Origin: SAR202 cluster bacterium
GTDB lineage: Bacteria > Chloroflexota > Dehalococcoidia > Lucifugimonadales > Lucifugimonadaceae
Assembly: GCA_008373165.1 (NCBI GenBank)
Contig: RQOU01000058.1
Span: forward strand, 1-51,651
DNA: 51,651 nt
Reading direction: 5' to 3'
The translations under genes and the position numbers were made by a program. Positions 1 to 51,651 of this stretch are shown piece by piece; the first letter of the stretch is position 1, and every line of letters begins with the position of its first letter. Below the pieces are notes generated by a model, which searched no databases, was not told the DNA's origin, and saw only the letters and a list, made by a program, of their open reading frames with translations.

Positions 1-951
1 TCGTGGGAATACCTACATCCATTCATCGAGGGAGACTCGTTCACACTGGTTGGTGATGACGGCGCATGCCCCTACTTTTGGCCAATAGGTGACAGGCATA
101 TCCTTTTATTTTTCAGCCATATGAGCGGAGGACAAACACTAATCGGTGACTACGATAAATCCAGAGATAAATTTGTAGTTACAGCGCATCATGATTTCAA
201 TTTTGGTGCTTTTGGTCCAGGTGGTGTACATGCACCTTCTGCAACTCCAGATGGTAAGGGTGGAATAATCGCTATTTTCAACATGAACCCAGCAATGGAC
301 ACTAAAGGCTGGAACCAGATCATGACACTACCCAGACACCTATCCTTACTTGGCGAGAACAAGATCGATCGCGACAGGCTGAGGATAGAGCCTGCCGGGG
401 ACATAGAATCGCTACGATCCGATCACAAAAGCTTTAAAGAGATTCACCTTCCAGCCAACAATGAAATAGTCATAAATGAAGTTCAAAGCAACGCTATGGA
501 GATTATGACGGAGATAGAAGTTAACGGGTCTCCGATGATCGAATTAAACGTGTTCAGATCTCCAAACAAAGAAGAGTTTACGCGTGTTGCTTTTTACCCA
601 AATCGAGGATATCGAGATTGGGAGCGATACGATCAGTGGCAACCAGATAAACGTCTCGCTGCATCAGAAGGATTGATTACGATCGACTCGTCCTACTCAT
701 CTGTACTACCGGACGTGTTGTCGAGAGCGCCAGAAACAGGACCTGTTTTTCTAGATACAGACGAGAATTTAAAATTACGAGTATTTATTGATAAAAGCGT
801 CGTGGAGGTTTTTGTTAATGGAAAGCAATGCATCGCTATGCGCGTGTATCCAGGGCACGCGGAAAGCACAGGAATATCATTCAGATCTCAGGGCAAAGAT
901 GCCAAAATCAAAACCCTAGATACGTGGCAAATGAAGAGTATTTACTCTTGA
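1..951 (+). CDS. GH32-like glycoside hydrolase family protein, 5' end outside window
   Basis: The reading frame is open from base 1, so about 316 C-terminal residues are visible and the N-terminus, with the GH32 nucleophile motif, is missing. The first part matches the end of a five-bladed propeller (GDRHILLFFSH, then FGPGGVHAPSATPDG). The rest matches a GH32 C-terminal beta-sandwich, with LRVFIDKSVVEVFVNG about 60 residues before the end. GH32 enzymes act on fructosyl bonds (invertase, levanase, inulinase). The segment aligning with the conserved E-C-P acid/base motif reads G-A-C-P-Y-F here, with Ala encoded at 64-66, so the usual catalytic Glu is absent. The fold assignment is firm. The activity is doubtful: it may be a divergent hydrolase or a non-catalytic sugar-binding relative. 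It converges on the OsmC-like gene 15 bp away. Confidence 0.85.
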   Translation, partial: SWEYLHPFIEGDSFTLVGDDGACPYFWPIGDRHILLFFSHMSGGQTLIGDYDKSRDKFVVTAHHDFNFGAFGPGGVHAPSATPDGKGGIIAIFNMNPAMDTKGWNQIMTLPRHLSLLGENKIDRDRLRIEPAGDIESLRSDHKSFKEIHLPANNEIVINEVQSNAMEIMTEIEVNGSPMIELNVFRSPNKEEFTRVAFYPNRGYRDWERYDQWQPDKRLAASEGLITIDSSYSSVLPDVLSRAPETGPVFLDTDENLKLRVFIDKSVVEVFVNGKQCIAMRVYPGHAESTGISFRSQGKDAKIKTLDTWQMKSIYS

Positions 952-966
952 TAGAAACCTGATGTG

Positions 967-1467
967 CTAATTAGCCTCGACGATTTCTAACTCCTTTGTA
1001 ATGTTTATAGATTTATAAATACTTTTATAAACAGGGCATGATTCCGGATGCAGATTAAATGCCCGTTGGATAGCGTCCTTTTTCTCTGATAATAAGTCGG
1101 ATGGGACCTTCAAAACGTAACTCACATGAACTCGTTTAATAACGAGAACCCCACGGTCTTTTTCTAACTCGCCCACCGACTCTGAATACAACTTACCGGA
1201 ATCAGCTGGAATCCCGCGGGCCTCAAGGGCGCCGCCAAAAGTTCCAGTCATTCACCCCGCGGCAGCTGCGATTACATAATCCAATGTTGTCGTATAGGCC
1301 TCATGGACATCATTGTCGACGCCATAATGCTGAGCAACTTCACTATGCACTCCAAACATAACTGGATCGTCATTTGCCGGCACAAACGCACGCCTTATGG
1401 GGCCTTTGAGACGCTCGATACGAACATGTGATCGATATACAACAGGATCATGAGTATTTTCCGGCAA
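967..1467 (-). CDS. OsmC/Ohr-like peroxiredoxin with in-frame TGA, candidate selenoprotein
   Basis: Two adjacent same-frame segments (71 and 94 codons) are separated only by TGA at 1252-1254. Read through, they give one 166-residue OsmC-family protein. OsmC/Ohr proteins reduce organic hydroperoxides with a peroxidatic Cys at the start of a helix and a second Cys downstream. Here the first segment ends in DYVIAAAAG, the TGA follows as residue 72, and MTGTFGGALEARGIP comes next. The TGA therefore sits exactly where the family has its peroxidatic Cys. The second Cys is present as HPESCPVY (Cys144). Translation starts at TTG 1467, seven bases after AAGGAG. A hairpin follows the TGA immediately (separate entry). 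I interpret residue 72 as selenocysteine. The alternatives are a Cys-to-stop mutation or a sequencing error. No selA, selB or tRNA-Sec gene lies in the window. Confidence 0.82.
1206..1247 (-). promoter_or_regulatory. Putative bacterial SECIS hairpin just downstream of the in-frame TGA
   Basis: On the mRNA strand a stem begins five bases after TGA with CUGGAA (1247-1242), pairing with UUCCAG (1211-1206). Inside, a U-A and three U-G pairs, then GCGG/CCGC and GCC/GGC, continue the stem with three single-base bulges. The apical loop is CUUGA (1227-1223). The loop starts 25 bases after the TGA, inside the spacing known for bacterial SECIS elements (about 16-37). The loop has a G, but at its fourth position, whereas known elements usually have it in the first two. 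Pairing was done by hand; no energy was computed. Confidence 0.55.
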
Positions 1468-1474
1468 CTATAAA

Positions 1475-1480
1475 CTCCTT
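1475..1480 (-). promoter_or_regulatory. Shine-Dalgarno site fixing a TTG start for the OsmC-like gene
   Basis: AAGGAG on the minus strand lies seven bases upstream of TTG 1467, with no in-frame ATG nearby. This supports TTG as the initiation codon. Confidence 0.65.
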
Positions 1481-1507
1481 CTCAACAGAATCGTGCTTCA
1501 GATACGT

Positions 1508-2518
1508 TCAAGGACCTTTTGTTACCCACGCCTGTTTACGCGGCTCGCCAATCGATTGTAGAAGTGCCGTGATATAGCCATAGCAGAAAGCAAACGCTGT
1601 GCCCTGCCGATCTACACCACTGATCTGAGGTACATGATCAGGCATCAACATGTACTTGTATCCAACTTCCTGATAGACCTTGATTACCTCGGAAAAGTCT
1701 ACACTGCCCTCATCAGGGAACACTTCCATAAAGTCAAGTTTATGCCCACGAATATTGCGAAAATGAACATTGAAAATCTTTTCTCTAGTGCCGAACCAAC
1801 GAATTACGTCAGCTATCTCTGCTCCCGGATCATCAAGCATTTCCGTGATAGTACCCTGACAAAAGTTTAAACCGTGATAGGGACTTTCGTGCATCTGAAC
1901 AAATTTTTTTAGTCCTTCAACCGTTCCAAGCACACGTGTCACACCCATATACCCATCAGGGGTGTATGGATCATGCGGATGACAGGCAATTCTTACCTTC
2001 GCTGACTCTGCAGCAGGAACCACGCGTTCTAAAAAATAGTCTATCCGATCCCAATTTTCATCCACGCCTACCATGCCAGCAATAGTCAGAGGCGCATCCG
2101 GATCCATTTTGACCCAGCGAAAAGTTTCGTTTGAAGACCCACCGCGACCTTCTTCACGCTCAGAACGAGGTATTCCGATGATGTAAAGGTTGTATCTAAC
2201 GGACGGTATTCCTACTTCACCACACCAGCGGATAATGTTTTGAATCACATCTATCTCTCGATCACGCTCAGGACTTTTACCCAACATGATATTGGGTGAG
2301 TTGAATTCATCATCCGGCAACATGCAAGAGACGGGCAGTTGAACCATGTCAAGCGTTATGCCATATGACTCAAGCTTCTCCTTATGTCTGGCTAGATCGT
2401 CTCTTGTCCATGTACGAGGATGACCAGGTGGATCTGAACTGACATTAAAAACACCAAGCTGCGCCCACTGTTGAAAATCAACAGCACTTCGAGCTTTTAC
2501 TTGTGTTCCTAAATACAT
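1508..2518 (-). CDS. Mannonate dehydratase-like (UxuA family) TIM-barrel enzyme, copy 1
   Basis: A 336-residue protein with UxuA-family signatures in order: ACHPHDP near residue 180, LNFCQGT near 220, NVHFRNIRGHK near 250 and LMPDHVP near 295. In UxuA, the His and Cys of these motifs bind the divalent metal. The enzyme dehydrates D-mannonate to 2-keto-3-deoxygluconate in hexuronate catabolism. Length is somewhat below E. coli UxuA (about 394). It lies 72 bp downstream of a close paralog on the same strand and probably shares its transcript. The family is clear. The substrate is inferred, and related sugar acids are possible. No strong Shine-Dalgarno site precedes ATG 2518. Confidence 0.83.
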   Translation of the reverse strand: MYLGTQVKARSAVDFQQWAQLGVFNVSSDPPGHPRTWTRDDLARHKEKLESYGITLDMVQLPVSCMLPDDEFNSPNIMLGKSPERDREIDVIQNIIRWCGEVGIPSVRYNLYIIGIPRSEREEGRGGSSNETFRWVKMDPDAPLTIAGMVGVDENWDRIDYFLERVVPAAESAKVRIACHPHDPYTPDGYMGVTRVLGTVEGLKKFVQMHESPYHGLNFCQGTITEMLDDPGAEIADVIRWFGTREKIFNVHFRNIRGHKLDFMEVFPDEGSVDFSEVIKVYQEVGYKYMLMPDHVPQISGVDRQGTAFAFCYGYITALLQSIGEPRKQAWVTKGP

Positions 2519-2590
2519 TTTCGTCTCAGATTAAGTTGAACACCCTAGGTTCTAAACCCGTCTAAAGCTAAGAATCGAAATTGATTAGTA

Positions 2591-3598
2591 CTATGGTCCT
2601 TTTGTGACCCATGCTTGTTTGCGCGGCTCGCCAATCGATTGGAGGAGAGCCGTGATATAGCCATAACAGAAAGCAAATGCAGTACCTTGTGGATCGTCAC
2701 CACTGATGTGCGGCACGTGGTCTGGCATCAACATGTATTTATAGCCAACTTCTTGATAAACCTTTATCGTCTCTGCAAAGTCGATGCTTCCTTCATCAGG
2801 AAACGACTCCATAAAATCTAATTTATGTCCACGAATATTACGAAAATGAACATTGAAAATCTTTTCTCGCGTGCCAAACCAGCGAATTACGTCAGCTATC
2901 TCCTCTCCCGGATCATCTAACATTTCCGTGACAGTACCCTGACAAAAATTCAACCCGTGATAGGGGCTTTCGTGCATTTGAACAAACTTTTTCATCCCCT
3001 CAACCGTACCCAATAGACGAGTCACGCCCATATAACCATCGGGAGTGAAAGGGTCATGAGGATGACATGCCATACGAACTTTCGCTGATTCCGCTGCAGG
3101 AACCGTCCTTTCAAGAAAATAATCAATACGCTCCCAGTTCTCATCTACACCGACAACACCTGCTATACCTGGTGGTGCATCTTGATCCATCTTGGCCCAC
3201 CTAAAAGTCGAGTTACTGGATCCCCCTCGGCCTGGCTCGCGTTCAGAACGTGGAATACCAATAATGTTCATGTTGTACTTGACTGCCGGGATCCCTACCT
3301 CGCCGCACATACGTATGATGTTTTGGATGGACTCAATTTCGCGATCTCGCTCAGGACTTTTACCAAGCATTATGTTTGGTGACTGAGATCTTTCCAGTGG
3401 GGTCGATGAAAGAGGAATCTGGACCATATCTAACTCAATTCCATATGAATTCAGCTTTTCCTTATGACGAGCAAGATCATCTTTAGTCCAGTCGTGTGGA
3501 TTGCCGGCAGGGTCTGAACAGACATTGACGACGCCAAGTTGCGCCCATTGCTCAAAATCTGAGTCGTTACGCGCTCCCACCTGTGTTCCAACATACAT
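2591..3598 (-). CDS. Mannonate dehydratase-like (UxuA family) TIM-barrel enzyme, copy 2
   Basis: A 335-residue tandem paralog of the downstream gene, roughly four-fifths identical by eye and nearly identical over the last 130 residues. It has the same motifs: ACHPHDP, LNFCQGT, VHFRNIRGHK and LMPDHVP. I start it at ATG 3598 (MYVGTQ), which matches the paralog start and lies seven bases after AGAGG. A TTG fifteen bases upstream would overlap that ribosome site. The likely role is dehydration of mannonate or a similar aldonic acid to a 2-keto-3-deoxy acid. This fits the KdgK-like kinase at the far end of the window. Glycerol kinase lies upstream on the same strand. Confidence 0.83.
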   Translation of the reverse strand: MYVGTQVGARNDSDFEQWAQLGVVNVCSDPAGNPHDWTKDDLARHKEKLNSYGIELDMVQIPLSSTPLERSQSPNIMLGKSPERDREIESIQNIIRMCGEVGIPAVKYNMNIIGIPRSEREPGRGGSSNSTFRWAKMDQDAPPGIAGVVGVDENWERIDYFLERTVPAAESAKVRMACHPHDPFTPDGYMGVTRLLGTVEGMKKFVQMHESPYHGLNFCQGTVTEMLDDPGEEIADVIRWFGTREKIFNVHFRNIRGHKLDFMESFPDEGSIDFAETIKVYQEVGYKYMLMPDHVPHISGDDPQGTAFAFCYGYITALLQSIGEPRKQAWVTKGP

Positions 3599-3605
3599 AT
3601 GATTT

Positions 3606-3611
3606 CCTCTC
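3606..3611 (-). promoter_or_regulatory. Shine-Dalgarno site selecting ATG 3598
   Basis: GAGAGG on the minus strand lies seven bases before ATG 3598. It overlaps the alternative upstream TTG, so the shorter start is preferred. Confidence 0.55.
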
Positions 3612-3710
3612 AATCTTCGAGTAGCCTAAAACTGCCGGCAGGTTAGCATTTGTAAGTCGTTTTCGGTGCCTATGAGACACACCAATCTGGAATATTATGA
3701 CCCATGTAAA

Positions 3711-5216
3711 TCAGATTATTGAACTTGAACGCTCAACCGCAGCCAACCAGCCAGATCGAAGATTCGTTCGCTCAGACTCACTTATCAACGGTTCATAGCA
3801 ATGCGAAGCCTGCCAAAGGGAATTTATTTCCTTTTCCGATCTCCAAAGACCAATACCACGGCCTGCCAGTAAAGCTGCTCCACGAGCAGTCGTTTCAACT
3901 ACATTAGCAACTTCAACAGGCCGATCGAGAATATCGGACTGAAATTGCATTGCAAACGAATTAGCACTTTGACCGCCATCAGCTCGCAACGGCTCATGAG
4001 ACCTTTTACGTCCGCTTTCCATAGCAGTAATAACATCTGCCACCTGATATGCGGTGGATTCTAGAGCAGCACGTACGACGTCATACTTCGTCGTTGAACG
4101 TGTCATACCTGTAATTGATGCCGTCGCGTGAGGTGCCCAATGTGGTGCACCAAGGCCAACGAACGCGGGTACAAAATAAACTCCATGATGTGATTCGGCT
4201 AACGAAGCCATTTCCGAGGTCTCAGCTGCATTTGAAATAATACCTAAGCCATCTCGCAGCCATTGGATTGTAGCTCCGGTCGAAAATACCGAACCCTCTA
4301 CGGCGTAATTTCTCTTCGATCCAACCTGAAAACCTAGCGTCGCCAAAAGCCCCTCACGCTCAGATAATTCAAGTGGCGGAATTGTTCCGCTGTTCGCCAA
4401 TACAAACGCGCCAGTACCATAAGTGCACTTTATCTGGCCATTTTTAAAACATGCCTGACCATATAACGCCGCATGCTGGTCACCTGCCATTGCAGTGATT
4501 GGAATTTCCGATCCAAAAATCTGCTTGTCGGTAACTCCGAAATCTCCAGACGAAGATTTAACTTCTGGAAGCATCCCAAGTGGAATATCAAATAATTCCA
4601 TCATCTCTGAATCCCACTGCAAATCATGAATGTTGAGCAACATCGTTCGTGAAGCATTGGTGGAATCAATCGCATGGACATCCCCGTCCGTCAAACGCCA
4701 GAGTAGCCAAGAGTCAACAGTCCCAAAGCATAATTCACCCGACTCAGCTCTTTTTCTTCCGTTGGGAACGGCATCCAATAGCCAAGATAGTTTCGTCGCG
4801 CTGAAATATGCGTCTATAACTAATCCGGTAGTTTGCCTAATATCACGAGCACGAATGCTCTGGGCGATATCAGCACATTTATCAGCGGTTCGACGATCTT
4901 GCCACACTATGCCATTAGCTAACGGCCTACCTGTCGCACGTTCCCATACGATGGTTGTTTCACGTTGATTTGCTATGCCAATTGCAGCTATATCGTTAGG
5001 TGCAAGTCCGGATCGAGTAATAGCCTGCTCAGAAACACCGATAGCCGAATCGACGATTTCATTCGGGTCATGTTCTACCCAGCCACGTTGAGGGAAGTAC
5101 TGTTTGAGTTCAGTCTGAGCAGATGCTACAGGTATCGCCGAAGAGTCGAAGATTATTGCTCTAGTGGAGGTCGTTCCCTGATCGATTGCAAGTATGTGCT
5201 CTGCCATATTGGTCAT
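3711..5216 (-). CDS. glpK: Glycerol kinase
   Basis: A 501-residue FGGY-family kinase of normal GlpK length. Visible signatures are LAIDQGTTSTRAIIFD at the N-terminus (phosphate 1), IGIANQRETTIVWE near residue 85, WQDRRT, GTVDSWLLWRLTDG, MAGDQHAALYGQACF near 245 and YGTGAF near 265. It phosphorylates glycerol to sn-glycerol-3-phosphate in the cytoplasm. ATG 5216 and ATG 5207 are both possible starts, and an AGGG precedes them. No glycerol facilitator or glycerol-3-phosphate dehydrogenase is adjacent, so it sits with sugar-acid genes rather than in a glp operon. Another FGGY substrate cannot be fully excluded, but the glycerol-kinase-type motifs are strong. Confidence 0.92.
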   Translation of the reverse strand: MTNMAEHILAIDQGTTSTRAIIFDSSAIPVASAQTELKQYFPQRGWVEHDPNEIVDSAIGVSEQAITRSGLAPNDIAAIGIANQRETTIVWERATGRPLANGIVWQDRRTADKCADIAQSIRARDIRQTTGLVIDAYFSATKLSWLLDAVPNGRKRAESGELCFGTVDSWLLWRLTDGDVHAIDSTNASRTMLLNIHDLQWDSEMMELFDIPLGMLPEVKSSSGDFGVTDKQIFGSEIPITAMAGDQHAALYGQACFKNGQIKCTYGTGAFVLANSGTIPPLELSEREGLLATLGFQVGSKRNYAVEGSVFSTGATIQWLRDGLGIISNAAETSEMASLAESHHGVYFVPAFVGLGAPHWAPHATASITGMTRSTTKYDVVRAALESTAYQVADVITAMESGRKRSHEPLRADGGQSANSFAMQFQSDILDRPVEVANVVETTARGAALLAGRGIGLWRSEKEINSLWQASHCYEPLISESERTNLRSGWLAAVERSSSII

Positions 5217-5342
5217 ACCCTACAAAATTAAAAAGTCATCATGTCATACACAAACAGACACCTGCTGACACAAAACAATATCCATAAGCGTCCGTATCAG
5301 ACCTCGATGTCCTCAATGTTTAAAAAAACAACCAATACGACT

Positions 5343-6281
5343 TTAGCCTTCTAATATCACGGTCAACTCATCGATATCTTCCTGGGTCAATTCCCATTCA
5401 GCAGCAGCTGCATTCTGGCAAATCTGATCAGGCGTACTGGCGCCAGCGATCACTGAACCTACAGACTCACGTGCAAGAAGCCAAGCAAAGGCTAGCTCTA
5501 CCATGGAATGACCACGCTTCTCAACAAATACTTCAAGTTGATCGAGAACGTCAAAGTTAGAGGCTGAAAGTCGTTTTGATTGTGCATCTGGCGTAAGAGC
5601 TAATCGGGTTCCCGCAGGTACCGGCTTATTTCTACGGTACTTTCCCGTCAGAAAACCATGCGCCAATGGAAAGTACGGTAACGTACCTAAGCCATATTTT
5701 TCACTAACAGGAAGAATCGCATGTTCAACACCACGCTCAAGCATGGAGTACTCAGGCTGCGAAGAAATAAAAGGGGTAAACCCATGATGTATAGCCGTCC
5801 ACTGAGCATCAGCAATACGCCAGGCATCGAAGTTTGAAAGTCCGATGTATCGCACTTTTCCAGAACTAACCGCATCGTCGAGTGCTCTTAAAGTCTCCTC
5901 GATCGGAGTATCAGGATCTTGTTGGTGCATCTGATAAAGATCAACATGATCCGTTTGAAGTCTGCGTAACGAACCTTCCAAAGAATCCATAATATGCTTG
6001 CGCGATCCGCCATGGCCATGAGGGCCATCTTCCCACACCATGCCAAATTTGGTTGCAATCAATGACTCTTGACGGCGATCAGTTAAAGCACGACCGATAA
6101 TCTCTTCTGATCTCCCATGAGAATAAATGTTCGCCGTATCAATCAGATTTATGCCTTGATCCAATGCTGAAAATATGACTTCCTGAGCTTCCTTGAACTC
6201 CATACGACCACCGAAGTTATTAGTCCCAAGACCAATCACACTGACTTCAAGACCGGAGTTTCCAAGATGTCGATATTTCAT
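5343..6281 (-). CDS. Aldo/keto reductase
   Basis: A 312-residue protein of the aldo/keto reductase superfamily (YghZ/Gpr-like or AKR11-13 type by overall look). The catalytic tetrad is visible as Asp48 and Tyr53 in DTANIYSHGRSEE, Lys78 in IATKFG and His119 in LYQMHQQDP. The NADPH-binding end is seen in LAFAWLLARESVGSVIAGAS. These enzymes reduce aldehydes or ketones, often sugar-derived, with NADPH in the cytoplasm. It is the first gene of the leftward cluster with glycerol kinase and the UxuA-like dehydratases, which hints at carbohydrate metabolism. The specific substrate is unknown. Confidence 0.9.
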   Translation of the reverse strand: MKYRHLGNSGLEVSVIGLGTNNFGGRMEFKEAQEVIFSALDQGINLIDTANIYSHGRSEEIIGRALTDRRQESLIATKFGMVWEDGPHGHGGSRKHIMDSLEGSLRRLQTDHVDLYQMHQQDPDTPIEETLRALDDAVSSGKVRYIGLSNFDAWRIADAQWTAIHHGFTPFISSQPEYSMLERGVEHAILPVSEKYGLGTLPYFPLAHGFLTGKYRRNKPVPAGTRLALTPDAQSKRLSASNFDVLDQLEVFVEKRGHSMVELAFAWLLARESVGSVIAGASTPDQICQNAAAAEWELTQEDIDELTVILEG

Positions 6282-6436
6282 TATTTCACTCGCAAAAAGT
6301 AACTTTTTCAGTGTTTAGTAATACCATGATCATCGCATCACCATGGAAAGTTGGCAGCCACCTGACAGATGAAAATGATTATAGTTACCATTCAACCATT
6401 GCTAACCGCTCTACCTGATCCCGACGATATAAAAAA
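6282..6436. promoter_or_regulatory. Divergent intergenic region
   Basis: A 155-bp gap between a leftward aldo/keto reductase and a rightward membrane protein. Promoters for both are expected here from the arrangement. I could not identify convincing -35/-10 boxes or an operator. Confidence 0.35.
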
Positions 6437-6979
6437 GTGACTTTAGAACAAATAGTAATCGGACTAATCCGAATCGCAGGTTCACTCCCAGTACTTCGAT
6501 GGACGTTGGCTGGGGCAATAGTCGCCATCCTTGTCGATTTTTCTGATCTGTTCTGGATGGGATTCTTAGATCTTGGAGGCCTAGGTAATTATCAAGCATT
6601 CGATAAGTGGATCGATATCGTCTACATGCTCGCTTTTTTATGGGTAGCCAATAGATGGAGCGGTATCGAACGTACTGTGGCAATCGGACTGTTTGGGTTC
6701 CGCATGATCGGCTTCATTACTTTCGAATTAACCGGTGCAAGACCAATCTTATTAGCATTTCCAAATATTTTTGAGTTTTGGTTCGTATTTGTAGCTATCA
6801 GACTTCACTATTGGCCAAACTACGAGATGAACCGGTCGAGGGTAATAAAGTGGCTAATTGTTTGCACGATATTTAAACTTGGTCAGGAATGGGTATTGCA
6901 CGGAGGCCGTTATCTGGACAGCTTCACTTTCTTTGAAGCAGTTACAGCAATTTGGAATTTCGTTTCTTTCTGGTCGTAA
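6437..6979 (+). CDS. Uncharacterised polytopic membrane protein
   Basis: A 180-residue, very hydrophobic protein starting at GTG 6437. About five or six membrane segments are visible, near residues 20-42, 58-74, 80-98, 101-123, 134-153 and 162-179. Short loops rich in Trp and Arg (NRWSGIERT, HYWPNYEMNRSR) separate them. I recognise no family motif. It is a single gene facing opposite to its left neighbour and convergent with the gamma-glutamyltransferase. A small inverted repeat (TGATTG-AGCG-CAATCA) lies in the gap after the stop. The reading frame is probably real because of its length and regular transmembrane pattern, but its function is unknown. Confidence 0.65.
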   Translation: MTLEQIVIGLIRIAGSLPVLRWTLAGAIVAILVDFSDLFWMGFLDLGGLGNYQAFDKWIDIVYMLAFLWVANRWSGIERTVAIGLFGFRMIGFITFELTGARPILLAFPNIFEFWFVFVAIRLHYWPNYEMNRSRVIKWLIVCTIFKLGQEWVLHGGRYLDSFTFFEAVTAIWNFVSFWS

Positions 6980-7014
6980 GTTTTACCTGTGATTGAGCGC
7001 AATCAACAGAACCT

Positions 7015-8739
7015 TCACCAGACCAATGCATCGCCCTCACGACGTGGGTCTGAAGCAGCAAAAAATGTGTGATTTTTTATGTCGACTTGTATCGCTCCTT
7101 CGCTTCCAGCCCCACCCCAAGCGCCAGTAGATTGAATTGGATGGCCAAGTTTTTGTAAACCGCTCATCACATCCTCACCCACCCTATCCTCAATCTGGAG
7201 AGATTCGATGTCTTTATGTGGATATGCCGAACCCATTCCTGCTTGTACATGCGTCCAGCGAGGTCCATCTATAGCCTCACTGACGTTAAGCCCGTAATCA
7301 AAGATTCCAGTGACAATCTGCATATTGGTCTGAACCTGGGTATCAGCTCCGGGTGTTCCACAAACTAATTCCAACTTGCCACCCTGTTCAACGGGTGCAG
7401 AGAAAACCATTAGCGGATTCATAGTATGCCGAACTTTTTGCCCTGGGTTCAAATAATCAATGTGGTCAGGATCCAAATGCCAATATGTCATTCTGTTATT
7501 CAGAAGAATTCCTGTTGAGCCGGCGATAACGCAAGAACCAAACGCAGTCTGGATACTTTGAAGCTCACCAACGGAATTACCCCATCGATCAACTACACAG
7601 AAGTGTGTCGTGTCGCTGCCTGCCTTGTGAAGACGACCCGCCTTTCGATGTTTCTTGCGAGAATCAGGTCTACGACTCATGTACTTCCAAGGATCCCCTT
7701 CTGCAACATGCTCTGCAGCATGATCAACATCAATTAGCTGGGCACGTTCGGATAGATAAGCTAGATCTAGCATTCCTTCGATAGGGACGTCCACATAACG
7801 AGGATCAGCAAGGTAAGCCTCACGATCAGCGAAGGCAAGCTTCTTAGCTTCAACCATCAAATGAATCGACTCGGAAGACATGTATCCGTATTTTTGTGGG
7901 TCAAAATGCTCGAACATCCCTAATTCCTGCAACAAAACATGCCCACTGGAATTAGGAGGTGCCTCGTAAACAGTCCTTCCACGATATCTAATCGCTACAG
8001 GCTCCTGCCATTCAACTTCGTGACGCTTCAAATCCTCGTAAGTTATAAGACCGTCGTTCTCTTCAGAATATCTAGCAATTTCTCTGGCAATATCACCTTC
8101 ATAAAATGCATCTCTTCCCTGATCCGCTATCGCACGGTAAGTGCGTGCAAGGTCGGGGTTTCTGCGCAATTCACCAGCCTTTAACCAATCGCCTCGTGGC
8201 GCAAATACGGGTCCTGAAGTTGGGGAGCTCTTAAGAACGGGATTTTGCATAGCACTATGTGCTTGAAATTCAGAAACAGGTACCCCGTCCTCGCATAACT
8301 CAATCGCTGGCTCCAAGCACTTTGATAAGGCCAGTGTTCCATATTTGGAATGTGCTGAGAGTAAAGCGTCGACAATACCCGGTACGGAAGTGCCCAAAAC
8401 ACCCGTAATCGGTATCCCTGCGTGATATTCCTCCGGAGTGGCAGCAAGTGGCGCAGCGCCTGTGCCGTTTACCACTTCGACGGTCTTATTAGCTGACATA
8501 TGAACCATGACAAATCCGTCTCCCCCTATGGAAGACCCTTGAGGCTCAGATGGGCCCAAAGCGAACGCTACAGCGATCGCTGCGTCGACAGCGTTACCGC
8601 CTTGATGAAGAATACGCATACCCGCCTGAGCAGCCATCGGATGATTAGCCACTACCGCGCCCTTACTACCGATCTTCGGAGGCCGGTAAGCTTCACCGAC
8701 CAACCCATGAGGAGAATTGCTTGTTTTCATACGTACCAC
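7015..8739 (-). CDS. Gamma-glutamyltransferase family protein 1
   Basis: A 574-residue Ntn-hydrolase of the gamma-glutamyltransferase/cephalosporin acylase family. The N-terminal part has GGNAVDAAIAVAFALGPSEP near residue 50. The autoprocessing and catalytic Thr is in SDTTHFCVVDRWGN near residue 377, after which the precursor would split into large and small subunits. The C-terminus ends with GGAGSEGAIQVD and DPRREGDALVW. These enzymes cleave or transfer gamma-glutamyl groups, for example from glutathione, usually outside the cytoplasm. I see no clear signal peptide, which argues for a cytoplasmic acylase-like role. GTG 8739 and ATG 8730 are both possible starts. A second family member lies at 48853-50577. 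Confidence 0.9.
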   Translation of the reverse strand: MVRMKTSNSPHGLVGEAYRPPKIGSKGAVVANHPMAAQAGMRILHQGGNAVDAAIAVAFALGPSEPQGSSIGGDGFVMVHMSANKTVEVVNGTGAAPLAATPEEYHAGIPITGVLGTSVPGIVDALLSAHSKYGTLALSKCLEPAIELCEDGVPVSEFQAHSAMQNPVLKSSPTSGPVFAPRGDWLKAGELRRNPDLARTYRAIADQGRDAFYEGDIAREIARYSEENDGLITYEDLKRHEVEWQEPVAIRYRGRTVYEAPPNSSGHVLLQELGMFEHFDPQKYGYMSSESIHLMVEAKKLAFADREAYLADPRYVDVPIEGMLDLAYLSERAQLIDVDHAAEHVAEGDPWKYMSRRPDSRKKHRKAGRLHKAGSDTTHFCVVDRWGNSVGELQSIQTAFGSCVIAGSTGILLNNRMTYWHLDPDHIDYLNPGQKVRHTMNPLMVFSAPVEQGGKLELVCGTPGADTQVQTNMQIVTGIFDYGLNVSEAIDGPRWTHVQAGMGSAYPHKDIESLQIEDRVGEDVMSGLQKLGHPIQSTGAWGGAGSEGAIQVDIKNHTFFAASDPRREGDALVW

Positions 8740-8862
8740 ACCATCTAAAACTAACCGTAATGATCGAACATCCGACAGAGTTTAGCAGCGATTCGACTGT
8801 CCATTTAGCACACTACTGCAAAGTTATTTGATTGGCATATTAAACAATCATTCAAACACAAG

Positions 8863-9429
8863 CTATGGCAGGACCTGCTCCCATTCGGTATATGGCAATA
8901 CAAATCCAGCATCGGAAAATGCATCCCAAACTATCTGCATTGCTATTTCAATCTCTTCCTTTGCAATAGCTGGAACATTGCAATCTGTTGCAAGAAAACA
9001 ATTACCCGAATAATGTTGCTGAATACGATCAAGTTCTCCACAGACCTCAACAATAGCATCTGAATATTTACCATCAGGAAGCTGAGATAAGTTTTCTAAG
9101 TCACAGGGACCGGTTCGAAACGAAACCACTTTCCATTCAAGTGGCCCAGTGGCTGAACTCATAGTCGAAGCTTGCTGCGCCATCCAGGGCGCAATCTGAC
9201 TAGGGACAATCGCGGTAAATGAACCCATGCTCTGCTGGTCGATCTTTTTCTGTTCCGATATAGCTTCAAGACTATCCTGGGTTGTAATAACCCACTTAGG
9301 TGCAAAAGGCGCCAGGACAATAACCAAAAAAGATATAACGATAAGAAATACCGTCAACATGGACGGGTTGCGCAGTTCTCGCCTAAATCGAGCAAGGAAC
9401 GTTGTTTCGTTGTGAAATGAATGATCCAT
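8863..9429 (-). CDS. Uncharacterised single-pass membrane protein, paralog A
   Basis: A 188-residue protein with a short basic cytoplasmic segment (FLARFRRELRNPSM), one membrane helix near residues 24-46, and an exported-looking remainder. The C-terminal domain shares a pattern with the gene directly upstream: FRTGPC, LSQLPDGKY, a VC-x-LD element, a NC-x5-C pair and AFSDAGF. The four shared cysteines suggest disulfides outside the membrane. I recognise no family. The two copies lie 136 bp apart in tandem on the same strand and look like a diverged duplication. Confidence 0.6.
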   Translation of the reverse strand: MDHSFHNETTFLARFRRELRNPSMLTVFLIVISFLVIVLAPFAPKWVITTQDSLEAISEQKKIDQQSMGSFTAIVPSQIAPWMAQQASTMSSATGPLEWKVVSFRTGPCDLENLSQLPDGKYSDAIVEVCGELDRIQQHYSGNCFLATDCNVPAIAKEEIEIAMQIVWDAFSDAGFVLPYTEWEQVLP

Positions 9430-9565
9430 CTAAGACGGTGTCGGCAATTTGAGCCAAATACTAAGTTTCATTGTGAAATAACCAGAACCATTTTTAACAA
9501 GCATGAAAAATACTATCAATGTATGGCAAGTGCGGTGAACTTACCGAGGATGATTGCGATTTTAT

Positions 9566-10195
9566 TCATTCACGTATTTGTTCTTGATCATCAGCCTGAA
9601 TGCCAAATCCCGCATCGGAAAATGCCACTTTGAGACGATCTAAAACAATTTGCAACTCTACTACCGCCTCATTGGAAATCATGCACTTAGAAGTCTCAGC
9701 ACAGTCCGAGGCGTAGGTCATTTGAATTTTATCGAGGTTTTTACACGCCGTTTCAATCGCGTATGCATATTTACCGACCGGCAACTGGGACATGTGCTCG
9801 GGCAAACATGGACCGTGTTTGAAGGATATACCTCTCCACTCAATCGGAACCTCAGCATTCTGCATACGGACGGCCTGCATTCTTAAAAACGGGTATATCC
9901 AACTTGCAGCAGTAACGTTCACAAAATGACGCTCTCTAGACAACTCAACAACTTTCCAATTATCTTGAGCGACCTTTGAGACTTTGGGATAAATAATGGC
10001 AAACGGTATAGAAGCCACAATCAGTGCTATTAAAAAGATGGTACGCATCGGAGGGTTTCGTAAATGCTGCCTGATTCGACCTCTAAGGGATCTGTCATCC
10101 CCGATGAAAGTAATTTCCGACAAGCGCGGATGTCTCTTTCGGAAATCATCCCTTGCATGGTCAGATTTATCGGAAGTTTGAATCGGCTTGCTCAA
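9566..10195 (-). CDS. Uncharacterised single-pass membrane protein, paralog B
   Basis: A 209-residue paralog of the downstream gene, with a longer polar N-terminus (about 50 residues). One membrane helix follows near residues 55-75 (MRTIFLIALIVASIPFAIIY), then the shared domain: FKHGPC, MSQLPVGKY, ACKNLDKIQ, SDC-x5-C and AFSDAGF. The conserved RNP-SM/PM motif just before the helix is common to both copies. The start is taken as TTG 10195, since no in-frame ATG exists before the helix. It lies 18 bp after the enolase-superfamily gene on the same strand, so co-transcription is likely. Function is unknown; an extracytoplasmic, disulfide-stabilised domain is inferred. Confidence 0.6.
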   Translation of the reverse strand: MSKPIQTSDKSDHARDDFRKRHPRLSEITFIGDDRSLRGRIRQHLRNPPMRTIFLIALIVASIPFAIIYPKVSKVAQDNWKVVELSRERHFVNVTAASWIYPFLRMQAVRMQNAEVPIEWRGISFKHGPCLPEHMSQLPVGKYAYAIETACKNLDKIQMTYASDCAETSKCMISNEAVVELQIVLDRLKVAFSDAGFGIQADDQEQIRE

Positions 10196-10213
10196 ATTAT
10201 TACCGCAGGAACA

Positions 10214-11416
10214 TCAGTAAGGCTCAACTCTAAATTCCGAAACAACATCCTCGTTTAATTCAAACCCTAGTCCTGGCCGATCAGGGACAGAAATCGTTCC
10301 CTCAGTAGAAATTTCGAATTGAGGCAGAAGTAGGTTTTCTACAAGCGGCGAAGGTGGAAAAGCAATAGGAAATTCAAAATAAGGCATGTTGGGGGTAATT
10401 GCAGCTAAATGGATCTCCGCTGCGACTCCAACAACATGGCACCATGTGTGTGGAACACATAGAGCCCCGAATCGATAAGCATCTTCAGCAACATTCAATA
10501 TTTCATGCATTCCGCCTGCACGTACAGAACTTGGCTGAACAACATCCACTCGACCACGACGTAAAAGATCAGCAAATTCATGACGCGTGCTGAAACCCCA
10601 GTCGCCAACTGCTATTCGAACGTTCGTTGCCTCGGCAAGTCGACGATAACCTTCAATATTGTCTGCAGGAAGAGGAGCCTCAATAAAGAACGGTTTAAAT
10701 TGCTCGATTTCTTGAATAGTTCGTAAAGCTTGGCCTACATCTCGCCAGCGATTCTGTACATCAATCATTAAATCTCGTTTTGGACCCAAAATAGAGCGCG
10801 CTTTCTCAACAACCGCTACATCCGTATCAACATCAACATTTCCAAACTGACCGGGCCATTCTTCGATTTTTACAGCTTTCAATCCACGCGAAAGAGCTAC
10901 GTTCATTCGTTCACTGAGTTCATCAAGATTTGAGCCGGGCGGATAAACCGTTGCGTAAGGCGTAACACGTTTTAATGGTTCAAAATCACTAGCAGCAGTG
11001 GTAAATGAACGCCATATCAACTCATGCACGGGCCTTCCGTAAACTTTGCCTGATATGTCCCACAATGCTGTTTCAACAGCACCAATCGCACCTATGACAA
11101 CTCCTCTCCTACCAAATACTCCAGTGGAGTTGTACATCTTCTGCCATAGGCGTTGAACTTGCGTAGGATCCTCTCCCAAAAGTAAAACTTCAAGACCTAA
11201 AGATGCGCGAACAATCGCATCGATGATGATGCTAGGAGCTTCACATTGACCTATTCCACTGACACCTTCATCGGTATTAACCCGCACCAATGTGATGTCA
11301 TAACCACCAGTACTTGCAGGAACGCCGTCAGATTCTGAAAAGGACGGATTCCAAGATATGACGGTCCCATCTGAATCGTCACGCAGAGCAATGGTTTCAA
11401 CGCTGGTGATTTTCAT
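10214..11416 (-). CDS. Enolase-superfamily protein (mandelate racemase-like), atypical active site
   Basis: A 400-residue protein with the superfamily N-terminal capping domain (MKITSVETIALR, GIGQCEAP) and TIM barrel (ETALWDISGKVYGRPV). The metal ligands appear as Asp in LMIDVQNRW and Glu in FIEAPLP, with Asp rather than the usual Glu in VGDWGF. The second-strand Lys is in AVKIEEW (K-x-E). The Asp that normally forms the His-Asp dyad is missing: the sixth strand reads VVQPSSVRAGG where relatives have QPD. The candidate His is in VPHTWCH. Relatives dehydrate or racemise acid sugars and other carboxylates. With this dyad the reaction cannot be predicted. It lies between the dCMP deaminase and the paired membrane proteins on one strand. 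Confidence 0.87.
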   Translation of the reverse strand: MKITSVETIALRDDSDGTVISWNPSFSESDGVPASTGGYDITLVRVNTDEGVSGIGQCEAPSIIIDAIVRASLGLEVLLLGEDPTQVQRLWQKMYNSTGVFGRRGVVIGAIGAVETALWDISGKVYGRPVHELIWRSFTTAASDFEPLKRVTPYATVYPPGSNLDELSERMNVALSRGLKAVKIEEWPGQFGNVDVDTDVAVVEKARSILGPKRDLMIDVQNRWRDVGQALRTIQEIEQFKPFFIEAPLPADNIEGYRRLAEATNVRIAVGDWGFSTRHEFADLLRRGRVDVVQPSSVRAGGMHEILNVAEDAYRFGALCVPHTWCHVVGVAAEIHLAAITPNMPYFEFPIAFPPSPLVENLLLPQFEISTEGTISVPDRPGLGFELNEDVVSEFRVEPY

Positions 11417-11442
11417 TTACAAACAAAAACTTTCTACTCGTT

Positions 11443-11925
11443 CTACAGGGCTATTTGCTTCACTCCATCAGGGAAATAACTTTGCAGCCGCTCATATTCC
11501 GAGCGAAGATCTTCATTCGGCTCCCAATCTACTCCGTATCGAACTCCTAGAACTCCTGCCTGCAACATCTCTTTGGTGCATCCGAAGCAGGGCCTCCAAG
11601 TTGTATATAAAAGAGATCCATCAACTGATATTCCGAAGCGAGCTGCAGAGAGCAAGGCATTTTGCTCAGCGTGAACACATATACAAAGATCGTAACCTGT
11701 ACCTGATGGATATCGTTCCCGATTGGAGCATCGATCACATCCCCCCTCATCACAGTTAGTCGTTCCGTGCGGAGTCCCGTTATAGCCGGTAGAAACAATA
11801 TGCCCTTCACGAGCTAAAACTGCTCCAATGTGGCTACCCTTACAATTGGCCCTAGCCCTTACACCTACTGCTATCGACATCATATACTCGTCAATACTGG
11901 GTCGAATTGGTCTTGTGTCTGACAA
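11443..11925 (-). CDS. Deoxycytidylate (dCMP) deaminase, ComEB-like
   Basis: A 160-residue zinc-dependent deaminase. The active-site H-A-E is residues 85-87 (CVHAEQNALLSAA). The zinc-binding P-C-x2-C is residues 112-116 (RPCFGC). A second cysteine-rich stretch, NCDEGGCDRCSNR (residues 58-69), matches the extra zinc site seen in dCMP deaminases. The enzyme converts dCMP to dUMP for thymidylate synthesis and acts in the cytoplasm. Length fits the family. It is the first gene of its strand here and is divergent from trpB. Confidence 0.9.
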   Translation of the reverse strand: MSDTRPIRPSIDEYMMSIAVGVRARANCKGSHIGAVLAREGHIVSTGYNGTPHGTTNCDEGGCDRCSNRERYPSGTGYDLCICVHAEQNALLSAARFGISVDGSLLYTTWRPCFGCTKEMLQAGVLGVRYGVDWEPNEDLRSEYERLQSYFPDGVKQIAL

Positions 11926-12113
11926 CTCAGGTAACGTCCTTGTTAACTACGTTATGGAATTTATAAGATAGTCCTGCACGATTTGCGCATCTCTTGACTG
12001 CTATCCTAGCTTGAGATCGAATATTGTGCCCAAGAAATTGGTTTAATTTGAAGCACAATAACGGGCCATTAATTGAAACAACAAACTTTTTGCAATCTAC
12101 TAATTACTAATCT
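11926..12113. promoter_or_regulatory. Divergent intergenic region between dCMP deaminase and trpB
   Basis: A 188-bp AT-rich gap between two divergent genes that should hold both promoters. I looked for a trp attenuator (tandem Trp codons with terminator) and a T-box-like element and saw neither. No convincing promoter boxes could be fixed. Confidence 0.4.
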
Positions 12114-13337
12114 ATGACTTCAACTTCGTCTGGTTTTCGTGATAACCCTGACCCACTCCCAAACTCAAAAGGCCGATTTGGGCCTTATGGAGGGAAGTTT
12201 GTACCGGAAACGTTAATGGCCGCACTTGATGAACTGGAAGTTGCATTCGATGAAGCCAAACAGGACGATTCATTTTGGCGAGAGTTTGATGATTTACTTG
12301 CAAACTACGTAGGTCGACCAACAGCCCTTTATTACGCCAAAAACCTCACGAAAAAACTCGGCGGAAGCCAGATCTACATTAAACGAGAAGATCTCAACCA
12401 CACTGGCGCACACAAAATCAACAATGCCATTGGGCAAGCTCTTCTAGCAAAACGTTTGGGCAAAAAACGTATTATCGCTGAGACAGGAGCAGGTCAGCAC
12501 GGAGTGGCCACTGCAACGGTTTGTGCCCAGATGGACCTCGAATGCATCGTATATATGGGCGAAGAAGATATAAGACGACAAGCCCAAAACGTTTACAGAA
12601 TGCGCGAGCTTGGCGCATCAGTAGAATCAGTTACATCCGGCAGCAAAACGCTAAAAGACGCTATCAACGAAGCAATCCGTGATTGGGTTTCAAACGTAGA
12701 AACAACTCATTACATAATTGGCAGTGCAGTAGGCCCACATCCATACCCTAAATTGGTCCGTGATTTCCAATCTGTTATTGGCGTTGAGGCACGTAAACAA
12801 ATCCTAGAAATGGCCGGACGCCTTCCGGATTACGTAGTGGCGTGTGTGGGAGGGGGATCAAATGCAATAGGTATTTTTTCAGGATTCATTCAAGATACCA
12901 ATGTGGGATTAATCGGTGTTGAAGCATCGGGCGAAGGCCTCGATGGTCGTCATGCTGCAACCATGACAAAAGGACGTCCCGGCGTACTACATGGATCATT
13001 AAGTTACTTATTGCAGGACGAGTACGGACAGGTGACCGAAGCACATAGCATTTCAGCAGGACTTGACTACCCAGGAGTAGGACCTGAACACAGTTACCTT
13101 AAAGATTCAGAACGCGCCACATATGTGTCTGCAACAGACAACGATGCACTTGAAGGATTTAGACTACTTAGCCGAACTGAAGGAATAATCCCTGCACTAG
13201 AACCAGCCCACGCCATCGGTTACATGATGAAATGGGTTCCAACGCTATCAAAAGACCAAACTGTATTGCTGCTTTTAAGCGGTCGTGGCGATAAAGATCT
13301 CGACACGGTTGCTTCGGCATCAGGCGTCGAATTTTAA
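12114..13337 (+). CDS. trpB: Tryptophan synthase beta chain
   Basis: A 407-residue PLP enzyme of normal TrpB1 length. It begins [16 protein letters not shown] near residue 20. The Schiff-base Lys is residue 101 in [13 protein letters not shown]. The phosphate-binding loop is [12 protein letters not shown] near residue 245. [17 protein letters not shown] follows near residue 315. It condenses indole with serine to give tryptophan. TrpA and the rest of the trp pathway are not in the window, so the gene is separated from its usual partner. The next gene (CoA-transferase, 81 bp on) is unrelated in function. The long TrpB2 type is excluded by length and motifs. Confidence 0.95.
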
Positions 13338-13418
13338 TAACTTATATTTTGATTAAAGTTCAACTATAAAATCAAACAACCCTACAATAACCAACTTGAC
13401 CAGAAGTATTTCTGTCGC

Positions 13419-14708
13419 ATGTCAGCAACCAAACCCCCAATGGCAGGTCCGTTAGAAGGAATTCGTATTATCGAATTCGGCAGTTTTGTGGCCGGGCCTT
13501 GGGGCGGGCAACTGTTAGCAGATATGGGCGCGGATGTCATAAAAGTCGAGCCGCCTGCTGGCGATCCATGGAGACATGCAACTCCGTTCGCTCCTAACGA
13601 AAGCCGTGTATTCCTGCCCTTAAACAGGGGAGTGCGGAGTATCTGCATCGACCTGAAACGGAAATCTTCGGAAACTGTTTTACGTAAACTTATCGAAGCC
13701 TCTGATGGGATTATTTCAAATAACCGCGTTGACACCGCAAAAAAATTAGGCATCGACTACGATTCTGTTTCGACAATAAATCCCCAACTGATCTACGTTG
13801 ATATCACAGCGTATGGCCCTAAAGGTCCGATGGCCGATATGCCAGGGTTCGATCTGATATTACAGGGATACTCAGGAGCTGTAGCAAGCGAAGGCAAAAT
13901 AAAAAACGGCCAACCCGAAGTAGTCTGGTCATCGTCATTCATAGATTTCTCAACAGGTTATGCAGCAGCAAACGGCATCCTTGCTGGAATTATCGGAAGA
14001 GGTAAAACTGGTAAAGGGCAACTAATTTCAACCAGTCTACTTGGAAATGCTATAGGCATGCAGACATTGCGCATAGCAGATATTGACGGAGTTCCAGCCC
14101 CTGCAAAGATATGGCATGAAAATGTTTACCCTGATTTGATTGAAAAAAACGCTAGCTACGAAGAGATTCAAGAAAGCTACCAACAGGCCGTAAGACCATC
14201 GGTCTACCACTGTTACTACCGCGCATATAAGACTCTAAATGGCGGGCTAGCCCTTGGAACGCTTGCAGTGCACGCCAGGAAACGACTTTTGGATGTACTT
14301 GGATTAAAAGACCCAAGAGTGACCAACCCAGATTATGACGATACTACGTCAGACGCTATATCCGAGAGCAAACGCCTTGTAAGTAAATTCGAACAGATCT
14401 TTGCAAGCAAATCTACTCAATACTGGTTCAAAAAGCTGCGCTCTCACGATATACCCTGCGAACCGATTCGGTATGTGGAAGAAATGATCGATGATGAACA
14501 AGTTTTAGCCAATAAATACGTCATCGAAATGAATCATCACACCGGGAAGAAAATACGAACATCAGGTCCGGTCGTAAGATTCGGGGACGGTATGCCCGAA
14601 GAAATACCTTCCCCCGCTCTCGGCCAACATACCGACGACATTCTAGTAGACGTGGGCTTCAGTAAAGATCAAATTACTAAACTACACTCAGATGGATCAG
14701 TTGCATAA
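13419..14708 (+). CDS. Type III CoA-transferase (CaiB/BaiF family)
   Basis: A 429-residue protein with the family opening PLEGIRIIEFGSFVAGPW and ADMGADVIKVEPPAGDPWR (residues 11-52). The catalytic Asp is residue 145 in MPGFDLILQGYSG. Other family stretches are AAANGILAGIIGR and a C-terminal PALGQHTDDIL. Enzymes of this family move CoA between carboxylic acids through an aspartyl-CoA thioester intermediate, for example in oxalate, carnitine or aromatic acid degradation. The acids used here cannot be read from sequence. No acyl-CoA dehydrogenase or hydratase partner is adjacent. The start ATG 13419 has no clear Shine-Dalgarno site. Confidence 0.92.
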   Translation: MSATKPPMAGPLEGIRIIEFGSFVAGPWGGQLLADMGADVIKVEPPAGDPWRHATPFAPNESRVFLPLNRGVRSICIDLKRKSSETVLRKLIEASDGIISNNRVDTAKKLGIDYDSVSTINPQLIYVDITAYGPKGPMADMPGFDLILQGYSGAVASEGKIKNGQPEVVWSSSFIDFSTGYAAANGILAGIIGRGKTGKGQLISTSLLGNAIGMQTLRIADIDGVPAPAKIWHENVYPDLIEKNASYEEIQESYQQAVRPSVYHCYYRAYKTLNGGLALGTLAVHARKRLLDVLGLKDPRVTNPDYDDTTSDAISESKRLVSKFEQIFASKSTQYWFKKLRSHDIPCEPIRYVEEMIDDEQVLANKYVIEMNHHTGKKIRTSGPVVRFGDGMPEEIPSPALGQHTDDILVDVGFSKDQITKLHSDGSVA

Positions 14709-14771
14709 ATCTGGGTTAGCTTGTGGTCCTAGCCGCTAAGGCATTGATTATTAAAAGATCCAAACCACAAA

Positions 14772-15245
14772 TCAACTAATAAACGATTTGCCACGAACTC
14801 CACCTTCATATACCGGACGTTCAGGACGCTTACGGCCAAGTGAAGGGGTCGGACCCATAGGACGAAATTCATCTAAAATCGAGATCGTAACGGCTTCAAG
14901 CCGTATACCTTCTTCCCGGTATCTTGCCAAATTATCGAGGGCGATATCGGACAATCCTGATCTTGGTCGGCGTTCATCAGGAAACTTTCTTATACATCTG
15001 CGTTCCGGAACCACCGCTGGGCGCGGAGTAGCCGTATCGCATGCATGAGCCCACGGACACATGTAAGCGATACATGTTGTCAGTTCACCTGACATGGGTG
15101 CAGCCGCCGTTGATAATCCAATACGTGCAAGAGCATCACGCTGCGAACGACGTAGATTTCTACTACGCCTATTCAATCGGATTTTAGGAATTCTAGGCAA
15201 ACAAGTTCTCTCAAGATCGATTATGCAATCTAACAATCGTTGCAC
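14772..15245 (-). CDS. Hypothetical protein with a cysteine cluster
   Basis: A reading frame of 157 codons from GTG 15245, with a possible shorter start at ATG 15095 (107 residues) just before the cysteine cluster. The central segment TTCIAYMCPWAHACDT plus a later Cys gives the spacing C-x4-C-x5-C-x14-C, which could hold a metal or iron-sulfur centre. The C-terminal half is polar with an ordinary coding look (LSDIALDNLARYREEGIRLEAVTISILDEF). The N-terminal 50 residues are very basic and may not be translated. I recognise no family. It is convergent with the CoA-transferase and has a 278-bp gap upstream. Confidence 0.5.
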   Translation of the reverse strand: MQRLLDCIIDLERTCLPRIPKIRLNRRSRNLRRSQRDALARIGLSTAAAPMSGELTTCIAYMCPWAHACDTATPRPAVVPERRCIRKFPDERRPRSGLSDIALDNLARYREEGIRLEAVTISILDEFRPMGPTPSLGRKRPERPVYEGGVRGKSFIS

Positions 15246-15523
15246 AATCCCAGCGCCAAGATGAAACCAGATGTCCGATTATGCCGATAAACCGGTTGAT
15301 CATCTCCTACTCCCTAAACTTGTGAATCGAGAATTGACACCCAATTTATTCTGTTCCTCACAATGCCTTACGATCATACAGAACGATAATTCTGCTATCG
15401 CAAAAAACCATGCTTGTTTATATGCTAGGTATATTGTGATGACCTGAATTCCCATCACTGAATATTACAAATAAAAAATGGGCGAAATACCAATGAATAT
15501 CGTCATAGGACAAGGTTGATTCC

Positions 15524-16009
15524 TTGACACCTCCAGATCCAGTAAGCGTCCCAAGATCTTTTCTGCAAGAAATATTTACGCACGCTCGCGAATCGTTTCC
15601 AGACGAATGCTGCGGGTGGCTTACCGGAGAAAAAAATTCTCGCACTGCAAATGGTGTCCGAAAAGCTGTGAATACCTACGATAAGGAAACCCACCCCACA
15701 GCCAAGGACAGAACAGCACAAACTGCGTTCGTAATATCAGACAAGGATCTTCTTGAACTGAATCAAACACTTGATGACGACATAAAACCTCTGATCATCT
15801 ACCACTCACACCCTAATGGCCGGGCGTATTTTTCGGAAACTGATCGAAATAATGCCGTCGATCCGTGGGGTAGTGGTCCTGCATATCCAGTCCAGCAAAT
15901 CGTAATCGGAATAAACAATGACCGAATTGTCGAAGCGAAACAATTTGCATGGGACACTGAATCAGAAGATTTTGTCGAAGTCGCTACATTTGAGGGATCT
16001 GATATCTAA
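15524..16009 (+). CDS. JAMM/MPN-domain metalloprotease-like protein
   Basis: A 161-residue stand-alone JAB1/MPN domain. The zinc motif is complete: Glu28 in FPDECCGWLTG, His94 and His96 in YHSHPNG, Ser104 and Asp107 in YFSETD. Prokaryotic JAMM proteins remove ubiquitin-like or sulfur-carrier (ThiS/MoaD-like) proteins or cleave isopeptides, as in the Mec/QbsD cysteine or thiocarboxylate pathways. No sulfur-carrier protein or cysteine synthase homolog is adjacent, so the partner is unknown. The TTG start at 15524 is supported by AAGG eight bases upstream. Its stop overlaps the stop of the convergent SDR gene by four bases. Confidence 0.87.
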   Translation: MTPPDPVSVPRSFLQEIFTHARESFPDECCGWLTGEKNSRTANGVRKAVNTYDKETHPTAKDRTAQTAFVISDKDLLELNQTLDDDIKPLIIYHSHPNGRAYFSETDRNNAVDPWGSGPAYPVQQIVIGINNDRIVEAKQFAWDTESEDFVEVATFEGSDI

Positions 16010-16824
16010 CGCTCAGTCAGGGACCCACCGTTCACATTGATAGCCTGTCCAGTTATATACGCGGCTCTAGGGCTGCACAAAAACCCTATCAACTCGCCAA
16101 TCTCTTGATCAGTTCCAACTCTGTTCATCGGAATTCCCTTCAACCGTTCATTCCAACGATCTTCACGCCCCATTGGATCCATCCTGGCAGTTTCCGTCAA
16201 CCCGGGGCATACACTATTAACCGTAATATCGTGCTCTGCCATCTCTTTGGCAAGAGCTTGCGTGAAACCGTCGACAGCAAAATTAGCCGCGTTGTAAGCG
16301 CTGGTATTCGCATGACCACTTTTGCCCATTGTCGAAGACAAATTGACAATTCTGCCACCAGCACCCTGCTTTACCATCTGCCCAGCAGCAGCCTTGGAGC
16401 AGTAGAACGTCCCCATAAGCTTTATGTCAACAACATCTTTAAATATCTCAGCCGGAAGATCGAGCACCGGCACTCGATCTGGGCCCCATGGAGCCGCTGC
16501 ATTATTCACCATAATGTCCAGACGTCCAAACTCTTCGATCGTCGAATCGATCATTCGTCGAACATCAATTTCACTTGAAACATCTACGACCAGAGGGAGC
16601 CCGCGAACTCCTTTGGCTTGAATTTCTTCAACAGTCGAATCGATGTCCCGCCATCCAACTTCTTTTTCATCATTCGGAAAAGTTTCAGGGTTCCTACCAG
16701 TACCGGTCACTACCACGTGAGACCCCATGCGGGCCAAAATCACGGCAGTAGCTCGTCCAATACCTCGCATGCGCCCTGCACCGGTAACAATTGCAACTTT
16801 CCCGCTCAACTCTGAATTGACCAT
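16006..16824 (-). CDS. Short-chain dehydrogenase/reductase with altered catalytic motif
   Basis: A 272-residue classical SDR. The nucleotide motif is VTGAGRMRGIG (residues 13-23), the NNAA motif is residues 107-110, and the Ser is in NLSST (163-164). The end CSPRAAYITGQAINVNGG is typical of FabG-like members. The catalytic Tyr177 is present, but the Y-x3-K motif reads Y-N-A-A-N, with Asn181 (codon AAT at 16282-16284) in place of the Lys that positions the nicotinamide ribose and lowers the Tyr pKa. Such a change usually cripples dehydrogenase activity. It could be a divergent or binding-only member. Substrate is unknown. It is convergent with the JAMM gene. Confidence 0.9.
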   Translation of the reverse strand: MVNSELSGKVAIVTGAGRMRGIGRATAVILARMGSHVVVTGTGRNPETFPNDEKEVGWRDIDSTVEEIQAKGVRGLPLVVDVSSEIDVRRMIDSTIEEFGRLDIMVNNAAAPWGPDRVPVLDLPAEIFKDVVDIKLMGTFYCSKAAAGQMVKQGAGGRIVNLSSTMGKSGHANTSAYNAANFAVDGFTQALAKEMAEHDITVNSVCPGLTETARMDPMGREDRWNERLKGIPMNRVGTDQEIGELIGFLCSPRAAYITGQAINVNGGSLTER

Positions 16825-16933
16825 ACCCTTATTATTCTGCCTTTCTAAGGAATGCTCCGCGACTCCGGGTCATTTTGCACTATTCATCGAGCGTTAAGAT
16901 GAAGTATCCCTAGATCTAACTTTAATTTACTGA

Positions 16934-18010
16934 CTATCTCTCTGGTTCGTCAGATAGCTCGCCCTGGAGTGAAACAAGTAATCGAGCATCACGCACAACT
17001 ACAATCTTAACGCTGCTACCACTAGGATGTTCCCCGAGAAATTCAGTCAAGTCCTGTCCATCAGTGATCACTGTCTCGTTCATCTGAACAATAATATCGT
17101 CAAGTTCTATTCCAGCCTCCTCAGCCGGAGACCCAGGCTCAATGCTAGTCACGCCAAAACCCTCACTAACTGGAAGCCCGATGGCCCAGGCTAGCGCTCG
17201 TGTTACATCAATTCCACCTACACCTAAGAATCCAGGTGGTGGAACCGGCCCTTGTTCGATCAAACTATAAGCTGCAGCCTTAGCAGCATTCATATTGATC
17301 GCGAAACCTATACGGTCGCCAATATTGATTTTAGCGGTGTTAATCCCAACAACTTCACCAAACATGTTTACCAGTGGCCCACCAGAGTTACCTTCATTGA
17401 TCGCCGCATCGGTCTGAATTAAACCTGTTAAATCACCTCGAGGATGACCAACTAGAGTTCTATCGAGAGCGCTGATAACCCCTTTACTAACAGTAGGCCC
17501 TCCACGAAGGCCTAAAGCATGCCCGATAGCGACGACATCTTCACCGATCTTAAGTTGCTCAGAATCACCAAAATTTGCAGGTTGTAAACCCGAATGATCC
17601 ACACGCACAATTGCCAAATCAAGCTGCGGGTCACGTCTAAAAAATTCGCCTTCGACGATAGATCCATCATCAAAAGCGACGGTGATCATTTTCGCGTCTT
17701 CAACGACATGCCAGTTCGTGAGTATCAACCCGCTTGAATCAAGAATTACTCCCGTTCCAACACCTCTGCCACGGTCAAAGTTGACAGCGATCTGAACAAC
17801 CGATGGCTTAAGCAAGTCAACCAGATCAGGTGTCGACAAAACATTAAGAGCTGGTTCATTAATTTGCGTTTGGTCCGCCACTTTAGCTGTTGTTATCTCG
17901 TCTACTTCAAGATCAGGTTCCGCAGCATCGGAGCCCGAGCAGGCAAATAAAATCACAGCTAGAGCGGGTAAAACTACAAAGTTTATTTCGCGAGCAAGTG
18001 TAAAAAGCAT
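16934..18010 (-). CDS. HtrA/DegP-like S1C serine protease with PDZ domain, probable lipoprotein
   Basis: A 358-residue protein. The N-terminus has a hydrophobic signal ending in L-F-A-C (Cys24), a lipobox-like site, then an acidic linker. The trypsin-like domain carries the full triad: His101 in LTNWHVVEDA, Asp131 in QLDLAIVRVD and Ser209 in NEGNSGGPL. One PDZ domain occupies about residues 260-350 (FGVTSIEPGSPAEEAGIELDD). HtrA proteases degrade or refold damaged extracytoplasmic proteins. Lipid anchoring would hold it on the outer face of the membrane. It is a single gene, divergent from the large FtsX permease gene. Confidence 0.9.
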   Translation of the reverse strand: MLFTLAREINFVVLPALAVILFACSGSDAAEPDLEVDEITTAKVADQTQINEPALNVLSTPDLVDLLKPSVVQIAVNFDRGRGVGTGVILDSSGLILTNWHVVEDAKMITVAFDDGSIVEGEFFRRDPQLDLAIVRVDHSGLQPANFGDSEQLKIGEDVVAIGHALGLRGGPTVSKGVISALDRTLVGHPRGDLTGLIQTDAAINEGNSGGPLVNMFGEVVGINTAKINIGDRIGFAINMNAAKAAAYSLIEQGPVPPPGFLGVGGIDVTRALAWAIGLPVSEGFGVTSIEPGSPAEEAGIELDDIIVQMNETVITDGQDLTEFLGEHPSGSSVKIVVVRDARLLVSLQGELSDEPER

Positions 18011-18276
18011 TTCAACAGTAGCGCTAAATTAATCAAACAAAATCCCTCATTCCAGCGTAACAAGGGGGAAGCTCTATAACCTAATAATCTTTACCCTGAA
18101 ATCCAAGAATCATCTTGAAATCGGTAATTCATCCATTCTTATTAACTCTTTGCCCAAATTTTTAAGTCGAATAAAATATTTACAACAGTTCTTGTTAGCT
18201 TGGCACACTCAATCAGCTCACGTCATCGAATTCACATTAGATAGATTAAAAGTGAAACCTTTTCAGCCAGTTCTTC
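18011..18276. promoter_or_regulatory. Divergent intergenic region
   Basis: A 266-bp AT-rich gap between the leftward HtrA gene and the rightward FtsX-ABC operon. Promoters for both are expected. I find no tRNA, riboswitch or strong inverted repeat, and no clear -10/-35 pair. Confidence 0.35.
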
Positions 18277-21200
18277 ATGATCAATAACTCCCTACAACTG
18301 GTTGTAAAGCGAACACTCGCTCATTGGCGTCTTCTTTCTGCGGTCGTGGTGGGCGTAGTTCTAGCCTCAACAATAATGGCTAGTTCCGTTATTTTCTTCA
18401 ACGCCCTACGAGACGTCGCCCTTCAAAGAGCGCTATCCACTCATACCAGCACAGACATTGACCTGCTTGTCGAAGCCGGCCAAATCCCTACAAATTCTCA
18501 AACTGATGCCACTATTGTTGATGCAATGAATAGCTCGATAGTGCAACAGTTCTCTCCTTTTCTAAACGGACATGAATTCGCCCTAAAAACTTGGACCTTC
18601 TTCGTTGATTTACCCCCACCGATGATGCCCCCAAGCGATTGCCCATGCCGTACAACCGTAGGTCGCGGTGGTAATGAAGATGGACGACTAATCGAATGTG
18701 ACTGCTGTCGAATCACGATGATGACTCTACCTAATGTGAAGGATCGAGTGAATATCATCGATGGCAGGTTCCCAAAAATTGCCTCGATTAATGGATCTAA
18801 TGACCCACTTCAGGTCGAGGGTATTTTGGATGTCGAATCGGCAAAAGCCATGCAGCTTGACGTTGGCGACGTGTATCCAGCGAGACCGTACTGGGAAGAT
18901 GAACATAACCGAATAGACATTCTGATTACAGGATTATACGAACGTGTTGAACCGAATGCGGACCATTGGCGTATTCAAAACTCTGCTTTTGGCTCTCGCA
19001 CCAATACGCTTAAATTCGCACGATTTGTCGTTCCAAGAGAAACAATTTTGGATGCTGTAGGTGTTTACTTTCCAAATATGGGTTCCGATTACTCATGGTG
19101 GCTTGATGTAGACCCAAGTCGAATCAAGGCTACAGAAACAGGATCCATTCGAAACACAATAGAATCTACCGAACGAGAACTGAAAGCAATCGTTGACGGT
19201 TTCTATTTTGTGTCCGACCTCCCAGAAGTATTACGCGCGTTTGAAACAGACCTGTTTTTTAATCGTCTACCGATGTTAATTGTTCTAATCCTTATCGTAC
19301 TTGTGGTTCTGTACTACGTAGTAATACTCGCATCACTTCTTGTTGATACGCAGAAAAATGAAATCGCCCTTTTAAAAACCAGGGGTGCAACATCGAAACA
19401 AATCCTTGCAGTGTTTATCATCGAATCCAGCGTACTCGCCGTAATCGCAGCTTCAACAGGACCATTCATTGCGATGCTAGGGGTCAAGTTTATCGGCGTA
19501 CTCCCCATCTACAGCGAACTTAATAACGGCAACCCTCTGCCGGTTGGGCTTACGCTTGAAGCGTTTCAGATGGCGTTCCTTGGCGCAATATTAGGATTAT
19601 TCGCACTATTCATTCCATCATTACGGGCGACTCGGCTCGGTTTACTTGCCAGCAGAGTCACTCGAACTAGACCAGCACGACTCGCATTGATCCAAAGGTA
19701 TTACCTAGATATAGGTTTTCTAGGTCTGGTTATGTTTCTATTCTGGCAATTGACCAAACAAGGGTCATTTGTTGCGACAAGCCTTTTCGGTGAGACGACG
19801 GTCAATCAATTAATTCTTGGTGTCCCGGCTATGTTCTTAATTGCAGCTGGATTTGTATTGATACGCATTTACCCACCAGGAATGAATGTAATGGGTAAAG
19901 TTTTGTCGAAACGTCCGATGTCTTTGATCACCCCTCCTGCCTTAGTACTGGGGATCTGGCAAATGGCTAGGAACCCCGCACATCACTCCCGCCTGTCTTT
20001 GCTGTTGATTCTTACTGCAGCCCTAGGTGTCTTCGCTGCAAGCTTTGCAGCAACACTTAAACAGAGCGCCATTGATCAGGCTTATTACAGAACAGGGGCT
20101 GATTTGAGATTAACAGGCATAAACACGGCAACAGGCGGTATGTCGAGATCTGTTTTAGAAGCAATTCGCAAAGTTCAGGACGTAAAAAGCGCCTCACCGA
20201 TATACAGAGAGTCTGCAATTATCAGTTCAGGAATTGATATAGAAAGATTTGATCTCATTGGTCTCGATTTCGAAACAATCGAAGACGTTGCTTGGATTAG
20301 AGATGACTTTGGCATTGAATCGTTGAAATCCAATTCCTCCATCTTCAATACAGGTAGTTCAACGGGTATTGTGCTGCCGGAAGAAAGCAGATGGATCACT
20401 GCCCGAGTACTTCCACTGGTCAGGCAACCTTCAACAATTTTCATCGCGAGATTATCCGATTCCAATGGCCATTTTTTCTCGGTACCTCTTGGAAAACTTT
20501 CTCCTATGGCAACCGACCAATTCCGGTTTGACTGTCCTCTTCCTGTTGAAGATGAGCCACCAGAATGGTGCCGGATGGGCTCAAGTTTACAAGGATCCAA
20601 ATTCCGAGGAATAGCAGGCTTACTGCCAGTGCCGCCGATCCGTCTTCATTCGATTGGCGTAATCAATTTTGATGACGGCTTGAGCCCTGGAGCCATTGAT
20701 ATAGATGATATTTCTGTACTTAATCACACCGGAACAGAACTGATTACAGTGGAAACATTTGACTCCGTGACGAACTGGAGAATCATGACCCCAACTCGCG
20801 AATCTCTCGGTGATAGCCTGAGTCCAGCGTCAAATCCTGATGGAACAGAAGAAAAGGGAGTAGCACGCCTACGGTGGACAACTTCAGGTCCTCGTGAATA
20901 TCGCGGGCTAGCCCACGGCTCTGAACTGGGAATTGTTCCAGTAATTGCAAGTTCGCAATTTATTGAACAATTTGGTGGCAGGGATGGAAAAATCATAAAC
21001 ACATCAGTTGACGGGTTCCCAATAAAAGTTTCTATTCGCGATGTTGTTGAATACTTCCCTACGATGGCCATCAACAACGAGCCATTTTTGATCGCTGATT
21101 TCAACGCTCTTCATGAACGATTGAACGTAGTTCGCACTTTTGGAGATCGACAACCAAAAGAATTTTGGATTGCAACCACACAAGGTTCGGAACTAATTAA

Positions 21201-21780
21201 CTCAAAAGACATACTGGAAACCGTATCCCCCGGGGATCCTGGAGTTAGCGATATTCAACAGAAACTGGCATCCGTAAGAGTTAGACCCGGATCAAACATT
21301 TCTGATCGAACGGTTTATCTTTCGAAAGTGGCATTCGACCCCCTGGTTGCTGCCGGATGGAAGGCACTTTTAGGGATCGCATTTTTGACCGTCTTAATCG
21401 TAAGTGCGATAGGTTTCCTTGTTCACGCAAAAGTTTCGTTCAATGAGCGTCGCAACGAACTTGCGTTATTAAGAACTATTGGTTTATCGATGAAACAATT
21501 ACTACTCCTTGTTGTTTTAGAACAAGTAATAGTGATAGGAATAGCTGTAGCTATCGGTATATTCATGGGTATGCGCATGGGGACAACAATCATGCCATAT
21601 CTCGCCAGTTCGGCATCAAATTCAATAGTAGTTCCTCCCATGGCAATTGAAATAGACTGGTTCGGTTTTGGGATCACATTTAGTCTTTTAGGGTTAGTAT
21701 TCTTGGTAGTGATCAGCGTAATACTGATTTCTGTCTACCGTATGTCTATACACAAGGTAATGAGGATGGGTGACGGTTGA
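18277..21780 (+). CDS. Large FtsX-type ABC transporter permease (two FtsX units)
   Basis: An 1167-residue membrane protein. A first helix (residues 19-41) is followed by a large extracytoplasmic domain. A membrane block near 333-455 carries the FtsX-type sequence KNEIALLKTRGATSKQILAVFIIESS. A second set of helices begins near 475 and again near 570-595, followed by another extracytoplasmic domain. The C-terminal block near 1030-1155 repeats the motif as RRNELALLRTIGLSMKQLLLLVVLEQ. The gene thus looks like two MacB/LolC-type permeases fused. The first outer domain has an unusual cysteine set, Cys122, 124, 141, 143 and 144. It probably works with the two downstream ATPases, in mechanotransmission, lipoprotein or peptide export. 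Substrate is unknown. Confidence 0.87.
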   Translation: MINNSLQLVVKRTLAHWRLLSAVVVGVVLASTIMASSVIFFNALRDVALQRALSTHTSTDIDLLVEAGQIPTNSQTDATIVDAMNSSIVQQFSPFLNGHEFALKTWTFFVDLPPPMMPPSDCPCRTTVGRGGNEDGRLIECDCCRITMMTLPNVKDRVNIIDGRFPKIASINGSNDPLQVEGILDVESAKAMQLDVGDVYPARPYWEDEHNRIDILITGLYERVEPNADHWRIQNSAFGSRTNTLKFARFVVPRETILDAVGVYFPNMGSDYSWWLDVDPSRIKATETGSIRNTIESTERELKAIVDGFYFVSDLPEVLRAFETDLFFNRLPMLIVLILIVLVVLYYVVILASLLVDTQKNEIALLKTRGATSKQILAVFIIESSVLAVIAASTGPFIAMLGVKFIGVLPIYSELNNGNPLPVGLTLEAFQMAFLGAILGLFALFIPSLRATRLGLLASRVTRTRPARLALIQRYYLDIGFLGLVMFLFWQLTKQGSFVATSLFGETTVNQLILGVPAMFLIAAGFVLIRIYPPGMNVMGKVLSKRPMSLITPPALVLGIWQMARNPAHHSRLSLLLILTAALGVFAASFAATLKQSAIDQAYYRTGADLRLTGINTATGGMSRSVLEAIRKVQDVKSASPIYRESAIISSGIDIERFDLIGLDFETIEDVAWIRDDFGIESLKSNSSIFNTGSSTGIVLPEESRWITARVLPLVRQPSTIFIARLSDSNGHFFSVPLGKLSPMATDQFRFDCPLPVEDEPPEWCRMGSSLQGSKFRGIAGLLPVPPIRLHSIGVINFDDGLSPGAIDIDDISVLNHTGTELITVETFDSVTNWRIMTPTRESLGDSLSPASNPDGTEEKGVARLRWTTSGPREYRGLAHGSELGIVPVIASSQFIEQFGGRDGKIINTSVDGFPIKVSIRDVVEYFPTMAINNEPFLIADFNALHERLNVVRTFGDRQPKEFWIATTQGSELINSKDILETVSPGDPGVSDIQQKLASVRVRPGSNISDRTVYLSKVAFDPLVAAGWKALLGIAFLTVLIVSAIGFLVHAKVSFNERRNELALLRTIGLSMKQLLLLVVLEQVIVIGIAVAIGIFMGMRMGTTIMPYLASSASNSIVVPPMAIEIDWFGFGITFSLLGLVFLVVISVILISVYRMSIHKVMRMGDG

Positions 21781-21812
21781 GATATTTCCTGAACTTCAGA
21801 GGTGCTAACTAA

Positions 21813-22691
21813 ATGACTAAGTCAGGTTCCGCCTATATCGAGTGCAGTGGATTATTCAAAATCTACAAAGCTGCAGACCTTGAAGTGGTCGCTTTACGCG
21901 GTCTCGAACTGACAGTGCAACAAGGTGAGATCCTCGCCATCGTGGGTGCGTCTGGCAGCGGAAAATCCACATTATTAAACATACTAGCGGGATACGATGC
22001 CCCTTCCGCAGGAACAATTCGTGTCGGTGACTTTGATCTGCTGCAAATGACTAATAAAGAAGTCGTGAAATACAGGCGTCATGAAGTTGGATTTATTTGG
22101 CAGGAAACCTCTAGAAATCTATTCCCATATCTTACGACCCTGGAAAACGTTGAACTCCCCATGGTTATAGCAGGCTCACCTAAAACCGAACGTAAAAAAC
22201 GCGCTCAAGAACTCCTAGATATCGTTGGCTTGGGAGACCGTTCCAGCCACAAGCCCGCCGAGCTATCAGGGGGTGAGCAGCAAAGAGTAGCAATCGCGGT
22301 TGGCCTGTCCAATAAGCCGCCACTACTACTCGCTGATGAGCCAACTGGTGAGCTGGATGACCAAACCGGTAAAGAAGTTCTAGAACTCCTGAATAAGGTC
22401 AACCAAGATTTAGGAACAACCATCCTTATTGTCACTCACGACCCGGCGATTGCCACAAGTGTTCAAAGAGCCATTGCTATCAAGGATGGCAAAACAAGCA
22501 CCGAGACCACTCGAGAGGTTTCATACGAGCGAAAGTTGAACGGCGAAACCACTAACACTGAGGAATTCTTACTAATCGATACAGCCGGATCGGTTCAGAT
22601 ACCAAGGGATGTATTGAACGAACTCAACATTGAACGAAAGGTTAAAGTCGATATAAAAGACGGAAAGGTAACCCTTGAATCGGGCGACTAA
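21813..22691 (+). CDS. ABC transporter ATPase (MacB/LolD type) with C-terminal AbrB-like extension
   Basis: A 292-residue ATPase. Walker A GASGSGKST is residues 45-53, the signature LSGGEQQR is 151-158, Walker B LLLADEP is 171-177, and the switch His is 209. It is of the LolD/MacB class that pairs with FtsX permeases. After a normal ATPase core, residues 253-290 read LLIDTAGSVQIPRDVLNELNIERKVKVDIKDG, which resembles a SpoVT/AbrB swapped-hairpin domain and is not part of the usual family. Its role could be dimerisation or regulation; this is inference. ATG 21813 follows AGAGGT by nine bases. It lies 32 bp after the permease and overlaps the next ATPase. Confidence 0.92.
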   Translation: MTKSGSAYIECSGLFKIYKAADLEVVALRGLELTVQQGEILAIVGASGSGKSTLLNILAGYDAPSAGTIRVGDFDLLQMTNKEVVKYRRHEVGFIWQETSRNLFPYLTTLENVELPMVIAGSPKTERKKRAQELLDIVGLGDRSSHKPAELSGGEQQRVAIAVGLSNKPPLLLADEPTGELDDQTGKEVLELLNKVNQDLGTTILIVTHDPAIATSVQRAIAIKDGKTSTETTREVSYERKLNGETTNTEEFLLIDTAGSVQIPRDVLNELNIERKVKVDIKDGKVTLESGD

Positions 22692-23463
22692 GAAAACAAC
22701 TGCCCTTGAATCAACGACTGGCAACACAATAATTCAAGCTATCAACGCATCACGTGAATATCAGCTTGAAGGCGAAATAATCTACGCTGTCCGATCTGTC
22801 AATCTCGATGTTGAAAAAGGCAAATTTATTACACTTGTCGGCCGTTCTGGATCAGGCAAGACGACTCTGTTAAATATGCTCGCAGGACTTGATCATCCAA
22901 CGTCCGGGCAGGTGTTATTCGAAGGAATGGATCTGTCTGACTACAATGAAAAACAATTCATACAGCTCCGAAGACATCGAATAGGAGTTGTATTCCAATC
23001 TTTCGCATTGCTTCCCTTACTCTCAGCATATGAAAACGTAGAGCTGCCCATGCGAATAGCAGGTATTGGAGCTAAAGAACGTTCATCCCGTACTAATGAG
23101 GTACTAGAGATGGTCGGTCTAGGAAGACGTGCTAAGCACCGCCCCTACGAACTTTCAGGAGGGGAACAACAACGTATATCCATTGCACGGGCTGTTGCTA
23201 TGCGTCCGGATGTAATATTGGCCGATGAACCAACCGGTGAACTCGACTCGGTAAACGCTGCAGAAATTTTTGGTCTATTCCGTCATATGGTGAGCGAAGA
23301 AGGGATGTCAGTCGTGGCAACAACACACGACCGCACGCTTATCGATATGTCCGACCAGATATACATAGTCAACAATGGAATGTTAGAACTAACTGAAGTT
23401 GGCCTGAATGATTACGATCACTCTCAGTTCAAAAAGCCCGTAACAGTAACTGAGTCTGAGTGA
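22675..23463 (+). CDS. ABC transporter ATPase (MacB/LolD type)
   Basis: A 262-residue ATPase. Walker [10 protein letters not shown] is residues 56-64, the Q-loop is [10 protein letters not shown], the signature LSGGEQQR is 160-167, and Walker [12 protein letters not shown] is 181-191. It starts at TTG 22675, preceded by AAAGG, and overlaps the upstream ATPase by 17 bases, which implies translational coupling. It lacks the AbrB-like tail of its neighbour. With one double-length permease and two different ATPases, a heterodimeric ATPase serving one fused permease is the simplest model. It is convergent with purK, 12 bp away. Confidence 0.93.
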
Positions 23464-23475
23464 TTTGCTATTCAG

Positions 23476-24636
23476 TTAAGCCCGACGCCATGCCCGCTCA
23501 CGAGCCTCGACTGCAATATAAAGAGCTTCTTCAACCGTTTCAGCAACCACATTGATATGTCCCATCTTACGTCCTACCCTGGCGGCAGACTTACCGTAAA
23601 GATGTAGACTCACGCCCGGCAGTTCAAGGGCACGCTGCCAATCCGGATTCCCATCGGTATCTTCCCATATTTCGCCAAGCAGGTTAACCATTACTGTCGG
23701 TGAATGAAGCTTCGGCAACGTAATTGGCATTCCAGCCAATATACGTACTAACTGTTCAAACTGAGACGTGTCACATCCATCCATCGTATAGTGACCAGAA
23801 TTATGTGGACGAGGCGCCAACTCATTGACAAGAATATCGTTCTCCTGCGTAACGAACATCTCAACAGCAATCAAACCTATAACATCTAATTTCTCAGCAA
23901 TATCAGTAGCGATAATACGAGCTTTATCCGTCACCGATTCATCAATACGCGCTGGGACTATTGAAGTATCTAAAATGTGATTCCGATGGATGTTCTCCGC
24001 TGGATCAAATGTCGCTGTCATACCATCTATCGTGCGAGCACATATCGTCGATACCTCAGCCTTGAAAGACACGAACTGTTCAACGATAAGATCAACATTG
24101 CGAGCACTTAACTGATCATAAGAAATTGCTAGATCACGCTCACCATCAATAATCGATTGACCTTTCCCGTCATAACCCTCTGTGGCTGTTTTGAGTACCA
24201 TTGGATACCCTAAAACCGATGCTGCATCTTCCAAGTCTCTTAATGAATCAACTTTACGAAAATTGGCAACGGGAATACCGGCCTGCAGCAAGGCCTTTTT
24301 CTCATGCAATCGGTTTTGCGTGGTGCGGAGCACTGACGACGAAGGACGAACTGGTTTATGTTTCTCGGCACTAGAAACAGAATCAGCGTCAACGTTTTCA
24401 AATTCGTATGTAACCACATCGGCTAAGGCAGCAAGTTCACTGGAAGCTTTTAAATCCGAATAATCAGATCTGATTACCCTGTCAGCCACTTGACCGGCCG
24501 GACAGTTAGAATCAGGATCAAGAACGACTGTTTTGTAATCCATTTGGCGCGCAGCTATCGCAAGCATTCTACCCAGCTGTCCGCCACCAATTATGCCAAT
24601 AGTCGAACCGGGATTGAGGGGAGATTCTAGTTCCAT
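23476..24636 (-). CDS. purK: N5-carboxyaminoimidazole ribonucleotide synthetase
   Basis: A 386-residue ATP-grasp enzyme. The N-terminus STIGIIGGGQLGRMLAIAARQMDY is characteristic. Other matches are YPMVLKTATEGYDGKGQ near residue 150, the metal-binding EMFVTQENDILVNELAPRPHNSGHYTMD near 265-290, and FEQLVRILAGMP. It converts AIR, ATP and bicarbonate to N5-CAIR in purine synthesis. It lies three bases after purE on the same strand, so the two form a purE-purK operon, the usual partnership for consecutive steps. Confidence 0.96.
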   Translation of the reverse strand: MELESPLNPGSTIGIIGGGQLGRMLAIAARQMDYKTVVLDPDSNCPAGQVADRVIRSDYSDLKASSELAALADVVTYEFENVDADSVSSAEKHKPVRPSSSVLRTTQNRLHEKKALLQAGIPVANFRKVDSLRDLEDAASVLGYPMVLKTATEGYDGKGQSIIDGERDLAISYDQLSARNVDLIVEQFVSFKAEVSTICARTIDGMTATFDPAENIHRNHILDTSIVPARIDESVTDKARIIATDIAEKLDVIGLIAVEMFVTQENDILVNELAPRPHNSGHYTMDGCDTSQFEQLVRILAGMPITLPKLHSPTVMVNLLGEIWEDTDGNPDWQRALELPGVSLHLYGKSAARVGRKMGHINVVAETVEEALYIAVEARERAWRRA

Positions 24637-24639
24637 TAA

Positions 24640-25137
24640 TTACTCGTCGGTCTTTACAAAAGTGTCTGATTCAACTGCCTTAGCAGCCTTCTCGCGCATC
24701 TTTTCTACATTCGACTGTACAACTGGATCATTCAGACCAACTATCTGTGCTGCAAGTATTCCTGCATTGAAGGCTCCCCAGCTACCAATCGAAACAGTCC
24801 CCACAGGAATCCCTCTAGGCATTTGCACAATGGATAAAAGCGAATCCAAACCACTTAAATTATGTGCCTCGACCGGCACTCCAATTACAGGGAGAACCGT
24901 CTTCGCAGCAGTCATGCCTGGCAAGTGAGCAGCACCACCAGCACCGGCTATTATTACCTGGATCCCACGATCTTTGGCTTCCTCTGCAAATTTGAACATA
25001 AGATCTGGTGTCCGGTGCGCAGAAATTATCCGTATCTCATGCGGAACACCAAGTTGCTCAAGCAAATCGGCCGCGTTTTGCATTATCTTCAGATCAGAAG
25101 TGCTACCCATAATCACAGAAACCAACGGTTGTGACAT
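24640..25137 (-). CDS. purE: N5-carboxyaminoimidazole ribonucleotide mutase
   Basis: A 165-residue class I PurE. Motifs are [23 protein letters not shown] at residues 8-30, [10 protein letters not shown] near 37-46 with the catalytic His, and [18 protein letters not shown]. These bind the CAIR phosphate and shuttle the carboxylate. It converts N5-CAIR to CAIR. It is the first gene of the purE-purK pair and is divergent from the alpha/beta hydrolase across 93 bp. No purine riboswitch is evident in that gap. Confidence 0.96.
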
Positions 25138-25230
25138 CGTGTTAATGCTCCGATTGAAATTTTTACTGTCCGATAATTTTACAGCCGCCCCGACCGAAAA
25201 AGCCGAAGACTAACCGTTTAGAATCTAAGA

Positions 25231-25965
25231 ATGCCATCGCTTAAGTTCAATTCACTCGATATCAACTACGAAGTTTCGGGAACTGGGCCTTTACTAATTC
25301 TCCATCATGGTTTTGGATCTTGGGGTCGCGATTGGATTCTAGGAGGCTGGCTAGATGCGTTGAATCCTCACTCCACTATCCTTATATTCGATTCAGTTGG
25401 ACACGGATTATCAACACGCTCACATAATCCATCTGACCACACGGTTGAAAAACGCGCAGCACTGGTGATAGCTCTAGCGGACCATATGGAGACTGAAAAA
25501 TTTGGCTTTTTAGGTTTCTCTATGGGTGGTAGAACAGGTTTTGAAATTGCAGCATCTAATCCAGACCGACTCAGCCTTCTTGCAATTGGCGGAATGGACT
25601 TGCGCCCACCTGCCACCGAAAAAGATCGGTTTGAGAGAAATATAAGGATCTTACGTTCAGGCAGAACAAAATCAATAGAAACTCCTAATGGAGATCGACC
25701 AGGCAATGATCCGCTCGCACTTGCTGCCTCTCATGAAGCCTTGTTGCAATGGAGCGGAGCAAACAACCGTCTTTCAAACCACACAGCCCCCACGTTGTTG
25801 TTTTGTGGCGAAAAAGACCAACATTTTGACAATGCCAAGCAGACAGCTAAAAATATGAAATTCGAATTTGCTGCACTACCAGACACCGATCACTACTCCA
25901 CATTTTTCTCCTCACCTCAGGCTGTCAGTGCCGTAACAAGATTTGTCTCAAACCAACTAACTTAA
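25231..25965 (+). CDS. Alpha/beta hydrolase
   Basis: A 244-residue alpha/beta-hydrolase fold protein. The oxyanion region is LILHHGFGSWGRDW near residue 22. The nucleophile elbow GFSMGG places Ser97. An acid is in LFCGEKDQHFD near residue 192, and the catalytic His is in DTDHYSTFF near residue 224. Small soluble members of this type hydrolyse esters, lactones or C-C bonds, such as enol-lactones and MhpC-like substrates. The actual substrate is not deducible. No signal peptide is visible. It stands alone between purE and the PIG-L gene. Confidence 0.88.
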   Translation: MPSLKFNSLDINYEVSGTGPLLILHHGFGSWGRDWILGGWLDALNPHSTILIFDSVGHGLSTRSHNPSDHTVEKRAALVIALADHMETEKFGFLGFSMGGRTGFEIAASNPDRLSLLAIGGMDLRPPATEKDRFERNIRILRSGRTKSIETPNGDRPGNDPLALAASHEALLQWSGANNRLSNHTAPTLLFCGEKDQHFDNAKQTAKNMKFEFAALPDTDHYSTFFSSPQAVSAVTRFVSNQLT

Positions 25966-26058
25966 ACAAGCCAGTTTAATCCTACTAGAGTGCTACTATT
26001 GACAGCCTTATTCGTGAATTATCAACCAATTCCGCAACCTACAGGAAACTTATAATCC

Positions 26059-26778
26059 GTGCCAACAGCAGAAGATTTTAAACGCGCTATGGTAGTAACG
26101 GCCCACCCCGACGACGCGGAATGGGGCTGTTCATCTACCGTTGCTAAATGGTGCCGCCTGGGATGGGATGTTATTTATGTCCTATGTACTGATGGTTCAA
26201 AAGGCACAGAAGATCGATCAATCACTTCAGAAGAACTTGCAGAAATCCGAGCTAAAGAGCAAATCAATGCAGGTAAAACACTCGGATTAACAAATGTTGA
26301 GTTTCTCGGTTACCCCGACGGATACCTCGAGCCCACACTAAATGTACGAAAAGACATCTCACGCCAGATTCGAAAGTGGAAACCGGATGTGCTGATCACT
26401 ACCAGCCCAAGTCGTGATCTTGGTAATTCAAGCTACATCGGACACCCAGACCATTTTGCGGCAGGAGAAGCAGCACTATCGGCAGTATTTCCATCTGCGC
26501 GTGACCATCTAACTTTCCCTGAATTATTAGAAGATGAAGGATTGGAGCCACACAAGGTACGTGAAGTATGGGTAATGACTTATGGTGATAACGCGAATTA
26601 CTGGAATCCACTTACCGAGCAAGATGTCGAAACATCTATATCCGCGCTACAAGATCACGTAAGCCAGATAAGTAACCCAGAGGAAGCCGGAAAATGGATG
26701 AAAAAGCGCCGAGCAAAGCTAGGGGAAAAAATAGGTGCCGACTATGCAGAATCATTCCTTAAGTTCACCCTCAGCTGA
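26059..26778 (+). CDS. PIG-L family zinc deacetylase
   Basis: A 239-residue LmbE/PIG-L domain protein. The zinc motif A-H-P-D-D-A-E is at residues 15-21, the partner motif GHPDHFAAGEA is near 133, and VLCTDGSKGTE follows the first motif as usual. Members remove acetyl groups from N-acetylglucosamine-type substrates, for example in mycothiol, bacillithiol or lipid-sugar pathways. The start is GTG 26059. A possible -35 TTGACA lies at 25999-26004, but no good -10 follows. No glycosyltransferase is nearby, so the substrate stays open. Confidence in family is high. Confidence 0.92.
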   Translation: MPTAEDFKRAMVVTAHPDDAEWGCSSTVAKWCRLGWDVIYVLCTDGSKGTEDRSITSEELAEIRAKEQINAGKTLGLTNVEFLGYPDGYLEPTLNVRKDISRQIRKWKPDVLITTSPSRDLGNSSYIGHPDHFAAGEAALSAVFPSARDHLTFPELLEDEGLEPHKVREVWVMTYGDNANYWNPLTEQDVETSISALQDHVSQISNPEEAGKWMKKRRAKLGEKIGADYAESFLKFTLS

Positions 26779-26857
26779 TACCTCAGGTACTCGATAAATC
26801 AAAGAACGAAGCCCTACAACAAATCAGATGTACTGCACTTAGCTGTAATTCACCTAA

Positions 26858-27688
26858 CTAAACAACATCAAGCGTATCTTCTGCTTCAACCTCGTCTACA
26901 ACACCATACTTCTTGGACGTAATTTTCCTAAGCTGAGCAAATTCATCTTGTGTTCCCCTTAAAAGGATACCGGCATCAGACGAATGCATAATAAACCGAG
27001 CGCCAAGTTCAATTGCTTTAGCTGATGTTTCGATAGTCTGCTGATGAATCATGGTAGGGATCCCTCTTTTATCGGCTTCAGCAATTATCTTGCTAAGGGT
27101 GTCGAGGTATATCGAATTACTGCTCTCATCAGGGATGCCCAACGATGTGGTCATATCGTTCGGCCCGATGAAAACCCCATCGATTTCGGCGCAGTCGATA
27201 AGCTCTCCTACTCGATTTGCAGCAGGTTCACTTTCGATCCCCATGATAAATATATGATCCTTATGGCGTTCAGCTAAGTATTTCTTAGATTTGTCGCTTG
27301 GATATTCACCCGTCTCCACAACTCGCTCATAGTACTCACCCTTCAATGGGTGTGTCCTAAGCTTTACAGCACAATGCCGAACCTCATCTACGGTCTCGCA
27401 ATAAGGAACCAACACACCATCCGCCCCAGCATCCAATGCCATGGCGACATAAACTTCTTCAGTATTCGGAGTTCTAACAATCGCTGTAATGTCCAGTGTC
27501 TGCATCTGCGCAACGGTATCTGCAATTAGCTGGCGGTCACGCGAACCATGTTCTGAATCGATAACTACAAAATCTAGAGTACTACCGGCGAACACACGCC
27601 CCCAACGCATGCTCGATGTAGCGGAAACCATAAATCCAAATACGGGTCTTTTGGCTTTTAATGCAGCTTTCAAATCAGATGGTTTCAT
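26858..27688 (-). CDS. HpcH/HpaI-family aldolase
   Basis: A 276-residue class II pyruvate aldolase. Signatures are FVVIDSEHGSRDRQ near residue 40 (His base), ADGVLVPYCETVDEVRH near 92, the metal-binding Glu in GIESEPAANRV near 152, and IDGVFIGPNDMTTSLGIPD near 175. Relatives cleave 2-keto-3-deoxy or 4-hydroxy-2-keto acids to pyruvate and an aldehyde. Here the enzyme could act on products of the sugar-acid dehydratases encoded in the window, which is inference. It is a single leftward gene between two rightward genes. Confidence 0.92.
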   Translation of the reverse strand: MKPSDLKAALKAKRPVFGFMVSATSSMRWGRVFAGSTLDFVVIDSEHGSRDRQLIADTVAQMQTLDITAIVRTPNTEEVYVAMALDAGADGVLVPYCETVDEVRHCAVKLRTHPLKGEYYERVVETGEYPSDKSKKYLAERHKDHIFIMGIESEPAANRVGELIDCAEIDGVFIGPNDMTTSLGIPDESSNSIYLDTLSKIIAEADKRGIPTMIHQQTIETSAKAIELGARFIMHSSDAGILLRGTQDEFAQLRKITSKKYGVVDEVEAEDTLDVV

Positions 27689-27913
27689 GGTGCCCTCTCT
27701 AAAATACGTAATTCAAGCTAATTGGGTTGTCATTAATTCTTTAACCACGAAGCGTACTACTAACATTCTTGTTTTGGGGCGGCTTCCCGAAAAGCTTTGC
27801 TCGAAACAAGCCTAAAACCACATAGCAAGAACATAATGCCAATCTTCAATGCTATTGTGAAGGTATCGCTTTGAGTTTAACGCCAGCAAATCATTCAGAC
27901 GGAGATTGTCCCA

Positions 27914-28630
27914 TTGATACATGACAAAGTCGAATTCGACATTTATTTCATACGGCACGGGGAATCTGAATCTAACATCACTCCTGGAATTGCTGCCGGT
28001 AAGAATTTCAATGCGCCCATGACGGATCGAGGACATCAACAATCGCTAATGCTTGGACGCCGACTTGCACAGGAAAATGTTCGATTTGACTGCATATACT
28101 CATCATCATTGATCCGTGCAGTACAAACCACCGAAGGCATGCTGAAGGGAATGAGTATCGAAGCTGAAGAGTTCGATAAAGTGGATTCAATAATTGAACG
28201 ACAAATCCCAGCATGGCGCGGACGACAAGCCTCGGAAGTTTTAACCCCAGAAGTAAAACTGTTGGAAGCAAGCAAAGGAAAATGGTTTCAACCTGCCGAT
28301 GGAGAGTCAGAACGCCTCGTTGAGCGGCGCGCATCAAACTGGCTGGAAGATGAGATTATTTATAACTCTGAATGGCTGAAAAAAAAGGGCTCCCACAAAA
28401 TCGCCATCATTTCCCATGGAATCACACTTAGATGTCTGATTCACTACATCACCGGAATGGATCAAAATTTTCTAAAGCGTACTCAAATCTATAACACATC
28501 AATTTCACGATTTAAGTTTGGGAAAAATGGATGGTCAATCGAAACAATCAACGATGCCAACCACACGCAAAATATTGGTGACATAGTTCGAGACGAAGGT
28601 ATAGTTCAAGGGGATACCGTAACCCCATAA
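27914..28630 (+). CDS. Histidine phosphatase (phosphoglycerate mutase-like) family protein
   Basis: A 238-residue branch-1 histidine phosphatase. The phospho-His motif is R-H-G at residues 14-16 (IYFIRHGESESN). A helix with SSSLIRAVQTTEGM follows near residue 58, and the second catalytic His is in AIISHGITLRCL near 168. It resembles phosphatases (GpmB/CobC-like) more than true mutases, but the substrate is unknown. The start is TTG 27914, nine bases after GGAG. It is convergent with the next enolase-superfamily gene, 24 bp away. Confidence 0.88.
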   Translation: MIHDKVEFDIYFIRHGESESNITPGIAAGKNFNAPMTDRGHQQSLMLGRRLAQENVRFDCIYSSSLIRAVQTTEGMLKGMSIEAEEFDKVDSIIERQIPAWRGRQASEVLTPEVKLLEASKGKWFQPADGESERLVERRASNWLEDEIIYNSEWLKKKGSHKIAIISHGITLRCLIHYITGMDQNFLKRTQIYNTSISRFKFGKNGWSIETINDANHTQNIGDIVRDEGIVQGDTVTP

Positions 28631-28654
28631 CCCTAGGACATTATCCAACTTCAC

Positions 28655-29794
28655 CTACACGTCATTCACCGAGTTATCCTCAGCATTCCATGAACCCGAG
28701 CGACCTGCAGGATCTCGTTCAAGGTCTGGTTCAAATGGCCTGTCTGCAAATATTGTCTCATCAAGATCTGTTCCAAGGCCTGGAGTTGAAGGCAACTCGA
28801 AATACCCATCTTTTATAACCAGTGGATTCGTCTGAACCTTGTCATGCCAAGGCATATCACGAGCCGTTTCCAAAATAAGAAAATTCGGAACCGTAGCGCA
28901 CACGTGCATTGAGGCCGCAGTGGCAATCGGTCCGTTGGGATTATGAGGTGCGAATTTTATGTACTCAATCTCAGCCATCTGAGCGATGCGCTTTATCTCA
29001 GATATTCCACCCGTATGGGCTATGTCAGGCTGGATCACATCAACCAATCTTCTGTGGAGTATATCTCGAAACCCATACCGGAAAAAAAGTCTTTCTCCGG
29101 TAGCAATATCTGTGCGGTGTCCGGCACTTCTGATTTGATCCATAGCATCTAAATTATCCGGTGGAACTGGCTCTTCAAAGAAGAGCAGTTTGAATTCCTC
29201 TATCGCATCAATTTGACGGTTAGCCAGTGATGGCCGTGCACGACCATGATTATCTATCATTATGTCGACGTCATACCCCATATCATCACGCATACTTTTT
29301 ATTTTTTCATGAAGCGCATCAACAACATCTGACTCGTAATAACTTTCAATCTCAACGTTCCACCCGGCTGTCTTGAAAGCTGAAAATCCCTGATCCACAG
29401 CACCCTTTGCACCACGCAGATCGAACGCATGTGTGTAAGCTCGCACCCTATCTCGAACTGCCCCCCCAAGCATTTTATAAACAGGGAGTCCATACACTTT
29501 TCCTGTCAAATCCCATAGTGCTATATCGATCGCCGACATTGCTGAACCCATAACAACACCACCGCGCCAAAAACCATGTCGGTACATGATTTGCCAGTTC
29601 TTTTCAATTTCGGTTGGGTCACGGCCGACGAGCCTCGTGGCAAGCGTCTTTATACCGGATTCAACTGCCTGCTCATGCAATTCAAGAGTCCCCTCCCCCC
29701 AACCGTGAACGCCTTCATCAGTCTCAACTTTGCAGAAAACCCAGTTACGATTTCCGCCTTGCATAATGAAAGTTTTAATATCCGTTATTTTCAT
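28655..29794 (-). CDS. Enolase-superfamily sugar-acid dehydratase (galactonate dehydratase-like)
   Basis: A 379-residue protein with a complete active-site set: Asp in DIMIDNHGRARP (with the general-acid His), Glu in LLFFEEPVPPDN, Glu in ATGERLFFRYGF, Asp in VIQPDIAHTGGISE and His in FAPHNPNGPIA. These match D-galactonate dehydratase-type members that turn an aldonic acid into a 2-keto-3-deoxy acid. The N-terminal capping domain (FCKVETDEGVHGWGEGT) is normal. The C-terminal 35 residues form a charged tail beyond the usual end. It is in the same direction as the MFS gene upstream, which may carry a related compound. Confidence 0.9.
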   Translation of the reverse strand: MKITDIKTFIMQGGNRNWVFCKVETDEGVHGWGEGTLELHEQAVESGIKTLATRLVGRDPTEIEKNWQIMYRHGFWRGGVVMGSAMSAIDIALWDLTGKVYGLPVYKMLGGAVRDRVRAYTHAFDLRGAKGAVDQGFSAFKTAGWNVEIESYYESDVVDALHEKIKSMRDDMGYDVDIMIDNHGRARPSLANRQIDAIEEFKLLFFEEPVPPDNLDAMDQIRSAGHRTDIATGERLFFRYGFRDILHRRLVDVIQPDIAHTGGISEIKRIAQMAEIEYIKFAPHNPNGPIATAASMHVCATVPNFLILETARDMPWHDKVQTNPLVIKDGYFELPSTPGLGTDLDETIFADRPFEPDLERDPAGRSGSWNAEDNSVNDV

Positions 29795-29921
29795 AAAATC
29801 TCTATAACCTCTAAAGTACGTAATTTATAGTTCTAGTTACTAACTTGGTGAATTAACAATTATTCCCTTTTAGCTGTGTCGATAACCAATCTTATTCCCG
29901 ATCACAATTAACGGACGAAAA

Positions 29922-31139
29922 CTATACATCTTTTATTTTCGGATATATCAACATGGTTATAGCAACTACGCTTAAGCAAGCAACTGAAAGCAATATATAT
30001 CCATAACTGACACCCCAAAGGTCAGCAGCAAACCCCGCAGCCAAGCCTGCCAGAGGTGACAAAGCAGTATCCAGTAAAGTCGCTGAAGTAATCCGACCAC
30101 GCAGCCGATCAGGCGATACTTCCATCAGTGTTGCTGTATTACCAGCCCTGAATAACGTTTGTGAAGCACCGATCCAAATAATTAGAGGAAATGCCATCCA
30201 CATATGGTTAGCGCCCGCGAAACCTAACAAAGCAATCCCGTACGAAATTGCCGCCAAAAGCATTAATCGGCCCTTGTAAGAAACCTCCTGCCTAGACGCT
30301 ATGAACAGCCCACCACTAAGCCCACCAATAGCACCCACGGACTGCAACAAACCCATTAGACCGATTCCGCGTCCATACTGTTCCTCAACCAATTGTGGCA
30401 AGAGGATTTGATGTGAAAACCCAATAGCCAAAGGACCCAGCCCAAGCAGCACCAATGCGAGGATCACTCGATGACGCCCTATATAAATGAATCCCTCAAC
30501 AAGTTGATTAAATGGATTCCCCACCGACCGTCTAACTTGACTTTCAGGTATGACAATTTTTCCCGTACTCCACAACACCAAACCATATGCAGCAGTAGCC
30601 CAAATATACGCCCAACCCACATCAGTAAGAATAATCAAAGCTGATATAGCTGCAGGACCAATAAATCGGGTGCTGTTTATAGCAATCGAATTCAACGACA
30701 TGGCATTAAGCATGTCTTTTTTCTCAACGAGATTAGGAATTATTGAGGTACGAACGGGTTGGTTCATCGCCAAGCCCGCACCCAGACCAAACGCTAATAC
30801 GTAAACGTGCCATAGCTCAATCAAATCTGTCAGTAACAGAACTGCCATTAGCACGTGCATTAACATGGTCCAGCCTTGAATAATCATCAAAAGGTTACGA
30901 CGATTGAAACGATCAGCTGCCACTCCTCCTATGAGCCCCAAGATCAACATAGGAACAGCACGAGCTATTAGGACTGAAGCCACTGAAGCAGAGGATCCAG
31001 TGAGATCCCAAACAAGCCAGGCTCTAGCCACCATATCGGCATGCATCGCGGTAGCAGACAGAACCTGTCCGAACCACAAATATCGAAAATTCCGATTACT
31101 TAAAGACCGGAATGTCGCGGAGATAGTACCCGCTCTCAT
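29922..31139 (-). CDS. MFS transporter (EntS/MFS_3-like)
   Basis: A 405-residue protein with about 12 hydrophobic segments. The loop between helices 2 and 3 has the MFS motif as GLIGGVAADRFNRRNLL (near residue 71). The start RSLSNRNFRYLWFGQVLSATAMHADMVARAWLV is typical of the EntS-like exporter group. It would export or import small molecules by proton coupling. Substrate is unknown. It is upstream of the galactonate-dehydratase-like gene on the same strand (127-bp gap). Confidence 0.9.
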   Translation of the reverse strand: MRAGTISATFRSLSNRNFRYLWFGQVLSATAMHADMVARAWLVWDLTGSSASVASVLIARAVPMLILGLIGGVAADRFNRRNLLMIIQGWTMLMHVLMAVLLLTDLIELWHVYVLAFGLGAGLAMNQPVRTSIIPNLVEKKDMLNAMSLNSIAINSTRFIGPAAISALIILTDVGWAYIWATAAYGLVLWSTGKIVIPESQVRRSVGNPFNQLVEGFIYIGRHRVILALVLLGLGPLAIGFSHQILLPQLVEEQYGRGIGLMGLLQSVGAIGGLSGGLFIASRQEVSYKGRLMLLAAISYGIALLGFAGANHMWMAFPLIIWIGASQTLFRAGNTATLMEVSPDRLRGRITSATLLDTALSPLAGLAAGFAADLWGVSYGYILLSVACLSVVAITMLIYPKIKDV

Positions 31140-31215
31140 GGGTACCTTATGTTTAGTAGTGAAGGTTCTGCGGCAGGATAATTTTTACTCAAGTTATCTG
31201 CAGTATATGCCTTCG

Positions 31216-31761
31216 TCAGTCGATATCTAGTCGTATTGGTGAATGGATCGATTGCCATCCAATGAGTTCAAGCTCCCTCACATCTTCAAGGCTTATACCT
31301 AGAGAATCTGCGGTCTCAGAAGGAGTTGCAGATGTAGAATTTCCTATGCCCAGCCTGAGCTCCATTACAAGGCGTTGGCGCTGAGATAGAGTGCTGGCCG
31401 CTCTCGCTGAAAATTCTTTAGCCACAACACCCGGGATTGATTTGGAATGCCCATCTGCCGCACGAAATAACCTATCCATCATTTTTGTGCGGCCCATAGC
31501 CATCAAACGCTTAAAGGCCATATCAACAATTAATGTGTCACTGGATTCAAGATTTTTAGCATCTTTTTGGGCAATACTCTCAAGAGAAAGCCAACCTTCA
31601 CGTGAACCCCCCGTTCTCAATCCATAAATAGCCAGTCGCCACGCGTTTTCATCCTCAGATTCAAGCATCTCTCGTAACACTTGAATTGCTTTCATGGACT
31701 CCAACTTACCTAGTTCTTCGGCAGCCAAAGCTCGCTCATGTACATCCGCACTTGAAAGCAT
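31216..31761 (-). CDS. HEAT-like repeat protein with sigma-70 region 4-like HTH
   Basis: The first half (about residues 8-90) has HEAT-like helical pairs, such as RALAAEELGKLESMKAIQVLREML. The C-terminal part, LSQRQRLVMELRLGI...ETADSLGISLEDVRELE (about 127-170), resembles the sigma-70 region 4 helix-turn-helix. No region 2 is present, so it cannot be a full sigma factor. The same frame stays open for about 52 codons upstream of ATG 31761, up to the end of the EamA gene, with protein-like sequence but no ATG, GTG or TTG. The true start may therefore be a rare codon or this ATG. It is the last gene of a leftward operon. A regulatory role is inferred. Confidence 0.62.
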   Translation of the reverse strand: MLSSADVHERALAAEELGKLESMKAIQVLREMLESEDENAWRLAIYGLRTGGSREGWLSLESIAQKDAKNLESSDTLIVDMAFKRLMAMGRTKMMDRLFRAADGHSKSIPGVVAKEFSARAASTLSQRQRLVMELRLGIGNSTSATPSETADSLGISLEDVRELELIGWQSIHSPIRLDID

Positions 31762-31895
31762 TCTCCGTAATTGCGATATGCGTTCTTCTCCGGCACCACT
31801 TAATTCCGAAGCAACACGCCGAAGGTGTGATCCTTCGGTCTCACTTTCCGTTTTGCTCAGGCGCGTAATGCCAGAAGTTTCAGCAGTTGGTTTAA

Positions 31896-32846
31896 CTATA
31901 GTGAAGACTCCATCTGTTTAGTCTTTCGCTGGGCGAGTGCCGATCCCAACACCACAAGAATCGCACCGATATAAAGCTCGCCCCCAACTGATTCTCCTAA
32001 AATCCACCAGCTAAATAGCACACCGAAAACAGGTTGACTGAGTGATATAACAGTAACTCTAGAAGGCAAATAGCGCTTGAGCAACCATGTCTGCCCAATA
32101 AATCCAAGACCAGCGATCAAAACACCCGTATACAGCAGTGCAACTACTAGTCGAGTCGTCAAAACAAACGGTTCATTACTTTCAAATATCAAACTTGCAA
32201 CAATAAACGTAAAAATCCCAAAGACACTTTGTGCTATTAACAATTTATGTTGATCGATACCCTGTCCGAGCTGTGAGAGCAATACCTGTCGCGCTCCAAG
32301 CAATATAGCCGAACCAAGTAACAGTAAATCCCCAACTAAAAAATCTGCATTTGAAATCGCGAAACTCTTATAAAACACAGCAACGACACCTGAATACGCA
32401 ATAAGGGTTCCGAAGGTCCTTGTACGGGACATTTGATCCCCTGGAACAAAAAAGTGTGCGAATACACCTGTCCACAGTGGAAAAGTCGAGGTCACCACCA
32501 CGGCATGACCTGCGGATGTGTAATCCTGACCTACATTCATAAATCCCAGCTGAACTGTGAATAAAACTCCAAGTAACGTGAGAGGAAGCAATTCACCTCG
32601 GTAAATCTTAAACGACTGACGAGTAGCAACTGCATAGACCAAAACAACAATTGCACCTAAGACAAATCTTAGCCACCCAAGCCGTAACGGTCCCGCGTCC
32701 TGCAATCCCGCTTTGTTAGCAACCGGATTACCAGCCCACATCGTTGACAGTACTAGTGCAAGTACGCCAGCCCTTACGGATAGAGGCTGTCTCCCATTGG
32801 TCTTAGATGAATACCGAGGCGGTTCGTCAATTAGTTTTGGTGGCAT
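31896..32846 (-). CDS. EamA/DMT-family transporter
   Basis: A 316-residue protein with about ten hydrophobic helices arranged as two EamA repeats. The first repeat begins LALVLSTMWAGNPVANKAG near residue 30. The second begins GDLLLLGSAILLGARQVLLSQ near residue 172 and ends FGVLFSWWILGESVGGELYIGAILVVLGS. Members export or import amino acids, nucleosides and other metabolites in the inner membrane. It starts six bases after the upstream serine hydrolase gene, so co-translation is likely. In the same operon as a class IV aminotransferase, amino-acid export is a possible role. Confidence 0.9.
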   Translation of the reverse strand: MPPKLIDEPPRYSSKTNGRQPLSVRAGVLALVLSTMWAGNPVANKAGLQDAGPLRLGWLRFVLGAIVVLVYAVATRQSFKIYRGELLPLTLLGVLFTVQLGFMNVGQDYTSAGHAVVVTSTFPLWTGVFAHFFVPGDQMSRTRTFGTLIAYSGVVAVFYKSFAISNADFLVGDLLLLGSAILLGARQVLLSQLGQGIDQHKLLIAQSVFGIFTFIVASLIFESNEPFVLTTRLVVALLYTGVLIAGLGFIGQTWLLKRYLPSRVTVISLSQPVFGVLFSWWILGESVGGELYIGAILVVLGSALAQRKTKQMESSL

Positions 32847-32852
32847 AGACAG

Positions 32853-34001
32853 CTAGCGCTCATTCACTGCCTGAGATACAAGGCCAACCACTCCTTCAAC
32901 ATCCTCACACCACCGAGTGACGATTACAAGCTTTTTCTGCGGGTCGATAACAACGCTATTTCCACCAGCACCCGATGCAGCAAAAGTCGATTCAGACATC
33001 TCCCTGCCATATCGAGCAAATCCCGTATTCAACCACCACATGTAACCGTATTGGTGATTGAGATCGCATGGCGTCGTCATCATGTCGATCCAGCGCTGAG
33101 ATATCAGCTGCCTATGACCCCAGCGTCCTCGATTGAGGAACAAAACCCCAAACCTTGCATGGTCGAGAGTATCTATCCACAGGCCACCCCCCCAATGGGC
33201 TCCTCCAGATACAGATTCAGTGACCAGGCCGTCTACATCCACCATTGAATAATCACCATAACCATGCCATTCCCAGCTATCTGATGCTCCTATAGGATCC
33301 ATTATCTCGCGCTTCAAAACACCAGGAAGAGGCTCGCCGCAAACACACAAAAGTGCCAGTGCGGTCCTGTTTACTCGAACATCGTTATATTCCCAGTGTG
33401 TTCCAGGCAACATACGATCACGTCTTTTTAAATAATTTTCTCGTCCCATTCCAGATGATGAAAGATCACGGTTCCAGTCAACTACATCTGGCTTTGTGTA
33501 CAGCGTTCCTTCCCATTCAGACGTTTGCTGTAAAAGGTGCTTCCACGTAATCAATTTATTTTGACCCGAGGCAAATCCATCCACATCAAAAGATGTTTTG
33601 TGCATCTTTATTGATTTGCCATCTTCGTATTCAAATACCGGAGTCGACGTATCCTTAATCAAGCCATGGTCAAAAGCTACACCCACTAACGCAGATAAAT
33701 AGCTTTTCGTAGCGCTGTAGGTTAAATCGACGCGTTCGACGTCTCCCCACTCCGCAACGATAAATCCATCTTTGACAACTACACCTGCCGGGCCGCCGCG
33801 GGGCTTCATCAATCCGATTTTAGCTGACCATTCCGGGGGGTCTTGACTAACGTTACGTTTACGCAGGTCAATCGGCCAAGCAATCTCGTTCTCTTTTGCA
33901 AATTGAACAGCGCTCTCAAGAGCCGACTCGTTCATTCCAAGAGAGGATGCTTCTCGCCGTTCCCAGTCTCCACTGGGAGGGAAGTACAAGTCTGATGTCA
34001 T
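32853..34001 (-). CDS. Serine hydrolase, beta-lactamase/penicillin-binding fold (class C-like)
   Basis: A 382-residue protein of the beta-lactamase superfamily. The nucleophile motif S-x2-K is SATK at residues 96-99 (LTYSATKSYLSALVG). The tyrosine motif is HWEYNDVRVNRTAL near residue 204. A late GAGGNSVVIDPQKKLVIV (near 345) stands where the third motif lies. No signal peptide is seen, which argues for a cytoplasmic esterase or peptidase rather than an antibiotic-inactivating enzyme. It lies 17 bp after the aminotransferase and six before the EamA gene, in one operon. Confidence 0.88.
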   Translation of the reverse strand: MTSDLYFPPSGDWERREASSLGMNESALESAVQFAKENEIAWPIDLRKRNVSQDPPEWSAKIGLMKPRGGPAGVVVKDGFIVAEWGDVERVDLTYSATKSYLSALVGVAFDHGLIKDTSTPVFEYEDGKSIKMHKTSFDVDGFASGQNKLITWKHLLQQTSEWEGTLYTKPDVVDWNRDLSSSGMGRENYLKRRDRMLPGTHWEYNDVRVNRTALALLCVCGEPLPGVLKREIMDPIGASDSWEWHGYGDYSMVDVDGLVTESVSGGAHWGGGLWIDTLDHARFGVLFLNRGRWGHRQLISQRWIDMMTTPCDLNHQYGYMWWLNTGFARYGREMSESTFAASGAGGNSVVIDPQKKLVIVTRWCEDVEGVVGLVSQAVNER

Positions 34002-34018
34002 AACAGAGTCGATAAACC

Positions 34019-34954
34019 TTAATCTTCAAGTCGCTTCAAATACTGTCCGACCCAGTCAAAATCAACAAAATCTACGTATGCATCCATCAATGCCTTCGTG
34101 ATCGGTCCAGCCGCCATTCCATTGCCAATTTTCCTGCCCTGAAAGGATCGAACACCACAAATACAAAGTGAAGTAGAAGTCAGAAAAACTTCATCGGCAG
34201 TCATTGCGTCAAACATATCGATATCTTTAGTAACTACTGGGACATCAATCTTCTCGGCCATCTCAATTGCGGTTTCACGAGATATCCCTCCCAAAACATA
34301 TTGTTCCTGAGGCGTATAAATCACACCATCCTTGATAGTGAAAATATTCGACCCGATTCCTTCAGTCAAAAACCCCCTGGTATCAAGAAGAATTGCCCAC
34401 GACTCCGGATCCTGAGATTTGGCTTCCATATCGGCAAGAATCAAATTTAAATAGTTATGCGACTTCGCTCTAGGGCTTACAGCCTCAGGCGGAACTCGCC
34501 GTACAGAAGGGATCAAAACATCGATGCCATCTCGATACAAACGAGCTCTCGGCTTCAGGGGGAGCGGAGCACATTCTATGATCACATTGGGCCCACCAGC
34601 TGTCTCCCACATGTCTCCACCGACCAGATCAACTCCACGTGAAATCCTCTGTCCCACCCAGAAATCGTCATCTGGTCCTAAGAGGTGAAGATTTGCTTCT
34701 AGGACCTCAAGTGTCTTGGCTACCATATCCGTTTCAGCCATCCCGGGGTCAATATCTACATATCGAAGCGAGTTATAAAATCGATCGATGTGCGTCTCGA
34801 GCTTAAATATTTTGTGACCGAATGTTCGAGTCATATCAAAGACGGCATCACCGTACTTAAATCCCCTATCCCTAAAAGGGACCTTTACCTCAGATTCAGG
34901 TACGATCTCTCCATTGAAATACGCGACTCGCTCACCCTCATTTGCAATAGCCAT
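34019..34954 (-). CDS. Class IV aminotransferase (BCAT/D-amino-acid transaminase family)
   Basis: A 311-residue fold-type IV PLP enzyme. It begins AYFNGEIVPESEVKVPFRDRGFKYGDAVFD. The Schiff-base Lys is residue 164 in PRAKSHNYLNLI. The later motifs are LTEGIGSNIFTIKDG and VLGGISRETAIEMA. The family includes branched-chain and D-amino-acid transaminases, aminodeoxychorismate lyase and (R)-amine transaminases. It is the first gene of the leftward operon with the serine hydrolase, EamA transporter and HEAT protein. Which amino donor is used is not clear. Confidence 0.9.
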   Translation of the reverse strand: MAIANEGERVAYFNGEIVPESEVKVPFRDRGFKYGDAVFDMTRTFGHKIFKLETHIDRFYNSLRYVDIDPGMAETDMVAKTLEVLEANLHLLGPDDDFWVGQRISRGVDLVGGDMWETAGGPNVIIECAPLPLKPRARLYRDGIDVLIPSVRRVPPEAVSPRAKSHNYLNLILADMEAKSQDPESWAILLDTRGFLTEGIGSNIFTIKDGVIYTPQEQYVLGGISRETAIEMAEKIDVPVVTKDIDMFDAMTADEVFLTSTSLCICGVRSFQGRKIGNGMAAGPITKALMDAYVDFVDFDWVGQYLKRLED

Positions 34955-35207
34955 CGCTTACTCCTCGTTCTAATCTTTTGTAATCACATCTTCATGCCAA
35001 TATAGATGAGATGATCTGATGAATCACAATAAATCCAAGCAACTAAATTTTCTATGCGACAGGCTCCTAATAAACCCGTTTGCAAAATCCTACGCCTCAC
35101 ACACGAACACGTATAGTTCCAGATCAGGTATATGTGTTCCAGTCTAGATAACGTGCAAAATGAAAAGCCTTATCCATTTTTCAAAATTTCAATGTGAGGA
35201 CGTGACA

Positions 35208-35936
35208 TTATTGCAATTCAAAAACCCGGTACGACCAGGCATCACGCACAGCAGCATCCAATGCAACTCGTCCAGGCTGAATAACAGGTAAGTGATTCGG
35301 TAAGACCCGATCATTTAAACGATTAGGTAACTGTACGCGCTTTAAAAATCGTCCAAGAACCACTTTATCCCCTCCGAGTGACAAAAAATCTATTTGCCCT
35401 GGGTAATCACTAAGCCGTGAGCACGCAGCCTCCCCAACCTGATCAAATAGTTCGCGAATCCACTTCTCACGGCCCCTCCTGAACCTATTGGAAGATTGCC
35501 CCCCCTTTCTGTGCCTACCCTTGACGTATCTCGTGCCGGTTTTGGTGACTGACAAATCACCGTCCTTAGCGATCCCAAATGCCCAATGACCCAGACGCAA
35601 AAGTATGATTCCAATCGTTCGGGGCAACATGACAAATTCACGAAAATCATCAAAGGAGTTCGATTCACTCGATTTAACAATTGGGAATGGCGGCAACAGA
35701 GCAAGTAAAGGTTTCCACTCAGACACAGTAATGGCAACGCTTATCAAAACAATCCCGGTTTCTGATGCATGTGCAGACTTAGGAAGTGATTCCCACTCTT
35801 CGCCTAGTGAATAGCCAGATTCAAGCAATTCAACAACAAATTCAGCACCTGGCTCGATTTCAAAATCCACTAATCGTTCCAATAGATCAGAACGAGAGAC
35901 CAATATAGGACCAATAGCTTCAAGATTAGAAGGCAC
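35208..35936 (-). CDS. Vms1-like release factor domain (VLRF1) protein, putative peptidyl-tRNA hydrolase
   Basis: A 242-residue protein whose middle carries the VLRF1 signature: an RNase H-like strand DLSVTKTGTRYVKGRHRKGGQSSNRF at about residues 127-152, with the catalytic-loop G-G-Q at 145-147, then a basic helix RRGREKWIRELFDQVGEAA. Eukaryotic Vms1/ANKZF1 uses this domain to release nascent chains from stalled 60S ribosomes. Bacterial homologs are assigned to ribosome rescue in actinobacteria and relatives. The last part (LSLGGDKVVLGRFL) fits the expected fold. The gene stands alone, with a 253-bp gap upstream toward the aminotransferase side. Confidence 0.75.
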   Translation of the reverse strand: MPSNLEAIGPILVSRSDLLERLVDFEIEPGAEFVVELLESGYSLGEEWESLPKSAHASETGIVLISVAITVSEWKPLLALLPPFPIVKSSESNSFDDFREFVMLPRTIGIILLRLGHWAFGIAKDGDLSVTKTGTRYVKGRHRKGGQSSNRFRRGREKWIRELFDQVGEAACSRLSDYPGQIDFLSLGGDKVVLGRFLKRVQLPNRLNDRVLPNHLPVIQPGRVALDAAVRDAWSYRVFELQ

Positions 35937-36046
35937 GCGATAACCGTTCCATAAATCCGTTAGATTAAATTAGTCGCTTACAAGTCAATTGATTTCGACT
36001 TTTCACTGAATGCAATCGTCACGCTATATGAAAAAAGCATAGTGGA

Positions 36047-37234
36047 TTACTCGCTCCATGAACGACCTCTCATAGCAACGGCTACCGGATCTATCCTTGC
36101 GCTTAACCCGTAGCCCTCAGGCAACGTCAGGTAGCCATCCTTTATTTCCTCAAACGGCTCCAAAACCTCATACCGCCAATCAACTTCATAGACTGCATGT
36201 TCCAGTGGAAGTGTATTCCCAAACGCTGCGGTCGCGTGCGCAGAAGCCAAAAGTGATAGAGGACCAGAAGGGCAGTGCATTGAAACCGAACCAGCCCATC
36301 GTGACTCAAGTTCTCGACCAATTAAATATGCTTCAACAGGACCTCCGCAAAACTTTACGTCAGGCATTACAACATCTAAAACTTCCTCTTCCATTAACTT
36401 AGTAAACAAGGAAATACCATAACCATGTTCGGCTCCCGCAATCGGCAAATCAGCGACCTTGCGAATAGCCCGGAGGTCGTCAGATAAGGTAATCGGATCA
36501 ACTGGCTCCTCATACCATCCAACCCCCGACTCATACAATTTAGGTGCAAGAGCTAACGCTGATTCAAGATCGAAACGTGAATGGCAATCAACCAGCAATT
36601 TACGTTCAACACCTATTGCCGCTTTCGCCGCTCGAATACGGTCAAGCCCTATTTCAGCTTCCCGTGGAAAACCAGAAGATGTGAACGGAGCCCTTACCTC
36701 GTCAAAGGGCGCACATTTCAGGGTAGTAAAACCAGCTTCCATCGCTCGCTGCGCCATTCGTGAAAAAGAATCCGGGGAACGATCTACCAAACCATCGTCA
36801 TTCGGGAGCATTGAACGATTAATATTTGCATAAAGTTGAACCTTTTCGTTATCTCCATGATCGTGCCCATATAGTTCTCTCAAGTATTCAACTAATCGCA
36901 ACTGTGCAATCTGCGAAAGAGCATCCACGATAGCGCAGCGTAACCCACTCACCGCGGTCGCCAGTATTTGGTCTTGCTCTAAATTCTCAACGGTCAGGTC
37001 GTTGAGCCTCATGACATCGGCATCATCGGTCACACGATGACCACGCAATCTATTTGCTAATCTCGCCACGACTGGTGCAACATCACTCGCTAACTGAGTA
37101 GAAGTGATCTCACCTTGCCCAACAATCCCCGTACCGTCTCCAAGAGACAGATGCACCCATTCTGTTTTTGCACGAACGTGAATCCCACTAAAAGTTAATT
37201 CAGTCGGACTAAACCACTCCCCTGATACTGGCAA
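36047..37234 (-). CDS. Enolase-superfamily protein (mandelate racemase/muconate lactonising-like)
   Basis: A 395-residue protein. The N-terminal cap is short (LTFSGIHVRAKTEWVHLSL). Barrel residues are Lys in FTTLKCAPFDE near 178, Asp in LLVDCHSRFD near 222, Glu in VGWYEEPVDP near 247, Glu in IAGAEHGYG near 273, Asp in VVMPDVKFCGGP near 296 and His in VSMHCPSGPLS near 322. The full metal and dyad set suggests an active dehydratase or racemase of an acid sugar. It lies 41 bp downstream of the Gfo/Idh/MocA gene on the same strand, and both may act in one sugar pathway. Substrate is unassigned. Confidence 0.88.
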   Translation of the reverse strand: MPVSGEWFSPTELTFSGIHVRAKTEWVHLSLGDGTGIVGQGEITSTQLASDVAPVVARLANRLRGHRVTDDADVMRLNDLTVENLEQDQILATAVSGLRCAIVDALSQIAQLRLVEYLRELYGHDHGDNEKVQLYANINRSMLPNDDGLVDRSPDSFSRMAQRAMEAGFTTLKCAPFDEVRAPFTSSGFPREAEIGLDRIRAAKAAIGVERKLLVDCHSRFDLESALALAPKLYESGVGWYEEPVDPITLSDDLRAIRKVADLPIAGAEHGYGISLFTKLMEEEVLDVVMPDVKFCGGPVEAYLIGRELESRWAGSVSMHCPSGPLSLLASAHATAAFGNTLPLEHAVYEVDWRYEVLEPFEEIKDGYLTLPEGYGLSARIDPVAVAMRGRSWSE

Positions 37235-37275
37235 TTAATATCTCCGTATTAGCTCACTGAAAATCCGTTTAAAAA

Positions 37276-38448
37276 CTACTTTTGCGGATTCCTTCTATAG
37301 CAGGCGTATTTATCGTCATTAATAAACTCATCTATCACGATCCTCTCACCGCCGAGATCATTAGATATGTTGGCCGCAAGAACCGAAGCCAGAGAGTTAA
37401 TGGACGAGTTGAATGAATTCAATCGATATTCAGGCTTATTTTCAATAATTGAAGTAGCAAAGGCCTCTCCTATCGTTCGCGTACTCTCCTGCCCCATAGC
37501 AGTGTGGTGGGGACCAGGCGAAACTATCTTGCGAACCTGTTCAATCCCAGGAGTCTGATCTGGCGGCCATACACCATCAAACGTGTAGTCGACAAAGTCA
37601 TTTTCGAGTTTTATCGTTCCGTGCGTGTGGATAATGCAATCGAATCGACCTCCGTAATAAGATCGCGCAGGTTTCGTGAAAATCAAGTTGGCAACTCCAC
37701 CCTTTTTCATACCGTAGATCACGGTATAAGCAATAGGGTTGTCACCCTCTGTTTCATGCAATTCAACCGGACGATCAGTGTATATAGCCCTAACCCACTC
37801 AACATCATCATTCGACCAGTAACGCATGATGTCAGTTTGGTGAATACCCGCTTCGACGATAGACGTGCCAGACCAAGCACGATTAGCGGTCCAAACACGA
37901 TTTGCCGGACCCCCAAGTTCCTCAGTATGCGTATGTTTGACACCGTGACCTTCAACAGCACCTTCAGCAATCATGGTCATAGCCGCTACCCACTTATCGC
38001 TCAGATAAGCAGCAATGTCTGTATAACCACGGTCATGTCGCATCTGGAATCCGACCGTGCTTGGCACGCCCGAATTTGTAATAGCACGATCCTGGCTGAT
38101 GATATCGTCGAGAAATAAAGATTGAGGTTTCTCAGCAAATATAGCAATTTCACGACGCGCTGCCCGTTCAATTTCACCCTTATGCTGGTTTGGCGGGATA
38201 ACAAACCATATAGCGTCCACCAGGCCTGATTCAATCAAGTCATCAGCAGTATCAAACATCTTGATGCCACTGGAAGAATAATCAGGAACAAACCTTGTGA
38301 TTTTATCGTCGGTTAAATTCTCAGGATAAGGATCCGCCAGGGCTGTGATATGAACAATTTCGTCTTTTTGCATCTGGACCATGGCATTGACATGCTGAAG
38401 CCCTCGCTGACCAACACCCACTAATCCGACACGCAGAGGCCCTGACAT
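37276..38448 (-). CDS. Gfo/Idh/MocA family oxidoreductase
   Basis: A 390-residue NAD(P)-dependent dehydrogenase. The N-terminal Rossmann motif is GLVGVGQRGLQH (residues 8-19). The E-K-P motif is FAEKPQSL near 103. The catalytic-domain motif is SIVEAGIHQTDIMRYW near 195-210. Members oxidise or reduce sugars, inositols and sugar acids. It precedes an enolase-superfamily gene in the same direction and is divergent from another. This fits a sugar-acid catabolic locus. Confidence 0.92.
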   Translation of the reverse strand: MSGPLRVGLVGVGQRGLQHVNAMVQMQKDEIVHITALADPYPENLTDDKITRFVPDYSSSGIKMFDTADDLIESGLVDAIWFVIPPNQHKGEIERAARREIAIFAEKPQSLFLDDIISQDRAITNSGVPSTVGFQMRHDRGYTDIAAYLSDKWVAAMTMIAEGAVEGHGVKHTHTEELGGPANRVWTANRAWSGTSIVEAGIHQTDIMRYWSNDDVEWVRAIYTDRPVELHETEGDNPIAYTVIYGMKKGGVANLIFTKPARSYYGGRFDCIIHTHGTIKLENDFVDYTFDGVWPPDQTPGIEQVRKIVSPGPHHTAMGQESTRTIGEAFATSIIENKPEYRLNSFNSSINSLASVLAANISNDLGGERIVIDEFINDDKYACYRRNPQK

Positions 38449-38685
38449 AAAATTAAATCCTTACAACTCAATATGAGTAACAAATACAAGAAATGCAAAG
38501 TCATAAACTCTACAAAACAGCAAATAACTGCTCGGCGAGTTTAACACCCCAAAAGTTCCGTGGGGTCATAGATCGAATATAAACTTCCTATTGCCCACAT
38601 GTTGTTACTGGTGTTCAATGCTCACATAACATCACCAAAATAACCCTGAACCTAAAAAACCTATGTGTAGACCTCGAGTAAATAA
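38449..38685. promoter_or_regulatory. Divergent intergenic region between two sugar-acid gene groups
   Basis: A 237-bp AT-rich gap between the leftward oxidoreductase gene and the rightward enolase-superfamily operon. Two promoters are expected here. I see no clear operator palindrome, riboswitch or RNA gene. Confidence 0.4.
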
Positions 38686-39855
38686 ATGAAAGTCACAACA
38701 GTAACCACTCTTTCTGCCGATCGCTTCAACTACGTGAAAATAGAAACAGATGAAGGGATTTCAGGAGTCGGGGAACTCCACCCGGCATCTGGCACGGGCG
38801 GAACCCCGTTTGTACCACGAGCAGGAGTGGAATACTGCTCGGAATACTTGATAGGCAAAGATCCGCTACATATCGAGCGTCACTGGCAACATATGTTTCG
38901 TAGACAGCTGTTCAGGGGCGGCTCGGACATGATGTCTGCCTTAGGTGCCATCGACATAGCGTTGTGGGATATCAAAGGCAAATCATTAAACAAGCCAGTT
39001 TATGAGCTACTCGGTGGTCCTACTAGAGAAAAAGTCCGCCTCTACACGCATCTAGGTGGCACCACTCCAGAAGCCCTAGCAGAAGAAGCAAAAATGCAAG
39101 TTGAACAAGGCTTCACCGCTCTACGCATTTACCCCTTCGGTGATTTCGGTAAATCAGATTTTGAAGAAGGGACCGGATTAGAAAATATGAGTTTTACTGG
39201 CATGCAAAACAATGCAGTAGAACGAATTGCAGCTGTGCGAGAAGCCGCGGGACCCGATACAGACATAATGATCGATGTGGTCAATCGGTTAACACCTGCC
39301 GAAGCAATTGGCTTAGGCAGAGCTCTCGAACCATTCAATCTCTATTTCTTTGAAGACCCTATCGAACCAGAAAATATGGACCAATGGAGCTGGGTAGCTC
39401 AACAGCAACCAATCCCATTAGCAATGGGCGAACGTCTTTATACGGTTTATCAATTCCTTGATCTCCTGAATCATCAAGGTGCGGCGTTCGTACGGCCCGA
39501 TTTATCACTAGCGGGAGGCATCACTAACGTGAAAAAAATCTCGGCGATCGCTGAGGCGAACTACGTAGGAGTCGTACCTCATAATCCTCTTAGTTGCGTC
39601 CTGACAGCAGCGTGCGTTCAGATCGACGCTGCCACGCATAACATCCCGGTTCAGGAATACCCTCACGATGACGATAAAGGAATCAAGGCTGATCTCGTTG
39701 TGGAACCACTCAAGAGAGTGGGTGGCTATTTAGAAGTTCCGACCAAACCTGGTATCGGCATAGAACTAAACGAAGAAGCCTTTAAGCACTATCCACCAAA
39801 ACCGTATGAAAGACCAGCACTTATCAATCCAGACGGATCCCTTAGGGAATACTAG
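38686..39855 (+). CDS. Enolase-superfamily dehydratase (galactonate dehydratase-like)
   Basis: A 389-residue protein. The cap domain is VKIETDEGISGVGELHPASG. The barrel is recognised by ALGAIDIALWDIKGKSLNKPVYE. Active-site residues are Asp in DIMIDVVNRLTP, Glu in LYFFEDPIEPEN, Glu in LAMGERLYTVYQF, Asp in AFVRPDLSLAGG and His in VVPHNPLS. The K-x-K pair of racemases is absent (ALRIYPFGDF), which favours a dehydratase. It leads a rightward operon with an amidohydrolase and two PLP enzymes, so the substrate may be linked to an amino or hydroxy acid. Confidence 0.9.
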   Translation: MKVTTVTTLSADRFNYVKIETDEGISGVGELHPASGTGGTPFVPRAGVEYCSEYLIGKDPLHIERHWQHMFRRQLFRGGSDMMSALGAIDIALWDIKGKSLNKPVYELLGGPTREKVRLYTHLGGTTPEALAEEAKMQVEQGFTALRIYPFGDFGKSDFEEGTGLENMSFTGMQNNAVERIAAVREAAGPDTDIMIDVVNRLTPAEAIGLGRALEPFNLYFFEDPIEPENMDQWSWVAQQQPIPLAMGERLYTVYQFLDLLNHQGAAFVRPDLSLAGGITNVKKISAIAEANYVGVVPHNPLSCVLTAACVQIDAATHNIPVQEYPHDDDKGIKADLVVEPLKRVGGYLEVPTKPGIGIELNEEAFKHYPPKPYERPALINPDGSLREY

Positions 39856-39884
39856 ACCACATAATTGTCAACACAAAAATACAC

Positions 39885-41102
39885 ATGCAAAATCAATCAA
39901 ATTCATACGACCTGGTTATCTCCGGAGGTAGGGTTCTCGATCCCGCCAACGACATAGACGGCAGACTAGATGTAGCAGTCAGCAAAGGAAAGATCGCTGC
40001 TGTAGAAGCGAACATCAATACAATCAACACCGAACGAGTAATCGAAGCAGAAGGGCTAATCGTTACGCCTGGTCTCATTGACCTGCACACGCATGCCTCA
40101 GCAGGTATCCGAAAACCTTTCAATGAAGAGTTTCTCGTAACTCCTGATACTGCAGGAGTCAGCGCCGGTGTTACCACCATAGTCGATGCAGGTTCCACAG
40201 GTGCATTAAACGTTGGTGGACTAGTGAACTACGTTGAACCAGAAGCTAAAACTCGAGTCCTAGCGCTTATCAATATTGGCTCAATGGGTGTCGCAAATCT
40301 CCCCGAAGTCAAATCAATCGATGACATTAATCACGACGCGGCCGTAGACGCCATCCAGTCATCTGCAATTGTGATAGGCGTCAAGGCAAGAATGGTCACA
40401 CCAGGCATCACCGCCCTTGGAATCAACCTGCCAAAAGCAGCAAAGGCCATCGCCACTGAAACAGGAACCCTAATGATGGTTCATGTTGGCGATATCGCCG
40501 GTCAAGATGCATCAGCGCCAGAAATCACCAGCACACTACTCACCGAAATCATGACAGAGGGAGATGTAGTAACACACACGCTTAGCGGTGAGATCGGGGC
40601 TTTACTTGCAGAAGGAACACTCATTCCCGAAGCAATACAAGCCCGTAATAACGGAGTTTATTTCGACATTGGAATTGGTGGAGGTAATTTCGCATTTGAT
40701 AGTGCACGTAAGATTATCGATGCCGGTTTTATTCCCGACACAATCAGTTCTGATATCACTGCAGCCAGTAGATTCGCCGGACCCGTCTTCTCACTCACTG
40801 AGTGCATGGGAAAGGTAATGACACTAGGAATCACATTCGAGCAAGCAATCGAAATGACAACTTCAAAACCAGCCCAAATACTCGGTATGGCCTCTGACCT
40901 CGGATCCCTTAGCATTGGATCAAATGCCGATATCTCAATACTCGAACTAGTAAATGGTAATTTCATCTTCCATGCTCGTTCTGGTCCTGGAGGTAAAGGC
41001 ACACAGGCGATTCGGCCTGTCATGTCGGTCAAAGATGGGTTACCTATGCCACTCGACTACGGACCTAGGCCCTGGGGATGGCTCCCGTCACCGAGCAAAT
41101 AG
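39885..41102 (+). CDS. Amidohydrolase (dihydroorotase/D-aminoacylase-like), cluster 1
   Basis: A 405-residue amidohydrolase-superfamily enzyme. The N-terminal strand LVISGGRVLDPANDIDGRLDVAV is followed by the metal motif H68-T-H70 in LIDLHTHASAG. Later ligands are a Lys in IVIGVKARMVTPG, a His in MMVHVGDIAG and an Asp in TISSDITAAS. The group includes D-aminoacylases, dihydroorotases and the EF_0837-type deacetylases. It hydrolyses a cyclic or acyl amide. The opening VLDPANDIDGR is shared with the enzyme at 46532, showing common descent. The next gene begins within or just after its 3' end. Confidence 0.87.
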   Translation: MQNQSNSYDLVISGGRVLDPANDIDGRLDVAVSKGKIAAVEANINTINTERVIEAEGLIVTPGLIDLHTHASAGIRKPFNEEFLVTPDTAGVSAGVTTIVDAGSTGALNVGGLVNYVEPEAKTRVLALINIGSMGVANLPEVKSIDDINHDAAVDAIQSSAIVIGVKARMVTPGITALGINLPKAAKAIATETGTLMMVHVGDIAGQDASAPEITSTLLTEIMTEGDVVTHTLSGEIGALLAEGTLIPEAIQARNNGVYFDIGIGGGNFAFDSARKIIDAGFIPDTISSDITAASRFAGPVFSLTECMGKVMTLGITFEQAIEMTTSKPAQILGMASDLGSLSIGSNADISILELVNGNFIFHARSGPGGKGTQAIRPVMSVKDGLPMPLDYGPRPWGWLPSPSK

Positions 41103-42136
41103 TCACAATGGCCGTCACGAAGAATCAGATACAAATGGCACTCGAGAACCTGCCCAGGTTTAAGTTGTCACATCTGAACACTCCTCTGGAAACACTTGAA
41201 CGACTTAAACAGGATCTCTCCGAACGGGGAATTTCCACCCCTGATCGAATACTCATAAAACGAGAAGACGCCACCGGGCTCGCTTTTGGAGGAAACAAGG
41301 GACGACATTTCGAGTTCGAGATGGGACACATTCTGGAAGGCGGCTTCGATACGGTCATAAATATAAATCATTATCATTCTAATCAAGCACGATTCCTCGC
41401 TGCGGGATGTGCTAAGGCGGGGTTGAAGTACCACATCATCTCTACAGATATGGTGACTGCTCCAATCACAGGAAATCTACTGCTTTGCAAGCTGATGGGA
41501 GCCGTCATACACCGAACGCCTGCTGAATATGGCAGGCAAATGGCAGAGAAGATTTTTTCAGACGTGGTGAAAGATGGTGGAAATCCATACATATTGCCAG
41601 ACGATCCTTTCGCCGACATTATGGGTATGATCGGATTCTTAGAAACCGGGCTAGAACTTGAAAAACAATTCGAAAGTGCTGGTATTGATGGACCTGTGCA
41701 ACTTTGGGGATTAACAGGGCGATCTATAGCAGGGCTCCGCTTATATGCGAAAAATAGAGGCTTAAATTGGCAAGCAACAGCCGTGCAATACTCGCCAGGC
41801 AAGATAGAAGACTTTCACAAAATCACTTCTAGGCGCTCTTCTGAAGTGGCCGAAATGTTTGACCTCAAATATTCCTTAAATGAATCGGATATTACAGTTC
41901 TCGAAAACTACCGAGGCCCGGCATACGGTGAGCCAGACGAAGAGGTAATCAATGCAATTCGACTGCTTGGCAAAACCGAGGGGCTGATACTAGATCCAAA
42001 CTACACAGGTAAAGCTATGTCAGGCTTGATAGGCGAACTTAAGACAGGCCAAATAGATTTAAACGAAACTATATGCTTCATACACTCAGGAGGACTCCCC
42101 CAACTATTCGCACACGCCGACAAATTCACCGAGTAG
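41078..42136 (+). CDS. PLP-dependent ACC deaminase/D-cysteine desulfhydrase-like enzyme 1
   Basis: A fold-type II PLP enzyme of about 342-352 residues. The Schiff-base Lys lies in GLAFGGNKGRHFEFE, followed by NHYHSNQARFLAAGCAKAGL. Such enzymes open 1-aminocyclopropane-1-carboxylate or split D-cysteine or related beta-substituted amino acids. The annotated start 41078 lies inside the amidohydrolase gene. ATG 41108, five bases after that stop, aligns better with the paralog and gives a 342-residue protein. No clear Shine-Dalgarno site marks either. The arrangement suggests the amidohydrolase frees an amino acid that this enzyme breaks down. Confidence 0.86.
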   Translation: MAPVTEQIVTMAVTKNQIQMALENLPRFKLSHLNTPLETLERLKQDLSERGISTPDRILIKREDATGLAFGGNKGRHFEFEMGHILEGGFDTVININHYHSNQARFLAAGCAKAGLKYHIISTDMVTAPITGNLLLCKLMGAVIHRTPAEYGRQMAEKIFSDVVKDGGNPYILPDDPFADIMGMIGFLETGLELEKQFESAGIDGPVQLWGLTGRSIAGLRLYAKNRGLNWQATAVQYSPGKIEDFHKITSRRSSEVAEMFDLKYSLNESDITVLENYRGPAYGEPDEEVINAIRLLGKTEGLILDPNYTGKAMSGLIGELKTGQIDLNETICFIHSGGLPQLFAHADKFTE

Positions 42137-42193
42137 GTATATGATCTCCACTCGTATCCTGCCCATCAAATATATCGCACACAATTCATTGCT

Positions 42194-43219
42194 ATGACAC
42201 CCAATTTAACCCGTAAACAACTCCAAGAGCACATCGATCGATTTCCAAGGATGCAAATAGCGCATTTACCCACACCGCTCGAAGAGATGCCACGCCTGAC
42301 AAAAAAACTTGGCGGTCCAAACATCTGGATTAAACGCGAAGACATGACAGGGCTCGCTTATGGTGGCAACAAAGCTCGACATTATGAATTCGAAATGCCA
42401 CATATCGCCGACCAGGGATATGACGTGATGATCAACATCATGGACTACCACTCCAACAACGCCCGAATGACTGGCGCTGCTGCTAATAAGATCGGGATGC
42501 GATACATATTGATTCTGAAAAACGCTGCAAATCGAATCGTCCAAGGGAACTTACTGGTCGACAAAATATTGGGTGCTGAACTGCACCTGCTGGACGAGTT
42601 TCAATCAAATGACGCTGAAGGATACGCTAAGAATTTAAAGGAACAGCTAGAGGAACAAGGACACAAGCCCTACCTCATTCAAGATCATTTATTCCCTAGA
42701 ATCGTAGGAATGATCGGATTTGTTCAAGCTGGAATTGAAATGCTCGAACAAATTGAGAATAACAATCTGAAAAATATACATATTATCGGCGTAGCAGGTC
42801 GCTCTCTTTGCGGACTCATAATCGCCGCTAAATCAATGGGGTTAGACTGGAAGTTTACCGGTGTTACCGTGAACTACGATGTTCCACTAAGCGATTACAT
42901 ATTCCAGCACAACAAGGACATTCAAGAAATTCTAGGGCTCCCCGTTACATTCGAAGAAAATGACATGCAAGTCTTAGACCAATACGTGGGTGAAGGCTAT
43001 GGCGTTATGACACCGCAAGTAGCGGAGGCGATTCATATAGCGGCGCAGACCGATGCCATCATCTGTGACCCAAACTACACAGGAACAGTGATGGCAGCGC
43101 TAATTGATCAAGTCGAAGAAGGTGCTTTCAACAACGATGAAACGATTATATTTCTTCACACAGGTGGGCTTCCAGCAATATTTACCTTTGCAGATCAGCT
43201 GGCAAATTTCAAAGCTTAA
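42194..43219 (+). CDS. PLP-dependent ACC deaminase/D-cysteine desulfhydrase-like enzyme 2
   Basis: A 341-residue paralog of the preceding gene, perhaps 40-50 percent identical by eye. The Schiff-base Lys60 is in GLAYGGNKARHYEFE. The serine-containing loop is DYHSNNARMTGAAANKIG, and the end has HTGGLPAIFTFADQL as in the first copy (HSGGLPQLFAHADKF). Tandem duplication with divergence suggests either two related substrates or a hetero-oligomer. Transcription from the convergent gene stops at the hairpin just after its stop codon. Confidence 0.87.
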   Translation: MTPNLTRKQLQEHIDRFPRMQIAHLPTPLEEMPRLTKKLGGPNIWIKREDMTGLAYGGNKARHYEFEMPHIADQGYDVMINIMDYHSNNARMTGAAANKIGMRYILILKNAANRIVQGNLLVDKILGAELHLLDEFQSNDAEGYAKNLKEQLEEQGHKPYLIQDHLFPRIVGMIGFVQAGIEMLEQIENNNLKNIHIIGVAGRSLCGLIIAAKSMGLDWKFTGVTVNYDVPLSDYIFQHNKDIQEILGLPVTFEENDMQVLDQYVGEGYGVMTPQVAEAIHIAAQTDAIICDPNYTGTVMAALIDQVEEGAFNNDETIIFLHTGGLPAIFTFADQLANFKA

Positions 43220-43252
43220 AAAAAACAGGGCCAGTCACAATGACCGGCCCTG
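43218..43252 (-). terminator. Rho-independent terminator of the minus-strand membrane-protein gene
   Basis: On the minus strand a 12-bp stem (CAGGGCCGGTCA/TGACTGGCCCTG, one G-U pair) with a 3-base loop is followed directly by eight T. It lies about 20 bases after the stop of the leftward gene at 43272. On the plus strand the same hairpin follows the PLP gene but lacks a T tract, so it mainly serves the minus strand. Confidence 0.9.
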
Positions 43253-43271
43253 CTTATAGTCCTTAGTGCAA

Positions 43272-44045
43272 TTACCGAGTAGCGGATGATATTCGATCAG
43301 CCACCCTTGCTACACCCTGTGATACCCGAGGCGTCAGGTAACTTTCAGCAATTCCCGCGGCAAAGGCAAAGGCAAAAAGAGCCAATTGGCCAGCAAATAT
43401 ACCGCTACCACCCATCCCAGCAAGAAAAGCTACACGAGTGGTCGTTTCTTGGTCGGAAACTAGCGGCAGTGAGATGATTCCGGCTCCAAATAATGCAAAC
43501 ACTGCTAAAGCGAGAACTCCTCCCACCAATGGTCTAGCGATACCAACCATGAAAAGCGCAACCTTCTCCGTATACTCAAACTGCATGGTCACTGTTCGCA
43601 GTAAAACGGCAAATGAACTGCCCGCAATTCCAAAAATCACCGCAGCGAACACGATCTCAAGCGGAGTTGATAAAAATAACGCTTCCAAACCAGAAACGGT
43701 AACGGTTAATGCTGCCAAGGCGCCAGCCAGAAGCGTCAATCCCGCCATTGGAAACACGATTCTCCGCAACATTGTTCGTGATTGAATCATCTCATCGACA
43801 TTGGCGTTCAAAGTATTCAGAATCTGATCACCATCGCGTAAAACATCGATACCACCATTCATAGCCCTGTCTATCCAGGCCTGGAGGTTTTCAATCATCT
43901 GCGAGTGGTCTTTCAGTTTGGCACTGCGGACCCTTATCATCAGTCGTTCAACTGATGCGATGAACGGACCCGCCTCGCTCATCATTCCCCTACCACTCTC
44001 TTTAGGGGTAACTTCCTCTGCTTCGAAACGTACTGGTTCGGTCAT
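43272..44045 (-). CDS. Uncharacterised four-helix membrane protein
   Basis: A 257-residue protein. The polar N-terminal third (residues 1-93) is helical in character, with a possible coiled coil around LQAWIDRAMNGGIDVLRDGDQIL. Four long hydrophobic segments follow, near 95-119, 128-148, 161-190 and 207-235, and the C-terminus is basic (VSQGVARVADRISS). I recognise no family. It is a single gene ended by a strong terminator, 220 bp from the next minus-strand gene. A sensor, channel or scaffold role would be guesswork. Confidence 0.7.
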   Translation of the reverse strand: MTEPVRFEAEEVTPKESGRGMMSEAGPFIASVERLMIRVRSAKLKDHSQMIENLQAWIDRAMNGGIDVLRDGDQILNTLNANVDEMIQSRTMLRRIVFPMAGLTLLAGALAALTVTVSGLEALFLSTPLEIVFAAVIFGIAGSSFAVLLRTVTMQFEYTEKVALFMVGIARPLVGGVLALAVFALFGAGIISLPLVSDQETTTRVAFLAGMGGSGIFAGQLALFAFAFAAGIAESYLTPRVSQGVARVADRISSATR

Positions 44046-44265
44046 ATATTGCTCCTATTAATAAAGTTGAAGCGCTATTACTCACTTAGCCGTTGTGTAA
44101 ATGCATTTACGCGATAACCGACAACTATTTTTGGGATGTCGCGCCATTTGAATATAAGCGCAAACCTAGCACCCAGTTCGTATCCGGTCAAGAATTCAGT
44201 TCAATATCAAAACGATATGCATAGAAAAACCCAACCAGCTACAAGTAACTCTTGCCTAACAAAAG

Positions 44266-44883
44266 CTACCTCATTTTTTGTTCTGCCCTTTGCCTTAACG
44301 CCTTCTTTGACGAATATGTTACCCAAGAAATCCCCAGAGCAAATGCAAGTATGACCAAAATGAAAAGTCCAGAACCCCAGTCATTACCAGATCCGCTTCG
44401 CTGACGCGGTTGCACCTGAATCGACATCACCGTTCTACCACTGCCCAGTTCTGAGTCGACTTCTACGTCTATTGCCCAAACACCCACATGCTCCAAATCT
44501 AACTGAGCAAGATAATAAATGGGGTCGAATGGCGAATTAAGAGCCGGTGAATATTGTTTCTTCCCTTTTTCTGAAGGTGTCGCGTATAACCGAACAAATG
44601 CATTATCAACATCGACACCCGTAACCTTGTCGCGTACCCGAACAGCAAAACGGCTGGTACCAACTATCGGACTGGCAGGGCTTACTTGTAATTGCACAGT
44701 GTGAGGACCCGCTGGATCTTCAGCGACAATCGTGTAACCAGCAATCTCTTCATTATCCTGCGCACTTGCTGAAAACCCTGGCACAAAAAGTCCTATAGCG
44801 CCCATAATCAACACTAATAACCATCGATACAACCAACGAGATTCCACAAATATAATTTTCAAAATTAAACCAATGTCACACAA
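44266..44883 (-). CDS. Exported YtkA/FixH-like domain protein with C-terminal membrane helix
   Basis: A frame of about 205 codons from TTG 44883. A later GTG (VESRWLYRW) would remove about 12 residues. A signal-like segment (YRWLLVLIMGAIGLFVPGFSASAQD) ends with an A-S-A cleavage site. The middle, TVQLQVSPASPIVGTSRFAVRVRDKVTGVDVDNAFVRL, fits the immunoglobulin-like YtkA/FixH pattern. A membrane helix (GLFILVILAFALGISWV) and basic tail close the protein. Such domains occur in copper or cytochrome-oxidase related contexts, but no such gene is adjacent here. Family assignment is moderate. Confidence 0.6.
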   Translation of the reverse strand: MCDIGLILKIIFVESRWLYRWLLVLIMGAIGLFVPGFSASAQDNEEIAGYTIVAEDPAGPHTVQLQVSPASPIVGTSRFAVRVRDKVTGVDVDNAFVRLYATPSEKGKKQYSPALNSPFDPIYYLAQLDLEHVGVWAIDVEVDSELGSGRTVMSIQVQPRQRSGSGNDWGSGLFILVILAFALGISWVTYSSKKALRQRAEQKMR

Positions 44884-44944
44884 ACACCCTGAACATGTTC
44901 GGGTCGATTGTAATCGTCAAATAAACTAATAATAATTTTGTCGT

Positions 44945-44971
44945 ATTTAAGTCCATATTGGGGACTTAAAT
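44945..44971. repeat. Perfect 10-bp inverted repeat, 7-bp spacer
   Basis: ATTTAAGTCC (44945-44954) is repeated inverted as GGACTTAAAT (44962-44971). It lies between the MFS gene end (45033) and the start of the YtkA-like gene (44883). It could be an operator for the latter or an AT-rich hairpin after the MFS gene. No run of T follows directly, so a classical terminator is less likely. Confidence 0.6.
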
Positions 44972-45032
44972 CGGTAAATATCATCCAAATGCCCATGAGA
45001 TCAAATAGGGTAATTAAACCATGTAAGTCTAA

Positions 45033-46355
45033 TCACTCAGACTCTTCAGGGATTTTCACATTACGGAATGAGAAGAAAATAGCGAAATTGTAGGCCAGTT
45101 TAAGCCCGCCACCAATCAACCATGGTGCGACGGTATAAGCACCAGCCCATAAGAATCCGGTCAAAGTGGAACTAGGCACCCGTCCCAGGCCACGCCCAAG
45201 ATTCGCAGATCCAGCCATAGCTGTACGCTCTTCAGGCGGCACTAAAGCCATCATGTATGACTGCCTCGTGGGCACATCCATCTCATCAAACAGACCACGA
45301 ATCATCCATATCGCAACTGCGATGGATCCTGTTGTAGAGAATGCAAACAAAATCAGGCATACATTGGACACGACCTGTGTCCACACAAATGTATTGAGCA
45401 GACCAATACGTTTTGCCAGCAAAGGTGCCAACCAAATCGACACCAAATTTAATGCCTGTGTAGCGATGAGAACGGCAGCGATTACACCTTCATTCATGCC
45501 GTACTTTTCCAACATCCATAATGCAAAAAAAGAATCAAATATCATGCCACCCGCAAATGAATCGACGCCAAACAACCCAGATATTTTGATAATTGACCTG
45601 CGTGACCGGGTTCGAAATGGATTTACTAATATTTGACCCGCATGCACCTTAGGCTCGGCTGCTGATGAAAGAGGCAGGTAGGTAATCGCATTGACCAGGT
45701 TGATAACCAAATAGATCGCTAACAGCACTTGATAGGCATCAATCAATTCCCAGCCTCGAACTGTTATCAGATAAGTTGCAATCGCTACCAATCCACTACC
45801 GATAGCCCTTCCTGCAGCTGATGACATAGAAAGGTTTGAAAATGCACGAGTACGAGTTTGAAAATTGGTCACCTGTGTCAAAGATGACTGTTCCAGCTGA
45901 AGGCTCGGTCCCCAGTGCATCCCACTACCTGCATAAGAGCCGAAAAACGAGGCTACCCCAATTAACCACACGTTCTCAGTAAAAAAGAGCATCAAAATGG
46001 ACAGGGCAGTAATTAATGCAATAGCCACGAGCCAAATACGGTTGGAAATCACATTGGCCGTAAACATCACGATGAGTGAAAGCACAAAACCACCAACCAA
46101 GCTGGCGCCTAGGACCAGACCGATCTGAGGTATCGATAGCCCGATCTGGGATAGATATATGGCCAAAATTACAGCGATGAGACCCCGACCCATATCTCGC
46201 AGTCCTCTACCTGCGTAGACGATAAACGCGTCAATAGTCGGGCGTCCGCCCGCAGAATGGGATGTTATTTTTGTAGAAACCATATAAAGCGATGGATTGA
46301 AAGCTATAGATATCTGGGTTGTCTTATCTTTGGATGATTTTAGATATGAAAACAT
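45033..46355 (-). CDS. MFS transporter
   Basis: A 440-residue protein with about 12 hydrophobic segments. The first real helix starts near residue 45 (DMGRGLIAVILAIYLSQIG). A typical intracellular stretch lies near 255 (RTRSRRSIIKISGLFGVDSFAGG). FDEMDVPTRQSYMMALVPPEERTAMAGS is an MFS end-domain feature. ATG 46355 is preceded by a close AGG, while ATG 46283 (MVSTKITSH) would give 416 residues. Substrate is unknown. It is divergent from the second amidohydrolase cluster across 176 bp. Confidence 0.88.
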   Translation of the reverse strand: MFSYLKSSKDKTTQISIAFNPSLYMVSTKITSHSAGGRPTIDAFIVYAGRGLRDMGRGLIAVILAIYLSQIGLSIPQIGLVLGASLVGGFVLSLIVMFTANVISNRIWLVAIALITALSILMLFFTENVWLIGVASFFGSYAGSGMHWGPSLQLEQSSLTQVTNFQTRTRAFSNLSMSSAAGRAIGSGLVAIATYLITVRGWELIDAYQVLLAIYLVINLVNAITYLPLSSAAEPKVHAGQILVNPFRTRSRRSIIKISGLFGVDSFAGGMIFDSFFALWMLEKYGMNEGVIAAVLIATQALNLVSIWLAPLLAKRIGLLNTFVWTQVVSNVCLILFAFSTTGSIAVAIWMIRGLFDEMDVPTRQSYMMALVPPEERTAMAGSANLGRGLGRVPSSTLTGFLWAGAYTVAPWLIGGGLKLAYNFAIFFSFRNVKIPEESE

Positions 46356-46531
46356 CCTAAAGAATAATTAGACCGATACTTTAGACGAATATATTGATTC
46401 GTATAAACATTCTCTACCTGCTGTGTATCTAGGTATATTCACCAAAGAAACGTTACTAACGGCTTATCCTATGTAGAATCTCCTGATAACTACGCTCATA
46501 GTGCATCTCTTACTTTAGGTTGTAACTTATT

Positions 46532-47971
46532 TTGACTACTACACAACAATTTGACCTGGTCTTGAAAAACGGCCATGTCGTTGATCCAGCAAATAACATA
46601 GATGGACGATTCGACGTCGGAATAAAATACGGCAAAATTGCATCCGTCATAAACAACATCAATCTGGACATGGCAGACGACACTATCGATGTCGAGGGAC
46701 AAATCGTGATGCCTGGTCACATCGACACCCACGCACACGTGTCGAGTGTATTCGGAAACGATACAAACCGGGCTTATGGACATGCCATGCTGGTAGAGTC
46801 CGGAACCACTACAGCGCTTGACCTTGCGGGAAATCCCACACTCATGGCAGAAGGAATGTTACAGCGTGGGGCAGGATTAAACGTCGCTTCTTTGATGGGT
46901 TTGGTCCCTCACTCAACAATATCTGAAGACGACCCTCGACCAAGTGTTGTTAGAGATGTAATAAACAACACCAAAAAACAAGGAGGAATCGGAGTGAAAT
47001 TACTTGGTGGTTACCACCCGTTCACTCCAGAAGCATCGTCTAACGTAGTTAAAGCAGCCAATGAACAAATGGCCTGGGTCGCTTTTCATGTAGGAACCAA
47101 GGACTCTGGGAGTGATATGACTGGTCTACGAGAAGTTCCTGATATTACTGATAACGGTCGTCTGCACGTGGCTCATATCAACTCATATACCAGAGGCATG
47201 GTTGATGAACCGCACGAAGAGGTAAGGGAGGCCCTGACATTAATAGAGAGGATGCGATCACAATGGGTGACAGAGGCATACCTTGCTCAAATCAATGGCA
47301 CCAATGGACTGTGTGATGAAAATGGTGATGTGGTCTACAACGTGGCTCAGAATTGCCTCAAAGCACGCGGCTACCCGACAACGGACAAAGGAATTAAGGC
47401 CTCGCTATTGGACGGCTATGGCTCAGCCCTAACTGCACGTGGCGGGCGTGTGATTACAGTGACAGGAGAAGAAGCAGTAAAAATTTGGGAGTCGGCAGCA
47501 ACCAACGCTTCCCTTAGTTATCCAGTAAACCCTCCAACCAGCGCTTTCAGCCTCGCTACCGCCAAATACGATGACGAGACATTCAAGGTAGATGCCATTT
47601 CAACTGATGGTGGTTCCCTACCAAGAAACGTAGCAATACAACGAACAATGGCACTTGTAGCATTTGGTGCTTTGACTATATCTGAAGCGGTAATAAAACT
47701 TAGCTACTCCCCTTCAAGGATGATGGGCCTGTTGAACAAAGGACAATTATCAGAAGGTGCAGACGCAGATATAACTGTTGTCAATCCAAGAACCGGCAAA
47801 GCGACAATGTCGCTGGTGGCAGGTGAGTTAATTATGCTCAACAGGCGAGTGGTAGGTAAGGGTGGGACTTGGCTAATCCTTGAGGAAGGACGCAAGGCAG
47901 CTGAATCCAAAGGATTGCCATACGAAATCATCAATCTGGAAGAAAGCAAAATGTACGAAAACTGGAATTAG
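46532..47971 (+). CDS. Amidohydrolase (D-aminoacylase/dihydroorotase-like), cluster 2
   Basis: A 479-residue amidohydrolase. It opens LVLKNGHVVDPANNIDGRFDVGI, like the enzyme at 39885, with H67-A-H69 in HIDTHAHVSSV. Other ligand candidates are Lys in GIGVKLLGGYHPF, His in WVAFHVG, His in RLHVAHINSY and Asp in AISTDGGSLP. It probably hydrolyses a cyclic or acylated amino compound with a binuclear metal centre. It starts at TTG 46532, with a weak ribosome site. The isomerase-like gene follows after 37 bp and gamma-glutamyltransferase 2 after that, so the three look like one operon. Confidence 0.87.
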   Translation: MTTTQQFDLVLKNGHVVDPANNIDGRFDVGIKYGKIASVINNINLDMADDTIDVEGQIVMPGHIDTHAHVSSVFGNDTNRAYGHAMLVESGTTTALDLAGNPTLMAEGMLQRGAGLNVASLMGLVPHSTISEDDPRPSVVRDVINNTKKQGGIGVKLLGGYHPFTPEASSNVVKAANEQMAWVAFHVGTKDSGSDMTGLREVPDITDNGRLHVAHINSYTRGMVDEPHEEVREALTLIERMRSQWVTEAYLAQINGTNGLCDENGDVVYNVAQNCLKARGYPTTDKGIKASLLDGYGSALTARGGRVITVTGEEAVKIWESAATNASLSYPVNPPTSAFSLATAKYDDETFKVDAISTDGGSLPRNVAIQRTMALVAFGALTISEAVIKLSYSPSRMMGLLNKGQLSEGADADITVVNPRTGKATMSLVAGELIMLNRRVVGKGGTWLILEEGRKAAESKGLPYEIINLEESKMYENWN

Positions 47972-48008
47972 CTTTCACCGCCTGAAGTCAAACAAAAAGG
48001 AATAGCAA

Positions 48009-48812
48009 GTGTCACTTAAGAATCGAATCGGTTTCGACGCTGGAAAAACTCGCATAGAAGATGCAATACGCTGGGCGATAGATAATAAGTTTCACTTCCT
48101 AGACTTCAACGCGGATACGGGTCCTAATCACATGGACACATGGACCAAAGAACGAGCACGCAACGTTCGTAATATGTGTGAATCGAATGATATATCTATA
48201 GGCCTGCATACCCTTTCAGCGGTAAATGTCGCTGAGTTCTCTCCATTTGTTGCACCAGCCGTGGAAGATTACATGCGGGCAAGTGTGGACCTGGCAAATT
48301 TGCTTAATTGCCAATGGACTGTCGTACATGCGGGATATCATTTCTCAGGCGATATTGCCGAACGCAAAAATGCATCAGTTGAACGCCTCAAACGCATCGC
48401 AAAATACGGTGCAGACACTGGTCAAAAAATTCTCCTGGAAAATCTTAATTTCGAACCCGATAAAGCAGAAGTCCATTACATGGCGCACAATGTCGAAGAA
48501 ACAAAAGAGTATTTCGACGAGATTAAACCGGAGCATCTAGGATGGGCATTCACTGCGAACCATTCAAACTTAGTACCTGAAGGAATTGACGGGTTTTTAG
48601 ATGCCTTTGGGATTGAAAGAATCGGAGAGGTTAGACTGGCTGACAACGACGGAGACTATGAAGTCCACCTAATACCTGGCAAAGGAAATATCAATTTCAA
48701 TAACTTGTTCACCCGTCTTGAAAGCGCCGGTTACAAGGGTCACTACTCTATGGCATATGGATCTGATGAAGAGCGAATTGAGTCCCGTAACCAATTAGGA
48801 ACACTAGCCTAA
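48009..48812 (+). CDS. Sugar-phosphate isomerase/epimerase-like TIM-barrel protein
   Basis: A 267-residue xylose-isomerase-like (AP-endonuclease 2) barrel starting at GTG 48009. Recognisable elements are FHFLDFNADTGPNH, WTVVHAGYHF, ILLENLNFEPDK (first metal Glu), and EVHLIPGKGNINF near residue 220. Several usual metal ligands are replaced. The F-D-x-G-H motif reads FTANH, and the last Glu of the motif near G-Y-x-G is Ala (GHYSMAYG). It may be inactive as a metalloenzyme or use another mechanism. It lies between the amidohydrolase and gamma-glutamyltransferase genes. Confidence 0.8.
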   Translation: MSLKNRIGFDAGKTRIEDAIRWAIDNKFHFLDFNADTGPNHMDTWTKERARNVRNMCESNDISIGLHTLSAVNVAEFSPFVAPAVEDYMRASVDLANLLNCQWTVVHAGYHFSGDIAERKNASVERLKRIAKYGADTGQKILLENLNFEPDKAEVHYMAHNVEETKEYFDEIKPEHLGWAFTANHSNLVPEGIDGFLDAFGIERIGEVRLADNDGDYEVHLIPGKGNINFNNLFTRLESAGYKGHYSMAYGSDEERIESRNQLGTLA

Positions 48813-48852
48813 AGCAACAAATATCAACAGCCAAAACCTGAAAGGCAATCCC

Positions 48853-50577
48853 ATGTATCACGTCGAAGATATTGATCCAGATGCTTTATTTCCAATGGGA
48901 ACATCTCCCCATGGTAGATCGGCTCGTGCGCCAGCAATCGGATCTCGCGGAATGGTTGCGTCAGCCCATCCATATGCTTCACAGGCTGGGCTAGACATTC
49001 TAAAAGATGGTGGCAACGCCATCGATGCAGCTGTGGCTGTTGCATCTACGCTCAACGTCGCTGAGCCATATATGTCTGGTATCGGTGGAATTGGTATTGC
49101 ACTTATTTACATCGCTAAAGAGAATCGAACGCGAGTTTTAAATTTCTCTGGCCATGCCCCGAACGCCGCACGGCCTGAAATGTACGATCACCTCAACGCT
49201 GAAACCGGCCCTATTGCCCCCCTTGTACCGGGCAATGTTTCGGGCTGGATGACAATGCACGAAACTTACGGATCTGTCCCACTTTCTAGGGTTATGCAAG
49301 ATGCCATTCAATATGCGGAAGAAGGCATCGCTCTCACACCGTTCAACGCGGCAATGCTTGAAGAGAACCTAGTACGGATTGATCAGTTCGAAACATCCCA
49401 AAAATCCGTGTTCATCGAACGAAACGGTATGGGTGCAGGTTCAATTTTGCGCCTACCACAACTCTCCGAAAGCCTGTCAGCGATAGCGGAAGGTGGTCAA
49501 AAAGAATTCTATGAGGGGAATTTAGGCGATCGTATTCAGCGAGGTTTGGCTAACTCTGGAGGAATCATCAGTCGCGAAGAATTATCAAAATATAAAGCGG
49601 TATGGCAGGAGCCTTTAACCACCAACTATCGAGGATTCGAAATTCGAGTTGCACCACCTAATTCCTCAGGGTTCCAAATTCTCGAAACCCTGAACATACT
49701 CGGCAATTTCCCCGAGCTGCCGTACGGCTCTAGCGATACGCTGCATAAAATTGTGGAAGCTGTCTATGTCGCCGCCGATGATCGTGCGAAATTGGAAGCT
49801 GTCTATGTCGCCGCCGATGATCGTGCGAAATATGCCGGAGATCCAGCCTACGTGGAAATACCCCTAGAACGACTGTTGTCCGCGGAATATGCCGCCGATA
49901 AAGCTGCAGAAATAGACATGCTAGAAACATCGGGACCTCCTCCTGAAAGATGGAATCGCTCCCGGGTTGACCACGCTCCTGTAGGCGTAAAAGCCGAATA
50001 TTCGAGTGGGCTCACCACTCACTTTGCAACATCAGACGCCGAAGGCAACACGGTAACTGTTACACAGACACTCGGAGGTGCATTTGGATCCGCCGTAGTA
50101 GCAGGTGATACGGGAGTGTTCATGAACAACATGTGCAAGTGGTTCGATATCGACCCCGACACTGGTAGCCCAAATTTGATTGGCCCCGGAAAACAACAGG
50201 ACTTCTGTATTGCGCCAGCTCAAATATTCGAATCCACAGGTAATAAGAGGATCCGAATGTCCCTATCAACTCCCGGCAGCTGGGGCATCCTACATACAAC
50301 AGCTCAGATGATGTCTAACCACATAGATGCCGGCATGAATGTACAGGAAGCTATCGAGGCGCCAAGATTCCGTATATATGACACAGGGATGCTTTTATTA
50401 GAAAACCGATTCCCAGCCCAAATGCGCGAGGACCTAGCCAGACGAGGTCACCGTGTACACGTCGCTCCTGACTGGCACAACGCTGTCGGGGGCGGACAGG
50501 GCATTCAATTCACCAAACATGGGACAATGCTTGGTGGTGCAGATCCACGTCGAGACGGAGTCGCAATGGGATTTTAA
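48853..50577 (+). CDS. Gamma-glutamyltransferase family protein 2, with internal 39-bp duplication
   Basis: A 574-residue Ntn-hydrolase. GGNAIDAAVAVASTLNVAEP lies near residue 55, and the autoprocessing Thr lies in SSGLTTHFATSDAEGN near residue 387. DPRRDGVAMGF closes the protein. Residues around 300-328 contain EAVYVAADDRAK twice in a row, from an exact 39-bp tandem repeat. The other copy of the family in this window has a single version at this helix (EAKKLAFADREAY). The duplication keeps the frame. It is the third gene of the amidohydrolase operon and may process gamma-glutamyl compounds handled there. Confidence 0.9.
   Translation: MYHVEDIDPDALFPMGTSPHGRSARAPAIGSRGMVASAHPYASQAGLDILKDGGNAIDAAVAVASTLNVAEPYMSGIGGIGIALIYIAKENRTRVLNFSGHAPNAARPEMYDHLNAETGPIAPLVPGNVSGWMTMHETYGSVPLSRVMQDAIQYAEEGIALTPFNAAMLEENLVRIDQFETSQKSVFIERNGMGAGSILRLPQLSESLSAIAEGGQKEFYEGNLGDRIQRGLANSGGIISREELSKYKAVWQEPLTTNYRGFEIRVAPPNSSGFQILETLNILGNFPELPYGSSDTLHKIVEAVYVAADDRAKLEAVYVAADDRAKYAGDPAYVEIPLERLLSAEYAADKAAEIDMLETSGPPPERWNRSRVDHAPVGVKAEYSSGLTTHFATSDAEGNTVTVTQTLGGAFGSAVVAGDTGVFMNNMCKWFDIDPDTGSPNLIGPGKQQDFCIAPAQIFESTGNKRIRMSLSTPGSWGILHTTAQMMSNHIDAGMNVQEAIEAPRFRIYDTGMLLLENRFPAQMREDLARRGHRVHVAPDWHNAVGGGQGIQFTKHGTMLGGADPRRDGVAMGF
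49754..49831 (+). repeat. Perfect 39-bp tandem duplication inside gamma-glutamyltransferase 2
   Basis: Bases 49754-49792 and 49793-49831 are identical. The unit encodes 13 residues and keeps the reading frame. No third copy or degenerate unit is present, which fits a recent event or an assembly artefact. Confidence 0.95.
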
Positions 50578-50631
50578 ACAGTAGAACTGACTGCAATTCT
50601 CACAGCAAATTTGATTTTAAATCCAACCCTT

Positions 50632-51651
50632 TTAACGCTGGACTCGTCCTGAGGTATCACCACCTGCAACAGCCATTACTTCTTTGACACTTACCAAGTT
50701 GAAATCGCCATGGAAGGTGTGCGACATTGCAGAAGCTGCCACAGCGAAATCCAGGACCTGACGTGAGTTCCAATCATCTTGATTTTGGCCATAGATCATT
50801 GCAGCACAAAATGAATCTCCGCCACCCACTCGGTCAACTATTCGAACTGGGTACTTCTTCCCAATCAGAATTTCCTCTCCATCATAGTAGATGGCACTCC
50901 AGTCATTATCGTCAGCCGATTGACTTTCACGAAGAGTAATCCCAACCTTCTTAAAGTCGAACCTATCCACTAGTTCCTGCACAACAGGCCGATAAGCATC
51001 AGGATTTAGTTCGCCAGCCGTTACATCAACACCCTCAGCAGCAACCCCAAGACATTTTTCAGCATCTTCCTCATTGCCAATTGAAATATCCACATGCTTC
51101 ATCATAGGAATCATGGTTGCCTGAGCTTCTTCAGCTGTCCATAAATTCTTACGGTAATTCATATCCGCACTGACAGTAAGCCCAAGTCGTTTAGCTGTTG
51201 CAGCCGCCTCTTCGCATGCAAGGGCCGCGTTTTCAGAAATAGCAGGAGTTATGCCAGTAAAGTGAAACCAGTCCTGACCAGCGAACACTGTCTCCCAATC
51301 GATATCACCGGGCTGTATTTCAGCAATTGCAGATGCAGCGCGGTCGTAAACCACTTTTGAAGCACGCATTGATGCCCCAGATTCCAAGTAATACGTTCCT
51401 AGCCGCTTCCCCTGTCGCAAAATATTCGAAGTGTCAACGCCAAACTGACGAATATAATTTATGCATGCCTGCCCGATGTCATTGTCAGGAATGGCTGTGA
51501 CGAATGTGGCATCAACCCCGAACTGAGCGAGTGAAACTGCAACATTGCATTCACCGCCACCATAGGTAACTTCAAATTCTCGTGCCTGAGTAAATCGCTC
51601 TCGTCGCATTGTTGCCAAACGAAGCATTACCTCTCCAAAAGTTACGACCTT
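50632..51651 (-). CDS. PfkB-family sugar kinase, KdgK-like, 5' end outside window
   Basis: The frame is open to the right edge. It reads K-V-V-T-F-G-E-V before the internal Met at 51627, which matches the usual kinase opening, so the real start lies beyond the window. Motifs are FEVTYGGGECNVAVSLAQFG near the N-terminus and VDRVGGGDSFCAAMIYG near the end, where the Asp of GGGD is the catalytic base. The pattern best fits 2-keto-3-deoxygluconate kinase, which would phosphorylate the product of the UxuA-like and enolase-type dehydratases. Fructokinase or another ribokinase-family enzyme is possible. Confidence 0.87.
   Translation of the reverse strand, partial: KVVTFGEVMLRLATMRRERFTQAREFEVTYGGGECNVAVSLAQFGVDATFVTAIPDNDIGQACINYIRQFGVDTSNILRQGKRLGTYYLESGASMRASKVVYDRAASAIAEIQPGDIDWETVFAGQDWFHFTGITPAISENAALACEEAAATAKRLGLTVSADMNYRKNLWTAEEAQATMIPMMKHVDISIGNEEDAEKCLGVAAEGVDVTAGELNPDAYRPVVQELVDRFDFKKVGITLRESQSADDNDWSAIYYDGEEILIGKKYPVRIVDRVGGGDSFCAAMIYGQNQDDWNSRQVLDFAVAASAMSHTFHGDFNLVSVKEVMAVAGGDTSGRVQR

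Follow-up and report, generated by a model that had tools for sequence, protein, structure and literature searches.

A gene in the window (by which we mean the whole 51,651-nucleotide stretch of SAR202 cluster DNA that was analyzed) is almost certainly a genuine selenoprotein gene, in which the UGA at 1252-1254 is read as selenocysteine (Sec) and whose product has a predicted OsmC/Ohr fold. The gene, here called Sec-OsmC, lies on the minus strand at 970-1467 (166 codons, with a TTG start at 1465-1467 and a TAG stop at 967-969), and a likely ribosome-binding site, gaaggagt, is located 5' of the start at 1474-1481. The original prediction held that two adjacent frames are joined in frame by a single TGA. 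We confirmed that these two apparent gene fragments are one gene: the minus-strand frame is continuous, and the TGA at codon 72 is its sole interruption. The joined protein reads AAAAG-U-MTGTFGGALEARG around Sec72 and contains a single Cys, at residue 144. When the window was scanned for frames joined by one TGA, with at least 45 codons per side and 120 in all, a longer ORF covered at least half of each pair with just two exceptions; of these two, only the Sec-OsmC pair was free of any overlap. The joined frame is not a chance occurrence, because relatives keep the TGA.

Against the OsmC family profile PF02566 (cut-off 27.5 bits), the joined product scored 37 bits; the downstream piece alone remained below the cut-off at 22.1 bits, and the upstream piece alone gave no match. 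The source genome (85.3% complete) yielded no PF02566 match other than Sec-OsmC at an E limit of 0.001. Its score of 21.4 bits against the OsmC subfamily TIGR03562 (NCBIfam) did not reach the cut-off of 85.8. An AlphaFold model had a pLDDT of 89.9 and a pTM of 0.80, and with this model Foldseek returned 64 PDB chains with E-values of at most 0.001; the best 50 are OsmC, OsmC-like or Ohr proteins, apart from a few entries that carry generic names (such as 1ml8, 2egt and 2ql8). Among solved structures, a profile search with an E limit of 0.01 matched only Ta0195 and YhfA (0.0006 and 0.0099), and in the profile alignment Sec72 and Cys144 fall on both Cys of each. Thus, the TGA does occupy the peroxidatic Cys position, as had been proposed, since residue 72 aligns with the first Cys of these two proteins. 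The resolving Cys that had been placed downstream is likewise conserved: Cys144 (codon 1036-1038, motif ESCP), the candidate resolving residue, aligns with the second Cys. Residue 72 and Cys144-Pro145 do not vary among the 25 rows of alignment A2, which range from 92 to 31% in their identity with the window protein. The predicted fold and the two conserved redox residues both fit membership in PF02566. Sec-OsmC resembles Ohr/OsmC proteins in fold, in size, and in having its redox residues in the Ta0195/YhfA columns. Unlike them, it has Sec in place of the peroxidatic Cys and forms a separate branch in the tree of sampled rows; proteins of the YhfA/Ta0195 type are Cys forms.

Just upstream of the gene, also on the minus strand, are two tandem, similar genes for UxuA/xylose-isomerase-like TIM barrels (1508-2518 and 2591-3613). 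A UxuA-like TIM barrel also adjoins the Sec-OsmC gene at two other loci (L035 and L043). Elsewhere the neighbors are a prephenate dehydratase (L040) or an aminotransferase and RibD_C (L053). Among the nine proteins scanned, we found no neighbor common to these groups, and the neighborhood therefore gave no functional hint.

In Ohr/OsmC proteins, as stated in PMC4069020, an organic hydroperoxide oxidizes the peroxidatic Cys; this residue then pairs with a C-terminal Cys in a disulfide, which lipoylated proteins reduce. The position of Cys144, the modeled fold, and the alignment fit a putative Sec/Cys version of this cycle. The product would then be an OsmC/Ohr-fold thiol peroxidase with Sec72 as the peroxidatic and Cys144 as the resolving residue. 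The Sec72 selenolate would reduce an (organic) hydroperoxide to the alcohol, the resulting selenenic acid would combine with Cys144 to form a selenenylsulfide, and a cellular dithiol, either a lipoylated protein or thioredoxin, would reduce the Sec72-Cys144 bond. By analogy with Ohr/OsmC we infer a peroxide substrate and such a reductant, and a peroxide-reducing activity of Sec-OsmC is probable. Another view accepts Sec insertion and differs on the activity only: the protein might be a Sec/Cys redox enzyme on the OsmC scaffold that is not a hydroperoxidase. We consider this rather unlikely, although the solved-structure sequence matches are the uncharacterized Ta0195 and YhfA and not Ohr, an OsmC/Ohr-related protein with no measurable thiol peroxidase activity is described in PMC4069020, and the varying neighbors offer no guidance; against it, both redox residues are invariant in A2 and fall in the Cys columns of Ta0195 and YhfA.

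To place the TGA among relatives, we searched 393 genomes of the class with the joined protein (36 with a match) and 400 genomes of the phylum with the 25-row alignment (39 with a match, four of them shared with the class set). The union comprised 71 Chloroflexota genomes with a family match. A TGA was present at the exact Sec codon in 66 of the 71 (35/36 in the class and 31/35 outside it), with frames that are otherwise open and a protein that is conserved in nearly all. Two of these copies are incomplete, one having lost the frame 3' of the site (G465) and the other being without the upstream part (G031). In one genome (G722, locus L094), the orthologue has Cys at the Sec codon and is 40% identical to the window protein, with which it aligns at both redox residues. 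The in-frame UGA at the redox position is thus either conserved or exchanged for Cys, the pattern by which selenoprotein genes are recognized, and the Cys/TGA exchange at residue 72 for which the original prediction proposed looking was found in this one orthologue.

The window TGA is directly followed by ATG (TGAATG), and one might imagine two translationally coupled proteins, the first stopping at the TGA and the second restarting at the adjoining ATG. The codon that follows was compared in 66 distinct stretches, obtained from 72 TGA loci by removing one with N and merging five duplicates; that this number equals the number of TGA genomes is a coincidence. This codon is ATG in 39 of the 66, CTG, CTC or CTT in 26, and TTG in one. 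Furthermore, both pieces belong to one OsmC domain, and the Cys orthologue is one continuous frame. Re-initiation after the TGA was therefore rejected as very improbable.

We judged it still more improbable that the gene is a pseudogene or contains a sequencing error, with TGA standing in place of TGC, TGT or TGG. Copies of the family do decay. The one genome of the window's genus with a damaged copy (G374) holds only a broken remnant with TAA codons; in another (G498) the copy is in two pieces ~2.2 kb apart, the first of which ends in TAG; and a third (G658:C49, locus L095) has TGG at the Sec codon and no recognizable N-terminal part, and its copy is probably decaying. The site itself, or a position next to it, is TGG in one case and TAG in another. 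Against this stands the TGA at the same codon in the large majority of matched genomes, including near relatives from independent assemblies. All five named loci from metagenome-assembled genomes (SAR202 cluster, Chloroflexi and Dehalococcoidia) have the TGA, and two of them have identities of 92 and 90% with the window protein, which argues that the TGA is not a read error. With relatives keeping the TGA in mostly open frames, this explanation was rejected. The concern that close relatives might have disrupted frames on either side applies to the remnant in G374; frames are otherwise open in nearly all TGA carriers. The match in one further genome (G732) is a distant Cys paralogue.

Two genomes have two Sec-OsmC copies each, G637 (L086 and L111) and G670 (L077 and L112). 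The second G670 copy may be stray sequence, because it has long exact stretches in common with locus L089 of G652 (9/15 tested 200-mers).

The window comes from a 1.94-Mb draft genome of 138 contigs, in which all four components of the Sec machinery named in the original prediction were found: selA (379.8 bits, above the cut-off, the gene being cut by a contig end), selB and selD, both above their cut-offs, and a tRNA-Sec with the anticodon UCA. We infer that SelB and tRNA-Sec, aided by a stem-loop downstream, would decode the UGA at 1252-1254 as Sec. An organism-wide reading of TGA as Trp or another amino acid, which has the open frame and nothing else in its favor, is of negligible probability and was rejected, since TGA serves as an ordinary stop for 12 of the 46 long non-overlapping ORFs of the window (at least 150 codons), the codon lies where the family has its catalytic Cys and is replaced by a Cys codon in one orthologue, and the UCA tRNA-Sec is present together with selA, selB and selD. 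The selD gene of the source genome (L023, G000:C94) itself has one in-frame TGA near the N-terminus (CAG-TGA-AGK, that is, CAG-U-AGK), and it is therefore likely a selenoprotein.

Within the class, selA was detected in 257 of 393 genomes: in 34/36 of the Sec-OsmC carriers versus 223/357 of the non-carriers (one-sided Fisher p 2.3e-5, a value that ignores kinship). Outside the class, 33 of 35 carriers have selA. A selA match was absent from four of the 71 matched genomes (G023, G031, G477, and G732, the genome of the distant paralogue). G722, with Cys, and G658, with TGG, both retain selA, indicating that the Sec codon was not lost in step with the machinery.

We also looked for an RNA signal after the UGA, using tests of codon conservation and of folding where the original prediction had suggested a bSECIS predictor. 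In group A, the window's group (18 sequences), synonymous codon identity computed for codons +1 to +14 was 0.58, compared with 0.39 in the rest of the gene (p 0.0001 by permutation), so that codon choice is constrained there. The 16 sequences of group B gave 0.74 versus 0.68, which is not significant (p 0.16). Single-sequence folds were more stable than synonymous shuffles by only about one s.d. (mean z -1.0 for group A and -1.3 for group B, and -1.05 for the window). Consensus folding of the 66 distinct stretches gave energies of -2.3 for one group (38 stretches) and -4.85 for the other (28 stretches), in each case below all 300 synonymous resamplings; for all 66 jointly the energy was tiny, -0.31, and still below all 300, although this null ignores kinship and so flatters the result. 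Consensus folding revealed no strong hairpin common to all 66 stretches.

A recurrent helix begins 25 bases 3' of the UGA; it comprises at most six pairs and encloses a loop of five bases. In group T, all six pairs are present in 26 of the 26 stretches outside the window genus and g7 (a genus of the same family); the null mean here is 5.27 of 6, and thus the helix is partly set by the protein. In group Y (28 stretches), the mean is 5.0 of 6 pairs compared to a null mean of 3.96 and a null maximum of 4.5. One position of the group-Y helix occurs as G-C, G-U, C-G and A-U pairs, and another is paired in only 13 of the 28. With the window genus and g7 set aside, loop positions 1-2 are UG in 54 of 54 stretches; as the two bases are part of a Leu/Met codon, however, the protein partly accounts for this. 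In the window genus and g7 (12 stretches), the hairpin is shifted, and the recurrent helix is not above chance: on average 4.25 of its 6 pairs are present, against a null of 3.7 with a maximum of 4.42.

In the window itself, the predicted bSECIS-like stem-loop 3' of the UGA lies at 1216-1235 on the minus strand and consists of four plus three pairs with one bulge; its apical loop is CUUGA, and the 22 bases folded give -12.2 kcal/mol. PMC1088965 names a small, G-containing apical loop as the feature of a bSECIS. The window hairpin is shifted and bulged and is not a textbook bSECIS, and a search of the locus (900-1560) against Rfam gave no match at E up to 1. We conclude that a SECIS in the window is likely, not proven.

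Sec-containing OsmC-like proteins are a kind of selenoprotein that had already been predicted. The 2005 report on the Sargasso Sea lists three sequences with the motif UxxT (PMC1088965), the 2008 report on GOS lists five (PMC2398784), and such proteins appear in the lists of two reviews (PMC13188914, PMC9312934); the statement in the original prediction that marine surveys had reported them was correct. Sec-OsmC resembles these proteins, as they are described there, in belonging to the OsmC family, in a predicted Sec at the redox Cys, in a likely bSECIS-like stem-loop, and in the existence of Cys homologues. It differs in numbers and apparently in motif: the published proteins have UxxT and are few, whereas the large Chloroflexota clade described here has U[ML]xG, in most cases UxxGT. 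All 25 rows of A2 and all 66 stretches have G at residue +3, so that UxxT as published, if counted in the same way, is not matched; residue +4 is T in all 66 stretches except L101, where it is S. A title search, with most subscription journals outside its scope, found no paper on Sec-OsmC of SAR202, Dehalococcoidia or Chloroflexi.

What is unusual here, judging from the sequences, is that the family is almost entirely Sec, with Sec as the usual form. A tree built from 56 rows grouped the 35 Sec rows with the Cys orthologue in a single clade (100/99), with long-branch warnings that include the branch of the Cys orthologue. At least six further Sec sequences of this class (L113-L118, in G084, G357, G276, G327, G239 and G099) have the TGA at the peroxidatic Cys within the motif LG[TS]UTxxT and are nested among the Cys forms of another subgroup; this lineage may be larger. 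Because these sequences sit among Cys forms, apart from the main Sec clade, the tree suggests that Sec arose at least twice among OsmC proteins. Both the origins and the direction of Sec/Cys change are provisional. The chances are about even, in our view, that the Chloroflexota clade, which spans several families, arose and was kept as OsmC-fold selenoenzymes distinct from the UxxT group, with Sec ancestral and Cys a rare reversion, and that OsmC proteins became Sec proteins at least twice in the phylum.

In dozens of Chloroflexota genomes, to judge from the 66 carriers found, the Sec-OsmC gene would probably be split or truncated by standard annotation. The clade could serve as a test bed for the contribution of Sec to the Ohr/OsmC mechanism, because a natural Cys orthologue exists in G722. 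These findings suggest that, in SAR202-type and related lineages, selenium-based redox chemistry on an OsmC scaffold is an established trait and not an oddity of a few metagenome reads. Finally, we observed a single OsmC-like frame on a very long branch with one TGA (L119, G027:C96; YVG-TGA-LSVIL), which could be a third Sec form or a product of chance.
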